A DNA stretch of 64,000 nucleotides from contig NZ_JAJPRF010000001.1 of assembly GCF_021206925.1 (NCBI RefSeq), forward strand, positions 1 to 64,000, read 5' to 3'. The DNA is from Rhodoflexus caldus (GTDB lineage Bacteria > Bacteroidota > Bacteroidia > Cytophagales > Thermoflexibacteraceae). Below are positions 1 to 64,000 of the stretch, in pieces (within the stretch, counting starts at the first letter, position 1; the number at the start of each line of letters is the position of its first letter). The notes under the pieces were generated by a model. It did no database searches. It saw nothing but the letters and a program-made list of their open reading frames with translations, and was not told the DNA's origin. The position numbers and the translations under genes are program-made.

Positions 1-83
1 AAGCAGAGTGAAGCAAAAAGAGCAGATATTAGAAAATTTCCAATTAACCGCAGGCTTACATAATTACAAGTTGAAATTTTCAA

Positions 84-1364
84 TCAATTGATTTTCAGTA
101 TTTTAACTTCCAAAAAGTCTAATGTATGATTTCTTATGCTATTTTTTCTGAAACCTACTTTTACATCAGAACTTAGTTTGTCGCTCTGCCAAATTCCTAA
201 TGATGTGCCTGTAAAGGCAAATCGTAAGAATTCTAAAAATTTCGCATATCCAAACTTAATCGGGTCAAAACCAATAACACTAACATTTATTGCATCTTTG
301 AGAACGGAAGGACTGCAACCCGATATTCTCAAATCAGAACTAAACTCTGTATCGTTTTCAATCCAACTAATAACTTCCTTAACTTTTTTAAGAATGACAT
401 CTTGGCTTTCTGATGCTTTTATGCTTTGTACTTTCCTTTGCATTCTTTGTACTCTTGGGTCTGACGCTTGCACATCTGCATAGTTAGCAATTTGCTTCAA
501 ATTTGCAGAGTTTAGCAAGGTATAACCTGTGAGTTTACGGTTTTTATATGCTACTCTTACTTCTGATGGTGGAATTGTATAAACAGACAAGTCTGTCCCT
601 TCAAAAGCCTTGTTGAGAAATTCAACAAATTTGCCGAATCCTAATTTTGTATGGTCAAAGCCCTTTATGACACCATTTATTAGTTCTCTAAGTGCTGCGG
701 GATTTATACCGACTTCTAACTCTTGTCTATATTCACTTGAACTTTGAAATACAACTAATATCTCTTTAATCTTTGCCCAAATATCAGTTTCAGAATACGT
801 TGCATCTATTTTGAATATCTTATCAATCAATCTTAATGCACGGCTGTCTGTAATCCTAATGTTTGAGGCATCGTCCCCACTATCTTCTGGGTCTTCAATC
901 CATACAAAATTGTCGCAAACGGCTTCAAAGACTTTGTTTGTCGCTTTTTCGTATGCACAGCCTATTACAGTTTTACCATATTCGTGCAATTTCTTTGCAA
1001 GTGAAGCATAACCACCATCTCCTGACACGATTACAAAAGTTTCAAGTGTTGGGTGTGTATGCACTAAGTCTGTTACTTCTACTGCCAATTGAATATCTGC
1101 TACATTTTTATTGCCACCATATGAAAAGCCAAAAACCTGTATAGGTTCTATTCCTAACTCCAAAAGTTCGTTCTTCATAAAACCCAACCTAACATCACTC
1201 CAATTTGCATATGCACGCTGAATTGCAACTTTTCCGATGGCTTCCGTTGCCTGAATTTGTTTAAAAATTTCTTTGAGGGACAAACCTTGTATTATTCGTT
1301 GTCCAAAACCATAGCCCTTTAAGAGGTTTTCTATGTCGTAAAATATCGCTGTGTTAAATTTCAT
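84..1364 (-). CDS. NYN-domain protein with two C-terminal LOTUS-like repeats
   Basis: The 426-residue protein starts with a NYN/LabA-type (DUF88, PIN-like) nuclease fold. FYDIENLL lies near residue 8, QLAVEVTDLV in the middle, and SGDGGYASLAKKLHEYGK carries the expected acidic SGDGD-like motif. The C-terminal half holds two copies of one ~70-residue module: LRELINGVIKGFDHTKLGF with KFVEFLNKAF, and LKDAINVSVIGFDPIKFGY with KFLEFLRFAF. These resemble OST-HTH/LOTUS RNA-binding domains, a common partner of bacterial NYN domains. The protein is therefore likely a metal-dependent RNase or RNA-binding protein; this is inference, as the substrate is unknown. It is transcribed leftward from a start at 1364 and stands alone at the left of the defence island. 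The domain call is firm, the cellular role open. Confidence 0.8.
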   Translation of the reverse strand: MKFNTAIFYDIENLLKGYGFGQRIIQGLSLKEIFKQIQATEAIGKVAIQRAYANWSDVRLGFMKNELLELGIEPIQVFGFSYGGNKNVADIQLAVEVTDLVHTHPTLETFVIVSGDGGYASLAKKLHEYGKTVIGCAYEKATNKVFEAVCDNFVWIEDPEDSGDDASNIRITDSRALRLIDKIFKIDATYSETDIWAKIKEILVVFQSSSEYRQELEVGINPAALRELINGVIKGFDHTKLGFGKFVEFLNKAFEGTDLSVYTIPPSEVRVAYKNRKLTGYTLLNSANLKQIANYADVQASDPRVQRMQRKVQSIKASESQDVILKKVKEVISWIENDTEFSSDLRISGCSPSVLKDAINVSVIGFDPIKFGYAKFLEFLRFAFTGTSLGIWQSDKLSSDVKVGFRKNSIRNHTLDFLEVKILKIN

Positions 1365-1407
1365 TTCGCTGTTGTTTTTCGTTTATGCTTGCCCACAACA
1401 TATAAAT

Positions 1408-1447
1408 ATACGCAACTCACGCACTTCTCTGCAACAATGTTGCGTAT
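1408..1447. repeat. Inverted repeat upstream of the NYN gene
   Basis: ATACGCAAC at 1408-1416 is the perfect reverse complement of GTTGCGTAT at 1439-1447. It lies 44 bp upstream of the NYN start and could be an operator or stem-loop. The rest of 1365-1697 is low-complexity intergenic DNA with several GCAAC/GTTGC words; I see no gene in it. Confidence 0.4.
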
Positions 1448-1697
1448 CAATCAACACATAAGTAAGCAATTTCCTAACAACAAGTAACTTGCTCATAGTT
1501 AGGCTTTTAGCCGCTATTGACAATATGAAATACGCATTGCGTCAATACAACCTGCCTGATAAGGACATGTACTGCATGTACCCAACTGACAATACAAATG
1601 CGCAACATCATACACGCAACTTTTCGGCTCACTTTATGCTTACAGCAATACTACTTATTTCTTTGCCAATAAACAAGACTAAAACACGAGAAATTCA

Positions 1698-1870
1698 TCA
1701 CTCCACCAGCGCCTCCCGCAGAATCTCTGCGGGTTGCTGTGCCGTGCGCCCCGTGCCATCATGGATTTGGTGGCGGCAACTCGTGCCGGGCGCGGCTATC
1801 AGTGTACGGCTGTCGGTTTTTTCTACCGCAGGGAAAAGTACCAAGCCGCCAAGTAGCCCATAGGTTATTA
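1698..1870 (-). pseudogene. Truncated 3' end of a FAD-linked/(Fe-S) oxidoreductase
   Basis: Reading leftward, about the last 58 codons give GLVLFPAVEK, then LIAAPGTSCRHQIHDGTGR, then PAEILREALVE and a stop at 1698. This matches the C-terminal end of large FAD-binding and (Fe-S)-binding oxidoreductases (the D-lactate/glycolate oxidase-like family), whose tails read GELxLFPAV, APGxSCRxQIxDGTGR and HPxExLxxAL. Upstream of about 1870 the similarity stops and no FAD domain follows, so only a stub of a roughly 970-residue protein remains. The reading frame runs on to about 2099 but is not recognisable. The stub lies next to the recombinase gene, which suggests the parent gene was cut by insertion or deletion at an island boundary. 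Recognition is from memory of the family, not from a search. Confidence 0.55.
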
Positions 1871-2254
1871 CAGCATCTCTTTGAGATGTTTCAGTGAAGA
1901 TGCAACTTTCCGCCCTGAGTGCCCAAGCCGCCCAACACAATCCTTTTTGCGAGAGCTTGGCTTGCCTGAGGTTCAATGACAGTTTGCGGACAGCTAACAA
2001 CTGCCTTGCAGGGTATTTTGCGCCGAGATGTCGGTTTGACGGCGGTGCTGTTCTTTGCAATCTCAAAAAAATCAACAAAACCGCCCTTCCCTTCTGCAAA
2101 AAAAATCACCCGATTTTTGCTCTGCGAACAGTTTACGAACAAGTCCCCAGCGCATTCCAAGCGAGTTTTTGTCGTTTTTAGGGCTTTTGCAGGTGGAAAG
2201 AGCACTTGAATGCCTGTTTTTGGGTGATTTATTTTGCAAAATACCCGTTCTGCC
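1871..2254. other. Unassigned region between the pseudogene and the recombinase
   Basis: The frames here on both strands (about 70-140 codons) overlap one another and show no family motif or plausible codon pattern. I treat the stretch as decayed or non-coding DNA at the island edge. No terminator or attachment-site repeat could be identified with confidence. Confidence 0.4.
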
Positions 2255-3553
2255 TCATGAATCCCCGCCTTTTTTTGCCGCATCCAACTGCCTCAGCCAG
2301 CGCTCTAAGGCATCTTCGGGTGTATTGACGTACTTCATGAGCGTTTCTACATCGTCATGCCCCGTGAGGCGCTGCAATACATTGAGCGGAATGCCCCGCG
2401 TGCCCAATATCGTAATTGCCGTCCTTCGTGCGCAATGGCTGCTCACCAATTCGTACTTGGAGCATTCAATTGTTACCAACTGATTGCCGCTGTATCGTTG
2501 GATGCGTGCGGTTGCCGTAATACCCGCTATCTGACACACCTCTTTGATGAGGTGATTAAAACGATGCTGCGATATGTGGTTAGGTAGGTTGCCGTTGTAT
2601 TTATTGAGGATGTCCCAAGCACCGCCGCACCAGCCTACCAACGGCACGCGGATAAAATCTTTGGTTTTGTAAGAGGTAAATTCCCAGTAATTGCCTTTTA
2701 TCTGTTCGGGTCGGAAGGCTTCCACATCGCTCCAGCGTTGTGCCGTATAGCAGGCAAAGAGAAACAAATCCCGCACTTGTTCCAGTTGCTTGCGGGTGCT
2801 GAAATCATAGTCGCGCAGTTGTTCAAATTCCTCTTCGGTCAGTACGACAATATCATTTTTGCCCCCGCTGCGGGGTTTATCGTTCCGTCGGCTTGCATTG
2901 AAGTTGCGGAAGGCTTCATTGTCGTGGTAGCCCTTTTCCAATGCCCATTTCATAAATGCCTTGAACTTGCTGAAATACTTGGCGATGGTGGCATTCAAAA
3001 GCCCTTCGGGAACGCCTTTTTCCTTGTAGCGGGAAGTTTTGCGTTGCAGCAGATAGGCACGGAATTTATCTTCAAAGGTTTTGTCGATGCGCTTGAACGT
3101 CAGCTGATAGCCTGTAAGAGTTTCAAACTCTTGCAACATGTTAATCAGCGTTCGGGTGGGTTTCAATGTCAGTTCAGGCGTTTTGTTTTCTTGCTGCCAT
3201 TGGTAGTAGGCTTCCAGATAGTCAAAGAAGTTGTAGAGGCTGTCGGCATTGTTTTTCAGGGTGTTGCGCAGGTGTAGGCGGATTTCTTCGGGCGTAGGCA
3301 ATTTTTCTTGTTCAAGGGCTTTTTTGTAATAGGCAATGACAATCTGTTCTACCCGTTCCAGATAGATTTTGTAAGTGGTATAGTGGGCGGTGCTTTTTTT
3401 GGGTGCTTGCTTTTTAAAATCCCACATGTGGGTTTCAATGCTGATGCCTGTTGAACAGGTCAGCGCCCGACTGTGGTAATAGAACCGCAGGTAGATGGCG
3501 GACTTATCTTTTTTGGGATGCACCAAGTAAAAATGGACATTTTTATCGGGCAT
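2255..3553 (-). CDS. Tyrosine recombinase/integrase, Bacteroidota type
   Basis: The 432-residue protein has the phage-integrase-family layout common in Bacteroidota. An N-terminal arm-binding region (IYLRFYYHSRALTCSTGI) is followed by a SAM-like core-binding domain around residues 110-210 and a C-terminal catalytic domain. Catalytic residues are visible: Arg in AQRWSDVEAF, His-x-x-Arg in SSHCARRTAI, His in LTGHDDVETL and the nucleophilic Tyr in LMKYVN. It is probably functional and would cut and rejoin DNA at an attachment site. It sits beside the decayed trailer end of the CRISPR array and the truncated oxidoreductase, so it probably belongs to a mobile element that helped build this island. 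No paired att repeats were seen. Confidence 0.9.
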   Translation of the reverse strand: MPDKNVHFYLVHPKKDKSAIYLRFYYHSRALTCSTGISIETHMWDFKKQAPKKSTAHYTTYKIYLERVEQIVIAYYKKALEQEKLPTPEEIRLHLRNTLKNNADSLYNFFDYLEAYYQWQQENKTPELTLKPTRTLINMLQEFETLTGYQLTFKRIDKTFEDKFRAYLLQRKTSRYKEKGVPEGLLNATIAKYFSKFKAFMKWALEKGYHDNEAFRNFNASRRNDKPRSGGKNDIVVLTEEEFEQLRDYDFSTRKQLEQVRDLFLFACYTAQRWSDVEAFRPEQIKGNYWEFTSYKTKDFIRVPLVGWCGGAWDILNKYNGNLPNHISQHRFNHLIKEVCQIAGITATARIQRYSGNQLVTIECSKYELVSSHCARRTAITILGTRGIPLNVLQRLTGHDDVETLMKYVNTPEDALERWLRQLDAAKKGGDS

Positions 3554-3691
3554 AAATCTTTGCTAAATGGTGGAAATGCTATACGCGAATTTAGATGTTT
3601 TTTGTGAATTTATATGGTTTTGTTTTGCTTAATTGTGCTCAAAACCTTAATTTAGAGCGTTCAAAGGGCTATTTGGCAACAATAAGAAGTA

Positions 3692-6600
3692 AAGAAAGAT
3701 ATATTTATAGTGAAGGGAGTACTCTGACTCACTTTTCGCACAAGTGATGGTTAAATAAGACTTGTCGCAATCCATCTCTTATTGAAGGGAGTACTCCGAC
3801 AGACTCTGCGTTACCTACACGAGATGAATAAAAACGTCGCAATCCATCTCTTATTGAAGGGAGTACTCCGACTATGAAAAACCCATCGCACAATTTTTTC
3901 GCGACGGTCGCAATCCATCTCTTATTGAAGGGAGTACTCCGACACAATTCCTCCGTACGCATGTGCGAATGGTTTTATGTCGCAATCCATCTCTTATTGA
4001 AGGGAGTACTCCGACAGTCTGCCCCAAATACATAACAATTTGGGGTAAATGTCGCAATCCATCTCTTATTGAAGGGAGTACTCCGACGGTGGCAAAACGG
4101 TGATTGCATCGGAAATCATCAAAAGTCGCAATCCATCTCTTATTGAAGGGAGTACTCCGACGAAGTGAGTTAGGAACCATGCTCACAAATAGTACGTCGC
4201 AATCCATCTCTTATTGAAGGGAGTACTCCGACTCTCAAAAAGCTCGCTATTGAACAAGGCATTAATGTCGCAATCCATCTCTTATTGAAGGGAGTACTCC
4301 GACACTAAAACAATATTATATGCACAAAATTGTAAAGGTCGCAATCCATCTCTTATTGAAGGGAGTACTCCGACCTGTTCAGAGGTGTGTGACCAAGAGG
4401 TCACATTAAGTCGCAATCCATCTCTTATTGAAGGGAGTACTCCGACAAAAACAACTTATTCGAAAAAGGCTCCAAGCCTTGTCGCAATCCATCTCTTATT
4501 GAAGGGAGTACTCCGACAAGTCAGGTAGAAGAAGAGCAAGCTGCTCCTTCATGTCGCAATCCATCTCTTATTGAAGGGAGTACTCCGACCTGTAGATTTT
4601 AATATCCAAGTTAGAAGCGATATTAAGTCGCAATCCATCTCTTATTGAAGGGAGTACTCCGACGGTCGCAAAGGGGCTCTACATGAAGTCCTAATAGGTC
4701 GCAATCCATCTCTTATTGAAGGGAGTACTCCGACTATTGTGGTAAACCATGCTAAGACCACGTTAAAATAGTCGCAATCCATCTCTTATTGAAGGGAGTA
4801 CTCCGACTGTACTAAAAACTTTATATATATGTATAACAAAATAGTCGCAATCCATCTCTTATTGAAGGGAGTACTCCGACCTTTTTGAGGTTCCGGCATA
4901 TTATTAATGGTTTCCGGTCGCAATCCATCTCTTATTGAAGGGAGTACTCCGACAGTACCCGAGAATATAATGGGTAGAAAGTCTCTCGTCGCAATCCATC
5001 TCTTATTGAAGGGAGTACTCCGACTTGACTGTACTGTCAAAGAGAAGGTTCGATTCCTTGTCGCAATCCATCTCTTATTGAAGGGAGTACTCCGACTCGG
5101 TATAAAAACGTACTTGCCGAAGGGCTGTCAGTCGCAATCCATCTCTTATTGAAGGGAGTACTCCGACGGATTGGATTATCCGTGGGCACACACAAAAGAG
5201 AGTCGCAATCCATCTCTTATTGAAGGGAGTACTCCGACGTAATAACTGGAGTTAGATATGAAAATGATACTAAGTCGCAATCCATCTCTTATTGAAGGGA
5301 GTACTCCGACCCTTGTAGGTAATATCCTCTGTTAGTTACGGTTAAAGTCGCAATCCATCTCTTATTGAAGGGAGTACTCCGACAACTCTGGGTAGTTTTA
5401 AAATTCAGCGATCTTTTGTCGCAATCCATCTCTTATTGAAGGGAGTACTCCGACCATTAGCCACATGAGGTAATGGCACAACCATACACAGTCGCAATCC
5501 ATCTCTTATTGAAGGGAGTACTCCGACTAGTTTACATAGGCTTAGCCTAGGTACTATAGTGTCGCAATCCATCTCTTATTGAAGGGAGTACTCCGACAAA
5601 GTTTACATAGGCTTAGCCTAGGTACTATAGTGTCGCAATCCATCTCTTATTGAAGGGAGTACTCCGACAAAGTTCTTAAGTAATCAAAAATTGGAACAAG
5701 TTGTCGCAATCCATCTCTTATTGAAGGGAGTACTCCGACTGACCAGAGCGTGGTGGAGCTTCCACCATCTGTGGTCGCAATCCATCTCTTATTGAAGGGA
5801 GTACTCCGACTGGAAGAATATAACTCTTTATATAGCTGCGAGTGTCGCAATCCATCTCTTATTGAAGGGAGTACTCCGACTGGAAGAATATAACTCTTTA
5901 TATAGCTGCGAGTGTCGCAATCCATCTCTTATTGAAGGGAGTACTCCGACTACAAGCTACTATTGCAGAGAAGGTTCGATTCCTGTCGCAATCCATCTCT
6001 TATTGAAGGGAGTACTCCGACCGGGAAAGGGTCGGTATAAAAACGAGATGCTAAACGGTCGCAATCCATCTCTTATTGAAGGGAGTACTCCGACTTACTT
6101 GCATCCAGTCTACCACTGAACGTAAGTCAGTCGCAATCCATCTCTTATTGAAGGGAGTACTCCGACGAGTTACCCATTTGTACGTAACAAAAGATACGGA
6201 GGTCGCAATCCATCTCTTATTGAAGGGAGTACTCCGACTTTCTTTTATCTTAGTATCGATTTGATCCATTAGTCGCAATCCATCTCTTATTGAAGGGAGT
6301 ACTCCGACACTCTATGTAATGTATAACAAGATAACGGTGGAGTGTCGCAATCCATCTCTTATTGAAGGGAGTACTCCGACGGGTTCCCTGCGGGGGTTAG
6401 TGTGCCATACTCATTGTCGCAATCCATCTCTTATTGAAGGGAGTACTCCGACTAAAGTTTAATTAAATATTATAATTTGGCTTATATTGTCGCAATCCAT
6501 CTCTTATTGAAGGGAGTACTCCGACCACACTTACATTGTGGGCTAATCTCTTTGCAGGTGTCGCAATCCATCTCTTATTGAAGGGAGTACTCCGACTTGA

Positions 6601-9600
6601 ACTAAAATTAATTAAAATGTATAACAAGATGTCGCAATCCATCTCTTATTGAAGGGAGTACTCCGACCTCTATCTTTAATAATAAAGATATAAGAGGATA
6701 AAGTCGCAATCCATCTCTTATTGAAGGGAGTACTCCGACACTATAGTTTCCCCCCCCCAAAGGGGCCCCTCACGTCGCAATCCATCTCTTATTGAAGGGA
6801 GTACTCCGACTTTTACACACAGGTTTCTCCATTCCCTGTACTATTGTCGCAATCCATCTCTTATTGAAGGGAGTACTCCGACTAGTTACCATCATAGGCG
6901 CCTTCTCCTCAAAAGAGTCGCAATCCATCTCTTATTGAAGGGAGTACTCCGACATTAAAAAATTATGTATAACAAGATAACAGTGGAGTGTCGCAATCCA
7001 TCTCTTATTGAAGGGAGTACTCCGACTCTCCGTGAAACACGCGTGGTATTATTTTTTAGCGTCGCAATCCATCTCTTATTGAAGGGAGTACTCCGACACA
7101 CCTTGGCTGAAGCCCTCCCCGTTGAAATAAAGTCGCAATCCATCTCTTATTGAAGGGAGTACTCCGACTATTGTACAGTTCAACAGTAGTAGTCTCCGTG
7201 AAAGTCGCAATCCATCTCTTATTGAAGGGAGTACTCCGACATTAAGAGAGAAGAGAGTCTCTTACGGTTAAGACAAGTCGCAATCCATCTCTTATTGAAG
7301 GGAGTACTCCGACATTAAGAGAGAAGAGAGTCTCTTACGGTTAAGACAAGTCGCAATCCATCTCTTATTGAAGGGAGTACTCCGACAACACCTTGGCCGA
7401 CGTCCTCCCCGTGGACGTTAGTCGCAATCCATCTCTTATTGAAGGGAGTACTCCGACGCCTGTTCATTGCGAACCACGTGTCAGTCTTCGGGTCGCAATC
7501 CATCTCTTATTGAAGGGAGTACTCCGACTTCAACAGTACAAGTGAACTTACACCCGGCCTCGTGTCGCAATCCATCTCTTATTGAAGGGAGTACTCCGAC
7601 AAAGTGGCCCTCTCACTTCTGACAAATTTATTGTGTCGCAATCCATCTCTTATTGAAGGGAGTACTCCGACTCGCAATCGCTTTCCATGTTGGAGGCGAT
7701 TATCCTCTGTCGCAATCCATCTCTTATTGAAGGGAGTACTCCGACTATAGCAAAGTCATAGTGGAGTCGCCCGGCAAGATGGGTCGCAATCCATCTCTTA
7801 TTGAAGGGAGTACTCCGACAGCGAGGAAGCCCCTTCATAATAAATAATGAAAAAGTCGCAATCCATCTCTTATTGAAGGGAGTACTCCGACGGATAGAAA
7901 TATATCGTGGTATCATGCTAAGACGTCGCAATCCATCTCTTATTGAAGGGAGTACTCCGACTGGCGCCGTTCATGACTTTTCTTCTTCAAGACTAGCGTC
8001 GCAATCCATCTCTTATTGAAGGGAGTACTCCGACTATCCATAGGTTTTAGCACCGTAAGGTGATGAGGAAGTCGCAATCCATCTCTTATTGAAGGGAGTA
8101 CTCCGACAGTTATAGTGGAGTCGGCCGGCAAGATGGCCGGGCGTCGCAATCCATCTCTTATTGAAGGGAGTACTCCGACTTCGGATAAAGATTCCACTCT
8201 TTCCTCACTACGGGAGTCGCAATCCATCTCTTATTGAAGGGAGTACTCCGACTTCAACAGTACAAGTGAACTTACACCCGGCCTCGTGTCGCAATCCATC
8301 TCTTATTGAAGGGAGTACTCCGACATCATAGTATAACTATGGCGTATCCTTGGTGCTTAGTCGCAATCCATCTCTTATTGAAGGGAGTACTCCGACTTGA
8401 AGTATAAAACAGTATAGTTATGTATAGTAAAGTGTCGCAATCCATCTCTTATTGAAGGGAGTACTCCGACAAATTTAAAAAAGATGTTTAACAGCAAAAA
8501 AAACAGTCGCAATCCATCTCTTATTGAAGGGAGTACTCCGACATTCAAACGACGAGTGTATTTTATGACCATCTCACTTGTCGCAATCCATCTCTTATTG
8601 AAGGGAGTACTCCGACAAGAGGTATTTATAGATTTCCATTAAGATCTTATTTAGTCGCAATCCATCTCTTATTGAAGGGAGTACTCCGACTAGTTATGTA
8701 CAGCAAAGTAACAGTAGAGTCGGCAGGGTCGCAATCCATCTCTTATTGAAGGGAGTACTCCGACTAAAATAATGAATATTTCAAAAATCATTAGAAAATC
8801 GTCGCAATCCATCTCTTATTGAAGGGAGTACTCCGACCGTACAAATCTTTATCGGAGAGCTCGCCTTTCCGAATGTCGCAATCCATCTCTTATTGAAGGG
8901 AGTACTCCGACACGGGGAGGATTTTCGCCAATTCATTTTTATACCGTCGCAATCCATCTCTTATTGAAGGGAGTACTCCGACAGCGTTAGCAAAACTTGT
9001 ATCCGGAAAGTTCTTAGTCGCAATCCATCTCTTATTGAAGGGAGTACTCCGACTAAATGCAAGAAAAAATGAAACAAAAAATCACAAGTCGCAATCCATC
9101 TCTTATTGAAGGGAGTACTCCGACTCTCACCCACCAAAAAAAAGATTGGTGGAGAGTGTCGCAATCCATCTCTTATTGAAGGGAGTACTCCGACGAAGAG
9201 ATGTTAGATGCTACTTCTAGCGCTTTGAGTCGCAATCCATCTCTTATTGAAGGGAGTACTCCGACGATAATCCAATCCGATGCAAATCCGTCCGGCCCGG
9301 TCGCAATCCATCTCTTATTGAAGGGAGTACTCCGACGACTACCGCTATGTCCGCCTTTCCACCGTCGAAGGTGTCGCAATCCATCTCTTATTGAAGGGAG
9401 TACTCCGACGGGAGGATGGTTTCGTTCATTGTAATTGCCAAGCCGGTCGCAATCCATCTCTTATTGAAGGGAGTACTCCGACGGTAATCTTGTAAATCAA
9501 AAAAAGAATCAGCTGGTCGCAATCCATCTCTTATTGAAGGGAGTACTCCGACCAGGTTGTAGTTGTAAATGAAGTTGGGAGAACTGTGTCGCAATCCATC

Positions 9601-11491
9601 TCTTATTGAAGGGAGTACTCCGACACAGCTTTCTTTAAGCTATAAGCACCAAGAATACACGTCGCAATCCATCTCTTATTGAAGGGAGTACTCCGACATA
9701 GTTAAACACGGAAGGCAGGTCGAAGTCTATAGAGTCGCAATCCATCTCTTATTGAAGGGAGTACTCCGACATTCTCACAATTAATTTTACAAGACCCGTT
9801 TACACAAGTCGCAATCCATCTCTTATTGAAGGGAGTACTCCGACACAAGTCAGAGTATCAACATTCAAATTTGACAGATGTCGCAATCCATCTCTTATTG
9901 AAGGGAGTACTCCGACACTCTGAATTGATTCAGAAGTATCTTGATAGGAAAGTCGCAATCCATCTCTTATTGAAGGGAGTACTCCGACTCAGTCAGTTTC
10001 GCGTCCTTGGCCCGTATGATTACGTGTCGCAATCCATCTCTTATTGAAGGGAGTACTCCGACTTAACAACGTTGAATACGTTCCGTCTGAAACAATGTCG
10101 CAATCCATCTCTTATTGAAGGGAGTACTCCGACCTAAACACTCAAAATCATGGCTATTGCAAATTCCGTCGCAATCCATCTCTTATTGAAGGGAGTACTC
10201 CGACTATCCCCCGATGACACCTTTGTTGGTGGCTTCTTGGTCGCAATCCATCTCTTATTGAAGGGAGTACTCCGACCGAATGACATTCTTCAGAGGGAAA
10301 GACGATCCCTGTCGCAATCCATCTCTTATTGAAGGGAGTACTCCGACACAACCTGTCCAACAGGCATTCGCAGGGTATCAAAGTCGCAATCCATCTCTTA
10401 TTGAAGGGAGTACTCCGACACAAAGAAGGGTAGAGTAAATCAAACCCTTCTTGTAGTCGCAATCCATCTCTTATTGAAGGGAGTACTCCGACACTTGTGA
10501 TGTGGTCATGCCTGAAATAATAAGGGGTCGCAATCCATCTCTTATTGAAGGGAGTACTCCGACTTTTTATCCAATGACACACAAAGAGATAGAAGCTGTC
10601 GCAATCCATCTCTTATTGAAGGGAGTACTCCGACATTTAGGAATAAAAGTTTTAGTTTTCAAATCAAAGTCGCAATCCATCTCTTATTGAAGGGAGTACT
10701 CCGACCGGGTAGTAGTTTAAGTAAAAGTAGTGGTAACCAGTCGCAATCCATCTCTTATTGAAGGGAGTACTCCGACTATATGACAAGGTACAATCGTAAG
10801 GATTATCTTTGTCGCAATCCATCTCTTATTGAAGGGAGTACTCCGACTTGATTTGTTATATTAGATGGCCCAAATATAGGAGGTCGCAATCCATCTCTTA
10901 TTGAAGGGAGTACTCCGACTCTCTTCTTCCAATCCATAAACTCACACCCATATAGTCGCAATCCATCTCTTATTGAAGGGAGTACTCCGACTGAACATAG
11001 TTCTCTGTCCACACAATTTTTTATTGTCGCAATCCATCTCTTATTGAAGGGAGTACTCCGACAGACTTGGGCTCAGGTATTACAGCTACGTTCACGAAGT
11101 CGCAATCCATCTCTTATTGAAGGGAGTACTCCGACAACTTTCGTCGTAATATAAATTGCTTATCGTACCAGTCGCAATCCATCTCTTATTGAAGGGAGTA
11201 CTCCGACTCAACACCGCCCTATCTCGCAATGAGGACATTTTGTCGCAATCCATCTCTTATTGAAGGGAGTACTCCGACAGATACCTAATACCATTGGAAA
11301 AACATGCTAAAAGGTCGCAATCCATCTCTTATTGAAGGGAGTACTCCGACAGAGAAAACAAAGTTAATAATAAAAAGTTAAATGTCGCAATCCATCTCTT
11401 ATTGAAGGGAGTACTCCGACTTTCGTGATAGTTTTTACTATCAATTGGAAAAATGTCGCAATCCATCTCTTATTGAAGGGAGTACTCCGAC
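3692..11491 (-). CRISPR. CRISPR array, 108 intact repeats plus one decayed terminal repeat
   Basis: I counted 108 near-identical 37-bp repeats, the first at 3764-3800 and the last at 11455-11491, with spacers of about 33-37 nt (period about 72). On the plus strand the repeat begins GTCGCAATCC and ends GTACTCCGAC. On the minus strand it begins GTCGGAGTAC and ends ATTGCGAC. A partly decayed copy sits at 3692-3728, which marks the old (trailer) end on the left. The leader is therefore on the right, next to cas2, and transcription is leftward. The minus-strand 3' end ATTGCGAC fits the 8-nt 5' tag left on crRNAs by Cas6, as in type III systems. Several spacers are exact duplicates: 5811-5843 with 5881-5913, 7241-7276 with 7314-7349, and 7529-7563 with 8253-8287. 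Confidence 0.98.
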
Positions 11492-11655
11492 AGCAATCTC
11501 TGCAAATCGGTCTGATAACCAAATACTTGGCTTGAAATTTTCCCCAAACTTTTTTGCAGCCACTGCATTTATCTTATTTTTTATTTGACTTTTCCAATAA
11601 GCCAAAGAGCGGAGTGGTCGGTTTTCCGCCCCCTCGTTCGGTAATGCAATTTACG
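11492..11655 (-). promoter_or_regulatory. CRISPR leader
   Basis: This is the 164 bp between the last intact repeat and the cas2 stop codon. It is AT-rich with T-runs, has no repeat and no gene, and lies opposite the decayed repeat end. By position it should carry the leftward pre-crRNA promoter and the integration signals used by Cas1-Cas2. I could not assign a clear TAnnTTTG box. Confidence 0.7.
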
Positions 11656-12363
11656 CTAAAAAAACAAAGTATTAGCCCGCCCCAGTGTAATTTCCATGTC
11701 CACTTCGCGCCCAATCAGGCGCATGGAGCGGAGGTCTTGTTCGGCAACGGGCACAATCATAATCGTATCCTCATTTTCATAGGCGGCTTGCAGGGCGTGC
11801 ATGGTTTGGTAGATTTCCTGATAGGCTTTTTGGTGCAATTGTCCCAGAAATACTGACTTTTGCACGCGCTGCAAACCTTTCTCAATCAGATAGTCCGCTA
11901 TTTTTTTGCGGATGCGGTTGTCTTCAATGTCGTACATAACAAAGCAAAGCATATAGCCAACGGGTTTGGGTTTGAGTTGCGCAAAGTAACTTTTTAAGGC
12001 TTCCACGCGCTCGGTAGCAGCCGCCAACTGGTCGCTGTCGGGTTTGGGCATTCCTTGCGGGCGACGCGGTGCACGTTTTTGTATGGTCTTTTCGGCAATG
12101 GCCGCAGTTTGTTCTACCCATGCTTCATCGGGTTGAGGGGGAGCATCGTCTATCAGGAAAAACGATATGCCGAACACATCCGTAGGTGTGGCGGTATCTT
12201 CGGCAGTATCTTCGGGGGGGGACTGAGGCACATCGTCGGGCAGGGGTGGCTCCTCTGCTGTTTTTTGGGGCACATTTGTTCCCATCAGGCGATTGTGAAT
12301 CGCTTGGTTGCGCCTTTGCAGCGATTTATTGAGCTGCCGCATCAGTTCAACGGGGTCTTTCAT
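11656..12363 (-). CDS. cas2: Cas2 with a long N-terminal extension
   Basis: The last ~100 residues are a Cas2 ferredoxin-like domain. YMLCFVMYDIEDNRIRKK carries the conserved acidic residue, followed by YLIEKGLQRVQKSVFLG and the tail VDMEITLGRAN. Cas2 dimerises between two Cas1 dimers to form the spacer-integration complex. Usual Cas2 length is ~90-110 residues; here about 135 residues precede the core. The extension has a helical, basic start (MRQLNKSLQRRNQAIHNRL), an acidic Pro-rich linker, and a second helical patch just before the core. I prefer the start at 12363 (MKDPVELMRQL). An in-frame ATG at 12417 would add 18 unlikely residues. The gene follows cas1 by 66 bp and precedes the leader. 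The extension is not recognised as any known domain. Confidence 0.92.
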   Translation of the reverse strand: MKDPVELMRQLNKSLQRRNQAIHNRLMGTNVPQKTAEEPPLPDDVPQSPPEDTAEDTATPTDVFGISFFLIDDAPPQPDEAWVEQTAAIAEKTIQKRAPRRPQGMPKPDSDQLAAATERVEALKSYFAQLKPKPVGYMLCFVMYDIEDNRIRKKIADYLIEKGLQRVQKSVFLGQLHQKAYQEIYQTMHALQAAYENEDTIMIVPVAEQDLRSMRLIGREVDMEITLGRANTLFF

Positions 12364-12429
12364 AGGCGATTGCCAATGGTTATTGGGGCAGTTACAAGCA
12401 ATGCGCAACGGGCACACCTCTTCCCTACC

Positions 12430-13422
12430 CTACACATTTTCAGTGTCCATTTTGAGCAGTTGCTGCGCCAGTTCGTGGGCATCGTCCTGAATGTGTGTCA
12501 ATCGGCTGCGGCGGCGATGATTGTAGTCTATCACTTCGGCCAGATAGTCGTTGAAAGCCGTAGCCAGCAGGCGCTTGCCGTCGGGCTCCATCCAGTAGCC
12601 GCCTTGCTGAAATATGGCCATATTGGGCGTAAGCAAGCGGCGGAAGCAAAGTTGCATCAGTACTGCCTCTGCCCAGTGGCGGTAGCGTTCTATGCAGTCG
12701 TAGGCAAGTACGGGGCGGTTGTACTCGTCGGCGTGCAGCACGCCCAAGTAGGGGTCTATGCCTGCTTTAATGAGTGCCCCCTCTACGTTACCGTACAATA
12801 TGCCGTACAGATAGTTTAGGGCAGCATTGAACAGGTCTTGTGCCGGGCGACGGCTGCGGGCTTCAAAGCGGTATTGTTCGGGCAAAAGTTCCGAAAGCGT
12901 TTCAAAATAGATGCGCGATGAGTTACCCTCGTAGCCTCGCAAAGTGGCTGCCCACTCTTGGGTGGCTGTTGGCGGCAGTTCGCGGATGCGGTCGGCAAAA
13001 GCATCTTTGCGGGCGAGCACTTCGCTGATGAGGCCTTCCTGTGCGGGGCGGTCGCGCCCGATAGCCCGCAAAATGGACTGTTGTGCCCTGATGCGATGAA
13101 TGGCGGTTGCCTTCACCCACTCGCCGCCGGCAGGGCCTTTGGCAAATACAATTTGCTGCTTGCGGATGGTGCTGATGCTGCCGTATTTATGACTCCATAC
13201 GCGCCCGACAGGGTGGCCGCGGCGGTCGGTAAACAGGATTTCAATTTCGTTTTCAATGGCCAGCAAAACGGCATCCGAACTGATACGGGCGGCAGTGCTG
13301 ATAACTAAGCTGCGGATTTTGTCGGGCGAAATGCGCGTTTTGTTTTCCTGTGTAACAATTTCAAAACTGCCCTGTACCCTGTGGACGGCAGCGCCGTAGG
13401 TATTGATGTGTATCTGTGTCAT
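12430..13422 (-). CDS. cas1: Cas1 integrase
   Basis: The 330-residue protein has the Cas1 beta-sandwich N-terminus (HINTYGAAVHRVQGSFEIV) and the alpha-helical catalytic lobe. Metal ligands are visible: Glu165 in RGYEGNSSRIYF, His230 in LGVLHADEYNRP, and acidic residues in AYDCIERYR (about 242-245). It would insert new spacers at the leader end together with Cas2. No reverse transcriptase or Cas6 domain is fused, so direct RNA spacer capture is not indicated. Its ATG overlaps the stop of the upstream DUF3761-like gene by 4 bp (ATGA arrangement), which suggests translational coupling. Length and motifs are typical. Confidence 0.97.
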   Translation of the reverse strand: MTQIHINTYGAAVHRVQGSFEIVTQENKTRISPDKIRSLVISTAARISSDAVLLAIENEIEILFTDRRGHPVGRVWSHKYGSISTIRKQQIVFAKGPAGGEWVKATAIHRIRAQQSILRAIGRDRPAQEGLISEVLARKDAFADRIRELPPTATQEWAATLRGYEGNSSRIYFETLSELLPEQYRFEARSRRPAQDLFNAALNYLYGILYGNVEGALIKAGIDPYLGVLHADEYNRPVLAYDCIERYRHWAEAVLMQLCFRRLLTPNMAIFQQGGYWMEPDGKRLLATAFNDYLAEVIDYNHRRRSRLTHIQDDAHELAQQLLKMDTENV

Positions 13423-14033
13423 GGCTGATTGGATTTGTTATAGCGTTCAATGGCTTTGCGAATGAACCAGCCCACTTGCAAAAAGGCCAGCACGATGATA
13501 AGAATATCAACAAAAATGGCGGCAGGATGACGGCTTTTGTAAAGCCATCCGTACATCTGTCCGTCTTCAATCATGGCTTGCTGCTGATAGGGAGATGGGT
13601 AGGGCTGCTCCAACGGAATTGCCCGATAGTTGCCGCGCCGTTTTTGGCCGGGTGCTATCTGCACAAGTCGTTCCAGCGGTGCATCGGGGGGCGTTCCCTG
13701 CGGCCCGTAGAGCCAGAAAGCAACACCGCCATGCCCCGAGCAAGTGCCGCTATTGACCGAGTAGCTGCGCGTGCCGTCTTTGCAGAGTGCCCCCACACGG
13801 ATGTAGGTGCGCATCGTTTCAGGGTCGGGTTCGGGTGCGCCCTCTTGTTGCCGATTGCCGTTGCTTGCGTTGCTGCCGTTGCTTTTGCCGTTGTTGGGTG
13901 CAGGTTGAATCCGAACGGGCAGGTTTTCATTTTCTTTGTCGCCGAAAAAGCCGGGCGGCACGTCGGTATCGTTCTGGGCAGTGGCTGTGCCTGCCACCAC
14001 AAGCAGGCACAGCATCCAAAAGAAGCGTTTCAT
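13419..14033 (-). CDS. Exported DUF3761-like protein with a C-terminal membrane anchor
   Basis: The 204-residue product has a clear signal peptide (MKRFFWMLCLLVVAGTATAQ) and a low-complexity Asn/Gly/Pro stretch at about residues 40-70. A compact motif DGTRSYSVNSGTCSGHGGV at about 100-118 matches the short DUF3761 module (DGTxSxS...GTCSxHGGV). A hydrophobic segment (AIFVDILIIVLAFLQVGWF) near the C-terminus is followed by a basic cytoplasmic tail. The protein is probably held in the inner membrane with its body in the periplasm. The function of DUF3761 is unknown to me. The stop codon overlaps the cas1 start by 4 bp, so the two genes are likely co-translated. Confidence 0.75.
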   Translation of the reverse strand: MKRFFWMLCLLVVAGTATAQNDTDVPPGFFGDKENENLPVRIQPAPNNGKSNGSNASNGNRQQEGAPEPDPETMRTYIRVGALCKDGTRSYSVNSGTCSGHGGVAFWLYGPQGTPPDAPLERLVQIAPGQKRRGNYRAIPLEQPYPSPYQQQAMIEDGQMYGWLYKSRHPAAIFVDILIIVLAFLQVGWFIRKAIERYNKSNQP

Positions 14034-14045
14034 CGGGCAAAACAG

Positions 14046-14462
14046 TTAGCGACGCAGAGCAAAACCTAATGCTAAGTTGTTGTAATACGCATACAAATAC
14101 CATTGGTCGCTGTCATCTTTATCTACAATGATGCGCACCGTACATCGGATACCTTCTTCGTCAATGGCCTCATAGTCAAAATAATCGTCCCCGTCGCGGT
14201 CTTTGCCGGTATCGGTCTGGTCAAGTAAATCAAATTTGGTTTCTGCCTTGTTGTAGAATTGAATAACCATTTTGTCAAAATCCATGACTACTTTGATGGT
14301 ACTTTCAATGTCTCTCCATTCGGAAAAACGCGCATCGGTCTTCTTCTTTTCGCATCCGGCGATATAGCGAAACACCGCAACATTCTTCTGCGCCCAAAGG
14401 CTTTGTCCGCTTACAAGGATGAATAAAAACAGGCTCACAGCCCATACAATCGGATTTTTCAT
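14046..14462 (-). CDS. Small secreted protein of unknown function
   Basis: The 138-residue protein has a signal peptide (MKNPIVWAVSLFLFILVSGQSLWAQ) and a soluble, acidic beta-rich body (KVVMDFDKMVIQFYNK, GKDRDGDDYFDYEAIDEEG, VRIIVDKDDSDQWYLYAYY). No catalytic motif or domain is recognised. It lies 12 bp upstream of the DUF3761-like gene and 55 bp downstream of the sigma factor on the same strand, so it is probably in one operon with them and with cas1-cas2. The gene is clearly real by signal peptide and spacing. Confidence 0.7.
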   Translation of the reverse strand: MKNPIVWAVSLFLFILVSGQSLWAQKNVAVFRYIAGCEKKKTDARFSEWRDIESTIKVVMDFDKMVIQFYNKAETKFDLLDQTDTGKDRDGDDYFDYEAIDEEGIRCTVRIIVDKDDSDQWYLYAYYNNLALGFALRR

Positions 14463-14517
14463 GTTGATAATCAGGGTTTTATGGTAGGATTAAAAAATTT
14501 TACGGGTTAGGTTGCCA

Positions 14518-15024
14518 TTACGCCGCATGAAATACATGCGGCAGTTCGTTGCGCAACAGCGCACGTACATTGTTAATGGCGCGGAATTTTTGCTTTTTGG
14601 CAGCGTTTTCGGAAGACAATCCAAAATGATGGGCAATTTCTACCATGCTCATCTTGTCAAGGTAAAAGGCCGTCAGAATTTGCTTGCTGCGGTCGTTGGG
14701 CAGGTTTTCAAAGGCACAAAGTACCTGTTCTTCTTCGTAGGCACAGCGGGCGGCCTGTTCTTGTTCGCGATGCCATTTCAGCAGTTGGCTGTGTCTTTGG
14801 GCAATGCGGCGGCGGCGGAGTTCTTTCATCCACAGCCGACATGCCACAGCACATACGTAGGTAGCCGGTGTGGCCTTATCGGCCGGTTTGCCCTTACTCA
14901 GGTAAATCAAAAGTGCATCAGACAGAATTTCTTCGGCATCTTCCAAAGAGCCGCTGTTACGAATAACCATTTTTTTCACGAAAGGCAGGCAGGCATTGCG
15001 CAGCACATCAAATTGGATTTCCAT
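14518..15024 (-). CDS. RNA polymerase sigma-70 family (ECF-type) sigma factor
   Basis: The 168-residue protein has region 2 (AEEILSDALLIYLSKGK) and region 4 (LDKMSMVEIAHHFGLSSENAAKKQKFRAINNVR, a helix-turn-helix with the SSENAAKKQ recognition helix). The length fits an extracytoplasmic-function sigma factor, which would direct core RNA polymerase to a small promoter set. No anti-sigma gene is adjacent. The next gene downstream encodes a secreted protein, so a link to envelope signals is possible but unproven. It is the promoter-proximal gene of the leftward group that runs into cas1-cas2. Confidence 0.88.
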   Translation of the reverse strand: MEIQFDVLRNACLPFVKKMVIRNSGSLEDAEEILSDALLIYLSKGKPADKATPATYVCAVACRLWMKELRRRRIAQRHSQLLKWHREQEQAARCAYEEEQVLCAFENLPNDRSKQILTAFYLDKMSMVEIAHHFGLSSENAAKKQKFRAINNVRALLRNELPHVFHAA

Positions 15025-15246
15025 AAGGTGAACGTATGTTTTCTGTTATTTGCCAATGTTTAATAACAGAAATGTGCCATCCGTTCCCAAATACCCGCAA
15101 AAAATCTTTTAACTCACTGATAATCAGTAAGAAAAAATTTTTTTGATGTGCTGATTTAGGCGCAAAAAGAGGCTAATTTTTCAGTTTTTGATAGTCAATA
15201 TTCAAAAATTGACAGGTTATATTTTATTGCCAATATGAATTTCAAT

Positions 15247-15336
15247 TACTACCGATATGCAGCACCTACGGCGCAGGGAGCATATTTGGTTAACTTTCGG
15301 CAGTAAATTTCCCGTAGGGAATCAATATCGGTAGTA
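15247..15336. repeat. Short palindrome-ended element (MITE-like)
   Basis: TACTACCGATAT at 15247-15258 and ATATCGGTAGTA at 15325-15336 are perfect 12-bp inverted repeats around a 66-bp core with GC-rich words (CCTACGGCGCAGGGA, TCCCGTAGGGA). The element sits between csx20 and the sigma factor gene, in a 329-bp stretch (15025-15353) otherwise free of genes. The form suggests a small non-autonomous mobile repeat or a folded RNA at the operon end. Confidence 0.5.
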
Positions 15337-15353
15337 TCATATAATGCTCTACA

Positions 15354-15746
15354 CTACTGCTCATAACGCCGGAATCGGCAGTGGCGGAACACGCGCTGCG
15401 TAACCACCGAACCGTCGGGCTGCACCGCATCCACCGATCGGCGCTGCGTAGTGGCATAAACGGGCGTTCCCAAACGGTTGGAGATGCAATAGTGCACCAG
15501 CGACACGGTTACGCCAAAATCCCCCTGAATAAGCACAAAATCAGCGGGTTGCACGCGCTCTGCCAGCCATTGGCGCACAGGTTGCAGGTACTCCCGCAGC
15601 GATTCCAAGTCGGGCGGCACATTGCTGAACAGTGCTTGCAAGTCGGCAGGCAGAGCTTCCAATCGGCTCACGCCTAACGAAGCCTCCGCATCGGCTTGCT
15701 GTTCGGGGGTAATTTGGTGAGAAAATAAGAGGTAGAGGGTGGGCAT
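15354..15746 (-). CDS. csx20: Csx20-family CRISPR ring nuclease
   Basis: The protein (130 residues from the chosen start) fits the Csx20 family. It begins MPTLYLLFSHQITPEQ, then LPADLQALFSNVPPDLESL, then ADFVLIQGDFGVTVSLVHYC and LGTPVYATTQRRS, and ends VFRHCRFRRYEQ. Csx20 proteins are small Rossmann/CARF-like ring nucleases linked to type III loci that degrade cyclic tetra-adenylate. The GDFGxT loop and the ATTxR motif are the likely ligand-binding parts. I chose the start at 15746 because it begins the conserved core and lies 8 bp after the Card1-like stop codon. An in-frame ATG at 15767 would overlap that gene. As the last gene of the operon it should act as the off switch for the CARF nucleases. 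Confidence 0.88.
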   Translation of the reverse strand: MPTLYLLFSHQITPEQQADAEASLGVSRLEALPADLQALFSNVPPDLESLREYLQPVRQWLAERVQPADFVLIQGDFGVTVSLVHYCISNRLGTPVYATTQRRSVDAVQPDGSVVTQRVFRHCRFRRYEQ

Positions 15747-15753
15747 GGGATGA

Positions 15754-16830
15754 TTAGAATTTTTCAAGAAGGAATTTTTGGAAGGTTTGCTCGGTTTGAA
15801 GGGTTTGGTAATCTACGGGTTTGTTGATGCGTAAAAGCTCACAACGCTTTTTAATGGCTTCAAAAGAAGTCGGGTTGGCGGTCAGATTGTTAGGCGTAAT
15901 AAGAAATGCTTTGGCATTCAAACCCAATGGCTGCTTAATAGCCGCTAATTTGTAGAGATGACTATGAATACTGCTTACTCCTTTTGATTGCTGCAAATTC
16001 TTTGCTTTTGTTTGACTTGTGTAAACCTTACATTCCATTATGTAGAAGTAGTTATTGCGTACAAAACACACATCAATGTCGTTATCCTTGTTATGGTTCA
16101 TTTGTATTTCTTCATCACTATCAATCGGGTAGAGTGCTGCGCTGAGTGCTATTTTCGCATCGCTTAGTTTGAGATGTTGTTTAATGGTTTGATAGACATA
16201 CAACTCAAACCACTGACCGGTATAAAACACCTGTTGTTCAGCTAAGTTTTTAGTTGTATTGATTTTTTCCTTTAACATCAGACTTTCCCCTACAATCCCG
16301 TTCACTCTTCTACATTCTTTCATGATTGTAACAGATTCTTGCAGATGCAAAGGGTCTTGCAGCTTAGGGTTTGCCATAGACTTAAATACCCGCCCGTGTG
16401 CAGCCAAATATTCGCTCAAACTGACTTGGTAGTTAATCGGATACAAACTGCTATCGGGAAACAACTTCTGAAAATGTTTGTTATCCACTGCCAGATAGAA
16501 AATAGCTGCTTCGTGGCGGGCGAAGAAGTCAAAGGCGGCAATGGACATGAGCTTATTACCGCCCGTGATGTTCACTTGCCAATCGGCAGAGGGTTGCAGC
16601 CCTGCATTTTCCAAACTTTGCAAAATGCTGCCAAAGTCATCCTGATTCACGGTGATGCGTTGCACCTTTTGGGGCGCAATACCTGCAGCACGCATAATCC
16701 ATTCGCTGCGCTTTTCCTGCTCCATTTTGGCGGTGGTGATAAACACGTGCCGCTCGGCAGGAAACTCTTTGATAAACAGCACATTAGGCAGCGTCTCGGC
16801 AGAAATTAGCAGGACTGAGGCGGTGGGCAT
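15754..16830 (-). CDS. Card1/Can2-like CARF nuclease (DUF1887 type)
   Basis: The 358-residue protein has an N-terminal CARF domain with the ligand-loop motif VNITGGNKLMSIAAF (about residues 86-100). A C-terminal PD-(D/E)XK nuclease domain follows, with acidic residues in KDNDIDVCFV (249-253) and the ECK pair Glu266/Lys268 in YFYIMECKVYTSQTK. This order and length match Card1/Can2, enzymes activated by cyclic tetra-adenylate that cut nucleic acid with metal. Catalytic residues look intact. Activation by cA4 is inferred from the family. It lies directly upstream of csx20 and 108 bp downstream of cmr6 on the same strand. With an HD-less Cas10 upstream, this is probably one of the main destructive effectors of the locus. 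Confidence 0.9.
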   Translation of the reverse strand: MPTASVLLISAETLPNVLFIKEFPAERHVFITTAKMEQEKRSEWIMRAAGIAPQKVQRITVNQDDFGSILQSLENAGLQPSADWQVNITGGNKLMSIAAFDFFARHEAAIFYLAVDNKHFQKLFPDSSLYPINYQVSLSEYLAAHGRVFKSMANPKLQDPLHLQESVTIMKECRRVNGIVGESLMLKEKINTTKNLAEQQVFYTGQWFELYVYQTIKQHLKLSDAKIALSAALYPIDSDEEIQMNHNKDNDIDVCFVRNNYFYIMECKVYTSQTKAKNLQQSKGVSSIHSHLYKLAAIKQPLGLNAKAFLITPNNLTANPTSFEAIKKRCELLRINKPVDYQTLQTEQTFQKFLLEKF

Positions 16831-16938
16831 GGGGGTTGTTTGAATAGGAAAATGTGATGTTTGTTTACAGAATAGATGCCTTGATTGGATCTGTTAAGCC
16901 AAACAGCGACTTTTGCTTCTGTATTTTCATACCATCTA

Positions 16939-18027
16939 TTACGGTTTCATGTAACCGTAACCGATGGCGGTTTTTGCGCCGATGCCGCGTTCTTGCAGAG
17001 CTTCTTTGAGAAAGTCCGAAACTACCGAAAGCATATCACCTCTTTTTGACCCTAACGTAATATGTGCATTTTCCATGCCTTTGTGCAAGCCTACCATAAA
17101 TTGGAAAGTGAGGTTTTCAACGGTGAGGAAAATGATGGGGTTCAATTTGTGATAGTCGGCAGGTGGTGCTTCGCCGTTGTAGTAGGGCTGATAATGGTTG
17201 TTCATTATATCTGCCTTGATGCAACCTTGCGGGCTGCGGGTGGGGTAGGCATCAAAGAAGATGACGCTGCCTTGCTCTGTTTTGTCAGACAGGATTTCAG
17301 GATTGACAGGATTTTTTTGGAAGTCTTCTTCGCTGTAATGTGTGCCGAATATTTTTTTGATGTTAGCTAAGTCTTCGTTTGTTTTGGCGTTTTCAAGGGC
17401 GTAATGGTGCGTGATGCCTTTAATAGCACTTGCCGGAATATACGGAAATCCGTAAACGTGATGCAGAGAGATAGAGGTTTCAAACACTGAACCGCTGCCC
17501 AAACCTACAGCTAATCGCCAATCGGGTTTAAATTGCAGATCATTTATTTGATTGTTGTCATACACTTTGGGCAATAAATTACCACCTGTGAGTTGTAATG
17601 CGTTGCGATGATGGCGAGTGATGAAGTTTTGATAATACTTTTTAACTGCTTCATCTTCACTGTCCCCAAAAGCAGTTTGACAATCTTCGCCTCGCTTTTT
17701 TAACATGCGATTTTCTATTTTAAAATTCGTATCGTCAAAAATCTTCTCCTTGTGAAGTTTGAGAGCGAAGTTTTCTAATATCAACTTTTTAGCCAATGCT
17801 TTTAATGAAAGAATAGTCCAGCTAGGTTTTCCCTTATATTTAGTTGCCTGAATTTCAAGCTCAAACTCGTCGCCTTTTTTAGGATTTAAATTTGTAGATT
17901 TCTTTTGCTGTAAGGTTGCATAGTTTATAAAAATATCCGGGCTTACATCTCTTGCAACAAGCCAACCATTCTTAGCATTGGTATCCCAACTGCTCACAGT
18001 AGCAAGTACTTTTTTCATTTCTGCCAT
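16939..18027 (-). CDS. cmr6: Type III-B subunit Cmr6 with an N-terminal OB/cold-shock-like domain
   Basis: Residues ~85-362 form the Cmr6 RAMP domain: RLAVGLGSGSVFETSISLHH, FPYIPASAIKGITHHYAL and a glycine-rich end GIGAKTAIGYGYMKP. Cmr6 caps the crRNA 3' side of the Cmr filament. The first ~75 residues are extra and resemble a cold-shock/S1-type OB fold: NGWLVARD as RNP1-like, DIFINYATL as RNP2-like, then a GDEFELEIQ strand. An added single-strand RNA-binding domain is a reasonable inference. Residues 239-247 (NPVNPEILS) are encoded by a repeat that recurs elsewhere in this operon and may be an in-frame insertion. The stop of cmr5 lies 2 bp upstream of this start. Confidence 0.93.
   Translation of the reverse strand: MAEMKKVLATVSSWDTNAKNGWLVARDVSPDIFINYATLQQKKSTNLNPKKGDEFELEIQATKYKGKPSWTILSLKALAKKLILENFALKLHKEKIFDDTNFKIENRMLKKRGEDCQTAFGDSEDEAVKKYYQNFITRHHRNALQLTGGNLLPKVYDNNQINDLQFKPDWRLAVGLGSGSVFETSISLHHVYGFPYIPASAIKGITHHYALENAKTNEDLANIKKIFGTHYSEEDFQKNPVNPEILSDKTEQGSVIFFDAYPTRSPQGCIKADIMNNHYQPYYNGEAPPADYHKLNPIIFLTVENLTFQFMVGLHKGMENAHITLGSKRGDMLSVVSDFLKEALQERGIGAKTAIGYGYMKP
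17287..17313 (-). repeat. GATTTCAGGATT-type interspersed repeat inside cmr6
   Basis: The plus strand reads GACAGGATTTCAGGATTGAC followed by AGGATT. The same ~26-bp unit occurs at 18555-18580, 18596-18621 (inverted), 19016-19041, 19048-19072 (inverted) and 22049-22075. Here it lies in frame in cmr6 and encodes NPVNPEILS. Confidence 0.8.
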
Positions 18028-18029
18028 AG

Positions 18030-18524
18030 TTATTCCGATTTAGCGAACCTACGCAACCAATTGAGCAAGGCTAATACTTCGGTGGTGAGTGCAATATGTT
18101 GTTTTGTATCTTCACATTGACCCACAAGAGTTTCCATTGCAGATTTCCTGAAATCATTAAGAGATTTTATCTTCCTCTCAACTTCTTGTTTTTCTGCCTC
18201 TGATAATTTTTTATCTTTATCTTTCTCTTTTTTCCGTATTTCTAAGGCTTCTTTAGGCTTTATTGGCATTTGAAGCGTGAAAAATGGATATTTATCACCT
18301 TGATTATTTCCCGTTAACCATTCAATAATCAAAAGGAAAACACTTTCGTAATCTGCTTTTGAATAGCAAAAAGCCATTGTATTGAGCAAACCATTGGTTT
18401 TGATGTAAGTGGGTACTTTATCAACCGATGTTGAAAATTTATCACTTCCTAAATCCTTCGCACATTCCCACGCAAATTTTGCTCGTGCCTGGGCGATGCT
18501 TTTCATGGTTGAGAGGTTTGACAT
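18030..18524 (-). CDS. cmr5: Type III-B small subunit Cmr5
   Basis: The 164-residue alpha-helical protein fits Cmr5, the small subunit that stacks along the belly of the Cmr complex. It has an N-terminal helix (MKSIAQARAKFAWECAKDL), the conserved YIKTNGLLNTMAFCYSK segment, and a C-terminal helix (TTEVLALLNWLRRFAKSE). A Lys/Glu-rich middle (about residues 95-120) is longer than usual. It lies immediately upstream of cmr6. A repeat-bounded GxxExxY gene separates it from cmr4. Confidence 0.92.
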   Translation of the reverse strand: MSNLSTMKSIAQARAKFAWECAKDLGSDKFSTSVDKVPTYIKTNGLLNTMAFCYSKADYESVFLLIIEWLTGNNQGDKYPFFTLQMPIKPKEALEIRKKEKDKDKKLSEAEKQEVERKIKSLNDFRKSAMETLVGQCEDTKQHIALTTEVLALLNWLRRFAKSE

Positions 18525-18554
18525 ATTGTTTTGAGTTTAAAGTTTTTTATTTCT

Positions 18555-18621
18555 GACAGGATTGCAGGATTAACAAGATAAATTTGAAATAAAAAAATCC
18601 TGTAAATCCTGAAATCCTGTC
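18555..18621. repeat. Inverted pair of the interspersed repeat, left border of the GxxExxY gene
   Basis: A forward copy (18555-18580) and an inverted copy (18596-18621, AATCCTGTAAATCCTGAAAT onward) face each other across 15 bp and could form a long hairpin. The inverted copy ends on the first base of the GxxExxY stop codon. As a stem followed by A/T runs it may also act as a terminator. Confidence 0.85.
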
Positions 18622-19001
18622 TAACTCGCTTTGGGTTTATACACCCGATACTTGCGTTTTACCTCTACCGACGAGCCGAAGTTTATCAGCAAGCCTATGT
18701 CAAGCCCTGTGCCTTTGAGGTAATTGACCAACTGCGTTTCGTGCAGCGGGTGTAGGTTCTCTACGGCTTTTAATTCTATAATCACTACGTAATTCACCAA
18801 CAAATCGGCATAATACTCACCTACCAACTGCTTTTCGTAATATACATCAATAGGGTATTGTTGATAGACTTCAAAACCATTGTTTTGTAACTCTATCTTT
18901 AAAGCGTTTTCATACACCTTTTCCAAAAAGCCCGCCCCCAATGTATTATGCACCTTGTAGGCACAGGCAATGATTTGTTTGGTGAGTTCTTCGTGCTGCA
19001 T
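18621..19001 (-). CDS. GxxExxY family protein (PD-(D/E)XK-like)
   Basis: The 126-residue protein belongs to the GxxExxY family (TIGR04256/PDDEXK_3). It has the name motif GAGFLEKVYENAL, then YYADLLVNYVVIIELKAVENL, where the Asp and the ExK pair give a compact PD-(D/E)XK nuclease signature, then HETQLVNYLKGTGLDIGLLINFG. The biological role is not established. Both borders carry inverted pairs of the same 26-bp repeat (18555-18621 and 19016-19072). The gene and its borders therefore look like one insertion unit placed between cmr4 and cmr5. It reads in the operon direction, so the operon may still be transcribed through it. Confidence 0.9.
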   Translation of the reverse strand: MQHEELTKQIIACAYKVHNTLGAGFLEKVYENALKIELQNNGFEVYQQYPIDVYYEKQLVGEYYADLLVNYVVIIELKAVENLHPLHETQLVNYLKGTGLDIGLLINFGSSVEVKRKYRVYKPKAS

Positions 19002-19015
19002 ACGTTATTGTTTTT

Positions 19016-19072
19016 GACAGGATTTCAAGATTTACAAGATTTCTTCTATCCTGTTAATCCTGAAATCCTGTC
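19016..19072. repeat. Inverted pair of the interspersed repeat, right border of the GxxExxY gene
   Basis: A forward copy at 19016-19041 and an inverted copy at 19048-19072 are separated by 6 bp. They mirror the pair on the other side of the GxxExxY gene. The inverted copy ends 2 bp before the cmr4 stop codon. Confidence 0.85.
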
Positions 19073-19074
19073 TG

Positions 19075-20058
19075 TTAAGTATTTACAAATTTAGTTCTCA
19101 CAATTCCTTTACCTAAGGTAGCGTTTCCGCCGATTTGTACGATAGACGGTAATTGTCCGAAAAACTCTTCTACCTGCGATGCCGTCATCTTTCCTTCTTT
19201 ATCTGAAAACTCATCCGAAAACATTACCAAAGAGTACATAACGCTCTCGGCGGGAAGATATTCTTCGCTGAACAATGCACTTTGCTGTACCGTACCTGTT
19301 TCGTTGTTGATTTTGGTGCGGGTAATCACTTCGGTAGCAAGGGTTACGAAGTCGCGGAAGTCGTTGTCGTCAAGGACTACGATGTCGGTTTTGATTTTTT
19401 CAGACCAATAACTTTGGTCATCGTTGAATAAGGTTTTTGAAAGCCAAATACCTAACTTATTTACTTCGTTATCAGAAGTAACAGGATTCACTTTTGAAAA
19501 AACAAATTCTTCTAATTGCATCTTTTGCCCTTGGCCAAAAAGAGCAGAGCCATTAGCCACCATTGCACCGTTAATTTCTTTGAAATCAAATTGCAAATCG
19601 GTCAATCCCAAATCCGAAATAAACTTCTTTATCACTCTCGGACAGGTAATCCACGCAAATACGCCGTACAAAGACTTGACGGGAAACAACAACAAGCGGG
19701 CATCGGTCAGGGCTAATGCTCCTGAGAATTGGGAATTGTCTTTGAATGCTTCTTTTAAATGGTCTTTCGCAGAGAAACGTTTTTTTACATCAATGCCTAA
19801 CTCTCCATCATCAAAGCCAAAAGCTTTGTTAATTTTGATTAGGTTATTTTTTGCTTTATCATCGTCTTTTTCAGACAAAACTAATTCACTCTCAAAAGCC
19901 TCTCTCAACGCACCTTTGAGCGAAGAGGCTTCTATCTTGGGGAAATTGGTGTGCCTTTCGCGTTGGATAGGCAAATCTACGATACCTAAATCTGAGCCGC
20001 TGCCTACGTGCAGGGGCGTTTCACAGATGAGGAATAAAGGCTTGGCATTTTTGTACAT
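19075..20058 (-). CDS. cmr4: Type III-B backbone subunit Cmr4
   Basis: The 327-residue RAMP protein starts MYKNAKPLFLICETPLHVGS and continues GIVDLPIQRERHTNFPKIEA and SSLKGALREAF, the typical Cmr4 opening. Asp28 in GIVDLPIQRE is at the position of the Cmr4 residue that cuts bound target RNA at 6-nt intervals. The C-terminal glycine-rich loop is IVQIGGNATLGKGIV. The subunit should form the repeated backbone of the Cmr filament and keep target RNase activity. A diverged copy of its 5' end lies at 20993-21037 at the start of the DUF6922-like gene. Confidence 0.95.
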   Translation of the reverse strand: MYKNAKPLFLICETPLHVGSGSDLGIVDLPIQRERHTNFPKIEASSLKGALREAFESELVLSEKDDDKAKNNLIKINKAFGFDDGELGIDVKKRFSAKDHLKEAFKDNSQFSGALALTDARLLLFPVKSLYGVFAWITCPRVIKKFISDLGLTDLQFDFKEINGAMVANGSALFGQGQKMQLEEFVFSKVNPVTSDNEVNKLGIWLSKTLFNDDQSYWSEKIKTDIVVLDDNDFRDFVTLATEVITRTKINNETGTVQQSALFSEEYLPAESVMYSLVMFSDEFSDKEGKMTASQVEEFFGQLPSIVQIGGNATLGKGIVRTKFVNT

Positions 20059-20076
20059 CGTGTTTTAAGATTTTAG
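20032..20076. repeat. cmr4 5'-end segment duplicated at 20993-21037
   Basis: Forty-five bases around the cmr4 start codon match 20993-21037 at 39 positions in the same orientation, by direct alignment. The two copies flank the AbiEii/DUF6922 module like a long direct repeat. Confidence 0.8.
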
Positions 20077-20712
20077 TTTATTCCAATACTTGATTTCGGT
20101 TTGAAAGTGCTTTGAGATTTGCAACAAGGAAACATTTTGTTGGGGTTTCAAATGTTGTATGTTCTCATCGGCTATGTCGTCTATGAAAATCAAAGCTCTT
20201 TGAAAAAGGGTTTTGCTTAGGTTTTTCTTTTTGACGGTAGTCATTTCAAACAATTCTTTGAGCGAAAAATGCTCTTTATTTAACACGTATAAATCGTAAT
20301 AATCACGAAACTTTGCTCTCAAAAATAAGGTATTCACTTTCATCACCGCCAAAACAGGCAATTCGGCGATGTACAGAAAATCAAATAAATGATTTCTGTT
20401 TTTAAGCTCCTCCCAACCATTGGCAAAAAAAGTCACTTTTACTCCATCTATCACAAAATCGGCTTGTTGCGGTGATAAATTCACGATTCTGATAGTTTCA
20501 AATTTGCCGCTGTTTTGTAAATTGTTTTGTATAGTCGTGGCTTGTAAATCGTTTTTCCAAGTAAAAAAATTAAGGTCTTCGCTATGACGACGCCCCAAAT
20601 AAACCGCCAATGCCGAACCGCCTACAAAAGTAAAATATTGCAGTAAGGGCATAGTGGCTAACCGGCGCAGCACTTTTTCGGTATCAGACAGTAAATTGTC
20701 TAATCCTTTCAT
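20065..20712 (-). CDS. AbiEii/AbiGii-type nucleotidyltransferase (toxin-like)
   Basis: The 215-residue protein (start chosen at 20712, MKGLDNLLSDTEKVL) has the nucleotidyltransferase motif FTFVGGSALAVYLGRRHSED, with a GGSALA turn and acidic residues in HSEDLNFF, then VKVTFF, AVMKVNTLFLRAKFRDYYDL and YVLNKEHFSL. This is the AbiEii (PF08843-like) fold. AbiE systems are abortive-infection toxin-antitoxin pairs in which AbiEii modifies nucleotides or RNA and AbiEi restrains it. The frame is open further upstream to 20895, but that part belongs to the overlapping partner gene. The pair is inserted between the DUF1016 gene and cmr4 in the operon direction. Confidence 0.85.
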   Translation of the reverse strand: MKGLDNLLSDTEKVLRRLATMPLLQYFTFVGGSALAVYLGRRHSEDLNFFTWKNDLQATTIQNNLQNSGKFETIRIVNLSPQQADFVIDGVKVTFFANGWEELKNRNHLFDFLYIAELPVLAVMKVNTLFLRAKFRDYYDLYVLNKEHFSLKELFEMTTVKKKNLSKTLFQRALIFIDDIADENIQHLKPQQNVSLLQISKHFQTEIKYWNKLKS

Positions 20713-21019
20713 AGCGACTGTATTTTTTTTGTAACGGCAAAATGTGCCTTTTCGGGTTTTGAATGTTGAAAAATATGGCTGCCAAATAGAAGTTGTGCCT
20801 GTAAATCCGCTCATCGGGCAGCATTTTTTCACGCCAAATCCTCTTGATTTCTTTGACGGAAAACATTTTGAACAAAGTTTGCAATTCCTCCACATCTCCC
20901 CACCGCAAAGCTTCCTCTATCAATACCTCGTCAGAAATTTCGGCATCGGGGGCATAGCTCCAAAATGCTCCGAGCTGGCGCAGGCGAGTGATGAATAAAG
21001 ACTTGGCGTTTTTGTACAT
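20684..21019 (-). CDS. DUF6922-like partner of the AbiEii protein (putative antitoxin)
   Basis: The 111-residue protein reads AFWSYAPDAEISDEVLIEEA, then LRWGDVEELQTLFKMFSVKE and KRIWREKMLPDERI, then FFNIQNPKRHI. This fits the small DUF6922 proteins found in front of AbiEii-like genes. The two frames overlap by 29 bp, as in many toxin-antitoxin pairs, so an antitoxin or regulatory role is inferred. The first residues (MYKNAKSLFITR) are nearly the same as the Cmr4 start (MYKNAKPLFLI). The DNA there is a 39/45 copy of the cmr4 start region, so this gene seems to have taken over the cmr4 translation start. Confidence 0.72.
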   Translation of the reverse strand: MYKNAKSLFITRLRQLGAFWSYAPDAEISDEVLIEEALRWGDVEELQTLFKMFSVKEIKRIWREKMLPDERIYRHNFYLAAIFFNIQNPKRHILPLQKKYSRYERIRQFTV

Positions 21020-21037
21020 CTTGTTTTATGGTTTTAA
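20993..21037. repeat. Second copy of the cmr4 5'-end segment
   Basis: This copy gives the DUF6922-like gene its start codon and first codons. Six of 45 positions differ from 20032-20076, so the duplication is not very recent. Confidence 0.8.
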
Positions 21038-22036
21038 ATGTTTGCTCTCGTTTTCAATCAATAATTTCTCCCTTTCCAATTCCATAATCAACTCATTTTC
21101 GGTAGGCAAGTACAATACGTATTTGGAAGCAAACAACTGCTTGCTTTCGCTCAAAACGGAATATTTTACAATCGTTTGGTCTTTGTGTGTGCAGAGAATT
21201 AGCCCAATGGTTGGGTTGTCGTCAGCGTTTTTGTATTTGTCCTCATACAAGCGGACGTACATATCCATTTGCCCGATGTCTTGGTGAGTGAGTTCGCCTA
21301 CTTTGAGGTCTATGAGTACAAAGCATTTCAAGATGTAGTTGTAAAAGACCAAATCAATATAAAAATGCTTGGTTTCGGTGCTGATGCGTTTTTGCCTGCC
21401 CACAAAGGCAAAGCCCTTACCCAATTCCAACAAAAACTCATTGAGTTTGTCCATCAATGCCTGCTCTAATTCGCTTTCCAAGTAGGTTTTGCTGTCTTTG
21501 AGTTGCAAGAACTCCAAAATGTATGGGTCTTTCAAAAATGTTTCGGGTTGTAAGTCTTTGGTTTTTTCCTGCATTTCTGCCTTTACTTCGTCTCGGTTTT
21601 GGGACGAAAGCAGGCGTTCGTAATACAAAGACTTGATTTGCCTGTCCAAAGCCCTTGTACTCCAATGGTTGGCAATGCTTTCTTGGATATAAAACTCTCT
21701 TGCTTTTTCGTTTTCTACTCTTAACAAAGTTCTATAATGCGTCCAACTTAATTCTGAACGCACTGCGTTCAAAATCGGGAAAGTGAGGTAAAACTGTTTG
21801 CAGTAAAGCAAATTACGTTCGCTGTAAGCATTGCCAAATTCGTCTGAAAGTTTATCAGCAAGATGTTTGATAAGGTTTTTGCCATACTCAGCTCTGTTTT
21901 TTCCCTGCTGCTCGTCTTCTACTATGTACCGCCCTATCAGCCAATAGGCTTCCAACATTGCCACATTGACCGTAGCAACTACCTTCTGCCTTGCCTCCAA
22001 AATCGTGAGGCGGATATTTTGATAGAGCGTTTCCAT
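21026..22036 (-). CDS. DUF1016 (YhcG-type) PD-(D/E)XK nuclease
   Basis: The 336-residue protein has the DUF1016 N-terminal helical domain (MLEAYWLIGRYIVEDEQQG, YGKNLIKHLADKLSDEFG) and the C-terminal PD-(D/E)XK nuclease domain. Catalytic elements are HFYIDLVFYNYILKCFVLIDLKVGEL (Asp in YIDL, Asp-x-Lys in IDLK). Members resemble Holliday-junction or restriction-type nucleases and often travel with restriction and defence genes; the specific role is not known. The gene lies 6 bp from the DUF6922-like start on one side and 9 bp from the CARF gene on the other, so it is part of the same transcript. It is not a normal Cmr component and is probably an insertion. Confidence 0.88.
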   Translation of the reverse strand: METLYQNIRLTILEARQKVVATVNVAMLEAYWLIGRYIVEDEQQGKNRAEYGKNLIKHLADKLSDEFGNAYSERNLLYCKQFYLTFPILNAVRSELSWTHYRTLLRVENEKAREFYIQESIANHWSTRALDRQIKSLYYERLLSSQNRDEVKAEMQEKTKDLQPETFLKDPYILEFLQLKDSKTYLESELEQALMDKLNEFLLELGKGFAFVGRQKRISTETKHFYIDLVFYNYILKCFVLIDLKVGELTHQDIGQMDMYVRLYEDKYKNADDNPTIGLILCTHKDQTIVKYSVLSESKQLFASKYVLYLPTENELIMELEREKLLIENESKHLKP

Positions 22037-22045
22037 TTTGTGTTT

Positions 22046-23446
22046 TTAGGACAGGATTTCAGGATTTACAGGGTTTTGGTTTTGTTGTGTTGAAAATATT
22101 TCACATACATTCCCAATGGTTGAACGCATAAACTCTTGGTATCTGAGCCTATTTCTGTTTCCGTCAATGACGTTCTGATTGATTGTCATTTTCTTTATCT
22201 TGAAAACAATGTTAGGAAATTCAGTTATAACTTCTTGATTTAGCACACTTTGGCACCAATTCAATTCATTCTGAAACGGGTTACTTTGAAACTCATATAA
22301 GATTATCCAAAACTCTTGCAAACTAACTTGTGGATTTAATTGATTGATAAGCCCAATGTTTTTACGTATTTTACTACGCATTGCTTTCGCACTTATTGAA
22401 GATGGTTTTATTTCAACGGCAATAACATTGTTATTTCCTTCATTAGAAAACCACAAGTCGGCATCTTCTAAATCTCTGTCAGGTTCATCTGAAAGTTTGA
22501 AACCAAGTATAACATTTGTATAACCGTGAGGCTTGTTTGCAACAAAGTATTCATAAAGTTTGTATTCAACGAAGTAACCCATTGTGGTTTTTTCAAAAGG
22601 TAAATCGTCAGAATTGAGTTTGTTTTTTATCAATTCACCAATTACTGAGAGTTCTGCGGGGATATTTTCAGACTTCAAAAGTCCTAATTTGAACATTTGA
22701 TTTACAATAGCCTGATGATTAACACTCAATAAGTTAGGGTTTATGATAAAATTCACGTAGTTCTCAATGTAGCCCAAGTCAAAATTTATCGGCAAATTCC
22801 CCACCGTTACCAATTCATTGGTTTTATCCAATTCGGTTTCGTTGTAGATGTACTTCAAAGGAATTTCTTTGAGTTGTCCGTAGAGCGTGAGGATAGGGAT
22901 AATTGCCTTATAGCCTCCCGTGATGTTGAGAATGTCGTTTTTACTTAATTTGAGTTTGTCTAACTGTTCAATCAAGTTCATAAAACCTTTTTCGTAGTTG
23001 CCTTTGCTATCTACTCGCAGGTCTTTGATGATGTGGGTGTCGTTGTGTGCAAAATGAACCGTTATTTTCTGTGTTACTGACTTATAATTTTCAAACCACT
23101 CCTTAATCAACTCACAAGCCAATACACTCAATACCGTATCAGTCGCCATGAGATACACTTCTGTATCTACTTGTGCTTCTTCCGTTATCTTGAGAATGGA
23201 TTTTATTTCGGCGGATGCATTGTCATCTGATTTTATGTTATTAAAAACGTTTTTACGTAAGCCATTTTTTTGGCTTAAACCTTTTGTTCCTTCAATGCAC
23301 TCTATTACCTGATTATCATTCCACTTATCAAAAGAATGATTTGCCTTATCAAGCGTATCATAATCATTTTTAAAAGTTGCATTTTTCCCGTCTTTAAAAA
23401 AATTGCTAAAAATGGAAGTCCCGACAGTGGTGATTATTTTTTTCAT
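22046..23446 (-). CDS. Second CARF effector with a C-terminal PD-(D/E)XK domain
   Basis: The 466-residue protein begins MKKIITTVGTSIFSNFF, typical of Csm6/Csx1-like CARF domains of the APE2256 type (TIGR02619-like). It has a second CARF motif LNITGGYKAIIPI at about residues 173-185. About 80 residues of linker helices follow. Then LEDADLWFSNEGNNNVIAVEIKPSS (about 326-350) gives the Asp and the Glu345-x-Lys347 pair of a PD-(D/E)XK nuclease. No HEPN R-x4-6-H motif was seen. It should be a cyclic-oligoadenylate-activated nuclease, different in order and sequence from the Card1-like protein of the same operon. The last nine residues (NPVNPEILS) and the stop context come from the interspersed repeat. 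Its 5' end overlaps cmr3 by 4 bp. Confidence 0.8.
   Translation of the reverse strand: MKKIITTVGTSIFSNFFKDGKNATFKNDYDTLDKANHSFDKWNDNQVIECIEGTKGLSQKNGLRKNVFNNIKSDDNASAEIKSILKITEEAQVDTEVYLMATDTVLSVLACELIKEWFENYKSVTQKITVHFAHNDTHIIKDLRVDSKGNYEKGFMNLIEQLDKLKLSKNDILNITGGYKAIIPILTLYGQLKEIPLKYIYNETELDKTNELVTVGNLPINFDLGYIENYVNFIINPNLLSVNHQAIVNQMFKLGLLKSENIPAELSVIGELIKNKLNSDDLPFEKTTMGYFVEYKLYEYFVANKPHGYTNVILGFKLSDEPDRDLEDADLWFSNEGNNNVIAVEIKPSSISAKAMRSKIRKNIGLINQLNPQVSLQEFWIILYEFQSNPFQNELNWCQSVLNQEVITEFPNIVFKIKKMTINQNVIDGNRNRLRYQEFMRSTIGNVCEIFSTQQNQNPVNPEILS
22049..22075 (-). repeat. Interspersed repeat forming the 3' end of the CARF gene
   Basis: This copy of the GACAGGATTTCAGGATTTAC unit supplies the last nine sense codons (NPVNPEILS) just before the stop at 22046. 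The same nine residues occur inside Cmr6. Confidence 0.8.
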
Positions 23447-24495
23447 TTTCCGATATAAGTTATGCCAAAACCTTCTTTGGCGGTATCACATTCTGATATG
23501 GATTTAAAATGAAATGCTTGGATAGCATCTTGATACGTACCCTCTAAAATTTCAAAATAATACACCGAACCCGCAGGAACATATTTATTCATTTCTTTGG
23601 GTTGTGCATTTTTTACATCAAAGCCACCTAATGAAATAGGTTTGCCCAAAGCGGTAGTCAATAATTTTACTTTTAAGATGCTTTCAGGAAAAGTGCCTAT
23701 GAGCGTATTTTCGTCAATCCAATTGGGCAGCCAACCTTTTTTGAAAAGGGCGGGGGTTGTCAGACATACCCGAAAGATATTATTTTCTATTGTTTGCGGG
23801 TAGTCAATAAAACCATTTTCAGGAATTGCTACATTTTCCAATTCATAAGAAAAGGTCTTACCCTCACCGCCAATTTTTGAAATGTATTTTTCGGGCAGTT
23901 CTAAGTTTTCAAACAGAACTACAATCTTAACACCATCTTGCAAACGTAACATTTCCACCCTATACAGTCGCCCTTCTTCCGTTGCTCTGCTTGCCTTGTT
24001 TCGTGCAATGCCTACTTTAGGCTCTTTGAATAAAAATCCTTTCTCTTTCACAGAAAGTTGTCCGATGTGTTGCTTTGCTAAAATATTTGTAAAATTTGCT
24101 ATATTTGTCAATCCTTCTATTCCTTCTGATAAAGCATTGGCAACGAGCACCTTATCAGTTTTGCAAGAACTGTAAGTTGGTTTGTTTTCTAACTTCAAAA
24201 AAGCAAATGTGTTGGTGTCTTTTTCTTTCACCACATCCTTCGGGACAGGCAAATAAACATCACCGTCTATTTGAAGGTAAATACCTTTTATCTTGAAGTC
24301 TTTGGTAAGTTCGTCTAATGCTTGTTTTGTCAAATCAAGTTTGCCATTATATGCAAAAAACAAAGTCCTCAACGCCCCATAAATCACACTAGGCGAGGGC
24401 GGAAACACACTGTCAGCCCAAGACTCATCTCCCATATCAAAAGGTTTTCCGTCCCGAAAAAAGAAAGTATCCAAAGGATTGATGCGTATAATCAT
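23443..24495 (-). CDS. cmr3: Type III-B subunit Cmr3
   Basis: The 350-residue RAMP protein opens with the signature Cmr3 sequence MIIRINPLDTFFFRDGKPFD, then SWADSVFPPSPSVIYGALRT. Later elements are PKVGIARNKASRATEEGRLY and a C-terminal loop KEGFGITYIGK. Cmr3 (Cas5-like) holds the crRNA 5' tag and docks to Cas10 (Cmr2). It lies 5 bp downstream of cmr2 and overlaps the CARF gene by 4 bp, as expected for a tight operon. Length and motifs are normal. Confidence 0.95.
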   Translation of the reverse strand: MIIRINPLDTFFFRDGKPFDMGDESWADSVFPPSPSVIYGALRTLFFAYNGKLDLTKQALDELTKDFKIKGIYLQIDGDVYLPVPKDVVKEKDTNTFAFLKLENKPTYSSCKTDKVLVANALSEGIEGLTNIANFTNILAKQHIGQLSVKEKGFLFKEPKVGIARNKASRATEEGRLYRVEMLRLQDGVKIVVLFENLELPEKYISKIGGEGKTFSYELENVAIPENGFIDYPQTIENNIFRVCLTTPALFKKGWLPNWIDENTLIGTFPESILKVKLLTTALGKPISLGGFDVKNAQPKEMNKYVPAGSVYYFEILEGTYQDAIQAFHFKSISECDTAKEGFGITYIGK

Positions 24496-24500
24496 GTCGT

Positions 24501-26273
24501 TTATTGGTTTTTAAGTTCTTTGTTGATGAATTTGCTAATGTTGAGCAATTCCGAAAACTTGTGAAAGTGATAATCTACACTTGCCAATAACAAGTCTGCT
24601 TTGCCGCTTAGGTTTGCTACTTTTTTGGCTTTTGCTTCTCCCGTAAGGTTGCAACTTCTGCTCAAAAGCCTTTTCATTTCGGTTTTAAACATTTCTCGGT
24701 GTGTCAATTCAAGCATGCCTTTTTCATTTGGTATCAGTCTAAATTCTTCTTGAATGTTTTTTATCCAATTTGCCGAAAAATCATTTTGCAAACTTTCCGT
24801 AATCTCTTTGATACGAATTAAGTTTTCAACATTTTGCTCCCATGTCAATACAGTTTCGTGGCTTTCCCCCGAACGTTTGAGTACCGAAATCGCAAAAGCA
24901 TTTCTGCCACCACCTCCCTTTGCTACATCTTCTTTGGCTTTATGTTCCATTGCTTTGGCAGTTTTCAGCACAATATTCAAAGGTGTTTTGTAGTGGGCAA
25001 TGCAAATGCCTGCGGAAAAAGTAAAGTCCTCTTGTAAAGGATAAACTTTTTGCAGTTCTTGGTTTACCTCTGTATCAAACCTTTGTCTTAACTCTTGCAA
25101 TACAGCAAACAAATGATGTAAATTGACGAAACCCAAAAAGTCATCACCGCCTGCATAAACGGCTTGCCCATTATTATTTCTCTCATCTAAATACCCTTTT
25201 GCCCAATTTGCATACGTACCCAACAAAGAAGAAATTTTATTTTGGTAGGCTTGTAAATCGGCATTTTGGTCTTGCAATAATTCGCCTGAAAGCATTTTGC
25301 CCATTTTATCGCCATCAAAAACCAACAAAGCGTAGTAGTTCGTTTTGAGATACTTCTTTATTTTGTTGTGGTTTGCAATGATGTTGGGCAATTTGTCTAA
25401 ATATTTTTCCAAACCGTGATTTTCAAAATATTTTTGAGTTAGATTTTCCTCAAAAAGCAGTTGCTCATCAAAATCTTTGTCGCTAAAAAATTTTTTATAG
25501 CAAGCAAACACTATTTTGGCATCAGCATCTTTTTCATCTTTACTGTTTTCCAATTTATTGATGTCGTGCATCAAAGCAATTTTAGCCGTAGAAGGAAAAC
25601 CTCCACTGCCATAAAACCGCTTTGTCAGGCTTACGGCACTTAATCCTTCGCCTTTGGCTACTTTTACCTCGTCTGTGCCGCCTAATTCTACCGCACCGCT
25701 TTGTTTGTTCCATTTTGTTTCAGTCCAAAACTTGCTGTTTGTACCTTGTCCGAAAAACAAAGCATTCCTTTCGCCGTCCAAACTGCATTTTCTGCCTGAT
25801 TCGGGCATTTGCTTGAAAGTTCGTACATTTTTGATAGCCCCTAAGTTTCTTTCTATGTTTTGATAGGCGGTTTTGTAGGCTTCGTTTGTATCGTCAGCGA
25901 TAGGTTCAAAGACCCAAAAGATTTCCAAGTGGTTTTCTATCTGTGTATCAAAAGCACTTGGTTTGTTATGCTCTTTACCTGCATTTTTCAAAGCATTTTC
26001 GGATAATGCTTTGAACTTATCCCTTACGGCTTTCTCCACTTTTTCGCCTAAGCCTTTCAAGTCATCACAATTTGCAATTTTGCCCAAGAAACGATTGGGC
26101 TTAGAATTATTACTTACGTTTGGAAAAATGATGTTTGCTGCTCCAAAAGCATTTATTCCTGCCTCTGTCAATTCAGACAAAATCTTGCTCCCCGCCCACA
26201 AATCTTGTGTTTTGCGTGCCTGCGAGATAAAACTCTGGACAGGGGTAAGGGTGAATAGGAATAGGTGGGTCAT
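24501..26273 (-). CDS. cmr2: Type III-B Cas10 (Cmr2), HD-less with intact GGDD
   Basis: The 590-residue protein starts directly at the Cmr2 N-terminal domain (LTPVQSFISQARKTQDLWAG). There is no HD nuclease domain before it, so the usual ssDNase is missing. The first Palm has LLVFDGDKMGKM near 317. The second Palm carries YAGGDDFLGF with GGDD at 375-378, followed by FSAGICIAHYKTPLN and a D4-like helical end. The intact GGDD implies synthesis of cyclic oligoadenylate when target RNA is bound. Killing would then depend on the two CARF nucleases of the operon. It overlaps neither neighbour but lies 2 bp from cmr1 and 5 bp from cmr3. Confidence 0.95.
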   Translation of the reverse strand: MTHLFLFTLTPVQSFISQARKTQDLWAGSKILSELTEAGINAFGAANIIFPNVSNNSKPNRFLGKIANCDDLKGLGEKVEKAVRDKFKALSENALKNAGKEHNKPSAFDTQIENHLEIFWVFEPIADDTNEAYKTAYQNIERNLGAIKNVRTFKQMPESGRKCSLDGERNALFFGQGTNSKFWTETKWNKQSGAVELGGTDEVKVAKGEGLSAVSLTKRFYGSGGFPSTAKIALMHDINKLENSKDEKDADAKIVFACYKKFFSDKDFDEQLLFEENLTQKYFENHGLEKYLDKLPNIIANHNKIKKYLKTNYYALLVFDGDKMGKMLSGELLQDQNADLQAYQNKISSLLGTYANWAKGYLDERNNNGQAVYAGGDDFLGFVNLHHLFAVLQELRQRFDTEVNQELQKVYPLQEDFTFSAGICIAHYKTPLNIVLKTAKAMEHKAKEDVAKGGGGRNAFAISVLKRSGESHETVLTWEQNVENLIRIKEITESLQNDFSANWIKNIQEEFRLIPNEKGMLELTHREMFKTEMKRLLSRSCNLTGEAKAKKVANLSGKADLLLASVDYHFHKFSELLNISKFINKELKNQ

Positions 26274-26275
26274 AG

Positions 26276-27259
26276 TTACACAAGATTTAATTTTTCTTGA
26301 AGTTTTTCATTGAATTTTTGAGTGGCGGCATCATATGCTTCTTGAACAGAACCTAAATTCTGTATTTCTCTACCATTTCTATCTTTATATTCTTGTAAAT
26401 ACTTATATGGCAAAAAAAGTATTTTCCCTTGATAAGGTTTTTGTGTATTGTTAGTTTTATGCAAACTCAAAAAATATGGCTTAGTGTGCCTTTCAAGCTG
26501 TTTTAATGGAGGCGTTGAGCCTTGCATTGGTAAAGCAATGTATTGTTTTTCACTTTGCTTTAAAGAACTTTTAGCGTGATGATAAGCAACTGCAATCTCT
26601 GATAAAGCCTCGTAAGGACTAGTAAACTCTTTTCCTTTATATAATTTGCTGAATTTTGAAAAGGAGGTATAACTTTTCAAATCTCCTTTAAACAGTTCTT
26701 TTACTTCAATGTCATTAAATCCATTATAATTAATGGAAATAGAACCCAAGCCGTTACGGCTTTTAGCACCCAATCCGCCAAAATAAGAAAAAACAAAGAG
26801 TGTTTTTAAAATTTCTTCTTGTAAATTCTCAGGAAAACTTAATACTAAGTCAAATTCTTTTTGGCTACGTAGATACTCTCGGTTGAAACTTTTTTGTGGG
26901 TCAAAATTTTCAATTCCATAAGCCAAATAATCAATAGCGTGCATTGTACCAAGACCCACATTTACAGAATATCCTTTGGGCAAAAAATCTTTTTGTTTAG
27001 TGTTTTCATTTGTCAGACGTCGTTTTCCAATTCTCATAATCACCTTACTCCTCTGAGCAGGCTCGGTTCCGCCAAAAATCTCACTTTCTTTTTTCTTTAA
27101 TTCTTCAAGGCTTAAATGCCCATTCATAGCTCTCCACCAAAAGCGTAATGCACCTTTGATGCTGGGCGGTCTCAATTCAGGTGTGCTGGCATCTGCTCCC
27201 GAAAGGAACATCGGTGTAATGGTTTCGCATGTAAAAGTTATCGTTTTCATATAGCTCAT
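26276..27259 (-). CDS. cmr1: Type III-B subunit Cmr1
   Basis: The 327-residue RAMP protein has the Cmr1 opening FTCETITPMFLSGADASTPE, then LRPPSIKGALRFWWRAMNG and FGGTEPAQRSKV, and the glycine-rich loop FGGLGAKSRNGLGSI. Cmr1 caps the 3' end of the crRNA in the Cmr complex. Two starts are possible three codons apart (MSYMKTITF); the upstream one is given. The gene is 53 bp downstream of cas6 and 2 bp upstream of cmr2. Confidence 0.95.
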   Translation of the reverse strand: MSYMKTITFTCETITPMFLSGADASTPELRPPSIKGALRFWWRAMNGHLSLEELKKKESEIFGGTEPAQRSKVIMRIGKRRLTNENTKQKDFLPKGYSVNVGLGTMHAIDYLAYGIENFDPQKSFNREYLRSQKEFDLVLSFPENLQEEILKTLFVFSYFGGLGAKSRNGLGSISINYNGFNDIEVKELFKGDLKSYTSFSKFSKLYKGKEFTSPYEALSEIAVAYHHAKSSLKQSEKQYIALPMQGSTPPLKQLERHTKPYFLSLHKTNNTQKPYQGKILFLPYKYLQEYKDRNGREIQNLGSVQEAYDAATQKFNEKLQEKLNLV

Positions 27260-27312
27260 GTCGTGGTTTCAATGGTGGATTGTTACTTACTTCCCTTCCC
27301 AACAAAAGGTAC

Positions 27313-28005
27313 CTACTCTTTTTTGCGTGCCTGAGTAACAACGCCGTAGCCGATGCTCACGTGTCGCCCTAAGCCGATGAGGTTGGGCAGCGATACGTTG
27401 GTTTCAAAGGTAGCATCGAAGGCAAGCAGGCGGGCATCGCGGATGGTGTGGCGCACAGGCTCGCTCAGGTGCAGCAAACGGCACACCACGGGGCGTTCTT
27501 CTTTGGGCGGCAGTTGCCATGCCACGCCTTTGGCAAATGCCATGATTTGCCCGCGCAAAACAGCTTCTAACAGTTCGCGGCGCTCGGCGTCGGTGGTTTT
27601 GCTGCGGTAGGCGGCATAGCTTTCCGAACTGAAAGGCAGCCAGCGGCGAATCTGAAAGCGGATGGGCGCATCCCAGATTTGCAAGGGGTGTTTGCGGGCA
27701 TCCAAGCGCTCGATAGACATTTCTACGTATCGCCTGCCGATGCGCAAGTCGTACGGTCTGCCGGCTTGGAACAAGTGGCTGATGGCTTGCGTACCTTCAC
27801 CTATACAAACGATGCTCGGTTTGCCGCCGATTTGCTTGTATTGAATCAACGGGTAGGCATAGCGGAAACCGTCTTCGGTGTGGTTGTGGAATAAGGTGTG
27901 TTCGTAGCCTGCGGTTTGAGCGACTGCACCGCGAAACATTGGGATATCGCGCCCGTCAATGGGGGCATTGAAGCTGATGCGCAAATAGGGAAGAGCGAGT
28001 AACAT
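27313..28005 (-). CDS. cas6: Cas6 pre-crRNA endoribonuclease (Cas6b-like)
   Basis: The 230-residue protein reads LPYLRISFNAPIDGRDIPMF, then FRYAYPLIQYKQIGGKPSIV, and ends in the glycine-rich RNA-binding loop LIGLGRHVSIGYGVV. This matches the Bacteroidota Cas6 type (Cas6b N- and C-terminal domains). It should cut each repeat 8 nt before its 3' end, which leaves the ATTGCGAC tag seen in the array. A catalytic His cannot be assigned with certainty; several are present near the N-terminus (HTLFHNHTEDG). It is the first gene of the cmr operon, so the operon promoter should lie in 28006-28520. Confidence 0.9.
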   Translation of the reverse strand: MLLALPYLRISFNAPIDGRDIPMFRGAVAQTAGYEHTLFHNHTEDGFRYAYPLIQYKQIGGKPSIVCIGEGTQAISHLFQAGRPYDLRIGRRYVEMSIERLDARKHPLQIWDAPIRFQIRRWLPFSSESYAAYRSKTTDAERRELLEAVLRGQIMAFAKGVAWQLPPKEERPVVCRLLHLSEPVRHTIRDARLLAFDATFETNVSLPNLIGLGRHVSIGYGVVTQARKKE

Positions 28006-28520
28006 AGGTTGTTTTTAGGTTTAATGCCGTTACCCGCCAAAGGTTCCGCCTGAAAGGCCAAAAATCTTTTGTAACGTGTAACAATTTTGCAGTGCCTCAA
28101 AATAGTAAGAGGATTAATCGTGAGCAAGTGTTATGTGAATATTTTTTTATGCTTGTATGTTTGGCAGGTCATACTTATCGCTGTGCATGAATTTTTTTAT
28201 ACTGTATAGGTTTTTTGTGCCGATAAATCCCCGATATGCGTTCGTAGATGAAGAAATCAAATAGGTAAACAGATTTTATCTGCACATATGTAGATTGATA
28301 CACTTAAAAATGTATATTACTCTGTTACAAAACACGCATAGTGATAACTTTTTTAGTTGTATGCTTTGTGGCAGTGGTTGCGATGTTGCCCAATGCCAAA
28401 ACAAGAAGCAGTTAAACAGTAGAGTGCGGCAAGCAGGCAGCAGACATGCACTTGCGCAGATGTTGTTGTAAACCCGCTTTTTTATGGCGTATCTTTAAGC
28501 CATTCATTACCACAAACCAC
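28006..28520. other. Intergenic region between divergent cas6 and S9 peptidase genes
   Basis: This 515-bp, AT-rich stretch separates two divergent genes and must hold both promoters. I see no gene, no clear TAnnTTTG box and no strong hairpin. It marks the right border of the defence island. Confidence 0.6.
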
Positions 28521-30827
28521 ATGAAAGCAAAACTTACCTTTTTGTTGCTGTGGGTGGCGGCAGTAGCGGCGGCGCAAAGCCCGCAACTGAGCGTCTCCTA
28601 CATCATGCGCGACCCCAAATGGATAGGCATTTCGCCCGAAAATATCCGCTGGGCTGATGACGGCAAAACGCTTTACTTTGATTGGAGCGATGATAAAAGC
28701 CTGCACGCTGCCGACCCTGTAACGGGCAAATGGCGCAAAGTGCCTTTGGAAGAGGAGTGCAATCTTGCATTTGGCGGGCAGTACAATGCCGCCCGTACCC
28801 GCCGCGTGTATGCCAAAGACGGCGATATTTTCATCAAAGACATGACTTCGGGCGCGGTTACGCAACTCACCCAAACCGTTGAAACCGAATCCGTGCCCCG
28901 CCTGAGTGCCGAAGGCGACCGCGTATTTTTCCAACAAGGCTTGAATCTGTTTGCCATACATCTCAAATCGGGGCGATTGGAGCAACTCACCGACTTCCGA
29001 CGCGGCAACAAACCCGCCGAAACTAAAAAAACTGAGCAGGCACTTTGGTTGGAAGCCGACCAGCAGCGGCTGTTTGAGGTACTGCGGGAGCGCAAAGCCG
29101 CCGAGGATGCCCGCAAAGCACGTCAGGAGCTACTGCGCCCCATTCGCCCGAAGGAGTACTATTTTCAGGAAAAGCAGTTGGATAACTTCACCGTCAGCCC
29201 CGACGGCAACTTTGTGCTGTTCCGCGTAGGCACGCGCCCTGCCGGCAGCAAACCCTCCGCCGTACCGGACTATATGGCAGCATCGGGCTATACGGAAAAC
29301 CTCAATGCGCGCCCCAAAGTCGGCGACCAACTGCCCACCTACGAAATTGCGCTCTACGACCGACGCCGCGATACGCTGCTCTACCTTTCCACCGCCCAAC
29401 TGCCGGGCATTGACGAGCCGCCCGCCTACCTTGCCAACCCGCAGAAAAAGAAGCGCGAACTTACCCCGCTGGGGATGCAGTGGAGCGAAAACAGCCGCTA
29501 TGCCCTGCTTGTGCTGCGTGCGCAAGACAACAAAGACCTTTGGATAACCGTTTTAGACCCGCAAACCGCCGCGCTGAAAACCATTGACCGCCAACACGAT
29601 GACGCATGGATTGCCGGACCGGGCATCGGCTTCAACAACGGATGGATTGACAACCGCACCGTTTGGTTTCAATCCGAAGAAACGGGCTGGTCGCACCTCT
29701 ACACCGCCGATGTGGAAACAGGCACAAAAAAAGCGCTGACCTCGGGCAAATATGAAGTTCGCTTTGCCCAACTCAGCCGCGACAAAAAACATTTTTACAT
29801 CGCCACGAGCGAGGTGCACCCGGGCGAAGACCATTTGTACAGAATTCCCGTAGCGGGCGGCGCTATGCAGCGGCTCACCTTCCTAACAGGCGGCAACGAG
29901 TTTGCCATTTCGCCCGACGAGCGGTTTATTGCCATTCGTCATTCGTACAGCAACCGCCCTTGGGAACTGTACGTAATGGAAAACAAACCCAATGCCGTGC
30001 CGCGTCAAATTACGCAGTCGCAATCGGAGGAATTTAAGAAGTATGCTTGGCGCGAACCCGAAGTGCTGACCTTCAAAGCATCGGACGGTGCGGATGTGTA
30101 CGCGCGACTCTATCAGCCCAAAGCGGACGTTAAAAACGGTGCTGCCGTAATTTTCGTACACGGCGCGGGCTATCTGCAAAATGCCCATAAGCGTTGGAGT
30201 ACCTACTTTCGCGAGTACATGTTCCACAACCTGCTGGCAGACAAGGGCTACACCGTTTTAGACATTGACTACCGCGGCAGCGCAGGCTACGGACGCGATT
30301 GGCGCACGGGCATTTACCGACACATGGGCGGCAAAGACCTCAGCGACCACGTGGACGGGGCAAAATTCCTTACCGAAAAATACGGCATAGACCCGCAGCG
30401 CATCGGTATTTACGGCGGCAGTTATGGCGGATTTATCACCCTGATGGCAATGTTCACCACACCCGATGTGTTTGCGGCAGGTGCGGCGCTTCGCCCTGTT
30501 ACGCATTGGGCGCACTACAACCACGGCTACACGAGCAACATCCTGAACACGCCCGTGCTGGATAGTGCCGCTTATGCCAAAAGTTCACCGATTTACCACG
30601 CCGAAGGGCTGAAAGGCTCATTGCTCATCTGCCACGGCATGGTGGATGTAAATGTACATTTTCAGGATGTCGTACTGCTGGCGCAACGTCTCATTGAATT
30701 GGAAAAAGACAATTGGGAAGTAGCGATTTATCCCGTAGAAGACCACGGTTTTGTAGAGCCGAGCAGTTGGACGGACGAATACAAGCGAATCCTGAAACTG
30801 TTTGACGAGAAGCTACTCAAACGGTAG
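28521..30827 (+). CDS. Secreted S9 family (DPP IV/prolyl oligopeptidase-like) peptidase
   Basis: From the chosen start at 28521 the protein has 768 residues with a signal peptide (MKAKLTFLLLWVAAVAAAQ), so it should act in the periplasm or outside. An N-terminal beta-propeller (repeats such as TVSPDGNFVLFRVGTR, WSENSRYALLVL) precedes an alpha/beta-hydrolase domain. Catalytic Ser lies in IYGGSYGGFITLM, Asp in HGMVDVNVHF and His in VEDHGFVEP. Such enzymes release dipeptides or short peptides from polypeptides. An in-frame ATG at 28446 exists but would place 25 unlikely residues before the signal peptide. Gene and function class are firm; the exact substrate is not. Confidence 0.92.
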   Translation: MKAKLTFLLLWVAAVAAAQSPQLSVSYIMRDPKWIGISPENIRWADDGKTLYFDWSDDKSLHAADPVTGKWRKVPLEEECNLAFGGQYNAARTRRVYAKDGDIFIKDMTSGAVTQLTQTVETESVPRLSAEGDRVFFQQGLNLFAIHLKSGRLEQLTDFRRGNKPAETKKTEQALWLEADQQRLFEVLRERKAAEDARKARQELLRPIRPKEYYFQEKQLDNFTVSPDGNFVLFRVGTRPAGSKPSAVPDYMAASGYTENLNARPKVGDQLPTYEIALYDRRRDTLLYLSTAQLPGIDEPPAYLANPQKKKRELTPLGMQWSENSRYALLVLRAQDNKDLWITVLDPQTAALKTIDRQHDDAWIAGPGIGFNNGWIDNRTVWFQSEETGWSHLYTADVETGTKKALTSGKYEVRFAQLSRDKKHFYIATSEVHPGEDHLYRIPVAGGAMQRLTFLTGGNEFAISPDERFIAIRHSYSNRPWELYVMENKPNAVPRQITQSQSEEFKKYAWREPEVLTFKASDGADVYARLYQPKADVKNGAAVIFVHGAGYLQNAHKRWSTYFREYMFHNLLADKGYTVLDIDYRGSAGYGRDWRTGIYRHMGGKDLSDHVDGAKFLTEKYGIDPQRIGIYGGSYGGFITLMAMFTTPDVFAAGAALRPVTHWAHYNHGYTSNILNTPVLDSAAYAKSSPIYHAEGLKGSLLICHGMVDVNVHFQDVVLLAQRLIELEKDNWEVAIYPVEDHGFVEPSSWTDEYKRILKLFDEKLLKR

Positions 30828-30832
30828 CCGCA

Positions 30833-31846
30833 CTAACGGAACAACTGTTTCAGGCTGACTTTTAGCACTTCGCCCATATTTTTACATTTGAGGAACTCGT
30901 CGCGCTTGTAATGGCGGGCGAGTTCTTCTTTAAGTTGGTCAACATTTTCCTGCGGGGCAATGGTATCCTGCAACATTACTTCCATTACGTCTTTGAGTAC
31001 ATAGCGCGAAGTGCGCAAGCGGTTTGCCATCAGCGAGCGCTCTTCCAATTGATACTGCCGCACGCTTTCAGGCGTCAGCACATCGTAGCCCAATTCAATA
31101 ATCGGGTTGTTTTGTTTGAAATATTGCGGCAGGTAAATGGATTTGCGCCCTTCATAGCTTTGCTGGTCAAAGTCAATGGCGCGGATGCGGTAGTGCATTT
31201 CCTCAAAGTCGGGCGTGGTGTCAATCACAAAGTTGCTGGAGTGCATATCGCCCAGCAGGCGCACAAAACAGCGCTCATTGAACTTGACAAACTCTTTGGC
31301 CAAGCGAATTTTATTGACATCCGACAAATGCGTGCGGATAAATTGGTCGGCAGGGATGCCCAAAATGTGTTCTTCTATGAGCGTATCCTTGTGCAACAGA
31401 TAGCGTACCCGATTGGGAGAAAGGATATCTTCCAGTTCCATTCCGTAAATGCGCGAAGCATCCGCAACTTTTACGTAAAAATAATCAAAATTATCATTGA
31501 CTTTATTGACTATTCGCACGCGAAAGGGCTTGGTATTGCCATAGGTGCAAAGGTCTATGCGGTCTATGTAGAGGTGGTCTATTACCGAGAGGTTGCCTGC
31601 AATTTTTAGGTGCGCATAAATTTGTCGCAGGCTGGTAAAAATATATTCTTGGTCGCTTTCCGAGTAATAAACGCTTACCCACAGCGTATCGTTTCCTTGG
31701 CGGTCGTAGAGAGTGGTTGCACCGATAAACCGACACAAGTCCTGATATTGCAACGGAATAGCGATTTCCTTGCCGTATTTGTGCAGCAATCGGCGGAGTT
31801 TGTCCCCTACTTTGTAGGGTACTTTCTTTTTGCTGATAATCGCCAT
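30833..31846 (-). CDS. Conserved protein with kinase-like catalytic motifs
   Basis: The 337-residue protein has no signal peptide. It carries FVRLLGDMHSSNFVID (about residues 193-208) and, some 18 residues later, IRAIDFDQQSYEG. This spacing and form (HxxN, then DFD) resemble the catalytic and metal-binding loops of protein-kinase-like or aminoglycoside-phosphotransferase folds. A glycine-rich loop is not obvious. A distant kinase fold is my inference; I do not recognise a named family. It is convergent with the S9 peptidase gene (5 bp between the ends). Confidence 0.7.
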   Translation of the reverse strand: MAIISKKKVPYKVGDKLRRLLHKYGKEIAIPLQYQDLCRFIGATTLYDRQGNDTLWVSVYYSESDQEYIFTSLRQIYAHLKIAGNLSVIDHLYIDRIDLCTYGNTKPFRVRIVNKVNDNFDYFYVKVADASRIYGMELEDILSPNRVRYLLHKDTLIEEHILGIPADQFIRTHLSDVNKIRLAKEFVKFNERCFVRLLGDMHSSNFVIDTTPDFEEMHYRIRAIDFDQQSYEGRKSIYLPQYFKQNNPIIELGYDVLTPESVRQYQLEERSLMANRLRTSRYVLKDVMEVMLQDTIAPQENVDQLKEELARHYKRDEFLKCKNMGEVLKVSLKQLFR

Positions 31847-31972
31847 AGCAGGAGGGGGTTATTGCAAAGTGTATTGCCAATGAAAGTTGGTTGCATTCAA
31901 TAGACAATCGGTAGCGGCTGTTAGTTCATTTCCCAAACGCCATAAGCCAAATTTAAGCAATGCACATAAAAA

Positions 31973-32003
31973 AACCCGACAGGTTTCGGAAATCTGTCGG
32001 GTT
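31973..32003. terminator. Intrinsic terminator downstream of adk
   Basis: AACCCGACAG at 31973-31982 pairs perfectly with CTGTCGGGTT at 31994-32003. A-rich sequence on the left gives the U-tract for the leftward adk transcript. Confidence 0.85.
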
Positions 32004-32023
32004 TTGGATGCGGGCAGAAAGTA

Positions 32024-32599
32024 TTATGCCCAACCGTCAATCACGCGGCATAGGTTGGCAAAAATTTCTTCGATTTCGCCAATACCGTTGATAGAGGTAA
32101 ACTTGCCTTGTGCGGCGTAGAAATCGGCAACAGGGCGGGTTTTGGTGTTGTATTCCTGTACGCGCTTTTGCACGAGCTCTTCGTTTTGGTCGTCGGGGCG
32201 GCCCGAGGTTTGCCCGCGCAGCAGGAGGCGTTTAACAAGTTCGGCTTCGTTTACTTCCAGCGCAATCATGCCCGAAATGGCTAAACCGTTTTCCTGCAAC
32301 ATTTTGTCGAGCGCTTCGGCTTGTGCTACCGTGCGCGGGAAGCCGTCGAAGATAAAGCCTTTAGCACTGCGGTTATCCTGAATTTTATTGCGAATCATGC
32401 CAATAACCACCTCATCGGGTACGAGTATGCCTTGATCCATCAGCTTTTTGGCAGATAGCCCAAGCTCGGTTTGTGCGGCAATTTCGGCACGCAATAAATC
32501 ACCCGTAGAGAGGTGAATCAGTTGGTATTTTTCTATGAGTTTTTGGCTTTGTGTGCCTTTGCCGGCACCCGGAGGGCCAAACAGTACCAGATTAATCAT
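32024..32599 (-). CDS. adk: Adenylate kinase
   Basis: The 191-residue protein has the P-loop LFGPPGAGKGTQSQKL at the N-terminus, the AMP-binding region HLSTGDLLRAEIA, the GFIFDGFPRTVAQAEAL signature and the LID arginines (RGQTSGRPDDQNEE). It is a short-LID form without zinc cysteines. It interconverts ATP + AMP and 2 ADP in the cytoplasm. It is followed by a terminator at 31973-32003. Confidence 0.97.
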   Translation of the reverse strand: MINLVLFGPPGAGKGTQSQKLIEKYQLIHLSTGDLLRAEIAAQTELGLSAKKLMDQGILVPDEVVIGMIRNKIQDNRSAKGFIFDGFPRTVAQAEALDKMLQENGLAISGMIALEVNEAELVKRLLLRGQTSGRPDDQNEELVQKRVQEYNTKTRPVADFYAAQGKFTSINGIGEIEEIFANLCRVIDGWA

Positions 32600-32681
32600 G
32601 TGAAAGGTTTGTATTTATTTGCCAAAGGTTGATTTACAATTTGTTCATATAGCACAAAGGAAAGGAGCAATCGGTAAAAAA

Positions 32682-33839
32682 TCAAAAATCCGATTTGAGA
32701 TATTCATAATCGTCTAATGCTTTTGCCTGTTTGTAGTAGCGTTGAGCAACGGGCTGATTGCGTTGCTGCTTGTAGTAGCGGTACAGTCCGGCGTAGGTAT
32801 AGAGTTTGTAAGGGTTGGCATAGCCGATTTTTTCGGCCAGCAACAGGTTCTCGGCCGCCTGATAAAATTTAACGGCTGCGGTCAAATCTTTGCGTTGAAA
32901 CTCGGCCAGTATACCGTTGAAAACTTGGGCGGCTGCCATAAAAAGCGGTCTTTGCGATTTTTGCAAAGCAGGCAACATTTGCGCTGCCTCATCGTAGCGT
33001 TTGGTGAGCAGTGCAGTTTCTATAAAGGCAGCCACGTAGTGCGGATTGTTGGGAAAGCGCTGTGCCAGTCGGCGGCTGTGGGCTAAGGCTTTTTCGTGGT
33101 TGTTTTCGTAGCGCAGGTAAATGTGCGTTAAGTAGCCCGCTGCTTCGTTGGCTGTAAAAATGGCTTTTTGGGTGCAGGTTTCCAGATTTTCCAAGCCTTC
33201 TTTTTTGTTGCCTTCCTTGAAAAAAATGACAAACGGCCGATAAACAGGGTAGCGCTCGGGATAGTATGCCCTGTAATAGCTGTACAGCCCCGTCATGAAG
33301 TTGAGTTCAACATTTTGCGAACGCAAATCAAAAGCGGTTTTAATCAGGCCATAGAGTTGTTTGGCTTCTCCTACGGCTTGCATGGATTCGCCGCGTTCGT
33401 TGTAGTGCTGCATGAGCAACCCGCGGGCAGTGAGCATAAAAAACACGCCTTCCACATCATTGGGATTAACATCCAGCATTTTTTGCGAAGCGGCAATGGT
33501 TTTTTCCAGAAAATAGCTGTGTTGTTTAAAATTTTTACCCTCAAAATTATCAAACGGCATATGTTGCCAGAAAATCAACAGCGCGTTGAGCAACGGCGTA
33601 ACGGGATGTTCGGGATGGCGCGCTTGCACTTCGGCAAAATAGCGCTGCGCCTGCGCGAAGTCGTGCCCGTACATGAGCGGCAAGCCTTTTTCCAATAGCT
33701 CCAACGCGGTTTTATCGGAGAGCAGTGGAGGTATTACAACTTTTTTCTGTTGCCCTGCCGCGGGGTTTACTTCGCCAACAGACAAGATGAGTGCCCAAGC
33801 AAAGAGCAATAGAAACAACCGGATTTTTGGTAGCATCAT
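32682..33839 (-). CDS. Secreted TPR-containing protein
   Basis: The 385-residue protein has a signal peptide (MMLPKIRLFLLLFAWALILS). A helical-repeat body follows with TPR-like spacing, for example FAQAQRYFAEVQARHPEHP, KALAHSRRLAQRFPNNPHYV and DLTAAVKFYQAAENLLLAEK. It ends YKQAKALDDYEYLKSDF. It probably acts in the periplasm as a scaffold or assembly protein; there is no catalytic motif. It lies 14 bp downstream of the SNF2 gene on the same strand and may be co-transcribed. Confidence 0.8.
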   Translation of the reverse strand: MMLPKIRLFLLLFAWALILSVGEVNPAAGQQKKVVIPPLLSDKTALELLEKGLPLMYGHDFAQAQRYFAEVQARHPEHPVTPLLNALLIFWQHMPFDNFEGKNFKQHSYFLEKTIAASQKMLDVNPNDVEGVFFMLTARGLLMQHYNERGESMQAVGEAKQLYGLIKTAFDLRSQNVELNFMTGLYSYYRAYYPERYPVYRPFVIFFKEGNKKEGLENLETCTQKAIFTANEAAGYLTHIYLRYENNHEKALAHSRRLAQRFPNNPHYVAAFIETALLTKRYDEAAQMLPALQKSQRPLFMAAAQVFNGILAEFQRKDLTAAVKFYQAAENLLLAEKIGYANPYKLYTYAGLYRYYKQQRNQPVAQRYYKQAKALDDYEYLKSDF

Positions 33840-33853
33840 TAAACCGTAACAAC

Positions 33854-36802
33854 TTATGCCAACAGCGCGCTGATGTCGCTTGCCGTCAGTTGCTTGACAA
33901 AATTTTCTTCGGTGAAAATCAAACCTTCTGCGAGTTTACGCTTTTTTTGCTGCAACAGAAGAATTTTTTCTTCCACTGTATTCTGTGTGATAAACTTATA
34001 GACCATCACCTTGTTTTCCTGCCCAATCCGATGCGCACGGTCTATGGCCTGCGCCTCTACAGCAGGATTCCACCATGGGTCTAACAAGAAAACGTAATCT
34101 GCGGCGGTGAGGTTCAGGCCTGTGCCTCCGGCTTTGATGGACAGCAGAAAAACAGGTACATCGGGGCGTTGCATAAACTTGTCCACTTGTGCCTGACGGT
34201 CGCGAGTGCTGCCGTCTAAGTAGGCATATTGGTACTTTTGCTTTTCCAACTGCATGCGCAGAAGTTCTAAATGCTTCACAAATTGACTGAATATCAGAAC
34301 TTTATGACCTTCGGCAACGATGCTTTCCAAGCGATGGAGCACATCGCGCATTTTGCCGGAGTCGCCGATGTAGTCTTCCAGCACCATTTGCGGATGGCAG
34401 GCCAATTGTCGCAACTGGGTCAGCCCCTGCAAAATCAGGATTTGCGATTTTGCCAGCCCGTTTTTCTCGATATGCGCCAAAATTTCATTTCTGTATTTGG
34501 ACTTTATTTTCTCATACTCCTCGTTTTGGCGGTCTGTCATTTCGCTGTAATGTACCTGCTCCATTTTTTCGGGGAGGTCTTTGGCTACTTGGCTCTTGTG
34601 CCTTCGGAGAATAAAAGGCTTCACAAGCGACTGCAACTTGTAAAGTTTTGCCGTGTCGTTCTTTTTTTCTATCGGGGCAACAAAATGTTGTTGAAAGTAG
34701 CTTTGCGAGCCTAACAAACCCGGATTGACAAACGCCATTTGCGACCACAAATCCAGCGTGCTGTTTTCTACGGGCGTGCCGGTAAGCGTGAGGCGGTGCT
34801 TGCCGTTGAGTCGTCGCACAGCCCGTGCTATTGCCGAATCGGGGTTTTTAATGGCTTGTGCCTCATCCAGAATGATGTAGTTGAAATAGTATTTTTCCAA
34901 TAGGTCGTCTATGTCTTGCCGCACGATGCCGTAGGAGGTAATGACCAAATCGTACTTGTTGAAAATAGCGGTGTTTTTGTAACGGAATACGCCCGTGTAT
35001 TTGAGTATGCGCATTTTGGGCGTGAACTTGCGTGCTTCCATTTCCCAATTGTAAATCAGGGAGGTAGGCAAAATCAGCAGAGAAGCGTGCGAAGGTGTTC
35101 CTTCTGCCGCAAACCGCTCTTTTTCGGCTTGCAGCAAGGCCAGCGTTTGTACGGTTTTGCCCAAACCCATGTCGTCGGCAAGGCAGCCGCCGAAATTGTA
35201 GTCGCGCAGGAAGCTGAGCCAGTTGTAGCCTGCCTTCTGATAGGGGCGCAATTGTCCCTTAAATTGTTCGGGCAGCGGGTAGTCTTCGGGTTGCTCAAAA
35301 TTGCGCAATTGTTCCAACTTGCGGCTCATGTTTACGGTAGCGACTTCTTGTCGTTCCAACTCGTGCAGCAGTGCCACATGGTGTTTTTGCAGAATCAGTT
35401 GTTCGGATTTTTCTTCGGTGAAATACAAAAACTCGGCAAAACGGGCAAACCATGCTTCGGGTATAAGTGCCAACTCGCCGTTGGGCAGTTTAAACTCGCG
35501 CGTGCCTGCAAGAATGTACTTGCGGATTTGTATAAAAGGGATTTCGTATTCGCCGAATCGGATTTTTGCCTGAATGTCGAACCAGTCGTTTGCTTCTTTG
35601 ACTTGCAGGTCAAAACGGCTTTCACCAATGAAATATTTTTTTGTTTCCTGATTGGTCTGCAACAGACGGATGCCGTGTGCGGCTGTTTGGTTTTGGTGGC
35701 GTTGTAACCATTGCAGCGCTTCGCGGCCTTCCATAGTAACTTTGCCTGTGCCTATTTCCAGACCGTTTGATACGAGCCAGCGCAACTGTTCCTTTTCTTG
35801 CTCGGGCGAGCGGATGATTTTATGGAATACGTAATTGCCGGCCTTGTTTTCTATGCAAACCTCACAGGCTTGCTCCTGCCCGGGTCTGAATTTAAATTCA
35901 CCGTAGCGGAACTGTAAATCAAATTGTATTTTGAAGCAGGACGCAGCTTCTCTGTTGCCGTTTACGCTTTCCTGAAAAAGTCCGGTTTGTACAGGTACGG
36001 GCATTTCCGCAAAGCTCAGCGTTGTTTCCAGCGGATGTTGATGCACGCGAATGTCCAAACCTTCGGCGGTAACATCAAAACTGCTCAGAAATTGCGGCAG
36101 CACATTCTTGAAATACTGCTCTTCGGCCTGCTTAGGGATTTTCAACTCGTCCTTTTTCAAAAAAGGATACAGTTTTTTGCCGTCTAATGGCTGTGCAAAG
36201 CGATAGATATTTTGCCCGATGAGCAACCATGCGGGTTGCGTACAAATTACGATGCCGCTTTGCTCGGGAGTCATAGAGAGGCGAAGGCCGCGGTGGAAAA
36301 GTTGCAGAAAAAAACTTGTGCCTTCGCTGTGGCGGCGGTAGTGCGGCCGTACTTCTATCGGTTCGGGCATAAACGTCAGTTCTTTGTAGGTAGGGTTGCC
36401 GTCTTGCGCCATAATGAAGAATCGCTTGTCGGTCAGCCCTGCCAGATAGCTCGCGCGCCGCTTTTCCATGGCTTTATAGATAGCTTCCTGTACCTGCCGA
36501 TTGCCTTTTTCTTTGTCGTATGTTTTCAGGAAAAAATCCTGTGCAGTCATTTTTTTAGTGGCAAATCGCCTTGCGACTGCTTCGGGGTGCATTTCTTCCG
36601 ACAGGCGGATGAGTTCGCGGTCTTTTTCGTCTATCTGCGCGGCAAACTCGGCAACGTTCATGGATGAGAGTTTCTGATAGCGCAGCGAAAGTTTGCCGTC
36701 GGCATCTAACTGGACGGCGTAAGGGTCTATCAGATAACCCAAATATTCATGGCGGAGCAGTGCATAAACAATCGCAAAAGGTTGTGTGATATCTATTTTC
36801 AT
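33854..36802 (-). CDS. SNF2-family DEAD/H-box helicase
   Basis: The protein (982 residues from the start at 36802) has the two RecA-like lobes of Swi2/Snf2 ATPases. These show Walker A in DDMGLGKTVQTLALLQ, the DEAQ box in ILDEAQAIKN, motif III LTLTGTPVENS, motif V SIKAGGTGLNLTAADYV and motif VI DRAHRIGQ. About 450 N-terminal residues form a bacterial-specific region. It should remodel protein-DNA complexes using ATP. I chose the ATG at 36802 because it overlaps the upstream hydrolase stop by 4 bp (ATGA) and MKIDITQPF is a better start than the longer in-frame option at 36865. Confidence 0.93.
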   Translation of the reverse strand: MKIDITQPFAIVYALLRHEYLGYLIDPYAVQLDADGKLSLRYQKLSSMNVAEFAAQIDEKDRELIRLSEEMHPEAVARRFATKKMTAQDFFLKTYDKEKGNRQVQEAIYKAMEKRRASYLAGLTDKRFFIMAQDGNPTYKELTFMPEPIEVRPHYRRHSEGTSFFLQLFHRGLRLSMTPEQSGIVICTQPAWLLIGQNIYRFAQPLDGKKLYPFLKKDELKIPKQAEEQYFKNVLPQFLSSFDVTAEGLDIRVHQHPLETTLSFAEMPVPVQTGLFQESVNGNREAASCFKIQFDLQFRYGEFKFRPGQEQACEVCIENKAGNYVFHKIIRSPEQEKEQLRWLVSNGLEIGTGKVTMEGREALQWLQRHQNQTAAHGIRLLQTNQETKKYFIGESRFDLQVKEANDWFDIQAKIRFGEYEIPFIQIRKYILAGTREFKLPNGELALIPEAWFARFAEFLYFTEEKSEQLILQKHHVALLHELERQEVATVNMSRKLEQLRNFEQPEDYPLPEQFKGQLRPYQKAGYNWLSFLRDYNFGGCLADDMGLGKTVQTLALLQAEKERFAAEGTPSHASLLILPTSLIYNWEMEARKFTPKMRILKYTGVFRYKNTAIFNKYDLVITSYGIVRQDIDDLLEKYYFNYIILDEAQAIKNPDSAIARAVRRLNGKHRLTLTGTPVENSTLDLWSQMAFVNPGLLGSQSYFQQHFVAPIEKKNDTAKLYKLQSLVKPFILRRHKSQVAKDLPEKMEQVHYSEMTDRQNEEYEKIKSKYRNEILAHIEKNGLAKSQILILQGLTQLRQLACHPQMVLEDYIGDSGKMRDVLHRLESIVAEGHKVLIFSQFVKHLELLRMQLEKQKYQYAYLDGSTRDRQAQVDKFMQRPDVPVFLLSIKAGGTGLNLTAADYVFLLDPWWNPAVEAQAIDRAHRIGQENKVMVYKFITQNTVEEKILLLQQKKRKLAEGLIFTEENFVKQLTASDISALLA

Positions 36803-37587
36803 ACAGACGCAAGAAAGGATTGCAGCGCTTCCAGCAGCGCGGCAGGTTGTTCGGCATGTACCCAATGCCCGGCATCGGCAATGGTTACTAAACGGCTATT
36901 GGGGAAGATGTTTGCTATTTGCGCAGCGTCTTCATCGGTGATGTAGTGCGAGCGGCTGCCCCTGATAAACAATGCGGGTGTGGTAATCGGGCGGCTGTAC
37001 ACAAGCGGTTGCCCCACCTCGGCAATGTGCGAAGTGATAACGGGCAAGTTGAAACGCCACGCAAATCGGTTGTCTTCGGTGCGGTAAAGGTTTTTGAGCA
37101 GAAACTGACGTATGCCCCAGTCCATACCATGGCTTGCCAGTATATTTTCTGCCTCTTGGCGGCTTTGCAGCGTAGCTAAGGGTATGGCATTCAATCCTTC
37201 TAAAATGTGCTGGTGATGCAAAGGGTAGGCACGCGGGGCAATATCTACCACTACCAAGCGGTCTAACCGCTCGGGAAAATCGGCGGCGAGTTGCATGGCT
37301 GCTTTTCCTCCCATCGAGTGCCCGATAACGGTTGTTTGTACGGGTTGTATCAGGTCAATGAGTTGCGCCATATCGGCCGCCATGTCGGTATAGCGCATAC
37401 TTTCCGCGCGGAAACTGCGCCCGTGATTGCGCATATCGGCCATTACGACGTGATAGGTATCAGCCAGCGTTTTGGCCAGCGTTTGCCAGTTATCTAACAG
37501 CCCAAACAATCCGTGGAAGATGAAAAGACTGCCGTTGGCGCGGTTATTTTCGCCCAGTTCTTTAAAATGTAAAACTTGTGCTTGCAA
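36799..37587 (-). CDS. Alpha/beta-hydrolase (YbfF-like esterase)
   Basis: The 262-residue protein has the oxyanion-hole region FIFHGLFGLLDNWQTL, the nucleophile elbow VIGHSMGGKAAM (Ser), the acidic region PALFIRGSRSHYI and the final His in IADAGHWVHAEQP. This is the YbfF-type esterase subfamily, which hydrolyses acyl-CoA or short esters; the real substrate is uncertain. Its stop overlaps the SNF2 start by 4 bp, so the two are probably translated together. Confidence 0.88.
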   Translation of the reverse strand: MQAQVLHFKELGENNRANGSLFIFHGLFGLLDNWQTLAKTLADTYHVVMADMRNHGRSFRAESMRYTDMAADMAQLIDLIQPVQTTVIGHSMGGKAAMQLAADFPERLDRLVVVDIAPRAYPLHHQHILEGLNAIPLATLQSRQEAENILASHGMDWGIRQFLLKNLYRTEDNRFAWRFNLPVITSHIAEVGQPLVYSRPITTPALFIRGSRSHYITDEDAAQIANIFPNSRLVTIADAGHWVHAEQPAALLEALQSFLASV

Positions 37588-37692
37588 GGTTGTCGGGTTT
37601 TGTTGCTACGATTGTTATTAAAAATCCGACCTGAAAGGTAGTAGTTTTTTGAAAAATATGGCGCATTGTTTTTAGAAAACATGCCAACTTGC

Positions 37693-37700
37693 TATATTTG
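37693..37700 (+). promoter_or_regulatory. Putative Bacteroidota -7 box for rpsU
   Basis: TATATTTG fits the TAnnTTTG consensus of the primary Bacteroidota sigma factor and lies 43 bp upstream of the rpsU start. Confidence 0.6.
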
Positions 37701-37743
37701 CCCCTCATTTGGCATAAGCAAACACTTACACCGACATAAAAGT

Positions 37744-37941
37744 ATGATTATCATCAACATCAAAGAAAACGAATCCATTGATAAGGCCCTGAAGCGCTTC
37801 AAGAAGAAATTTGAAAAAACAGGCGTAATGAAAGAACTGCGCGCCCGTACTTTCTTCGAAAAGCCTTCTGTTCGCAAGCGCAACATTCGCCTGCGTGCTG
37901 CCTATCGTCAGTCTATCATTGCGGAAAGCAACAAGGCATAA
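37744..37941 (+). CDS. rpsU: 30S ribosomal protein S21
   Basis: The 65-residue protein MIIINIKENESIDKALKRF... ends KRNIRLRAAYRQSIIAESNK and matches S21, with the IDKALKRFKKKFEKTG and KPSVRKR basic segments. It is part of the small ribosomal subunit near the anti-Shine-Dalgarno end of 16S rRNA. The start at 37744 fits the family; the frame is open upstream but that part is 5' leader. A TAnnTTTG box lies 43 bp upstream. Confidence 0.96.
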   Translation: MIIINIKENESIDKALKRFKKKFEKTGVMKELRARTFFEKPSVRKRNIRLRAAYRQSIIAESNKA

Positions 37942-38098
37942 TTGCGGCTCTCCGGTTTAATGCATTAAGCAGTTGAGCAATTTAAAACGCACTGTATAAG
38001 TATGCGGATTGTTTCGGATGGCACGGTTTTCCGCTGAATTAAATCCGAAATACCGAATCCCTGTTATGAAATGCTGTTTTACTTTGTTCGCTCATTTA

Positions 38099-38139
38099 CC
38101 TCCTAAGCTGTTCTATTTGCTGTTTAGGAGGTTTTTTAT
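38099..38139 (+). terminator. Intrinsic terminator after rpsU
   Basis: CCTCCTAA (38099-38106) pairs with TTAGGAGG (38124-38131) and is followed by a T-run. Confidence 0.85.
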
Positions 38140-38169
38140 TTATCATTTTCCCGAAAAGTCAGCGCTCTG

Positions 38170-38829
38170 ATGGAGTTGTCCTCAGAAATTTTCAAATGGT
38201 TTACCGACCCGGAATACATCATCCTGTATGGTGGCCTTGCGCTCATTTCCGCAATCATATTTGCTGAAAATGGCGTTTTTTTTGCCCTTTTGCTGCCCGG
38301 CGAATCACTCGTTTTTCTTACCGGCGTATTTTGCCACATGGGCTTATTGCCACATTCGCTGCCTGTTACTTTGCTGGCTGTTTATGCAGCCGCATTTGGC
38401 GGCCACCAGTTCGGGTACTATTTCGGTGTGCGCAGCGGGCAGTGGCTGTTGCGGCAGGAGGACAGTTACCTCATTAAACGCAAACACTTGGCGCTCGCAC
38501 GTGCCTATTACCGCAAATATGGCGTGTGGACTATCCTCGTAGGGCGTTACATACCGGTTGTCAGAACGCTGGCGCCTATTTTGGCGGGCAGTTTTGGCAT
38601 GAAACACAGCGTTTTTACACTATATAACTTCATCAGCACCACCTTGTGGGCAATCCCATTCCTGTTGCTCGGTTACTTTGCCGGGGCAGTAGTACCCAAT
38701 CCGCAGCGTTATTTGCCGCTTGTTTTTATCGGCTTGGTAGTCATCATTCTGATACCGTTACTGAAACCACTGATACCCAAAAGCTGGCTTGCCTTTTTTC
38801 AACATCGGGCAGAGGAAAACGATAATTAA
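38170..38829 (+). CDS. DedA family membrane protein
   Basis: The 219-residue protein has several membrane helices. It carries the DedA signature: an acidic FAENGVFFALLLPGESLVFL stretch, GYYFGVRSG, and the arginine motif VGRYIPVVRTLAPILAGSFGM. DedA proteins are inner-membrane lipid carriers (undecaprenyl-phosphate or phospholipid flippase activity is known for some). It lies 21 bp upstream of kmo on the same strand. Confidence 0.92.
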   Translation: MELSSEIFKWFTDPEYIILYGGLALISAIIFAENGVFFALLLPGESLVFLTGVFCHMGLLPHSLPVTLLAVYAAAFGGHQFGYYFGVRSGQWLLRQEDSYLIKRKHLALARAYYRKYGVWTILVGRYIPVVRTLAPILAGSFGMKHSVFTLYNFISTTLWAIPFLLLGYFAGAVVPNPQRYLPLVFIGLVVIILIPLLKPLIPKSWLAFFQHRAEENDN

Positions 38830-38850
38830 ACTTATCTATCCCGACACAAA

Positions 38851-40203
38851 ATGTTACAACAAAAAGAAGAAGTATTGATTTTGGGCGGCGGGCTGGTTGG
38901 TTCTTTGCTCGCCGTGTTATTGGCAAAACGCAGCTATCGGGTAACTGTTTTTGAAGGTCGGCCTGACCCGCGCGAAAAAGGCTACGAACGAGGCAGGTCT
39001 ATCAACCTTGCACTCAGCGACAGAGGCTGGAAAGCGCTGGAAAGCGCCGGCGTTGCAGAGGCAGTAAAAGACATTGCCATCCCCATGTACGGGCGCATGA
39101 TGCACAGCCTCACGGGTGAACTGACCTACCAGCCCTACGATGATACCGGCAAAGCCATTTATTCCGTTACGCGCGGCGTGCTGAATCTGGCATTGTGCAA
39201 CGAAGCTATTAAGCACGGTGCGGTTTTTAAATTCGGCTATCGCAGCACCGAAGTAAACCTGAAAACCAATCAGGTTATTTTGCGCCACACAGAAAGCGGT
39301 GAAATTATTACGGTTCAACCCGATATTTTACTTGGGGCAGATGGTGCTTTTTCGGCTGTGCGACAGGCCATGCAGCGCACCGACCGATTTAATTATTCGC
39401 AGCACTACATAGAATACGGCTACAAGGAACTTAGCATTCCGCCCACCGCAACAGGCGGTTTTCATTTAGAAAAAAATGCGTTGCACATCTGGCCGCGCGG
39501 CAACTATATGCTTATTGCGCTGCCCAATGGAGACGGCAGTTTTACCTGTACTTTGTTTTTCCCTTTTGAAGGCGATGTTTCTTTTGAAAAACTGACATCC
39601 GACACTGCCATTAGCGAATTTTTTCGGCAAAATTTCTCCGATGCAGTGCCCTTAATGCCAAATTTATTGCAGGAGTTTTCGGAAAATCCTACTTCATCGC
39701 TCATTACAGTTCGCTGCAATCCTTGGACATACGGCGGGAAGGTCGGCCTTGTGGGTGATGCCGCCCATGCCATTGTGCCTTTCTATGGTCAGGGAATGAA
39801 CGCCGGTTTTGAAGACTGCCGCATCTTAACCGAGTTGTTAGACAAACATGCCGGCAATTGGGCAATAACTTTTAAGGACTATGAAAAAGCCCGCATTGAC
39901 AATGCCAATGCCATTGCAGACCTTGCGTTGATGAATTTTGTAGAAATGCGCGATTTCGTAGCCAATCCTGCTTTCTTACTGCGCAAAAAAATTGAGGCAC
40001 ACCTTCATCAGCTATTCCCTGACGAATGGATGCCTCTTTACACCATGGTAACTTTTTCTGACTTGCCTTACAGCGAAGCCTTGCGCATCGGTCGGATTCA
40101 AGACAAGATTATGCAGCGGGTGATGGCAACAAAAGATATTGAGCAAATATGGCAAAGCCTTGATTTTGAGGCTATTAAGAATGAGTTGCTGCAAAGTATT
40201 TAG
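38851..40203 (+). CDS. kmo: Kynurenine 3-monooxygenase
   Basis: The 450-residue flavoprotein has the FAD-binding Rossmann start EVLILGGGLVGSLLAVLLAK, the KMO signature GYERGRSINLALSDRGWKAL, the DG fingerprint ILLGADGAFSAVR and the second FAD motif GLVGDAAHAIVPFYGQGMNAG. It hydroxylates L-kynurenine with NADPH and O2 in tryptophan breakdown to 3-hydroxykynurenine. No other kynurenine-pathway gene is next to it. Its end overlaps the convergent gene at 40200 by 4 bp. Confidence 0.94.
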   Translation: MLQQKEEVLILGGGLVGSLLAVLLAKRSYRVTVFEGRPDPREKGYERGRSINLALSDRGWKALESAGVAEAVKDIAIPMYGRMMHSLTGELTYQPYDDTGKAIYSVTRGVLNLALCNEAIKHGAVFKFGYRSTEVNLKTNQVILRHTESGEIITVQPDILLGADGAFSAVRQAMQRTDRFNYSQHYIEYGYKELSIPPTATGGFHLEKNALHIWPRGNYMLIALPNGDGSFTCTLFFPFEGDVSFEKLTSDTAISEFFRQNFSDAVPLMPNLLQEFSENPTSSLITVRCNPWTYGGKVGLVGDAAHAIVPFYGQGMNAGFEDCRILTELLDKHAGNWAITFKDYEKARIDNANAIADLALMNFVEMRDFVANPAFLLRKKIEAHLHQLFPDEWMPLYTMVTFSDLPYSEALRIGRIQDKIMQRVMATKDIEQIWQSLDFEAIKNELLQSI

Positions 40204-40640
40204 CGCAACCCCAGCCATTTTTCGGCATCTTCCACATTGTCAAAATAGCGCAGGCGTTCATGTGCATCGGCCGAGCCCACAGATGTCTCTTCAATGGTCT
40301 GTTCAATAGATACATGCGCAAAAAAGTCCTGACTCATTACAATAGCTGAAAAAGTATCTGTCGGCATGGAAGGGTCGGCATATAACTCCTGAAATTTTTC
40401 GCTCACCCATGTTTGTAAATCGGGAGTTACCGTAAATAAAAACTCCCGCAAGTCGTTCATGTAAATCAAGGGCTTGTACTGTTTCAACAAGGCAATGTAG
40501 TTGAGTAACTCTTTTTGATAAGTAATCTCATCCATTTCTTGCGATGCCGCTTTCCATGTAATATAAATTGCCCTTTTGGCACTATCATAAGCCAAATGTT
40601 GATAAGAACTGTTGTAAATTTCTTCCATTCTACTTCGCAT
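40200..40640 (-). CDS. STAS/SpoIIAA-like conserved protein
   Basis: The 146-residue protein (MRSRMEEIYNSSYQHLAYDS, RAIYITWKAASQEMDEITYQ, YKPLIYMNDLREFLFTVTPD, ERLRYFDNVEDAEKWLG) has the pattern of small STAS-like proteins seen in Bacteroidota. A beta strand with an IYITW core is followed by a helical stretch and a final FDNVEDAEKWL helix. No catalytic residues are recognised and the function is unknown. A second start codon lies four residues in (MEEIYN). Confidence 0.65.
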   Translation of the reverse strand: MRSRMEEIYNSSYQHLAYDSAKRAIYITWKAASQEMDEITYQKELLNYIALLKQYKPLIYMNDLREFLFTVTPDLQTWVSEKFQELYADPSMPTDTFSAIVMSQDFFAHVSIEQTIEETSVGSADAHERLRYFDNVEDAEKWLGLR

Positions 40641-40877
40641 CGGTTGATTGAACGCAATTTATATTTTTTTCAACAAAATCTTGTAAACATTATTTGTGCA
40701 GGTGTTTAACAACATTTAACGCGGATGATACAACACCTTTTGCACGGGCGGCGTACATCTGTTTAGCATGAGTAAATGAGCAAAATAAATCGGCATTGCG
40801 GAATTCAGATTCAAAAAAACGGTGCAAAACCGTCTTATCCGCAACAACCCTAATAGGCTTAACTTTGCTCAAATGCT

Positions 40878-40885
40878 TAATTTTG
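40878..40885 (+). promoter_or_regulatory. Putative -7 box for the DegP-like gene
   Basis: TAATTTTG fits TAnnTTTG and lies 37 bp upstream of the ATG at 40923. A -33 TTTG at the ideal distance was not clear. Confidence 0.5.
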
Positions 40886-40922
40886 CAGTACTTATTGTAT
40901 CGTTCTTTTTACAGCTATTTTT

Positions 40923-42365
40923 ATGAATCCATCCGTTAAGACAGTACTCATAGGCACTTTGTCCGGATTTTTAGGCGCTTATTTGTTCCATTTGAGCGGG
41001 CTTGGCATAGCTGAGTCAAGCTCTTCGCAACTAACCGACACAGCTCAGGCCGTGCGCTTCACTGACTATCGCCCACAATTTGCAGGACAACAGGCAGGCG
41101 ATGCGCTCAATTTTACCGAGGCAGCCAAAGCAAGTACCGAAAGCGTGGTTTATATTAAAACAACCGCACTCAATCAGCGCAGCTATACATTTTTCGATTT
41201 GTTCTTTGATGCCCAGCCCCGCTACGACCGAGTGATGGGTTCAGGTTCGGGAGTTATTTTTTCTAAGGACGGCTACATAGTAACCAACAATCACGTGATT
41301 GCCGGTGCAACGGAAATTGATGTGGTACACAACAAACGCACCTATAAGGCCAAAATAGTGGGAACTGACCCCTCTACTGACTTGGCACTGTTGAAAATAG
41401 ACGCACAAAATCTGCCTGCCATCCGCATTACTTCCTCCGAAACGGTTCAGGTAGGCGACTGGGTGCTGGCAGTGGGCAATCCTTTCAACCTGAACTCGAC
41501 CGTAACGGCAGGTATTGTGAGCGCCAAAGGCAGAAGTATCAATATTTTGGAAAACGCGCCGTTCCCCATAGAATCGTTCATTCAAACCGATGCAGCCATC
41601 AACCCCGGCAACAGCGGCGGTGCATTGGTAAACACCCGCGGCGAGCTTGTGGGCATCAATACGGCTATTTTATCGCGTACCGGTTCTTATGCGGGTTATG
41701 GCTTCGCCGTACCTGTTGATATCGTAGTAAAAGTGATAGCCGACTTGAAAAACTACGGTCAGGTACAAAAAGCATTCTTAGGCGTAGATGTAATTGACGT
41801 TACCGAAGAAGTTTACAAAGATTTGAACTTAGACGAAATTTCAGGTGTTGTAATTACGTATATGGAACCCAAAGGTGCTGCCGAAAAGGCAGGGCTGAGA
41901 AGAGGAGATGTGATTGTGAGCATTAACGGCAAGCCAATAGACTCAAAAGTAAGTTTTGATGAACAATTGAGCTATTACAAGCCGGGAGAGAAGGTAAATG
42001 TACGTTTTAAGCGCGAAGGGAAGATAAACGAACGTCAGGTTGAACTGACCAACATAGACGGCTCAACTTCCATTTTTAAACGCGAAATCTATAAAGCCGA
42101 GCGGATTGGTGCAGAGTTAGAACTTGTTCCCAAAGCAGAGCGAACAAGGTTGAGTATTGAAAGCGGCGTGCGAATCAGCAAAATTACAGGGGGCTTGATG
42201 CGCCAAATGGGAATTGAAGAAGGATTTATCATTACTTCCATCAACGAACGTCCCATTCAGTCGCCCGAAGAATTGGCCGAAATTCTGGAGCGCATCCGCG
42301 GCAGAGTCATCATTAAAGGGGTAAGCAGAAACGGTACGAAAGGTTACTATTCGTACATGTTTTAG
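40923..42365 (+). CDS. DegP/HtrA-like periplasmic serine protease
   Basis: The 480-residue protein has a membrane/signal segment (VLIGTLSGFLGAYLFHLSG). A trypsin-like domain follows with His in IVTNNHVIAGA, Asp in DPSTDLALLKID and Ser in INPGNSGGALVN. Two PDZ domains come after it (about residues 290-380, with GVVITYMEPKGAAEKAGLRRG, and about 400-480). It degrades or refolds misfolded envelope proteins. All three catalytic residues are intact. The gene has its own -7 box and a strong terminator after it. Confidence 0.94.
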   Translation: MNPSVKTVLIGTLSGFLGAYLFHLSGLGIAESSSSQLTDTAQAVRFTDYRPQFAGQQAGDALNFTEAAKASTESVVYIKTTALNQRSYTFFDLFFDAQPRYDRVMGSGSGVIFSKDGYIVTNNHVIAGATEIDVVHNKRTYKAKIVGTDPSTDLALLKIDAQNLPAIRITSSETVQVGDWVLAVGNPFNLNSTVTAGIVSAKGRSINILENAPFPIESFIQTDAAINPGNSGGALVNTRGELVGINTAILSRTGSYAGYGFAVPVDIVVKVIADLKNYGQVQKAFLGVDVIDVTEEVYKDLNLDEISGVVITYMEPKGAAEKAGLRRGDVIVSINGKPIDSKVSFDEQLSYYKPGEKVNVRFKREGKINERQVELTNIDGSTSIFKREIYKAERIGAELELVPKAERTRLSIESGVRISKITGGLMRQMGIEEGFIITSINERPIQSPEELAEILERIRGRVIIKGVSRNGTKGYYSYMF

Positions 42366-42447
42366 AAGATATCAATTTGCAGTCTGAGGTAAGTGTTTCT
42401 TGTCCAGACGGAGATTGTAAGTTTAGGTTTATTAATAGGTTTGGGTT

Positions 42448-42482
42448 CTCGCTGTTGCTTTTAGCAGCAGCGAGTCTTTTTT
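42448..42482 (+). terminator. Intrinsic terminator after the DegP-like gene
   Basis: CTCGCTG (42448-42454) and CAGCGAG (42468-42474) form a GC-rich stem followed by a T-run. Confidence 0.88.
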
Positions 42483-42487
42483 TGGTC

Positions 42488-42495
42488 TAATTTTG
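42488..42495 (+). promoter_or_regulatory. Putative -7 box for the lipoprotein gene
   Basis: TAATTTTG fits TAnnTTTG and lies 29 bp upstream of the ATG at 42525. Confidence 0.5.
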
Positions 42496-42524
42496 CGCCA
42501 TCATGCTAAAAACTATCAGATAAG

Positions 42525-43031
42525 ATGAAACGAGTTATTGTATATGTGTTGGTTATCGGTGCGCTCGCGCTTGCATTATTGCCCGGTTGCTCTTATTATG
42601 ATACCGAAGAAGAAAAAGCCGATAAAGCGCTGTTGAGCAGCCACAAGTGGGCGTATGATACTATTGCAATGCGACTACTGATAGATTCTGTTTTTTATGC
42701 ACACATGTTTTTGAAGCCAGAAGATACCGTTGGTATGAATGCCCGCATCAAAAACCTGCAAGTGTTTATGGTGCATATGGACAAGTTTGCCATCGAGTTT
42801 CGCCCTGACGGTATTTTTTGGGTAAAAGGCTCAGGAGCCAAGGAAGGTGCCACCGGCCAATGGACATTGGACGGCAAAACCATTCAAACAGAATTGACCG
42901 GAGCCAATGACATTAAAATTAAGGCGGAAATGACTATCCAGTCGCTGGATAGTGGCAAGTTTGTAGCCATTAACAAGGCACTTGAGAAAGATTTAGGACT
43001 GACAACGTTTGTTATGCGACCGGCGAATTAG
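42525..43031 (+). CDS. Lipocalin-like lipoprotein
   Basis: The 168-residue protein has a lipoprotein signal (VLVIGALALALLPGCSYYD, lipobox LPGC), so it is lipidated at Cys22. The body contains IEFRPDGIFWVKGSGAKEG and TGQWTLDGKTIQTEL, a beta-rich pattern like small lipocalin-type Bacteroidota lipoproteins. The function is unknown. It is flanked by its own -7 box and a terminator, so it is a single-gene unit. Confidence 0.75.
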   Translation: MKRVIVYVLVIGALALALLPGCSYYDTEEEKADKALLSSHKWAYDTIAMRLLIDSVFYAHMFLKPEDTVGMNARIKNLQVFMVHMDKFAIEFRPDGIFWVKGSGAKEGATGQWTLDGKTIQTELTGANDIKIKAEMTIQSLDSGKFVAINKALEKDLGLTTFVMRPAN

Positions 43032-43055
43032 AGGCAGGCATACTGACTTCTGATG

Positions 43056-43091
43056 AAATGAGTCATCCCAACTTTATGGAATGACTCATTT
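43056..43091. terminator. Bidirectional terminator between convergent genes
   Basis: AAATGAGTCAT (43056-43066) pairs with ATGACTCATTT (43081-43091). It serves the lipoprotein gene and the leftward SDR gene. Confidence 0.85.
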
Positions 43092-43096
43092 TATTT

Positions 43097-43852
43097 TTAT
43101 CCTTCACGCTTCACAATGGTGCTGTTTGCCTGTGCGGTAGGCAACAGCAGTACCTCTGCCACATTGACGTGTGCCGGTCGGCTGGCAGCAAACCATATCA
43201 CATCGGCCACATCCTCAGCGGTGAGTGGTGTCATGCCGCGATATACATTTTTTGCCCGCTCCGTATCGCCTTTGAAGCGCACAACGGAAAACTCGGTTTC
43301 TACCATGCCGGGGTTAATGGAAGTAACTTTGATATTGTGCTGATTCAGGTCTATTCTCATGCCTTTGGTAAGAGCATCAACGGCAAACTTGCTGGCACAG
43401 TACACGTTCCCGTTGGGATACACCTCCTGACCTGCCAGCGAACCGATATTAATAATGTGTCCGCGTTTGCGTTCAACCATTTGCGGAATAACAGCCTTAG
43501 ACACATACAAAAGCCCCTTCACGTTAATATCTATCATCGCATCCCAGTCTGCAATTTCGCCTTCTTGAATTGGCATCAGCCCGTATGCATTACCCGCATT
43601 GTTTACCAGAATATCAATTTGGCGGAATGATTCGGGCAGAGAGGCAATTTTTGCCGCTGTGTCATCAGCATCGCGCACATCAAAATTGAGCGTATGCACC
43701 CGTACCAAAGCACCCAGTTCGGCAGCAAGGGCATCCAAACGTTCCTGTCGCCTGCCGCAAAGCACCAAGTCAATACCGTTGCGGGCAAAGGTGCGCGCAG
43801 TAGCCAGCCCGATTCCTGAGGTTGCGCCCGTAATAAGAGCTGTGAGTGTCAT
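43097..43852 (-). CDS. Short-chain dehydrogenase/reductase (YdfG-like)
   Basis: The 251-residue protein has the NAD(P) motif TGATSGIGLATARTF, NNAGNAYGL, catalytic Ser in NIGSLAGQ and the YxxxK pair in YCASKFAVDAL. Arginines after the second strand (CGRRQERL) suggest NADPH. It is closest in pattern to YdfG-type enzymes that act on serine and 3-hydroxy acids; the substrate is uncertain. Confidence 0.9.
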   Translation of the reverse strand: MTLTALITGATSGIGLATARTFARNGIDLVLCGRRQERLDALAAELGALVRVHTLNFDVRDADDTAAKIASLPESFRQIDILVNNAGNAYGLMPIQEGEIADWDAMIDINVKGLLYVSKAVIPQMVERKRGHIINIGSLAGQEVYPNGNVYCASKFAVDALTKGMRIDLNQHNIKVTSINPGMVETEFSVVRFKGDTERAKNVYRGMTPLTAEDVADVIWFAASRPAHVNVAEVLLLPTAQANSTIVKREG

Positions 43853-44040
43853 GTTCTACCGTTTTAAACTTATTGATGAGGTAAAGTTAGTTGCCCAAAG
43901 AAACATAACAGCAACCAAATCACACGCGTTAATTTAATCCCTAACTGTCAGATTAAGTGTAAACTATTATGCCATCACCTGCCCCCAATCAGCGGTGCAT
44001 ACGGCCTTCTTACAGCGTGCGTATTTTAAATTGCGCTTAT

Positions 44041-44700
44041 TTACTCCAAAACAATCTCCGGAATTTCGCCTTCTATAATCAGCTTTCCTTCCGTTACCGA
44101 GCGGATGTAGTCCACGCTTACGCCCGGGGCGCGTTCCAGCAGTTTGAATCCGCCTTCAGGCAACACATCCAGCACTGCCAAATCGCTGACGATTTTCTTA
44201 ACGCAGCGGATGCCCGTCAGGGGCAATGTACATTCTTTGAGAAGTTTAGATTTGCCGTCTTTGCTGCAATGCTGCATGGCTACAATGATATTTTTGGCAG
44301 AAGCTACCAAATCCATTGCGCCGCCCATGCCTTTAACCATCTTGCCGGGAATTTTCCAGTTGGCGATGTCGCCATGTTCGGACACCTCCATTGCACCGAG
44401 GATGGTCAAATCAACATGCCCGCCGCGAATCATGGCAAAACTGTCGGCAGAACTGAATAAACTCGAGCCGGGTATCATGGTTATGGTTTGCTTACCCGCA
44501 TTAATCAGGTCGGCATCTACCTCCTCTTCCGTAGGGAAAGGGCCGATGCCAAGCAGTCCGTTTTCCGATTGCAGAACTACGTCCATTCCTTCGGGAATAT
44601 AATTGGCCACCAGTGTCGGAATACCGATACCAAGATTTACATAATAGCCGTCTTTCAGTTCGCGGGCAATTCTTTTGGCGATTCCGTTTTTATCAAGCAT
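44041..44700 (-). CDS. scoB: 3-oxoacid CoA-transferase subunit B
   Basis: The 219-residue protein has VNLGIGIPTLVANYIP, the active-site Glu in LQSENGLLGIGPFP, and KMVKGMGGAMDLVASAKNII. It is the beta subunit of succinyl-CoA:3-ketoacid CoA-transferase, which moves CoA between succinate and acetoacetate. The alpha-subunit gene, normally adjacent, is not present beside it, so it must lie elsewhere. Confidence 0.93.
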   Translation of the reverse strand: MLDKNGIAKRIARELKDGYYVNLGIGIPTLVANYIPEGMDVVLQSENGLLGIGPFPTEEEVDADLINAGKQTITMIPGSSLFSSADSFAMIRGGHVDLTILGAMEVSEHGDIANWKIPGKMVKGMGGAMDLVASAKNIIVAMQHCSKDGKSKLLKECTLPLTGIRCVKKIVSDLAVLDVLPEGGFKLLERAPGVSVDYIRSVTEGKLIIEGEIPEIVLE

Positions 44701-44732
44701 GGTTTAAGTCGGGTTGTATGGGTTGCAACAAG

Positions 44733-46856
44733 TTAATTTTTAGCCATTTTCGCATTAAAGTTGGCTTTTCCTGCATCTAAGAAGCGGACAAAATTATCCA
44801 CATTTTCATCGTATGCCACAGGCGTTACGAGCGGCAATTCGTCATGCCCCAGTAGCACATAGTAGGGCTGGGCGTTGTTGTTAAATCTGCTGATTTGCAG
44901 GTCGGCATTAATTTTACCGATAGTTTTTTTCACTTTACCGTCATAGGTAGAGGTAACCCATTCGCTTTCAGGAAGTTCTGTTGGGTCATCTACGTACAGC
45001 GCCAAAATGATGTAATCGTTTTGCAAACGTTGGAGTACTTCGGGCTTAATCCACACGTTGGCCTCCATCTTGCGACAGTTCACGCAACCGTGTCCCGTAA
45101 AGTCAATAAAAATGGGCTTATTTTCCTTTTTGGCGGCTGCAAGTGCTTCTTTGTAGTCAAAGTAACCTTTCAGTCCGTGCGGCAATTTGAATTTGTCGCC
45201 ATACTTCACGTTCTGCGGCACATTGCTGTTATTAACTGCTGCTACGCCTGCGTTTTGGCGAATGAGGCTTACCAAATCAAAATCGTGGGTGGTTTGCGGA
45301 GGCAAATATCCTGAAAGTGCGGCTAACGGCGCGCCAAACATACCGGGCAGCAGATAAATCACAAAAGCAAAGGCCACCATAGCGGTCAAGAATCGGGGCA
45401 CCCCGATTGATTCCACGGGGCTGTCGTGCGGCAGGCGAACCTTACCCAACAGATACATGCCGGCAGTCAGTGCAATGGCAATCCAGATGGCAATAAATAT
45501 CGGGCGGTCGAGTAGTCCCCAGTGGTATACTTGGTCGGCCACGCTGAGGAATTTGAAAGCCAGTGCCAATTCAATAAAGCCAAGCACCACTTTTACCACG
45601 TTCAGCCAACCTCCCGATTTAGGCAGCCCGCTGAGCAGCGAAGGAAAGATGGCAAACAAAGCAAAAGGCAGCGCAAAAGCCAATGAAAAGGCAAACATGC
45701 CCAGCGCAGGTTTAAACAATGAGCCGCCTGCTGCTTCCACAAGCACCGTGCCCACAATAGGGCCTGTACATGAGAAAGAAACCACGGCCAGCGTTAATGC
45801 CATGAAGAAAATACCCGCCAAGCCGCCGCGGTCTGCCTGTGAGTCAATTTTGGTTGTCAGGCTGGCCGGCAGCACAATATCGAACATGCCGAAGAAAGAC
45901 AGTGCAAACACAAAGAAAATCAGGAAAAACAGCACGTTGGGCAGCCAGTGAGTAGCCAACAGATTGGCAGCATCTGCACCGAAAATCAGCGAGAATATAA
46001 TACCAATCAGCATATAAATGCCAATAATGGAAAGGCCGAAAATGATGCCTTTGCCGACAGCTTGCGCCCGCGATTGGCTCTTGCGGATGAAAAACGAGAC
46101 CGTCATCGGAATCATCGGGAACACGCAAGGCGTAAGCAGGGCGAGCAGGCCGCTGAGAAAGGCTGCTATCATAAAGCCTGCAAGCGATTCCTCCGTAGTT
46201 GCTGCGGGCACGGTCGCCGATATGGTTGAAGCATCTTGCGTTGCGGTTGTATTGTTGACAGAAGCAGGCAGACTATCAGCGACAACTTCTCCTGCTTTTT
46301 CATTGGGCTGTGTTATTTCTGTAGGGGCGGTGGTTGGGGCTGTTTCCTGCACAACAGGCGCTCCATTGGCAGCAGGCAGCACTTTTACATCGCCGCCACC
46401 GATGGCAAAGTCATCTTCTAAGGGGATGCAACGCCCATCAACATCGGTACAAACCTGATAATTAACATTGGCCACTACGTTGAACCGCTCGCTGAGCACC
46501 CGCACAGTTTGCCGAAACTCGGCTTTGCGTTTGAAATAGGTGTATTCTCCTTCCCAAATAGGGTCGTATTTTTTCTTGGCACCAACGGGCTTAATGCCGC
46601 CTACCAATTCGTAGGATGAATTGGGAGTAAACTTAAACGTAGTAACTGTAGGCCCCAAATTAGGGTCAAAATCGGAAGAGTACAGGTACCAATCGCCGTC
46701 TATGGTGGCGGAAAAAATGATATCTACGGTGCTGCCAACCGCAACCTGTGCTTTATCAACTTTGGCAGTCCAGCTGATAGGTTTTTGTACTTGTGCCTGT
46801 GCGCCAATACCTATGAACAGCCAAAAAATAATGGCAATACTTTGCAAGTTTTTCAT
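44733..46856 (-). CDS. dsbD: Thiol:disulfide interchange protein DsbD
   Basis: The protein (707 residues from the ATG at 46856) has a signal peptide (MKNLQSIAIIFWLFIGIGAQ) and an N-terminal DsbD-alpha-like domain. Eight or so membrane helices follow, with Cys in LLTPCVFPMIPM and SFSCTGPIVGTVL. A C-terminal thioredoxin domain has GHGCVNCRKMEANVW. It carries electrons from cytoplasmic thioredoxin to periplasmic proteins. A Pro/Thr/Ala linker joins the first domain to the membrane part. An ATG six codons upstream exists but places a poor start before the signal peptide. Confidence 0.93.
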   Translation of the reverse strand: MKNLQSIAIIFWLFIGIGAQAQVQKPISWTAKVDKAQVAVGSTVDIIFSATIDGDWYLYSSDFDPNLGPTVTTFKFTPNSSYELVGGIKPVGAKKKYDPIWEGEYTYFKRKAEFRQTVRVLSERFNVVANVNYQVCTDVDGRCIPLEDDFAIGGGDVKVLPAANGAPVVQETAPTTAPTEITQPNEKAGEVVADSLPASVNNTTATQDASTISATVPAATTEESLAGFMIAAFLSGLLALLTPCVFPMIPMTVSFFIRKSQSRAQAVGKGIIFGLSIIGIYMLIGIIFSLIFGADAANLLATHWLPNVLFFLIFFVFALSFFGMFDIVLPASLTTKIDSQADRGGLAGIFFMALTLAVVSFSCTGPIVGTVLVEAAGGSLFKPALGMFAFSLAFALPFALFAIFPSLLSGLPKSGGWLNVVKVVLGFIELALAFKFLSVADQVYHWGLLDRPIFIAIWIAIALTAGMYLLGKVRLPHDSPVESIGVPRFLTAMVAFAFVIYLLPGMFGAPLAALSGYLPPQTTHDFDLVSLIRQNAGVAAVNNSNVPQNVKYGDKFKLPHGLKGYFDYKEALAAAKKENKPIFIDFTGHGCVNCRKMEANVWIKPEVLQRLQNDYIILALYVDDPTELPESEWVTSTYDGKVKKTIGKINADLQISRFNNNAQPYYVLLGHDELPLVTPVAYDENVDNFVRFLDAGKANFNAKMAKN

Positions 46857-46876
46857 GCTTACAAAGTTAGTCAATT

Positions 46877-48913
46877 TTATTGTGCCTTTTGTATCACCAA
46901 AGTTACATAGCCGAAGTCAGCGGCACAGTTCTTTACCTTTTGGTAGGCTGCCGCAGCAGATTCCGGAATGGTTGCTTCGGGGAAATACTCCTCTACCGTA
47001 ATAATCAGGGTATTGCCTTCCATCTGACCGGAGGCATGAAAACGGGCATAAACCGTATTTTCATGTTTGAGTATGGCAGATTTGTTTAATTCATCTGCAT
47101 TAGCCACTTGCCAGCCTTCGGGGATTTGCAGACGTATTTGATAATGTCGCCCAAAAGGGTATTCGGGAGAGTTGTTTTTAATACCTGTTTCTACCATTTT
47201 CCCAATGCGCAACAGGCGATTTTCTCCGGCATATTCCAGCAGGCTGCCAGCTTTTAGATTAGCGCGAATGACCATGCCGGGCAAATTGCCGGTCAGGGAT
47301 GTTTCTTCCCATGAAAGCCCCGTAACGGTTGCCTGTGGTATGTGGTATTGCACCACCTTGTGCATCAGCGCTTCAAATTCCTCCGTGCTTGCCTGACGGT
47401 GCCATTTGCGCAATAAGATAGCCAGATGGCCGGTAAGCGAACGCTCCCAGTAGGCATTTAAGGTTTCCATTGCCTCATCGGCTTGCAGGTGCAGGCAGTT
47501 TTGGTCTATGGACTGTGAAAAATCGCTTATGGGGAGGCTGTCAATCAGTTGTTCGGTAATGGGCTCCTCCCACTCATCAAACGGCGGGGTAACTACTAAT
47601 GCCTGATTGCCCTGCAACATGGCAGGAATAATACCCGGCTCGTATTCTGCATATATTGGGGCAAAATAGCGGTCGGAGTTAGTGAAATGAAAAACAAACT
47701 CTTCCAGCGAATAGAGCGTTACAAAGTCGCTGTCAAAACCCATCCGATTGCGGTCGGCCGTTACAAGTATCTGATGCGGAATATCGGCAACGGTAAACAG
47801 CATGGCGTAGAGTTGAATAATATCCATGCGGCCGCCGATGTGCGTTTCCACAGTTGCAAGAGGCGATTCATGCAGGCGGTCTTCGTTGGGTTCTATGCGG
47901 ACATTATCGGTAACAAATTTGATAATGGCATCAATTTTTTCCGCTTCACTGTTGGCATCTTTCACAATCGCTAATGCCTGTTGGCGCATCTGATTGATTT
48001 GTGCATCGCCAAGCATCCCGAAGTCATACACCATGTTGCGTATCATGCGCGAAATATCAGCCCATGTGTAAAGCGGTGTATCTCCTTCAAGGGCATTGTA
48101 AGACAATTTGTAATCTACCCGCATCAACTTTGCGGCTCTTTCATTTGCCTGTGTCATCCCCTGCATGTGTGCGTACAAAGAGTTTTTGCCCGGGTAGCGC
48201 AAAGGCAACATCCGCAAATCGGGGAAGTTGTTATAGCTTTTGGCCTCGAAAATGAGGTGTTCGGGTGTGATGATTTCAAATTCCAGATGCCATATGGGAA
48301 CGGCAGTTTCAAAGGTTGCTCTGCCAAAAAATTGCGAATCTCGGCGGAGTTGGTAAATATATTCTACTTCGCTGCCTTGCTCGAGCCCCTCCAAAGCAAA
48401 TATCAGATAAGCCCCTGTGTTGTCCACGTTCTCGAGCGAGCGCATAGCCTGCGATTCCACCTCCGTAATTTTTCCGGAAGGATGAACGGTGCGTGCTTTA
48501 ATGGCAATCACCCGATTCACATCGGCCAAAGAGATATGTACTTTGTTGAAACGGTTGATAGCATCGCGGTTATTGATGCGAATGATTTTATGTACCGTTT
48601 CGTAGATATACATTTTTTCGTTATCCGCTTGCGAATATTCCAGAACGCGACGGTCGTTAATGACCACCGCATCGCTGTAAGACGTGTTGAAAGGGATGCC
48701 AATGGGGTTACGTTGCTCTTGCCAATCGTAATTTTCGTTTTCAAAAGTGCCGGTTGCAGATATGGCACCGGTTGCAACCTTGCCGATGGGTTTAGAGAAC
48801 AAGTCGGCACTGAGGCCACCTGTCAGTACAGAGGCTTCAGATGTGTGAATATGGCAACATTGCAGACCTAACAGAATGCTGCAAATGATAAGTGTCGAAA
48901 TTCGGAAAGTCAA
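46877..48913 (-). CDS. DUF3857 protein with a degenerate transglutaminase-like domain
   Basis: The 678-residue exported protein has an N-terminal signal and a DUF3857 beta-rich domain (about residues 100-260, with VHKIIRINNRDAINRFNKV and HPSGKITEVESQ). A transglutaminase-like region starts near 330 (IDAIIKFVTDNVRIEPNED). At the place where the catalytic Cys normally sits (YGDCxD) it reads HIGGRMDIIQLYAMLF, so the Cys is absent and the domain is probably non-catalytic. It lies 40 bp from a second DUF3857 gene with an intact site, which suggests a paralog pair. The function is unknown. Confidence 0.78.
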   Translation of the reverse strand: MTFRISTLIICSILLGLQCCHIHTSEASVLTGGLSADLFSKPIGKVATGAISATGTFENENYDWQEQRNPIGIPFNTSYSDAVVINDRRVLEYSQADNEKMYIYETVHKIIRINNRDAINRFNKVHISLADVNRVIAIKARTVHPSGKITEVESQAMRSLENVDNTGAYLIFALEGLEQGSEVEYIYQLRRDSQFFGRATFETAVPIWHLEFEIITPEHLIFEAKSYNNFPDLRMLPLRYPGKNSLYAHMQGMTQANERAAKLMRVDYKLSYNALEGDTPLYTWADISRMIRNMVYDFGMLGDAQINQMRQQALAIVKDANSEAEKIDAIIKFVTDNVRIEPNEDRLHESPLATVETHIGGRMDIIQLYAMLFTVADIPHQILVTADRNRMGFDSDFVTLYSLEEFVFHFTNSDRYFAPIYAEYEPGIIPAMLQGNQALVVTPPFDEWEEPITEQLIDSLPISDFSQSIDQNCLHLQADEAMETLNAYWERSLTGHLAILLRKWHRQASTEEFEALMHKVVQYHIPQATVTGLSWEETSLTGNLPGMVIRANLKAGSLLEYAGENRLLRIGKMVETGIKNNSPEYPFGRHYQIRLQIPEGWQVANADELNKSAILKHENTVYARFHASGQMEGNTLIITVEEYFPEATIPESAAAAYQKVKNCAADFGYVTLVIQKAQ

Positions 48914-48953
48914 GTTTCAGGCGTTTTGAGGTATAAACGTATGAATGTACGAA

Positions 48954-50819
48954 TTATTTGTTTACTGGGTTAAAAATAATGTTTTGCCTAACGGCTATGT
49001 TGTAAGATTCTGCAAACTTTTGCCATGCGGCAATGCTGTCGGCAGTAATAGATAGCGAATTAACAAAAATAGTGCGCACAATCATTATACCGTCGTTTTT
49101 TTTCTCGTAGCGAACGGAAAAGCCGAAATCGGGGTATCGGCTGTCGGCATCGGGCGGCAGAAAAGCAACCTCCCATCCTTCGGGCAACTTGATAAATTGC
49201 TTGTGGATAAGTGTAAAGGCATATTCTAACTCCCAATGATTGAACAGAATGGCCGTCGGCAACCATTTTTCCTGATAACGGGCTGTTATGGCATGAGGAT
49301 TAAAAAATATCTGTCGGTTTTGATGAATCATCGCATGATGCGCCGTATAACTGTATTGTATTTGCTTGGCCGTATCGGACGAAACGGGTTGTGTTTGCCA
49401 CACTTCCGTTGCAATATTGCGGCTGTTAAACAGAGGCTGCCTGTTGTGAAGTTCGCCTTTAAAGTAGCCGCTCCCACTCATGCTACCTGTTACTCTGATT
49501 GTATCGGCAGGCATGAGCATAACTACGGCGCTGTCTTGTAAAACATTGTGCCTTGCCTCCGCAATCGGTACGGTTCTGATTTCATAGCCGTACCGCGATT
49601 TGCCTATGAGCGCTTCTTTGCCCTGAATCATGGCAGAAGGCATACCGAAAGGCAAATCGGGGTCTGTAGCATCCAGAAAAAACAGGCGGTTGTCTATCTG
49701 CACGGCAGCAATCATATGGTTATCTGCCATGGGCGTGGGTAACTCTGTATAGCGATAGGGCAAGCGGCGTGTGCCAATCCACGTAAAATAGGCTTCAATG
49801 CCTGCTCGCTTCATGAGTGCCACCAGCAGGGCAGTCATGTCTTTACAGTCGCCATAGCGTTTGCGCAGCACGTCGGCGGCCTTTCTCGGAATCAGCCCAC
49901 CGTACCCGTCCTCAAAAGCAATGTATTGAATATTGTGCTGCACCCACTTAAAAATGGCGCGTGCTTTTTCTTCCGACGATTGTAAGCCTGCCGTCAGGCT
50001 GTCCGCTGTCTGTTGTAAAAGGTTGCCATTGTTTTCTTCATCTGTGCCGGAAACCAATCCGCCATACCACGAGTACAAGTCGGCCACATTGGACAGCATC
50101 GGTATTTTTAGTTTGTCGGATATGCGGTAATAAGCAATCCGCGGGATAATATGCGGTGCTCGGTAGCTAATCTCTTGTTCTCCCTCTTTTTTTCGGAATA
50201 CAGGTATGTTGCTTGCTTTCCAAGTGTACACCCAATCTTTCCGATGCTTTTTTTGCTGAAATACAACTTGTGTGGTATTAAAAGTTGAGAAATTGAGCTT
50301 AATGTGTCGGTCGCAGTGGATTTCAAACTCACTCTGCTGAACGGGCAGCGCAGCATTGAAATAGTAAGCCCCCAAAAAACGCGGCTCTGAGAGTTCCTCC
50401 GTGTAGTGGAGGTAGGAGGTTGCGCCGCTGATAACCCCCTGAAAAAGGAAGGTGCGCTCCATGTAGTCGTCATAGAAAATGCCCGATTGCACGGCGCTCT
50501 GGTCGCTGAATCGGGTAACATGAAGCGTATCGCCTTTGGGAGTTACGGTAAAGGCTTTGACGGTCAGCAGTTTGTTAAATTTAGAGTAGCCGATTCGTTC
50601 TATGGCCGACAGGTTAGCACGCTGCGTACCATGCCTGATTATCAGCAGATTTTCGGCTGAAACTTTTATTTGCTGCTGAACAAATCGCAAATATAATATG
50701 CGCTTTTTATAAAGAATAACCGTAGGAACTTCCTTTACTTCTGCATAGCCGATAGCGGCCGGCAGCAGGAACAAAATAAAATTAACGATGCGATAAAATC
50801 TATTTCTAATCAATATCAT
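48954..50819 (-). CDS. DUF3857/transglutaminase-domain protein
   Basis: The 621-residue exported protein (signal peptide in FILFLLPAAIGYAEV) has DUF3857 followed by a transglutaminase-like domain. The full triad is visible: Cys in KRYGDCKDMTALLVALMK, His in MADNHMIAAVQ and Asp in FLDATDPDLPFG. It may crosslink or cleave peptides in the envelope; the substrate is unknown. Its start overlaps the AP2/HNH gene end by 14 bp, and its degenerate paralog lies downstream. Confidence 0.85.
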   Translation of the reverse strand: MILIRNRFYRIVNFILFLLPAAIGYAEVKEVPTVILYKKRILYLRFVQQQIKVSAENLLIIRHGTQRANLSAIERIGYSKFNKLLTVKAFTVTPKGDTLHVTRFSDQSAVQSGIFYDDYMERTFLFQGVISGATSYLHYTEELSEPRFLGAYYFNAALPVQQSEFEIHCDRHIKLNFSTFNTTQVVFQQKKHRKDWVYTWKASNIPVFRKKEGEQEISYRAPHIIPRIAYYRISDKLKIPMLSNVADLYSWYGGLVSGTDEENNGNLLQQTADSLTAGLQSSEEKARAIFKWVQHNIQYIAFEDGYGGLIPRKAADVLRKRYGDCKDMTALLVALMKRAGIEAYFTWIGTRRLPYRYTELPTPMADNHMIAAVQIDNRLFFLDATDPDLPFGMPSAMIQGKEALIGKSRYGYEIRTVPIAEARHNVLQDSAVVMLMPADTIRVTGSMSGSGYFKGELHNRQPLFNSRNIATEVWQTQPVSSDTAKQIQYSYTAHHAMIHQNRQIFFNPHAITARYQEKWLPTAILFNHWELEYAFTLIHKQFIKLPEGWEVAFLPPDADSRYPDFGFSVRYEKKNDGIMIVRTIFVNSLSITADSIAAWQKFAESYNIAVRQNIIFNPVNK

Positions 50820-51291
50820 TCAGGCTGTTGGTAATACCAAAGCGCTTCATCGACTCTTCGTTGTAGGCTTTTGCCGCAGCTTCCGGGGTATCAAAAACTC
50901 CCAGATAAATTCTTTCGCCTTTGTCGTAAATAACGGCACGATACTTTTTACCGTCTTTTGAAACGCCTCGGTAGTGATGATGCGAACTTTGCTGCCGCCT
51001 CAGATTCGACATTGTTGTCCATTCCAAGTTTTCTATGCGGCAGTCCAGCTTGTTGCCGTTTTTCATTCTTACGAAAAGTTTCTTGCCTGCGTTGGGCTTT
51101 TGCAGGAATTGGTCTGCCAGTAGTTTGTGCATGTAGTAAGTTTGTATGCGCCCAAATTGGGTAAATTGAAGCACCGCATAGCCGGCAGAATGGATACGCC
51201 AGCCCTGATCCATGCCTTTCTTTTTGAGAAAAGAGAAACCTTGGCGGCATAGCTTAACCTTGCAGTCGGAGTTAATCAGTTGCAGATACAT
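50806..51291 (-). CDS. HNH-like/AP2 DNA-binding domain protein
   Basis: The 161-residue protein has an N-terminal HNH_3-like region (MHKLLADQFLQKPNAGKKLF, then NGNKLDCRIENLEWTTMS) and a C-terminal AP2/ERF DNA-binding domain (YRGVSKDGKKYRAVIYDKGE, then YLGVFDTPEAAAKAYNEESM). AP2 with HNH is typical of homing-endonuclease-like genes of phages and mobile elements. Here it sits inside a chromosomal gene group and may be a transcription factor or a relic mobile gene. The catalytic HNH histidines are not clearly complete. Confidence 0.8.
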   Translation of the reverse strand: MYLQLINSDCKVKLCRQGFSFLKKKGMDQGWRIHSAGYAVLQFTQFGRIQTYYMHKLLADQFLQKPNAGKKLFVRMKNGNKLDCRIENLEWTTMSNLRRQQSSHHHYRGVSKDGKKYRAVIYDKGERIYLGVFDTPEAAAKAYNEESMKRFGITNSLNDID

Positions 51292-51385
51292 ACGCAGATA
51301 GCCTAAAAAATGTGGATTGAAAATTTGTATGCAACTAATCTATACAAACGAAAAATTACTTGCAAATATTCAAGTGATTTATTGC

Positions 51386-51916
51386 CTACAATTGCTGTTT
51401 TTTTGCTTTGTATTGTGCTGATATCTGCTTGATGCGCTCATCAAACGGCGTTTTTTCAAAGTCAAAGTCCTGATAATGAATAGCTTTCAGATAATTCATC
51501 ACCTCCGGATGGTGCATCTGCTTTTTACCGGTTTTAATATCCACATATTTTAAGGTTGTCCACAAAAGCGACTTAAAAGTTACATCCTCCTCACAAGCCA
51601 TTACGTATTCAATCACGGCGGTATCGTCGGTGTAATGAATCAGGCGTGAGTAGATAGTAACCCATTCGCCTACCATGGCCGAGCGGACATAGGCAATCTG
51701 ATGGTTGTAAACTACCCACGCTGCCTGAAACTGCTGAAAAATATCCAGCGGATTGAGGCCGTACAGTTTAGGTACTTGGTCTTCGCGTGCGTTGAAAAAA
51801 TAGTCAAAATACTTGGCGTTGTTCAGATGCTTCAGCGGGTCGCAGTCCTGAAAACGAATGATAGACCGTGAAACGGTTTCTTTTGGGTAGATTTTATTTG
51901 GGTCTATTTGCAACAT
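51386..51916 (-). CDS. Acyl-CoA thioesterase, 4-hydroxybenzoyl-CoA thioesterase fold
   Basis: The 176-residue hot-dog-fold protein has the active-site region RFQDCDPLKHLNNAKYFDYF (Asp, His, Asn), then QIAYVRSAMVGEWVTIYSRL and LWTTLKYVDIKTGKK. It should hydrolyse an acyl-CoA thioester; the chain length cannot be told from the sequence. It is a single-gene unit between the AP2/HNH gene and the hairpin at 51931-51970. Confidence 0.85.
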   Translation of the reverse strand: MLQIDPNKIYPKETVSRSIIRFQDCDPLKHLNNAKYFDYFFNAREDQVPKLYGLNPLDIFQQFQAAWVVYNHQIAYVRSAMVGEWVTIYSRLIHYTDDTAVIEYVMACEEDVTFKSLLWTTLKYVDIKTGKKQMHHPEVMNYLKAIHYQDFDFEKTPFDERIKQISAQYKAKKQQL

Positions 51917-51930
51917 GGAGCAAAAATAAA

Positions 51931-51970
51931 AAACAACCTTGACAAAGTAGTTTCTTTGACAAAGTTGTTT
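51931..51970. terminator. Hairpin between hisA and the thioesterase gene
   Basis: AAACAAC (51931-51937) pairs with GTTGTTT (51964-51970), with an inner CAAAG/CTTTG stem. Poly-A and poly-T flanks give a terminator for the leftward hisA-like gene. Confidence 0.75.
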
Positions 51971-51994
51971 GTAAAAAAAACTATCGTATAATGG

Positions 51995-52726
51995 CTATGC
52001 CTTTGCATAGAAAGACTCAAAGTCTTTCAGCGTGATTTTTCCTTCGTAGAAGGCCTTGCCGATGATGGCTGCATAGATGCCCATATCTTCAAGTTTGCGT
52101 ATATCGTCTAAGCTGCTGATGCCGCCGCTTGCCATAATGCGCAAGTCGGGAAAACGTTTCAGCAATTCGGCATACAGGTCAAAGGCAGGGCCGGAAAGTG
52201 TGCCGTCTTTTTCGTTGCTGGCACATTTGAGGTACAGCAGGCTTTGATTGTAGAACTGTTCCACAAAATCAAACAGGTCTATGTTGGTGCCCTTTTGGCG
52301 GCCTTTTACGGCTATTTTATTGCCTGCTATTACGTCTGCACTCAAAATCACTTTGTTGCGGCCGTAAGTAAACAACCACTCCGTAAAGATGTTGGGTTGA
52401 TGGGTTGCTATAGAGCCTACGGTCATCATTTTGGCACCATACTCAAAAACAGTGGCAGCTTCGCCATCGTTGCTGATGCCGCCGCCAAAGTCCACTTCTA
52501 TATTCGTGTGGCGGGAAATCATACCCAGCACTTCGTAGTTAGATACTTTACCGGTTCGTGCGCCGTCTAAGTCTATCAGGTGTAACCTGCGAATGCCGTG
52601 TTCTTCAAACTGCTGTGCCAATTCCAAAGGGCTTACATCGTAGGTGGTATAGTCGTCGTAATTGCCTTGTTTCAAGCGCACGCATTTACCACCTAAAACA
52701 GACATAGAAGGGATTAATTCAATCAT
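51995..52726 (-). CDS. hisA: HisA-like phosphoribosyl isomerase with altered active site
   Basis: The 243-residue TIM-barrel protein matches HisA along its length: HLIDLDGARTGK, EVDFGGGISNDG, KDGTLSGPAFDLYA, IMASGGISSLDDI and AAIIGKAFYEG. HisA opens the ring of ProFAR in histidine synthesis. The first catalytic Asp (in IPAIDL of usual HisA) is replaced: here the strand reads IPSMSVLGGKCVRLKQG. The second Asp in SADVIAGNKIAVKG is kept, but the usual GW is KG-R. It stands alone, not in a his operon. It may be a clade-specific functional variant or a paralog with another role. Confidence 0.8.
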   Translation of the reverse strand: MIELIPSMSVLGGKCVRLKQGNYDDYTTYDVSPLELAQQFEEHGIRRLHLIDLDGARTGKVSNYEVLGMISRHTNIEVDFGGGISNDGEAATVFEYGAKMMTVGSIATHQPNIFTEWLFTYGRNKVILSADVIAGNKIAVKGRQKGTNIDLFDFVEQFYNQSLLYLKCASNEKDGTLSGPAFDLYAELLKRFPDLRIMASGGISSLDDIRKLEDMGIYAAIIGKAFYEGKITLKDFESFYAKA

Positions 52727-52841
52727 TTCTTTTCGTTTAGAGGTTCAATAACAACCCAATTTAAGCGAAAAAAACGCAAATCCCTATTCTCGCCGTTAAT
52801 TTTTATGCTATTAATTTTTTGTGAAGGTATTTATGCGTTGT

Positions 52842-53660
52842 TTACAGGTTCTTCACAAGCGGAATCCGATAATAGATGTGGTAGTTAAACGACAACTTCA
52901 TGTTGCTGCGTATGGTGCCGAATCCGGGCACTTCGTTGGGGAGCAAACGGTCGGTATCGCTCGGGCGCCCGGCAAATTTGATGCGGAACGTATAGCCCAG
53001 ATACAACTCGCGCCATACTGCCACGCGCAGCCCCGTAGTCAGTTCCATCCAGCGATAGTTCAGGCGGTCGCTGATTGTTTCCGAAAATAAAGGAGCAGCG
53101 GGCGTGCCATTGAACCCCCATGGGGTGCTTAGGGCGGTGTATGCGGCTTCTTGCGCAAAATTGGCGCGGGCATAGCGCCAACCAATCAGGACGGCGTTTT
53201 TTCTGTCGGTAAAAGTTTTGTGCAATACGTTGTAGTCAAAACCTATGCGCCAGTAAGTGCCTGTATTGCTGTAACTGACATTGCGAAGGCTGTCTGCCGC
53301 ATTGCGTTCCCGAGAGGTAGATGAATAGCCGACATCAGCAATCAGAAAATTTTTGTTTCTATTGAAGGCCATGTCGGCGGTAAGTTCAAAACGAGTGGTA
53401 TTGGCATAAAAATTTTTCAGGTTTTCGCCAATGGTATTTCGGCCGAAAGGTGCACTTACCGCGCCATTCAGCCAGTAAGATAAGTCTGTGCCTACACGCA
53501 GGGCATATGGCCGAAACGATTGAGCTTTTGCCCATGCTTTCAGCCGTTTGCTAATCGGCTCGCGCAAGGTATCAAGCGTAATGGGTTTGGGTTGAGCCTG
53601 TGCGGAAAGGCATAGTAAAACAGCCGCAACGAATAGTAAAAAAGATTGTCGGAATATCAT
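52842..53660 (-). CDS. DUF6048-like outer-membrane beta-barrel protein
   Basis: The 272-residue protein has a signal peptide (MIFRQSFLLFVAAVLLCLSAQ) and alternating amphipathic strands (FELTADMAFNRNKNFLIADV, RWMELTTGLRVAVWRELYLG, MKLSFNYHIYYRIPL). This is the pattern of a small outer-membrane barrel, of the DUF6048 type. It lies directly downstream of the DUF6452 lipoprotein gene with a 1-bp overlap, a pairing typical of Bacteroidota. The function is unknown, probably envelope assembly. Confidence 0.82.
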   Translation of the reverse strand: MIFRQSFLLFVAAVLLCLSAQAQPKPITLDTLREPISKRLKAWAKAQSFRPYALRVGTDLSYWLNGAVSAPFGRNTIGENLKNFYANTTRFELTADMAFNRNKNFLIADVGYSSTSRERNAADSLRNVSYSNTGTYWRIGFDYNVLHKTFTDRKNAVLIGWRYARANFAQEAAYTALSTPWGFNGTPAAPLFSETISDRLNYRWMELTTGLRVAVWRELYLGYTFRIKFAGRPSDTDRLLPNEVPGFGTIRSNMKLSFNYHIYYRIPLVKNL

Positions 53661-54169
53661 TACCAGAATAAGCGAATATGAACGGTATCGGCACGTAAAA
53701 CAACAGGTCGTGCAGCAATTTGTGCCGAGTCATACGGATTTTTGATAATCTGCAAGTTCTCAATGCGTCGGTCGTAGCCGCAGTCAGGAGAAACAATGCT
53801 CAGGATGCGTTTGTAAGTCAGCACTAACGTATCGCGTCGGGCGGGCGAGTCGGCAGGTGCGCCCGGTCTTCTGCCAAAAAATACAAACAGCGACGTATCC
53901 CGCGAGGGGTCTAAGGGCAATACCACACTGTTTGGCACGGGATTTTCGGAAGTGATGCTGCTGTACAGAATGCGACCGGCACGGTAAATCGTAATACCTT
54001 TACCCGTTTGTACAGAATCAAACCCCGGAGCGAGCACGCGCGTGCTACCCTTCCGATAAAATCGCACGATAGGTTCGCTGGAATGACGCGAAGTGAACAC
54101 ACAATCTTCACAAGCAGCCAAAACCAACAGACCGTACAGGCAAACAAAACCGCGAATCAGTTTATTCAT
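53660..54169 (-). CDS. DUF6452-like lipoprotein
   Basis: The 169-residue protein has a lipoprotein signal (FVCLYGLLVLAACEDCVFTS, lipobox LAAC) and a small beta-rich body (KGITIYRAGRILYSSITSEN, LVLTYKRILSIVSPDCGYDR, RADTVHIRLFW). The CEDC start and the CGYD motif fit DUF6452 proteins. It is probably the partner of the downstream DUF6048 barrel protein. Confidence 0.82.
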   Translation of the reverse strand: MNKLIRGFVCLYGLLVLAACEDCVFTSRHSSEPIVRFYRKGSTRVLAPGFDSVQTGKGITIYRAGRILYSSITSENPVPNSVVLPLDPSRDTSLFVFFGRRPGAPADSPARRDTLVLTYKRILSIVSPDCGYDRRIENLQIIKNPYDSAQIAARPVVLRADTVHIRLFW

Positions 54170-54280
54170 GAATGCAAAACTATTGAATTTGGCGGTTTAG
54201 CAGCCTTGCAAGGTTGTTAAATAACCTGAAAGATAGGTACTTTGAAAACGAGTGAGTAAATTGCAGATATATTTTTTGGC

Positions 54281-55582
54281 ATGGAACGTTCGGGAAGACG
54301 CATTTTAAGAGGTGTATTCAATCAGTTAGATTTACCACTGCTGATATTGTACTTGGTGCTCGTGTTTTTGGGATGGATGAATATTTATGCTGCCGTTTAC
54401 GACCCGGAAACCAAACGCTCTATTTTTGATTTGACCATCAACTCCGGTAAGCAGTTCGTCTGGATATGCTGTGCCTTAATCATCGGCCTGTTTATTCTGA
54501 TACTGGATGTAAAACTTTACGTCAAGTTTGCTTACGTGTGGTATGCTGTGGTAATGCTTACCTTGGTAGGTGTTTTGCTGTTCGGTCGCGAAATCGCAGG
54601 CTCAAAGTCGTGGTTTGATTTGGGTTTCATGCGTTTTCAGCCCTCAGAACTTGCCAAAATGGCAACGGTGCTGGCACTTGCCAAATTCCTCGGCGACAAC
54701 AACACCAAACTGATGCACCCCGGCAATCTGATTACGGTTTTAGTACTGGTTGCCATTCCGACGGGGCTTACCTTGATGCAAGGCGACACGGGTTCTGCGC
54801 TGGTATTTGCCTCCCTGAGCATCATGCTGTACAGAGAAGGCCTGCCCGGTCAAATATTGGCATTGGGGCTGTTGGCAGGTGCTCTACTCGTCCTGACCTT
54901 ATTTTTTAAAGCCTACATTCTGGAACTGATGCTTGGCATTGCCGGCTGCGGGCTTATTTACATTCTCCTGTTTAATCGCCGTAAATGGAAAGATGTCATT
55001 ATCACGGTGTTATTTACCGGACTTGCCATCGGTATCGTTTTCAGCGTAGATTTCTTTGTTTACAAAGTATTAAAGCCACATCAGCAAAAGCGCATAGAAG
55101 TACTTATCAACCCCGATATAGATGCCAAAGGCATTGGCTGGCAGGTCAATCAGTCCAAAATTGCCATTGGTTCAGGCGGTTTGCTGGGCAAAGGCTTTCT
55201 GGAAGGTACACAAACCAAATTCAACTTTGTACCCGACCAAAGCACCGACTTCATTTTCTGCACCATCGGCGAAGAACGCGGCTGGTTAGGCAGTTTGTTG
55301 CTCATCTCTCTTTTTGTGGTATTGCTGAATCGCCTGCTGCTGGTTGCCGAGCGTCAAAAGTCACGTTTCAGCCGTGTGTATGCCTATGGTGCTGCCTCCA
55401 TACTTTTCTTTCACTTTGCGGTAAATATCGGTATGACCATCGGTTTGTTTCCCGTAATCGGCATTCCCCTACCCTTTTTCAGCTATGGCGGCTCTTCCCT
55501 GTGGTCATTCACGCTGCTGCTTTTTGTGCTGCTCAAATTAGACATGCACCGAAAAATGCAGATTACGGGCAGTTTTTTCTAA
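54281..55582 (+). CDS. rodA: Rod shape-determining peptidoglycan polymerase RodA
   Basis: The 433-residue SEDS protein has about ten membrane helices. Its motifs include GSKSWFDLGFMRFQPSELAK, LMQGDTGSALVFASLSIMLY, GSGGLLGKGFLEGTQTKFNF, PDQSTDFIFCTIGEERGWLG and FPVIGIPLPFFSYGGSSL. RodA polymerises lipid II glycan strands for side-wall growth with a class B PBP. All SEDS signature motifs are present. It has its own intergenic region upstream and a receiver protein gene downstream. Confidence 0.95.
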   Translation: MERSGRRILRGVFNQLDLPLLILYLVLVFLGWMNIYAAVYDPETKRSIFDLTINSGKQFVWICCALIIGLFILILDVKLYVKFAYVWYAVVMLTLVGVLLFGREIAGSKSWFDLGFMRFQPSELAKMATVLALAKFLGDNNTKLMHPGNLITVLVLVAIPTGLTLMQGDTGSALVFASLSIMLYREGLPGQILALGLLAGALLVLTLFFKAYILELMLGIAGCGLIYILLFNRRKWKDVIITVLFTGLAIGIVFSVDFFVYKVLKPHQQKRIEVLINPDIDAKGIGWQVNQSKIAIGSGGLLGKGFLEGTQTKFNFVPDQSTDFIFCTIGEERGWLGSLLLISLFVVLLNRLLLVAERQKSRFSRVYAYGAASILFFHFAVNIGMTIGLFPVIGIPLPFFSYGGSSLWSFTLLLFVLLKLDMHRKMQITGSFF

Positions 55583-55655
55583 CTTGCGCTGCAATTGACT
55601 TTTACTTTTTTTTTCTTTACTTCGCTGTAAGTTTTTAACTACCTATTGAACATAG

Positions 55656-56081
55656 ATGGCAAACACCGGAAAAAAGTTTCAATCTGTCATGCTGATTGAC
55701 GACAATGATATTGATAACCTGATTAATCAGAAAATGATTGAGTCGGCCAATATCTGCGAAAATATTTACACCCACTCGGGTGCCAAAAGTGCGATAGAGT
55801 TTTTAAAAAACATGGAAAAACTCTCCAAGCTGTTGCCAAACACACAGATTTTGCCGGAACTAATTTTTCTGGATATTGACATGCCGCTTATGGATGGCTT
55901 TCAGTTTTTAGACCAATTCGATAAACTCAGCGCCGACACCAAGCGTCATTGTCAGATTGTAATGCTTACTTCGTCTATCAGCCCGCAGGATGAAAGCAGA
56001 GCCAAATCGTACAGCTATGTGAAAAGGTACATCCGCAAGCCGCTGACACTCGACGAAATCCGCAAATTGATTCAACAATAA
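55656..56081 (+). CDS. Single-domain response regulator (receiver)
   Basis: The 141-residue CheY-like receiver has the acidic pair in VMLIDDNDIDNLI, the phospho-acceptor Asp in LIFLDIDMPLMDGFQFL, Thr/Ser in IVMLTSSISPQDE and the Lys in YIRKPLTLDEI. No output domain is attached, so it would act in a phosphorelay or through protein contacts. The cognate kinase is not in the window. Confidence 0.92.
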   Translation: MANTGKKFQSVMLIDDNDIDNLINQKMIESANICENIYTHSGAKSAIEFLKNMEKLSKLLPNTQILPELIFLDIDMPLMDGFQFLDQFDKLSADTKRHCQIVMLTSSISPQDESRAKSYSYVKRYIRKPLTLDEIRKLIQQ

Positions 56082-56105
56082 GGCTTTACTGATAAGTTGT
56101 ATAAC

Positions 56106-56150
56106 AAAAAAGGTTTCAAATGGCTGTTACACTCACTTGAAACCTTTTTT
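56106..56150. terminator. Bidirectional terminator
   Basis: AAAAAAGGTTTCAA (56106-56119) and TTGAAACCTTTTTT (56137-56150) are perfect inverted repeats between two convergent genes. Confidence 0.9.
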
Positions 56151-56164
56151 GCGTATCTACTTGC

Positions 56165-56902
56165 TTACAAAGTATTGTTCAAAATCACATTCATACTAAG
56201 CGCTTTCACATAGCTTTCTGTTTCCTGCGACTTCCGGTGCGTATCGAAGTGCTTGTCGCGGTGGCAGTCGCTGCCGATAAAACTCACCATTTGACGGTCT
56301 ATCAACTGCTCGGCCAATGCTTTTGCCTCGGGGCCGTAGTAGCCGACCAGTGAGCCTGAATTAACCTGCATCAACACGCCTTTGCTGTGCCATTCTTCCA
56401 ATCTATGAAACTGTCCGTGTAAGTAGCCATACCGTTCAGGATGTGCCAACACAGGCTTGTAGCCGTTGGAAAGCATCAGAAAAATTGCATGCTCCATGTA
56501 AGGAGAGTAGTTAATAAACGATGTTTCAAACAGCAGGTATTGATTGCCGAAGGTGAGTAATTGTTCTTTAACTTCTAATTTTCGCACAAAAAACTCGTCC
56601 AGATAGTACTCGGCGGCTGCTTCCAGACTAATATCTATGCTCAATTGACGAATGATGTCGTTCAGTTGGTCTAACTTACGAAGGATGATTTCCGGCGTAT
56701 TCCGGTAAAAATCGCTCATGATGTGTGGCGTAATGACGAGTTTTTTATAACCCAGCTTTTCAAACCCGCGGATTATCTCGATAGACTGCTCAAAAGTTTG
56801 GACACCATCATCGATACCGGGCAGCAAATGCGAGTGCATATCTACCGTCAGCGGACTGACAGTGCCGTAAGTCGTTTTTTTGGTGCGAAAGAGTGAAATC
56901 AT
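56165..56902 (-). CDS. CpsB/CapC-type PHP tyrosine phosphatase
   Basis: The 245-residue PHP-domain protein has metal ligands in VDMHSHLLPGIDDGVQT, VITPHIMSDFY, VLAHPERYGYL and IGSDCHRDKHFDTH. Such manganese-dependent phosphatases remove phosphate from the Tyr-rich tail of the Wzc-type kinase and set capsule or exopolysaccharide output. It overlaps the upstream kinase gene by 4 bp, which supports this pairing. Confidence 0.93.
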   Translation of the reverse strand: MISLFRTKKTTYGTVSPLTVDMHSHLLPGIDDGVQTFEQSIEIIRGFEKLGYKKLVITPHIMSDFYRNTPEIILRKLDQLNDIIRQLSIDISLEAAAEYYLDEFFVRKLEVKEQLLTFGNQYLLFETSFINYSPYMEHAIFLMLSNGYKPVLAHPERYGYLHGQFHRLEEWHSKGVLMQVNSGSLVGYYGPEAKALAEQLIDRQMVSFIGSDCHRDKHFDTHRKSQETESYVKALSMNVILNNTL

Positions 56903-59373
56903 TTTTTAAGTAAACGTTTTATTAAACTTTTTAACCAATGGGTTTCTTTGTCGGCTTCTTCGTAATAGCCCGCATTTCCCTTGTCCTTGTAGCCGTAACC
57001 GTAGCCATAGCCATAACCGTAACCATAGCCGTAGCCGTAACCATAGGCAGGTTTTTGCCCAAATGCATTGAGTACAACGGACATTTTATTGAAATTATTA
57101 CTCATAATCAGTCGGTTGATATTGCTCACGTAGTTAAGACGGGAGAAATCGGCACGCACGACATATATGGGTAAATCTACATTTTTCATTACTAAAATGC
57201 CATCGGTAACAATGCCTACGGGAGGCGTATCCATTACTATGACATCATAGTGTTGTTTGAGTTCGTCTATTAGGGTGGTCATTTGTTCAGACATCAGCAG
57301 TTCTGCCGGATTGGGAGGATGCGGCCCTGCGGTGATATAGTCTAATCTGGGAATATCCGATTTGCGCACACAGTCCTGCCACTTGCTTTGACCAATCAGC
57401 ACCCTACTGATTCCGTCCAAATTTTCCACGCCAAAAGCCAAATGTACTTTAGGCTTCCGCAAATCTAAGTCCAAAATGATGGCGCGGGTGTTAGAAAGTG
57501 CAATAATTCCGGCAAGGTTTACGGCAATAAAGGTTTTTCCTTCCCCGCTGACCGTAGAAGTAACCGAGATGGTTCGTTTGCCCATCCGCTGGCTCATAAA
57601 ATCCAAGTTGGTGCGGAGGCCGCGCAACGATTCCGAAATGGAAGATTTGGGGTTGAGATGCACCACCAACTGTGAGTTCTCCATCCGTTTGCGCACGAAG
57701 TAAGGCACAACGCCCAACAGCGGCGCACTGGTAAGTCGCTCTACTTCCCGCACGCTGGTAATCTTATTTTGCATGAAATAGCGCAGGGCAACAAATGCAA
57801 CGCATAGCGCAAGGGAGGCTACGGCCGCATACAAGTAAATACTTTTTTTGTCGGGGAAAATAGGTACTGTCGGCAGGTTGGCATAGGACAGAATCTGAAA
57901 GTTGGGTACCGTACCGGCTTCCGATACACCCATTTCTACCAATCGGTTAAGCAGCAGGTTGTAGGTTTCCGTGTAAGATGCCAGATAGCGTTGCTTTTTG
58001 CGCAGTTCCATATCGGCTTCGTTGGAATTGACCGAAATCTGCTGTTCCAACTCGCGCATGCGTTTATCCAGCTCATACATCTTGTCCGTCAGGTTGGTGC
58101 GGTTGAAGCTAATGAGCCGAAGCAAATCTTGTGTTTGCTTTTGCAGGTCTTGCTGCCTTTGCTGAACGGCAAAAGTGGTAGGTTTATAAGATTTCAGCAG
58201 CCTTTCCAAGTCATCCTGCTTGTTGTAGAGCAAGCGAATATTCTCAGCTATTTTTTCATCGGAAATGGTTGTTGCAACGGCTGCGGTAATCAGATAGCCC
58301 GAGTCGGCGGCTATGAAGTCAAGCACTTTGCGGTATGCCCGCAACTCTGCGCCAAGTTTTAGTTTTTCTTCTTGCAGTGCGCCTATCTTCTCAAATACCT
58401 CAGCCATTTTTGCTTTGATATCCACATTTTCGCGGGGTATGCCATTGGCATCCATATAGTTCTGGATGTCGCGCTCCGTGCGTTCAATATAAGCCTCGGC
58501 AGTATCTAACTGTTGCTCCAAATAAGCGATGGTCTGCTTGGTCTGTTTGTTTTTATTGTCCACACTGCGTTTCAGGTAAGCGTCGCTTATGGCGGCTACA
58601 ATTGCCTGTGCTTTATAAGGGTTGGGGTCTTTAAACGTTACGTTGATAATGCGGGCTTTAATGTTCACCGCTGCCGCCGTGATATTGGACGCAATATAAC
58701 TTTGCAGATAACCGATATCGTGGAGGTAGAAGTAGAAGAGGTCGCTGCCTGTATAGCCTTTGATTGCGGGCGTTATTACGCATTCAAATTGCGGCAAACG
58801 AATCGTATCGCCATAGGCATATTCGGCCGTAAACATATTCGGCGAGTTATTGTCAAACGAGAGCTTAAAACTTGTCCCGTTCTTGTATTGCCAATAAATT
58901 TTTTTCGTATTGTAAAAACTCCCGTCGTTTACCTTAAAGTAGGTAACTTTAAAGGGCGCTGTATTGAACTTTTCGTCATCAATAATTTTGCCTTCCACAT
59001 AATAACTCACCCAAAGGTTGAGTTTTTCAATCACATCGGTATAAATCACATTGGAGCGGATAAACTGTGATTCGCCCTCTAAGTAGTTGGTTTGCGACTC
59101 TTCATCGCGGTAGATACCTATGGAAAGAGTGGGCGCAATGCCTTTCATTTCCAATTGCAAACTTGCTACCGACTGATAAATGGGCTTGGTATAGCGAAGG
59201 TAAATGTATGCTGCCGCTGAACAAACACCTACTATCAAGAGCAGCCAGAAGATACTCCTTCTGACAACCATCAACAGTTTTTGTAAGTCCAGCGTTGAGA
59301 GAAAATCGTTATCACTATCATCAGTGAAGAGCGTTTTTTCGCTGCTGTATTGCCCGGGCGCGTTAGAAGTCAT
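56899..59373 (-). CDS. Wzc-like polysaccharide co-polymerase and tyrosine kinase
   Basis: The 824-residue protein has two membrane helices. A periplasmic Wzz-like domain with long coiled coils lies between them (about residues 60-520). A cytoplasmic BY-kinase follows, with Walker A in TSTVSGEGKTFIAVNL, Walker A' in AIILDLDLRKPKVH and Walker B in YDVIVMDTPPVGIV. The C-terminal tail holds 10 tyrosines in a Tyr-Gly run (56989-57045) plus a later YY. These are the expected autophosphorylation sites. It sets chain length and export of a surface polysaccharide with the Wza-like protein upstream and the phosphatase downstream. Confidence 0.93.
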   Translation of the reverse strand: MTSNAPGQYSSEKTLFTDDSDNDFLSTLDLQKLLMVVRRSIFWLLLIVGVCSAAAYIYLRYTKPIYQSVASLQLEMKGIAPTLSIGIYRDEESQTNYLEGESQFIRSNVIYTDVIEKLNLWVSYYVEGKIIDDEKFNTAPFKVTYFKVNDGSFYNTKKIYWQYKNGTSFKLSFDNNSPNMFTAEYAYGDTIRLPQFECVITPAIKGYTGSDLFYFYLHDIGYLQSYIASNITAAAVNIKARIINVTFKDPNPYKAQAIVAAISDAYLKRSVDNKNKQTKQTIAYLEQQLDTAEAYIERTERDIQNYMDANGIPRENVDIKAKMAEVFEKIGALQEEKLKLGAELRAYRKVLDFIAADSGYLITAAVATTISDEKIAENIRLLYNKQDDLERLLKSYKPTTFAVQQRQQDLQKQTQDLLRLISFNRTNLTDKMYELDKRMRELEQQISVNSNEADMELRKKQRYLASYTETYNLLLNRLVEMGVSEAGTVPNFQILSYANLPTVPIFPDKKSIYLYAAVASLALCVAFVALRYFMQNKITSVREVERLTSAPLLGVVPYFVRKRMENSQLVVHLNPKSSISESLRGLRTNLDFMSQRMGKRTISVTSTVSGEGKTFIAVNLAGIIALSNTRAIILDLDLRKPKVHLAFGVENLDGISRVLIGQSKWQDCVRKSDIPRLDYITAGPHPPNPAELLMSEQMTTLIDELKQHYDVIVMDTPPVGIVTDGILVMKNVDLPIYVVRADFSRLNYVSNINRLIMSNNFNKMSVVLNAFGQKPAYGYGYGYGYGYGYGYGYGYKDKGNAGYYEEADKETHWLKSLIKRLLKK
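56989..57045 (-). repeat. Tyr-Gly codon repeat in the wzc-like gene
   Basis: Nineteen codons alternate Tyr (10) and Gly (9) as a 6-bp unit of TAY GGY form. The third bases vary, so the run is not a perfect microsatellite but could still expand or contract. Confidence 0.9.
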
Positions 59374-59383
59374 GGCAGGTTAA

Positions 59384-60307
59384 TTAGCGGTTGCGTAAAA
59401 CGTCTATGAGTACAATCGTGTTAATAGTGGTGGCTATAATGCCAAGTACGGAGGTGAAAATATTTGTAAAACTTGTAACATCGGCGAGTGTTTCGCGTCG
59501 GACAACCCCTCTGCGCGGCTCTATGTAAATCACATCGTTGGGCTCTACTCGCAAACTGGCCGCCTGCAAACCCTCCCATGTGCTCAGGTCAATTACCTGC
59601 ATAACGGGTTTGTCTAATACATGGCGTATCAATTTAATTTTGTCGTTTCGGGAGCGGCTGTCGGGGTTGCCAATCAGTGCAATTACTTCCAACAAATTCA
59701 TGTTATCGTTGGGCAAGAGTACAACGCGGTTGCCCAAAGCACCCAAAACAGTTACCCTGCGGTTAATAACATTGCTGATAACGTAGCTGTCTTCAAAAAA
59801 CTCACTGTAACGCTTGCTGAGCAGGCTGTCTGCCTGATACATTTTCAGGCCGGCAAGCGGCGTTGCTCCAATCATCGGCAGGTAAGCATTGTTATCTTCA
59901 TTAATCAGAAAGGTACGCAGCACGGAAAAATTTACTCCGGTACTTCCTGCACCGGGTACTCCGCCAATTCCTACACCGCCCATGCCGCCTGCATTAGGGT
60001 TAGTGTTCTGATTAGTACCCATGCCGCCTACGGGCTGGTCTCCTGCCATCCGAAAGAAAAACTCGCCGTTCGGGTCAGGAATGCGCTCACCTTTGTTGGT
60101 AAATACTTCAACCGTGATTTTATCAAAAGGTTGTAATACATAATTTCTTTCTGCCGCTTTGAGGCTTGCCTGAAATTTGGCGTTACTGAAATCATCTGCC
60201 GTTTTCAACAGCACCGATTTCTGATAAACACCGCAACTGCTCAGTAGAAAGATTGCCGCAAGCAATCCCAAAGGATTCAGTATGTGCATACCTGCTATTC
60301 TGTTCAT
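59384..60307 (-). CDS. Wza-like polysaccharide export lipoprotein
   Basis: The 307-residue protein has a lipoprotein signal (LGLLAAIFLLSSCGVYQKS, lipobox LSSC) and a polysaccharide export domain (VLQPFDKITVEVFTNKGERI). A Gly/Asn-rich insert follows at about residues 92-120. An SLBB-type segment has VTVLGALGNRVVLLPNDNMN and VEPNDVIYIEPRRG. A C-terminal hydrophobic helix follows. It should form the outer-membrane exit pore for the polysaccharide, next to the Wzc-like kinase. Its stop is 10 bp upstream of the kinase start. Confidence 0.92.
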   Translation of the reverse strand: MNRIAGMHILNPLGLLAAIFLLSSCGVYQKSVLLKTADDFSNAKFQASLKAAERNYVLQPFDKITVEVFTNKGERIPDPNGEFFFRMAGDQPVGGMGTNQNTNPNAGGMGGVGIGGVPGAGSTGVNFSVLRTFLINEDNNAYLPMIGATPLAGLKMYQADSLLSKRYSEFFEDSYVISNVINRRVTVLGALGNRVVLLPNDNMNLLEVIALIGNPDSRSRNDKIKLIRHVLDKPVMQVIDLSTWEGLQAASLRVEPNDVIYIEPRRGVVRRETLADVTSFTNIFTSVLGIIATTINTIVLIDVLRNR

Positions 60308-60309
60308 TT

Positions 60310-60765
60310 CTAAGTCATTTTATCCTGCATGATAGACAGCAATTGGACAGGCTGCATCATGCCGGCTGCTGTTTTTTCAAAAAATATATGTTGCAGGCCG
60401 TTGCTGATAGCAAGCGCCTGTGCCGCTACATGATGCTGATAGTGCAATACCTGTTGCAGCACGGCCTCATCAATTGCTACATGGGCGGCCTTACACTCTA
60501 CAATCAGATAAGGTGTTAAAGTAGTGGCCGTATATACCACAATATCGGCACGAAAAGCCTTCACACCTTCACCAATACTTTGTTCAACTTTGATGAGCGA
60601 TTTGCTGATACCCAAATCTTTGGTCAAATAATGTACCCAATGCTGCCTTACCCATTCCTCGGGAGTCAGTTTTACCCAACGTTTGCGGCAAATGTCAAAA
60701 ACCAACGTTTGCCGTGAAACGCTGCGAAGTTCCAAAGATGCAGGTGGCAGATTAAGTACTTGCAA
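60310..60765 (-). CDS. HsdR N-terminal-type (PD-(D/E)XK) protein
   Basis: The 151-residue protein has RKRWVKLTPEEWVRQHWVHY, then GVKAFRADIVVYTATTLTPY, LIVECKAAHVAIDEAVLQQV and AISNGLQHIFFE. This is the type I restriction HsdR_N_2-like domain with Asp in RADIVVY and the ECK pair. It is widespread as a stand-alone gene in Bacteroidota; no HsdM or HsdS is nearby, so it is not part of a restriction system here. Its role is unknown. Confidence 0.85.
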   Translation of the reverse strand: MQVLNLPPASLELRSVSRQTLVFDICRKRWVKLTPEEWVRQHWVHYLTKDLGISKSLIKVEQSIGEGVKAFRADIVVYTATTLTPYLIVECKAAHVAIDEAVLQQVLHYQHHVAAQALAISNGLQHIFFEKTAAGMMQPVQLLSIMQDKMT

Positions 60766-60876
60766 AGTGCTGTTTGTAAGGTGTAAAATTATTGGTTTTT
60801 TATAAATTTATCCCTTGAAAAGGCAACTTCTGTATATGCCGATGCGTAACACCAAGCAATTGCTACTGTATCCATC

Positions 60877-62268
60877 ATGGAAAGAGAACTCGGAAAAGTA
60901 CTTGTTATTGACGACAACGAAGATATTTTGCTGGCTACCAAACTACTGCTGAAAAAATATGCCAAACTTGTGCAAATAGAAAAAGACCCGCGCAAAATCC
61001 CGTTCCTGCTCAATCAGGACAAGTACGACGTGATTTTGCTGGATATGAACTTTACCAAAGACACTGCCACCGGCAAAGAAGGTTTTTATTGGCTGGAAGA
61101 AATTCTCACCCGCGACCCGCAGGCAGTAGTGGTGATGATTACAGCCTATGGCGACGTGGAAATGGCAGTGCGTGCGCTCAAAGCCGGCGCCACCGATTTT
61201 GTGCTCAAACCTTGGCAAAATGATAAATTGGTAGAAACACTCTACAACGCAGTAGCAACCAAAAAAGGAAGCAAAACCGCCGCAAAAGACAACAGCAGCA
61301 CCTCTGCGGTGAAAAAAGACAAAGTTGCCGGAGCAGCAGTCAATCCCTTTGAGGGAATCATCGGCAAAAGCGAAGCTATGATGAACCTATTCACCATCAT
61401 TCGTAAAGTTGCCATTACCGATGCTAACGTGTTGATTTTGGGTGAAAACGGCACCGGTAAAGAAGTAATTGCCCGTGCCATTCATCAGGCCTCACAACGC
61501 AATTCCCATCCTTTTGTAAGCGTGGATATGGGAGCCATTACGGAAACACTTTTTGAAAGTGAACTTTTCGGCCATAAAAAGGGCGCTTTTACCGATGCCA
61601 AAGAAGACCGCGCCGGACGCTTTGAGGCTGCCAACAAAGGAACGCTGTTTCTGGACGAAATCGGCAACCTGCCGCTTGCGATGCAGTCTAAACTGCTGAC
61701 CGTTTTGCAACGCCGCGAAGTAACACGCGTAGGCAGCAATCAGGCTACCCCCATAGATATTCGCTTGGTGTGTGCTACCAACATGCCGCTGTATGAAATG
61801 GTGGAAGAAAATGAGTTCCGGCAGGATTTGTTGTACCGCATCAATACCGTAGAGCTGCACCTGCCTGCACTGCGCGAAAGACAAGAAGATATTCCGCTGT
61901 TGGCAGAACACTATGCCGAGGTTTACAGCAAACGCTACAACCTCCCTCAGAAATCATTTTCGGCTTCTGCCATGCGCAAGTTGCAGCAGTACCATTGGCC
62001 GGGCAATGTGCGCGAGTTGCAACATGCCGTTGAGCGTGCCATTATCATGAGCGATGAAGATGAGTTACAGGCCGGGGACTTCCTGTTTCTGCTGCAAAAA
62101 AGCGAAAGCGCCGAGTTGGATATTGACGACTACAATCTGGAAAATGTGGAAAAGTTGGTCATACAAAAAGCCATCAGCAAACATGCGGGCAATATATCCA
62201 AAGCAGCCAAAGCACTGGGGCTTACCCGCGCCTCACTCTATCGCCGTTTGGAAAAACACGGCCTTTAA
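60877..62268 (+). CDS. Sigma-54-dependent response regulator (NtrC family)
   Basis: The 463-residue protein has a receiver domain (VLVIDDNEDILLATK, phospho-Asp in VILLDMNFTK, FVLKPWQNDKL) and an AAA+ domain. The AAA+ domain carries Walker A LILGENGTGKEVIARA, ESELFGHKKGAFTDAKEDRA, Walker B GTLFLDEIGNLPL and an arginine-finger region. A Fis-type helix-turn-helix ends it (NISKAAKALGLTRASLYRRL). It activates sigma-54 promoters after phosphorylation. The sigma-54 contact loop reads GAFTDA, not the usual GAFTGA. It is divergent from the HsdR_N-type gene. Confidence 0.94.
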   Translation: MERELGKVLVIDDNEDILLATKLLLKKYAKLVQIEKDPRKIPFLLNQDKYDVILLDMNFTKDTATGKEGFYWLEEILTRDPQAVVVMITAYGDVEMAVRALKAGATDFVLKPWQNDKLVETLYNAVATKKGSKTAAKDNSSTSAVKKDKVAGAAVNPFEGIIGKSEAMMNLFTIIRKVAITDANVLILGENGTGKEVIARAIHQASQRNSHPFVSVDMGAITETLFESELFGHKKGAFTDAKEDRAGRFEAANKGTLFLDEIGNLPLAMQSKLLTVLQRREVTRVGSNQATPIDIRLVCATNMPLYEMVEENEFRQDLLYRINTVELHLPALRERQEDIPLLAEHYAEVYSKRYNLPQKSFSASAMRKLQQYHWPGNVRELQHAVERAIIMSDEDELQAGDFLFLLQKSESAELDIDDYNLENVEKLVIQKAISKHAGNISKAAKALGLTRASLYRRLEKHGL

Positions 62269-62323
62269 GCAGGGGTAGCTTATCCCCTAAAATTTAGGCC
62301 GATGATAGCAGTTATAAATACAT

Positions 62324-62360
62324 AAATCCCGACAGATTTTGCCAATCCGTCGGGATTTAT
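62324..62360 (+). terminator. Terminator between the NtrC-type regulator and tgt
   Basis: AAATCCCGAC (62324-62333) pairs with GTCGGGATTT (62349-62358), followed by a short T-rich stretch. Confidence 0.75.
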
Positions 62361-62433
62361 TGTGCTTATTATCAACGTTTGAGCTGTTTTTATTCACATT
62401 CGCGCGGTTGGCATAGCGGAAGGATAAATCCTA

Positions 62434-63573
62434 CTATAAACGGCGCGTTACTTTTTCCATCATTTGCTTTTTCCATTCGCCGAAGGTGCCTGCCAAAATA
62501 TGCTGCCGTGCCTGCCCGACCAGCCACAGGTAAAAGCTGAGGTTTTGCAAACTTGCAATTTGCCCGCCCAGCAGTTCGCCTGCCACAATCAGGTGGCGCA
62601 AATAGGCTTTGCTGTAAAAAGTATTCACATAGCCGCCCACTTGCGGGTCAAGCGGCGAAAAATCGCTTTTCCATTTTTCGTTTTTGATATTGATTATGCC
62701 TTCGGAAGTGAACAACATGCCGTTGCGTCCGTTGCGGGTAGGCATTACGCAATCAAACATATCCACACCCAGCGCGATACACTCCAAAATATTGGCAGGC
62801 GTGCCCACGCCCATCAGGTAGCGGGGTTTATTTTTAGGTAGAATTTCGCAGACCAAGCCCGTCATTTCATACATCTGCTCTGCCGGTTCACCAACAGAAA
62901 GTCCGCCTATGGCGTTGCCTTCGCGGTCTAAGGAAGCGACTTCTTCGGCAGAGGCTTTGCGCAGGTCTTTAAAAACACTCCCCTGCAAAATGGGGAAAAG
63001 TGTTTGGTCGTAGCCGTAGCGCGGCTCGGTGCTATCAAAGCGTTTGATGCAGCGGCGCAGCCAGCGATGTGTCAGCTCCATTGATTTTTTGGCATAGCTG
63101 TACTCGCAAGGGTAAGGCGGGCACTCATCAAAAGCCATGATGATATCCGCACCAATGATGCGTTGAATATCCATCACCTTTTCGGGCGTAAACAGGTGCT
63201 TCGAGCCGTCAATGTGCGATTGAAACATGGCACCTTCTTCGTTCAACTTGCGGCGTTCGGAAAGCGAAAAAACCTGATAGCCGCCGCTGTCGGTCAAAAT
63301 GGGTTTGTTCCAACCGTTGAATTTGTGCAGACCGCCTGCCTGTTCTAAAATAGAAAGCCCGGGACGCAGGTAGAGATGGTAGGTATTTCCTAAAATAATT
63401 TGCGCCTTTACGTCCTGTTCAAGTTCGCGGGTGTGAACCGCTTTCACGGTTGCCACTGTTCCTACGGGCATAAAAATAGGGGTTTGAATGGTGCCGTGGT
63501 CGGTTGTAATTTCCCCGGCACGGGCGGCGGTGGCGGTATCGGTTGCCTGTAATTGAAAAGAAAGGCGTGGCAT
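62434..63573 (-). CDS. tgt: Queuine tRNA-ribosyltransferase
   Basis: The 379-residue TIM-barrel protein has PIFMPVGTVATVKAV, NTYHLYLRPGLSIL, catalytic Asp in ILTDSGGYQVFSLS, GGLSVGEPAEQM, LMGVGTPANIL and nucleophilic Asp in VDMFDCVMPTRNGRNG. It exchanges guanine 34 for preQ1 in tRNAs with GUN anticodons. The zinc-binding CxCxxC segment is replaced by QVGGYVNT in LDPQVGGYVNTFYSKAYLRH, a loss I believe is usual in Bacteroidota. Confidence 0.95.
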   Translation of the reverse strand: MPRLSFQLQATDTATAARAGEITTDHGTIQTPIFMPVGTVATVKAVHTRELEQDVKAQIILGNTYHLYLRPGLSILEQAGGLHKFNGWNKPILTDSGGYQVFSLSERRKLNEEGAMFQSHIDGSKHLFTPEKVMDIQRIIGADIIMAFDECPPYPCEYSYAKKSMELTHRWLRRCIKRFDSTEPRYGYDQTLFPILQGSVFKDLRKASAEEVASLDREGNAIGGLSVGEPAEQMYEMTGLVCEILPKNKPRYLMGVGTPANILECIALGVDMFDCVMPTRNGRNGMLFTSEGIINIKNEKWKSDFSPLDPQVGGYVNTFYSKAYLRHLIVAGELLGGQIASLQNLSFYLWLVGQARQHILAGTFGEWKKQMMEKVTRRL

Positions 63574-63762
63574 GGGCGTTTAACAAAAATAAGGTGCAAA
63601 TATCCTTTGAAATTCGGAAATCCGCACCTTTGCAAGATGCCTTTGCACGTTGCCGACAATCGCGGAGTTTGGCAATTTTTTAAATCCGAATCCCGAAATC
63701 CCAAATCCGCACTCCGAAAGGTCGGTTTGTTTTGCTTGATTATTGAGTCGGTATCGGCACAA

Positions 63763-63795
63763 AAAAAGGTTGCTGCTTGGGGCAACAACCTACGG
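63763..63795 (-). terminator. Intrinsic terminator of the edge gene
   Basis: On the minus strand GGTTGTTGCC pairs with GCAGCAACC and is followed by seven T. It lies just downstream of the stop codon at 63818. Confidence 0.75.
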
Positions 63796-63817
63796 TTATA
63801 CGACCAATCGGTACGAA

Positions 63818-64000
63818 TTACTTTTTGGCTTTCTGGGCTGCCAACATTTCGTTGTATGCTTTCAGTTGGTCGCCTTTCAGCACTTTTTTAATAGCTTCCT
63901 CAAAGGTTGTTTTCAAGCGCTCGGGCATGGCTTTCAGGTCTTCCTGCTTTTCCTTTAAGGTTTCACTTCTCTTGGCAAGAGCTGCTTTCTCTGCATTGAT
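63818..64000 (-). CDS. 3' end of a small helical protein (partial)
   Basis: Sixty codons are visible before the stop at 63818: INAEKAALAKRSETLKEKQE, DLKAMPERLKTTFEEAIKKV, then LKGDQLKAYNEMLAAQKAKK. The sequence is charged and helical and resembles the tails of small periplasmic Spy/CpxP-like or LTxxQ-type proteins of Bacteroidota. The start lies beyond the window, so the full length and any signal peptide cannot be seen. Confidence 0.6.
   Translation of the reverse strand: MNAEKAALAKRSETLKEKQEDLKAMPERLKTTFEEAIKKVLKGDQLKAYNEMLAAQKAKK

Follow-up and report, generated by a model that had tools for sequence, protein, structure and literature searches.

A GxxExxY gene with cognate palindromic arms in the cmr4-cmr5 spacer of Rhodoflexus caldus resembles a compact mobile unit

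An intact GxxExxY gene was identified between cmr4 and cmr5 in the Cmr (type III) CRISPR operon of Rhodoflexus caldus. It is located in a 518-bp block (positions 18555-19072 of the window, i.e., the whole stretch of 64,000 nucleotides that was analysed) with a pair of palindromic ATCCTG repeats of ~25 bp at each border. The block is best explained as a copy of a compact selfish unit that is widespread, has cognate palindromic arms and would be spread by an arm-directed nuclease (rough probability, 0.55).

Structure of the unit in the window

The operon is encoded on the minus strand in the order cas6, cmr1, cmr2, cmr3, CARF gene, yhcG, DUF6922/AbiEii-type cassette, cmr4, GxxExxY, cmr5, cmr6 and card1, in which the names cas6, cmr2 and DUF6922 are provisional. 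The features of the unit and its surroundings are as follows.

17288..17312 (-): half-repeat read in frame as part of cmr6 (peptide NPVNPEILS), with a counterpart at this position in genomes G557 and G397
18030..18524 (-): cmr5, a host gene located downstream of the unit
18555..18579 (-): 3' border hairpin, outer arm; identical in G397 (25/25); the border folds locally as an RNA hairpin of -31.7 kcal/mol
18597..18621 (+): inner arm of the 3' border hairpin, abutting the GxxExxY stop codon; 25/25 identical in G397, a genome of the same genus
18621..19001 (-): GxxExxY gene, 126 aa (P0001); predicted PD-(D/E)XK nuclease fold; motifs D66-E76-x-K78 and G24-F-L-E-K-x-Y30
19016..19040 (-): inner arm of the 5' border hairpin; loop of 7 nt; local RNA hairpin of -33.6 kcal/mol
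19048..19072 (+): 5' border hairpin (5' in terms of the gene strand), outer arm, separated from the cmr4 stop by 2 bp
19075..20058 (-): cmr4 (RAMP), a host gene transcribed ahead of the unit
22050..22074 (-): half-repeat at the C-terminus of a CARF-like ORF, immediately ahead of the yhcG start; also at this position in G557

The sequence-only reading had described a facing repeat pair at each border, and both pairs are present (18555-18579(-)/18597-18621(+) and 19016-19040(-)/19048-19072(+)), each consisting of two facing copies of the repeat ATCCTGTNAATCCTGAAATCCTGTC. The same reading left only a few bases to both neighbours, which is correct for cmr4 (2 bp between the repeat end at 19072 and the cmr4 stop at 19075) and incorrect for cmr5 (30 bp between 18555 and the cmr5 start at 18524). 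Terminal inverted repeats, as expected of an insertion sequence or transposon, are present on the window unit and likewise on relatives. Six copies of the repeat (≤3 mismatches) occur in the window, compared with none in each of 100 shuffles. A search of the whole genome (3,963,705 bases, 40 contigs, ≤3 mismatches) found the same six copies and no others, all within 4.8 kb, and the GxxExxY gene is single-copy in this genome.

Each border alone folds as a hairpin, and the fold of the whole unit pairs both borders in one long stem. This stem favours an RNA-level parasite similar to the 23S rRNA intervening sequence (IVS), in which the arms would pair in the operon mRNA and the looped GxxExxY cistron would be trimmed by a host RNase or by the nuclease itself. 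The operon would then stay functional, and the unit would spread via ordinary transfer and recombination without cutting at the arms. The arms are, however, equally able to form DNA hairpins, and an Rfam scan of positions 16900-23600, which gave no match, also counts against this explanation.

The half copies in cmr6 and in the CARF gene are both in frame, are both translated as NPVNPEILS and both have counterparts in the corresponding positions of G557. Domestication of repeat insertions is a possible origin. Rickettsia palindromic elements are palindromic repeats inserted in frame in protein genes; the in-frame repeat in cmr6 is similar to these, but it is a half palindrome and is tied to a nuclease gene unit.

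A DUF6922-like and AbiEii-like gene pair is located at 20065-21019, just upstream of cmr4. The first ~27 nt of cmr4 (ATGTACAAAAAYGCCAAGYCTTTATTC) occur again at the far end of this pair, while in genomes G475 and G490 the ATGTACAAAAACGC of cmr4 comes immediately after yhcG. Because yhcG directly adjoins cmr4 sequence in these two genomes, the cassette appears to have been inserted with the start of cmr4 being duplicated.

The GxxExxY protein

P0001 is a full member of the GxxExxY family, with a score of 140.6 bits against the TIGR04256 profile (cut-off, 35). PF13366 (PDDEXK_3; 142.7 bits) was the sole profile above its gathering score. E76 is invariant in 79 sequences, and D66 and K78 are each conserved in at least 90% of them; two of the 80 proteins (L079 and L083) were left out of alignment A1 owing to internal stops. 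An AlphaFold2 model generated with 79 sequences has a pLDDT of 94.6 and a pTM of 0.87. Foldseek gave no match to this model at E ≤ 0.001, and its best matches were weak and spread across the PD-(D/E)XK superfamily, including SSO0001 (which we take to be a Cas4), an archaeal splicing endonuclease, lambda-type exonucleases and Hjc Holliday-junction resolvases. A second structure aligner gave Z scores of 9.2 for SSO0001 and 6.8 for Hjc. A sequence search found no solved structure of the GxxExxY family. The nuclease-like core suggested earlier agrees with the PD-(D/E)XK fold predicted from profile and model, which supports a PD-(D/E)XK nuclease whose substrate could be a DNA junction, a DNA duplex or RNA, all being compatible with the model. 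The profile search of P0001 found no HUH/Y1 transposase domain, and the product does not match the four-helix-bundle S23 protein in profile or model.

Flanking arms across the family

GxxExxY loci were fetched as the best 80 of 567 candidates, ranked by likeness to P0001, so that the clade of the window is over-sampled. The combination of gene and repeat borders, for which other loci were to be searched, recurs in the family. An exact 10-mer common to both 150-bp flanks (inverted or direct) was present in 60 of 81 loci including the window, compared with 9.3% of 1238 control placements at other spots within the same loci; the remaining 21 loci have no flank 10-mer in common. When only inverted 10-mers were counted, 45 of 81 loci and 50 of 1238 controls were positive. 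An alternative flank score, from which L049 was left out (short flank), had a median of 22 for matched flanks, compared with 11 in 524 random segments; the 99% level was exceeded by 41 of 80 loci. The terminus AATAGAACGCGGAT...ATCCGCGTTCTATT (≤3 mismatches per end) was found in 22 of 80 loci, with hosts including Bacteroidota, Chloroflexota, Geobacteraceae and Ignavibacteriota. Among 20 whole-genome GxxExxY loci that partly overlap the 80 (L120, L123, L135 and fragments L143-L146 left out), 12 carried an inverted 10-mer (control, 26/292).

Arm types were assigned by author-defined rules written after inspection of a first tree. Under these rules, ATCCTG-type arms (17 loci) require one change on the 81-row protein tree (support 96/74), compared with a shuffled mean of 14.9 and 0 of 500 shuffles as low. 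Their hosts belong to at least seven phyla, with Bacteroidota, Chloroflexota, Acidobacteriota, Planctomycetota, Bacillota, Pseudomonadota and candidate phyla represented. The AATAGAACGC-type arms (21 loci) require 10 changes (shuffled, 17.6) and other ATCNGNG-type arms (22 loci) require 11 (shuffled, 18.1), with no arm type assigned to 21 of the 81 rows. Host phylum requires 32 changes on the protein tree (minimum, 15; shuffled, 45.3). The arms are cognate to the protein clade, and the arm type follows the protein tree and not the host. For an RNA-level parasite, this tracking would need protein recognition or long co-inheritance and not pairing alone.

Inverted arms were also found at 14 of 30 genes of TIGR02436, presumably the 23S IVS protein family (control, 16/450), which adds to the case for an RNA-level parasite; the arm units differ from those of GxxExxY genes. 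The short iterated arm units of these four-helix-bundle genes (L154-L183) vary from locus to locus, even within one genome. YhcG genes, largely from the same genomes, were tried as a further arm-bearing family and ruled out, with arms in 5 of 30 (control, 29/377; p 0.09).

GxxExxY paralogues within one genome are ~80-84% identical, and their common sequence comprises the gene with little beyond the borders. Near-identical recent copies were not found in pairs at separate sites, and no fresh insertion was caught among the loci compared. Target-site duplication was not seen at any junction looked at, in comparisons with relatives that are too diverged to be decisive. GxxExxY matches were absent from 50,697 phage records and present in only 8 of 72,556 plasmids, and a scan of IMG/VR viruses with P0001 found no relative. 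In one open-access literature collection, GxxExxY was found in passing mentions only, with no functional study of the family and no mention of the repeat sequence words. Relative to that collection, the cognate arms are an addition to the knowledge of the GxxExxY family (TIGR04256/PF13366).

Genomic context

Both neighbours lie within 800 bp in 71 of the 80 loci, the other nine being left out for lack of a neighbour on one side. The gene is co-directional with both neighbours in 48 of these, opposite to both in 7 and mixed in 9 and 7. The units behave as operon members. For an RNA-level parasite, supporting points are that, of the 55 loci with tandem neighbours, 48 have the gene in the same direction as these and that the units fill short operon spacers. 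Per neighbour, however, co-directionality (59/75 and 60/76) is not above the background of adjacent pairs in these loci, of which 75% are on the same strand, and the orientation of GxxExxY is therefore not special. On the evidence of folding, arms and orientation, an RNA-level parasite is considered rather unlikely.

Cas homologues were found within 1.5 kb at 5 of 80 loci. These belong to the ATCCTG-arm set and its unassigned sisters (5/24, compared with 0/56 elsewhere; p 0.0018). The unit is located between csm5 and card1 in L024 and between cas4 and cas1 in L026, L035 and L045, whereas L028 adjoins cas1 and cas4; with the window, six units are embedded in CRISPR loci. The cas4/cas1-associated genes (L026, L035, L045 and L028) are not sisters on the tree. 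In L030, the unit separates the coupler/methylase part of a Type ISP restriction-modification locus from the C-terminal specificity part, so that the gene looks split. An accessory gene of CRISPR-Cas or other defence operons, i.e., a Cas4-like nuclease kept for its function with arms as expression signals, would account for the Cas-adjacent loci, the position of L030 and the top Foldseek match to SSO0001. It would not account for the 75 of 80 loci that have no Cas neighbour in the search used, whose contexts include sugar epimerases, tRNA synthetases and transporters, or for the other Cmr loci, which have no GxxExxY gene. The spread of the weak Foldseek matches over the superfamily also argues against this explanation, which is judged improbable.

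Age of the window copy and empty sites

Searching 390 genomes of the order for cmr4 gave 14 positive genomes, and no GxxExxY match was found at the Cmr locus of the 13 other than that of the window. Empty sites in relatives, proposed as a check on mobility, are thus present at these Cmr loci, and also at a Spirosomaceae hot spot. In the three closest Cmr loci (L147-L149), cmr4 is joined to cmr5 over about 23-31 bp, as measured between alignment edges. G557 has both half copies at the same places without the unit, and the half copies are therefore older than, or independent of, the window unit. No repeat copies were found anywhere in the Cmr locus of G475 and G490.

The contig of G397 begins at the last GxxExxY codons and continues through the 3' border hairpin. 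Both arms of this border are identical to those of the window (25/25 and 25/25), whereas the loop is changed and 27 of the adjoining 40 alignment columns agree. For the half copy in cmr6, 22 of 25 positions are the same. Since the 3' border is common to the two genomes, the unit is at least as old as these two species. The arms of the window unit are, from this comparison, constrained or homogenised.

A hot spot in Spirosomaceae

DNA of the Spirosoma arboris locus matched 198 of 200 Spirosomaceae genomes. The unit at this site is located between genes whose peptides are putatively aminotransferase-like and carbamoyltransferase-like. Among 37 hot-spot loci (three places counted twice), 17 contain GxxExxY sequence, including fragments, and the others are empty or carry other inserts, some with arm remnants. 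Of 18 further loci, 15 are empty, one has a remnant and two, including G887, are filled. Other inserts fill the same operon spacer in L193, L196, L202 and L204, and the new insert of L193 has arm remnants on both sides. Decayed units (L198, L203 and L322) consist of gene fragments with arms that are still recognisable, which suggests loss via erosion and not clean excision.

In 15 hot-spot loci (13 full and two remnants), the duplex energy was -50.7 for own and -38.2 for foreign arm partners (permutation p 5e-5), and the own partner was top-ranked by energy in only 5 of 15. The 13 full genes form one clade (99/98), and their distances track those of the downstream gene (Mantel r 0.60, p 2e-4), so some of the inheritance is vertical. 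An ordinary operon gene that is inherited vertically and has terminator-like hairpins would agree with this clade and with the 3' border common to two species of the genus of the window. The patchy presence with empty relatives and the mixing of host phyla on the protein tree argue against it. As a full account it is contradicted by G675 and G887, in which the flanking genes are 89-90% identical but the proteins of the units at the one site are 61% identical and the arms differ (CGCAATGG and CGCAGAG units, respectively). Purely vertical inheritance is therefore highly improbable. Turnover of the arms in situ at one old insertion was also rejected as the only account of the hot spot because G675 and G887 carry different units at the same site. 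The hot spot, as far as sequence comparison can tell, shows that entire units, the gene along with its arms, were gained or replaced in a single operon spacer.

Solo repeats

The number of solo repeats is independent of the resident gene. G371 has 46 pattern matches and no GxxExxY gene, G606 has 25 with only a GxxExxY remnant, and the same-genus genome G464 has 10 and no gene. G771 has no pattern match and 10 GxxExxY matches, including fragments. Long intergenic solo hairpins of CAGGATNNN units, some nested inside another hairpin, are located in G371 (L012-L023) and G606 (L222). One solo hairpin of G371 is just upstream of a gltD-like gene; at this position the same-genus genomes G663 and G574 have no insert, and that of G606 is another hairpin.

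The gene might merely insert into any pre-existing hairpin, with generic genomic hairpins as landing sites. Hairpins without the gene are common, the gltD-like site differs between G371 and G606, and the arms of TIGR02436 genes vary among loci, as would be expected of such sites. This explanation is nevertheless disfavoured by the match of arm type to protein clade, which extends over at least seven phyla, and the genome of the window offers no other such repeats; it is held to be quite improbable. The concern that the repeats might surround many unrelated genes without a link to GxxExxY is half borne out: solo repeats are common in genomes that have no GxxExxY gene, and TIGR02436 genes form a second family with hairpin arms, of other sequence.

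Comparison with known elements

The RAYT/REP unit is the closest in kind to the GxxExxY unit. In Nunvar et al. (2010; PMC2817692), it is described as a small gene with two inverted palindromic repeats that follow the protein, with solo repeats elsewhere and, in some RAYT genomes, repeats near the gene only. The GxxExxY unit has the same arrangement of gene and two inverted palindromic repeats, protein-linked repeats and solo repeats elsewhere, and the window genome has repeats near the gene only. The GxxExxY protein, however, is a predicted PD-(D/E)XK protein (PF13366) and not a Y1/HUH transposase, the arms are iterated 8-10-nt units, and the solo repeat number has no link to the resident gene. 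Inverted palindromic flanks and co-inheritance of repeat and protein are thus found, whereas an HUH/Y1 gene and a relation of repeat number to gene presence are not. Because the protein is not of the Y1/HUH type, the GxxExxY unit is not a RAYT/REP unit.

The 23S rRNA intervening sequence with the S23 ORF is called a selfish genetic element and is located in helix 45 of precursor 23S rRNA (PMC4990558). On that description, the two share a size of a few hundred bp and one small ORF, but the GxxExxY unit is in a protein operon (cmr4/cmr5) and not in an rRNA gene, and its protein is a different one.

In the favoured explanation, the PD-(D/E)XK protein would recognise its own arms, as duplex, extruded hairpin or cruciform, and would cut at them. 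Host repair would then copy the unit, sometimes the arms alone, into new spacers. The mode would be like that of the RAYT/REP unit, with the PD-(D/E)XK nuclease replacing the HUH transposase. The compact mobile unit proposed by the sequence-only reading is supported by its anatomy, its fit to evolutionary behaviour and its cognate arms, with the lack of a visible target duplication against it; movement by the unit's own protein is what we infer from these sequence data.

Significance

GxxExxY genes recur in many bacterial genomes, and their annotation rests on a motif only. If each gene is accompanied by cognate arms, which is the case at most of the loci studied, the family gains a testable role as the arm-specific nuclease of a minimal selfish unit, and a large set of unexplained operon-spacer hairpins gains a possible source. 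A broader and more tentative proposal is that GxxExxY units could form a phylum-crossing, palindrome-bounded selfish class, independent of HUH and DDE transposases and driven by a small PD-(D/E)XK nuclease to which the iterated-unit hairpins of the unit serve as recognition sites. Such units would favour operon spacers, and one clade would favour CRISPR-Cas operons. The window copy is an example of a unit inside a type III CRISPR operon, with relatives of the same arm type in other CRISPR operons.

Follow-up and report, generated by a model that had tools for sequence, protein, structure and literature searches.

The window, by which we mean the whole stretch of 64,000 nucleotides analysed here, carries on its minus strand a type III-B (Cmr) operon in which cmr3, cmr4, cmr5 and a CARF accessory gene are all present. 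Along this strand, cmr3 (23443..24495; PF09700) is followed by the CARF accessory gene csx (22046..23446; Cas_APE2256), which is the usual neighbour of cmr4 in relatives, and by a YhcG gene (21026..22036; DUF1016/PDDEXK), itself an accessory gene lying between csx and cmr4. Next come a DUF6922-like gene encoding 111 aa (20684..21019), a gene for an AbiEii nucleotidyltransferase of 215 aa that overlaps it (20065..20712; PF08843, 41.7 bits against a cut-off of 22.5), and an intact cmr4 (19075..20058; TIGR02580, 231.7 bits, with Pfam RAMPs matches as well), all on the minus strand. A GxxExxY gene (18621-19001; TIGR04256) separates cmr4 from cmr5, and a further RAMP gene after cmr5 is taken as cmr6.

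The operon and its surroundings also contain repeats of other kinds. A long CRISPR array lies nearby, at about 3757-11500, with the repeat GTCGCAATCCATCTCTTATTGAAGGGAGTACTCCGAC. A second repeat, GACAGGATTTCAGGATTNACAGGAT, occurs in six copies within the Cmr operon (17288-17312, 18555-18621, 19016-19072 and 22050-22074) and, allowing up to two mismatches, is absent from the remainder of the genome; it forms a hairpin on either side of the GxxExxY gene (18621-19001), constitutes the end of csx in one copy, and in another is read in frame inside the cmr6-like gene (NPVNPEILSD), as it also is in the related operon L017. Some relatives have a few copies of this repeat and others none, and in the operons L015 and L016 cmr4 directly adjoins cmr5 with no GxxExxY gene between.

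The DUF6922-like and AbiEii genes are bounded by a direct repeat. A repeat search of the window returned a gapless repeat of 48 nt, with copies at 20028-20075 and 20989-21036 that are identical at 42 of 48 positions and 961 nt apart. On the minus strand the left copy (20989..21036; TAAAACCATAAAACAAG-ATGTACAAAAACGCCAAGTCTTTATTCATCA) takes in the last codons and stop of YhcG, a leader, the ATG and the first ~10 codons of the DUF6922-like gene, and the right copy (20028..20075; TAAAATCTTAAAACACG-ATGTACAAAAATGCCAAGCCTTTATTCCTCA) takes in the last codons and stop of AbiEii, a leader, the ATG and the first codons of cmr4. The preliminary description had reported 45 bp, identical at 39 of 45 positions, at the cmr4 start and at 20993-21037; this is the same block, slightly trimmed, and its view that direct repeats of host-operon sequence flank the gene pair holds over the full 48 nt. 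TAA, six bases and ATG follow one another with identical spacing at both joints (YhcG/DUF6922-like and AbiEii/cmr4), so that translation can still pass from each gene of the operon to the next. The six differences between the copies indicate that the duplication is not a fresh one. The next-best gapless match to the 48-nt block elsewhere in the window reaches 27/48, and a 27-nt core of the repeat, allowing up to three mismatches, occurs at these two places and no others in the 3.96-Mb genome. When we looked for pairs of direct repeats that were 40 nt or longer, at least 85% identical and 400-3000 bp apart, the 48-nt pair was the sole match in the window, the CRISPR array aside, and a 1.2-Mb sample of the remaining genome gave one pair (35/41).

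Whose start was copied? The DUF6922-like protein begins MYKNAKSLFI and Cmr4 begins MYKNAKPLFL. Relatives of Cmr4 have N-termini of the form MYKNA.., MYK.. or MF.., and the closest of them match in DNA as well. Relatives of the DUF6922-like protein begin with MKLSKNELKEQIF.., MSNDAIKQELL.., MENSPEIK.. and, in G170, possibly MVLKKLQSL..; a Cmr4-like N-terminus occurs in none of the dozen or so found, their homology to the window protein sets in at about residue 8-10, and the G170 homolog, read from MVLKKLQSLKLFWSY, aligns with it from residue 8 onward. Downstream of its ATG at 21019, the next in-frame ATG, GTG or TTG of this gene comes no earlier than codon 33. It follows that residues 1 to about 8-10 of the DUF6922-like protein are derived from cmr4 and its native start has been lost. 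The suggestion that the copied start is that of cmr4, and that the gene uses this captured translation start, is thus supported by the relatives' N-termini and by the want of an alternative in-frame start; the converse idea, that DUF6922 proteins in general begin with MYKNAK-like residues, was rejected, since their starts differ. The window's own YhcG was also tested for a captured cmr4 start and has none.

The second gene of the pair may have been shaped by the repeat at its other end. The TAA of AbiEii lies inside the right copy, and a relative of the protein extends two residues beyond it, which suggests that this stop was probably captured; the terminal residues LKS may be native. The PADLOC AbiEii models match the window protein, and AbiEii is a family of nucleotidyltransferase toxins. 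Its partner matches none of the AbiEi models (Pfam, NCBIfam, PADLOC), nor does it match PF21956 (DUF6922) in Pfam, and its 44% relative in L006 reaches 21.3, short of that family's cut-off of 27; we therefore call it only DUF6922-like. A literature search on DUF6922 found nothing. Of the 'AbiE-type module' in the preliminary description, then, the toxin half stands and the partner does not. The catalytic motif of AbiEii reads D-L-N (20569..20577, minus strand) in place of the D-x-D or D-x-E of homologs; all other aligned homologs have D or E at the position concerned, and the window protein as translated is without one catalytic acid, with Asn instead. Both frames are open, and their differences from the G170 pair fall mostly at third codon positions, which points to past selection on both proteins. 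Given the DLN motif and the partner's replaced N-terminus, toxin-antitoxin activity of the present cassette seems doubtful. The closest DUF6922-AbiEii pair (L030, G170:C12:2592-4983) is present in two tandem copies 1488 bp apart, with an identical stretch of 1403 nt.

The joint into which this pair is set is variable among relatives. A scan of genome contigs yielded four closest Cmr operons, in which we distinguish YhcG-B, the subfamily of the window's YhcG, from the more distant YhcG-A: csx-cmr4 in L015 (Thermaurantimonas aggregans), where the leader reads CTAAAACCATAAAACACT-ATG, csx-YhcG-A-cmr4 in L016, csx-YhcG-B(truncated)-cmr4 in L017, and csx-YhcG-B-YhcG-A-cmr4 in L025. All four have csx or YhcG directly before cmr4, a single cmr4 start and a Cmr4 that is a 62-72% relative of the window's; the gene before cmr4 differs from that in the window, and the DUF6922-AbiEii module is absent from every one of them. 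We found no exact empty site with a YhcG-B so close to that of the window, the one in L017 being truncated. About half of the 12 other Cmr4-bearing genomes of the order have one or more extra genes before cmr4, among them YhcG, an IS200-like transposase, and a pair with HicB that we label nuclease-like from sequence appearance, in the absence of a Pfam match, and in the others that position is taken by csx or a spacer; in the cases read outside the order, csx or cmr3 precedes cmr4. In a tree of Cmr4 the window groups with L015, L016, L017 and L025 (support 1.00), and the branching order inside this group is weak (0.53). The module was likely gained in the window lineage, though it may have been lost elsewhere through recombination between the repeats. 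The preliminary description placed the insertion at cmr4; the actual point is the YhcG-cmr4 junction, and the joint either already held YhcG or gained it later. The YhcG beside csx is frameshifted in L025 (2974-3937) and truncated in L017 (5598-5975), so this accessory gene decays repeatedly.

We consider it probable that a DUF6922-AbiEii fragment of ~0.9 kb entered the YhcG-cmr4 junction with a target duplication of ~45-48 bp. On arrival the first gene of the fragment would have lacked its native start, and the duplicated target would have comprised the 3' end of YhcG, the leader and the first cmr4 codons. The left copy would then close YhcG and give the DUF6922-like gene its leader, ATG and 8-10 codons, and the right copy would keep cmr4 complete and probably provide the stop of AbiEii. 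A single insertion event with target duplication would suffice, most likely by illegitimate recombination or template switching, and the insert would have survived because cmr4 remained intact. Entry a few codons into cmr4 would destroy that gene unless its start were duplicated, so that survivors at such tight joints should show either clean entry or duplication. Against a single insertion we count the 6/48 differences, the failure to find the exact empty site, the tree support of 0.53 and the weak match between the two copies in L025 described below.

Do such duplications accompany small cassettes elsewhere? L025 offers a parallel at this very joint: directly before cmr4, the sequence encoding the last residues of its YhcG-A (LLIENLKP and stop) agrees with the 3'-terminal part of YhcG-B in the window at 29/29 positions with one 12-nt gap, a match reached in 0 of 1000 shuffles of either side. 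Other YhcG-A proteins are without this tail and end differently. The inserted nuclease gene thus appears to carry the 3' end of the preceding gene. L025 retains its own YhcG-B end upstream, in the frameshifted gene, and its own two copies match each other more weakly than L025 matches the window. A second parallel, a chance find, lies in L030 (G170) at 7756-8752, where genes for a Polbeta/MNT nucleotidyltransferase and an NTase_sub_bind protein stand between 47-nt repeats (46/47 identical, spacing 950) that represent the start of an fcl-like epimerase gene, one copy truncated at 26 codons and one full; the setting looks like a sugar-nucleotide operon. Three further candidates were not retained. 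The leader-like end of YhcG-A in L016 (HLKN and stop) was not significant, and the repeats around a decayed AbiEii in L076 are palindromic and look like a dispersed element. In L105, two neighbouring genes that lie between csx and HicB have a 51-nt block in common at their ends (2701-2751 and 3305-3355, 50/51), which may reflect gene conversion or duplication; we did not count it because the two proteins are paralogs, 41% identical, and gene conversion fits as well.

No other DUF6922-AbiEii locus that we screened carries a neighbour's start, contrary to what might be expected if other DUF6922 genes bore the start of the gene they interrupt, and start capture is not a property of DUF6922. Nor is there a transposase or recombinase between the repeats, where the DUF6922-like and AbiEii genes are the only ones, and the repeat search found no pair of inverted repeats at the insert ends. 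The locus had been read as a way of entering an operon without breaking it, in the sense of a device. Because breakpoints vary, recombinase and terminal repeats are lacking, and the other DUF6922-AbiEii loci have no neighbour's start, duplication together with the survival of cmr4 is enough and no such device is needed.

The main rival to insertion with target duplication is recombination between two sources: a donor Cmr operon already bearing the module before cmr4 would have recombined homologously at the conserved cmr4 start, so that the left copy is the recipient's start and the right copy the donor's, with no duplication at insertion. The 6/48 differences are about what separates the cmr4 starts of different genomes, and the joint does vary from operon to operon. 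However, none of the Cmr4 loci examined is a donor with DUF6922-AbiEii before cmr4, and a fusion event would still be required to account for the loss of the DUF6922 gene's own start at the cmr4 block; we judge this course of events unlikely. Site-specific integration is far less probable. Direct repeats that restore the start of a target gene do resemble attL and attR; on this view they would be attachment sites, left by an element with its own recombinase that targeted and rebuilt the 5' end of cmr4 and has since shrunk to two genes. But no recombinase or integrase gene lies between the repeats, the left copy runs in frame into a coding sequence that lost its own start, and the parallel cases (L025, L030) differ in target sequence. 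Chance or convergence, a common AT-rich leader beside a coincidentally similar N-terminus, can draw on the AT-richness of the leader and on similar leaders before cmr4 in relatives, but deserves practically no credence and was rejected, the core being unique to two sites, the N-termini of DUF6922 proteins elsewhere being different, and the nulls being far lower (42/48 against a maximum of 29/48 for the 48-nt block in 20 first-order random windows; local alignment score of the two copies 66, the null reaching at most 30).

It has long been asked how genes come to lie inside functioning operons and yet leave them unbroken, and under insertion with target duplication the scar in the window is still readable, in that the inserted gene appears to have taken its translation start from the neighbour it displaced. 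Together with the similar inserts in related bacteria, the locus suggests that small defence cassettes can slip into operons via duplicated joints. A broader and speculative idea, which we regard as rather improbable, is that small defence cassettes of Bacteroidota (DUF6922-AbiEii, YhcG, MNT/NTase_sub_bind) are mobile through one common mechanism that needs no transposase and duplicates ~50 bp of an operon joint; if true, inserts would enter without their own start or stop and borrow those of the host, every host gene staying intact. As comparable cases exist both at this joint and in an operon unrelated to it, entry of this kind can be tested genome-wide by looking for cassettes between ~50-bp duplications of gene starts or ends.

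The locus resembles several known arrangements and departs from each. Like several operons of the order, it has extra genes at the type III-B csx-cmr4 joint, yet in the window the start of an accessory gene is fused to a copy of a core cas gene's start. It shares with the AbiE (AbiEi-AbiEii) type IV toxin-antitoxin systems an overlapping two-gene unit whose second gene belongs to the AbiEii family, but here a DUF6922-like gene takes the place of AbiEi, and DxN stands where the catalytic motif is otherwise Dx[DE]. The closest precedent comes from restriction-modification genes, for which 'insertion with long target duplication', of variable length, has been described in Helicobacter (Nobusato et al. 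2000; Furuta et al. 2010; cited by PMC3874152, PMC3031569 and PMC1643837). In both settings a small, transposase-free unit of defence type lies between target repeats and the target gene, here cmr4, is left whole. The window case differs in that the unit is a DUF6922-AbiEii pair, that the duplication is ~48 bp, as against the order of 100 bp given in PMC3874152, and that the duplicated start reads in frame into the inserted gene. Insertion with target duplication at this joint would thereby show that what has been described for restriction-modification genes also occurs with other genes of defence type.
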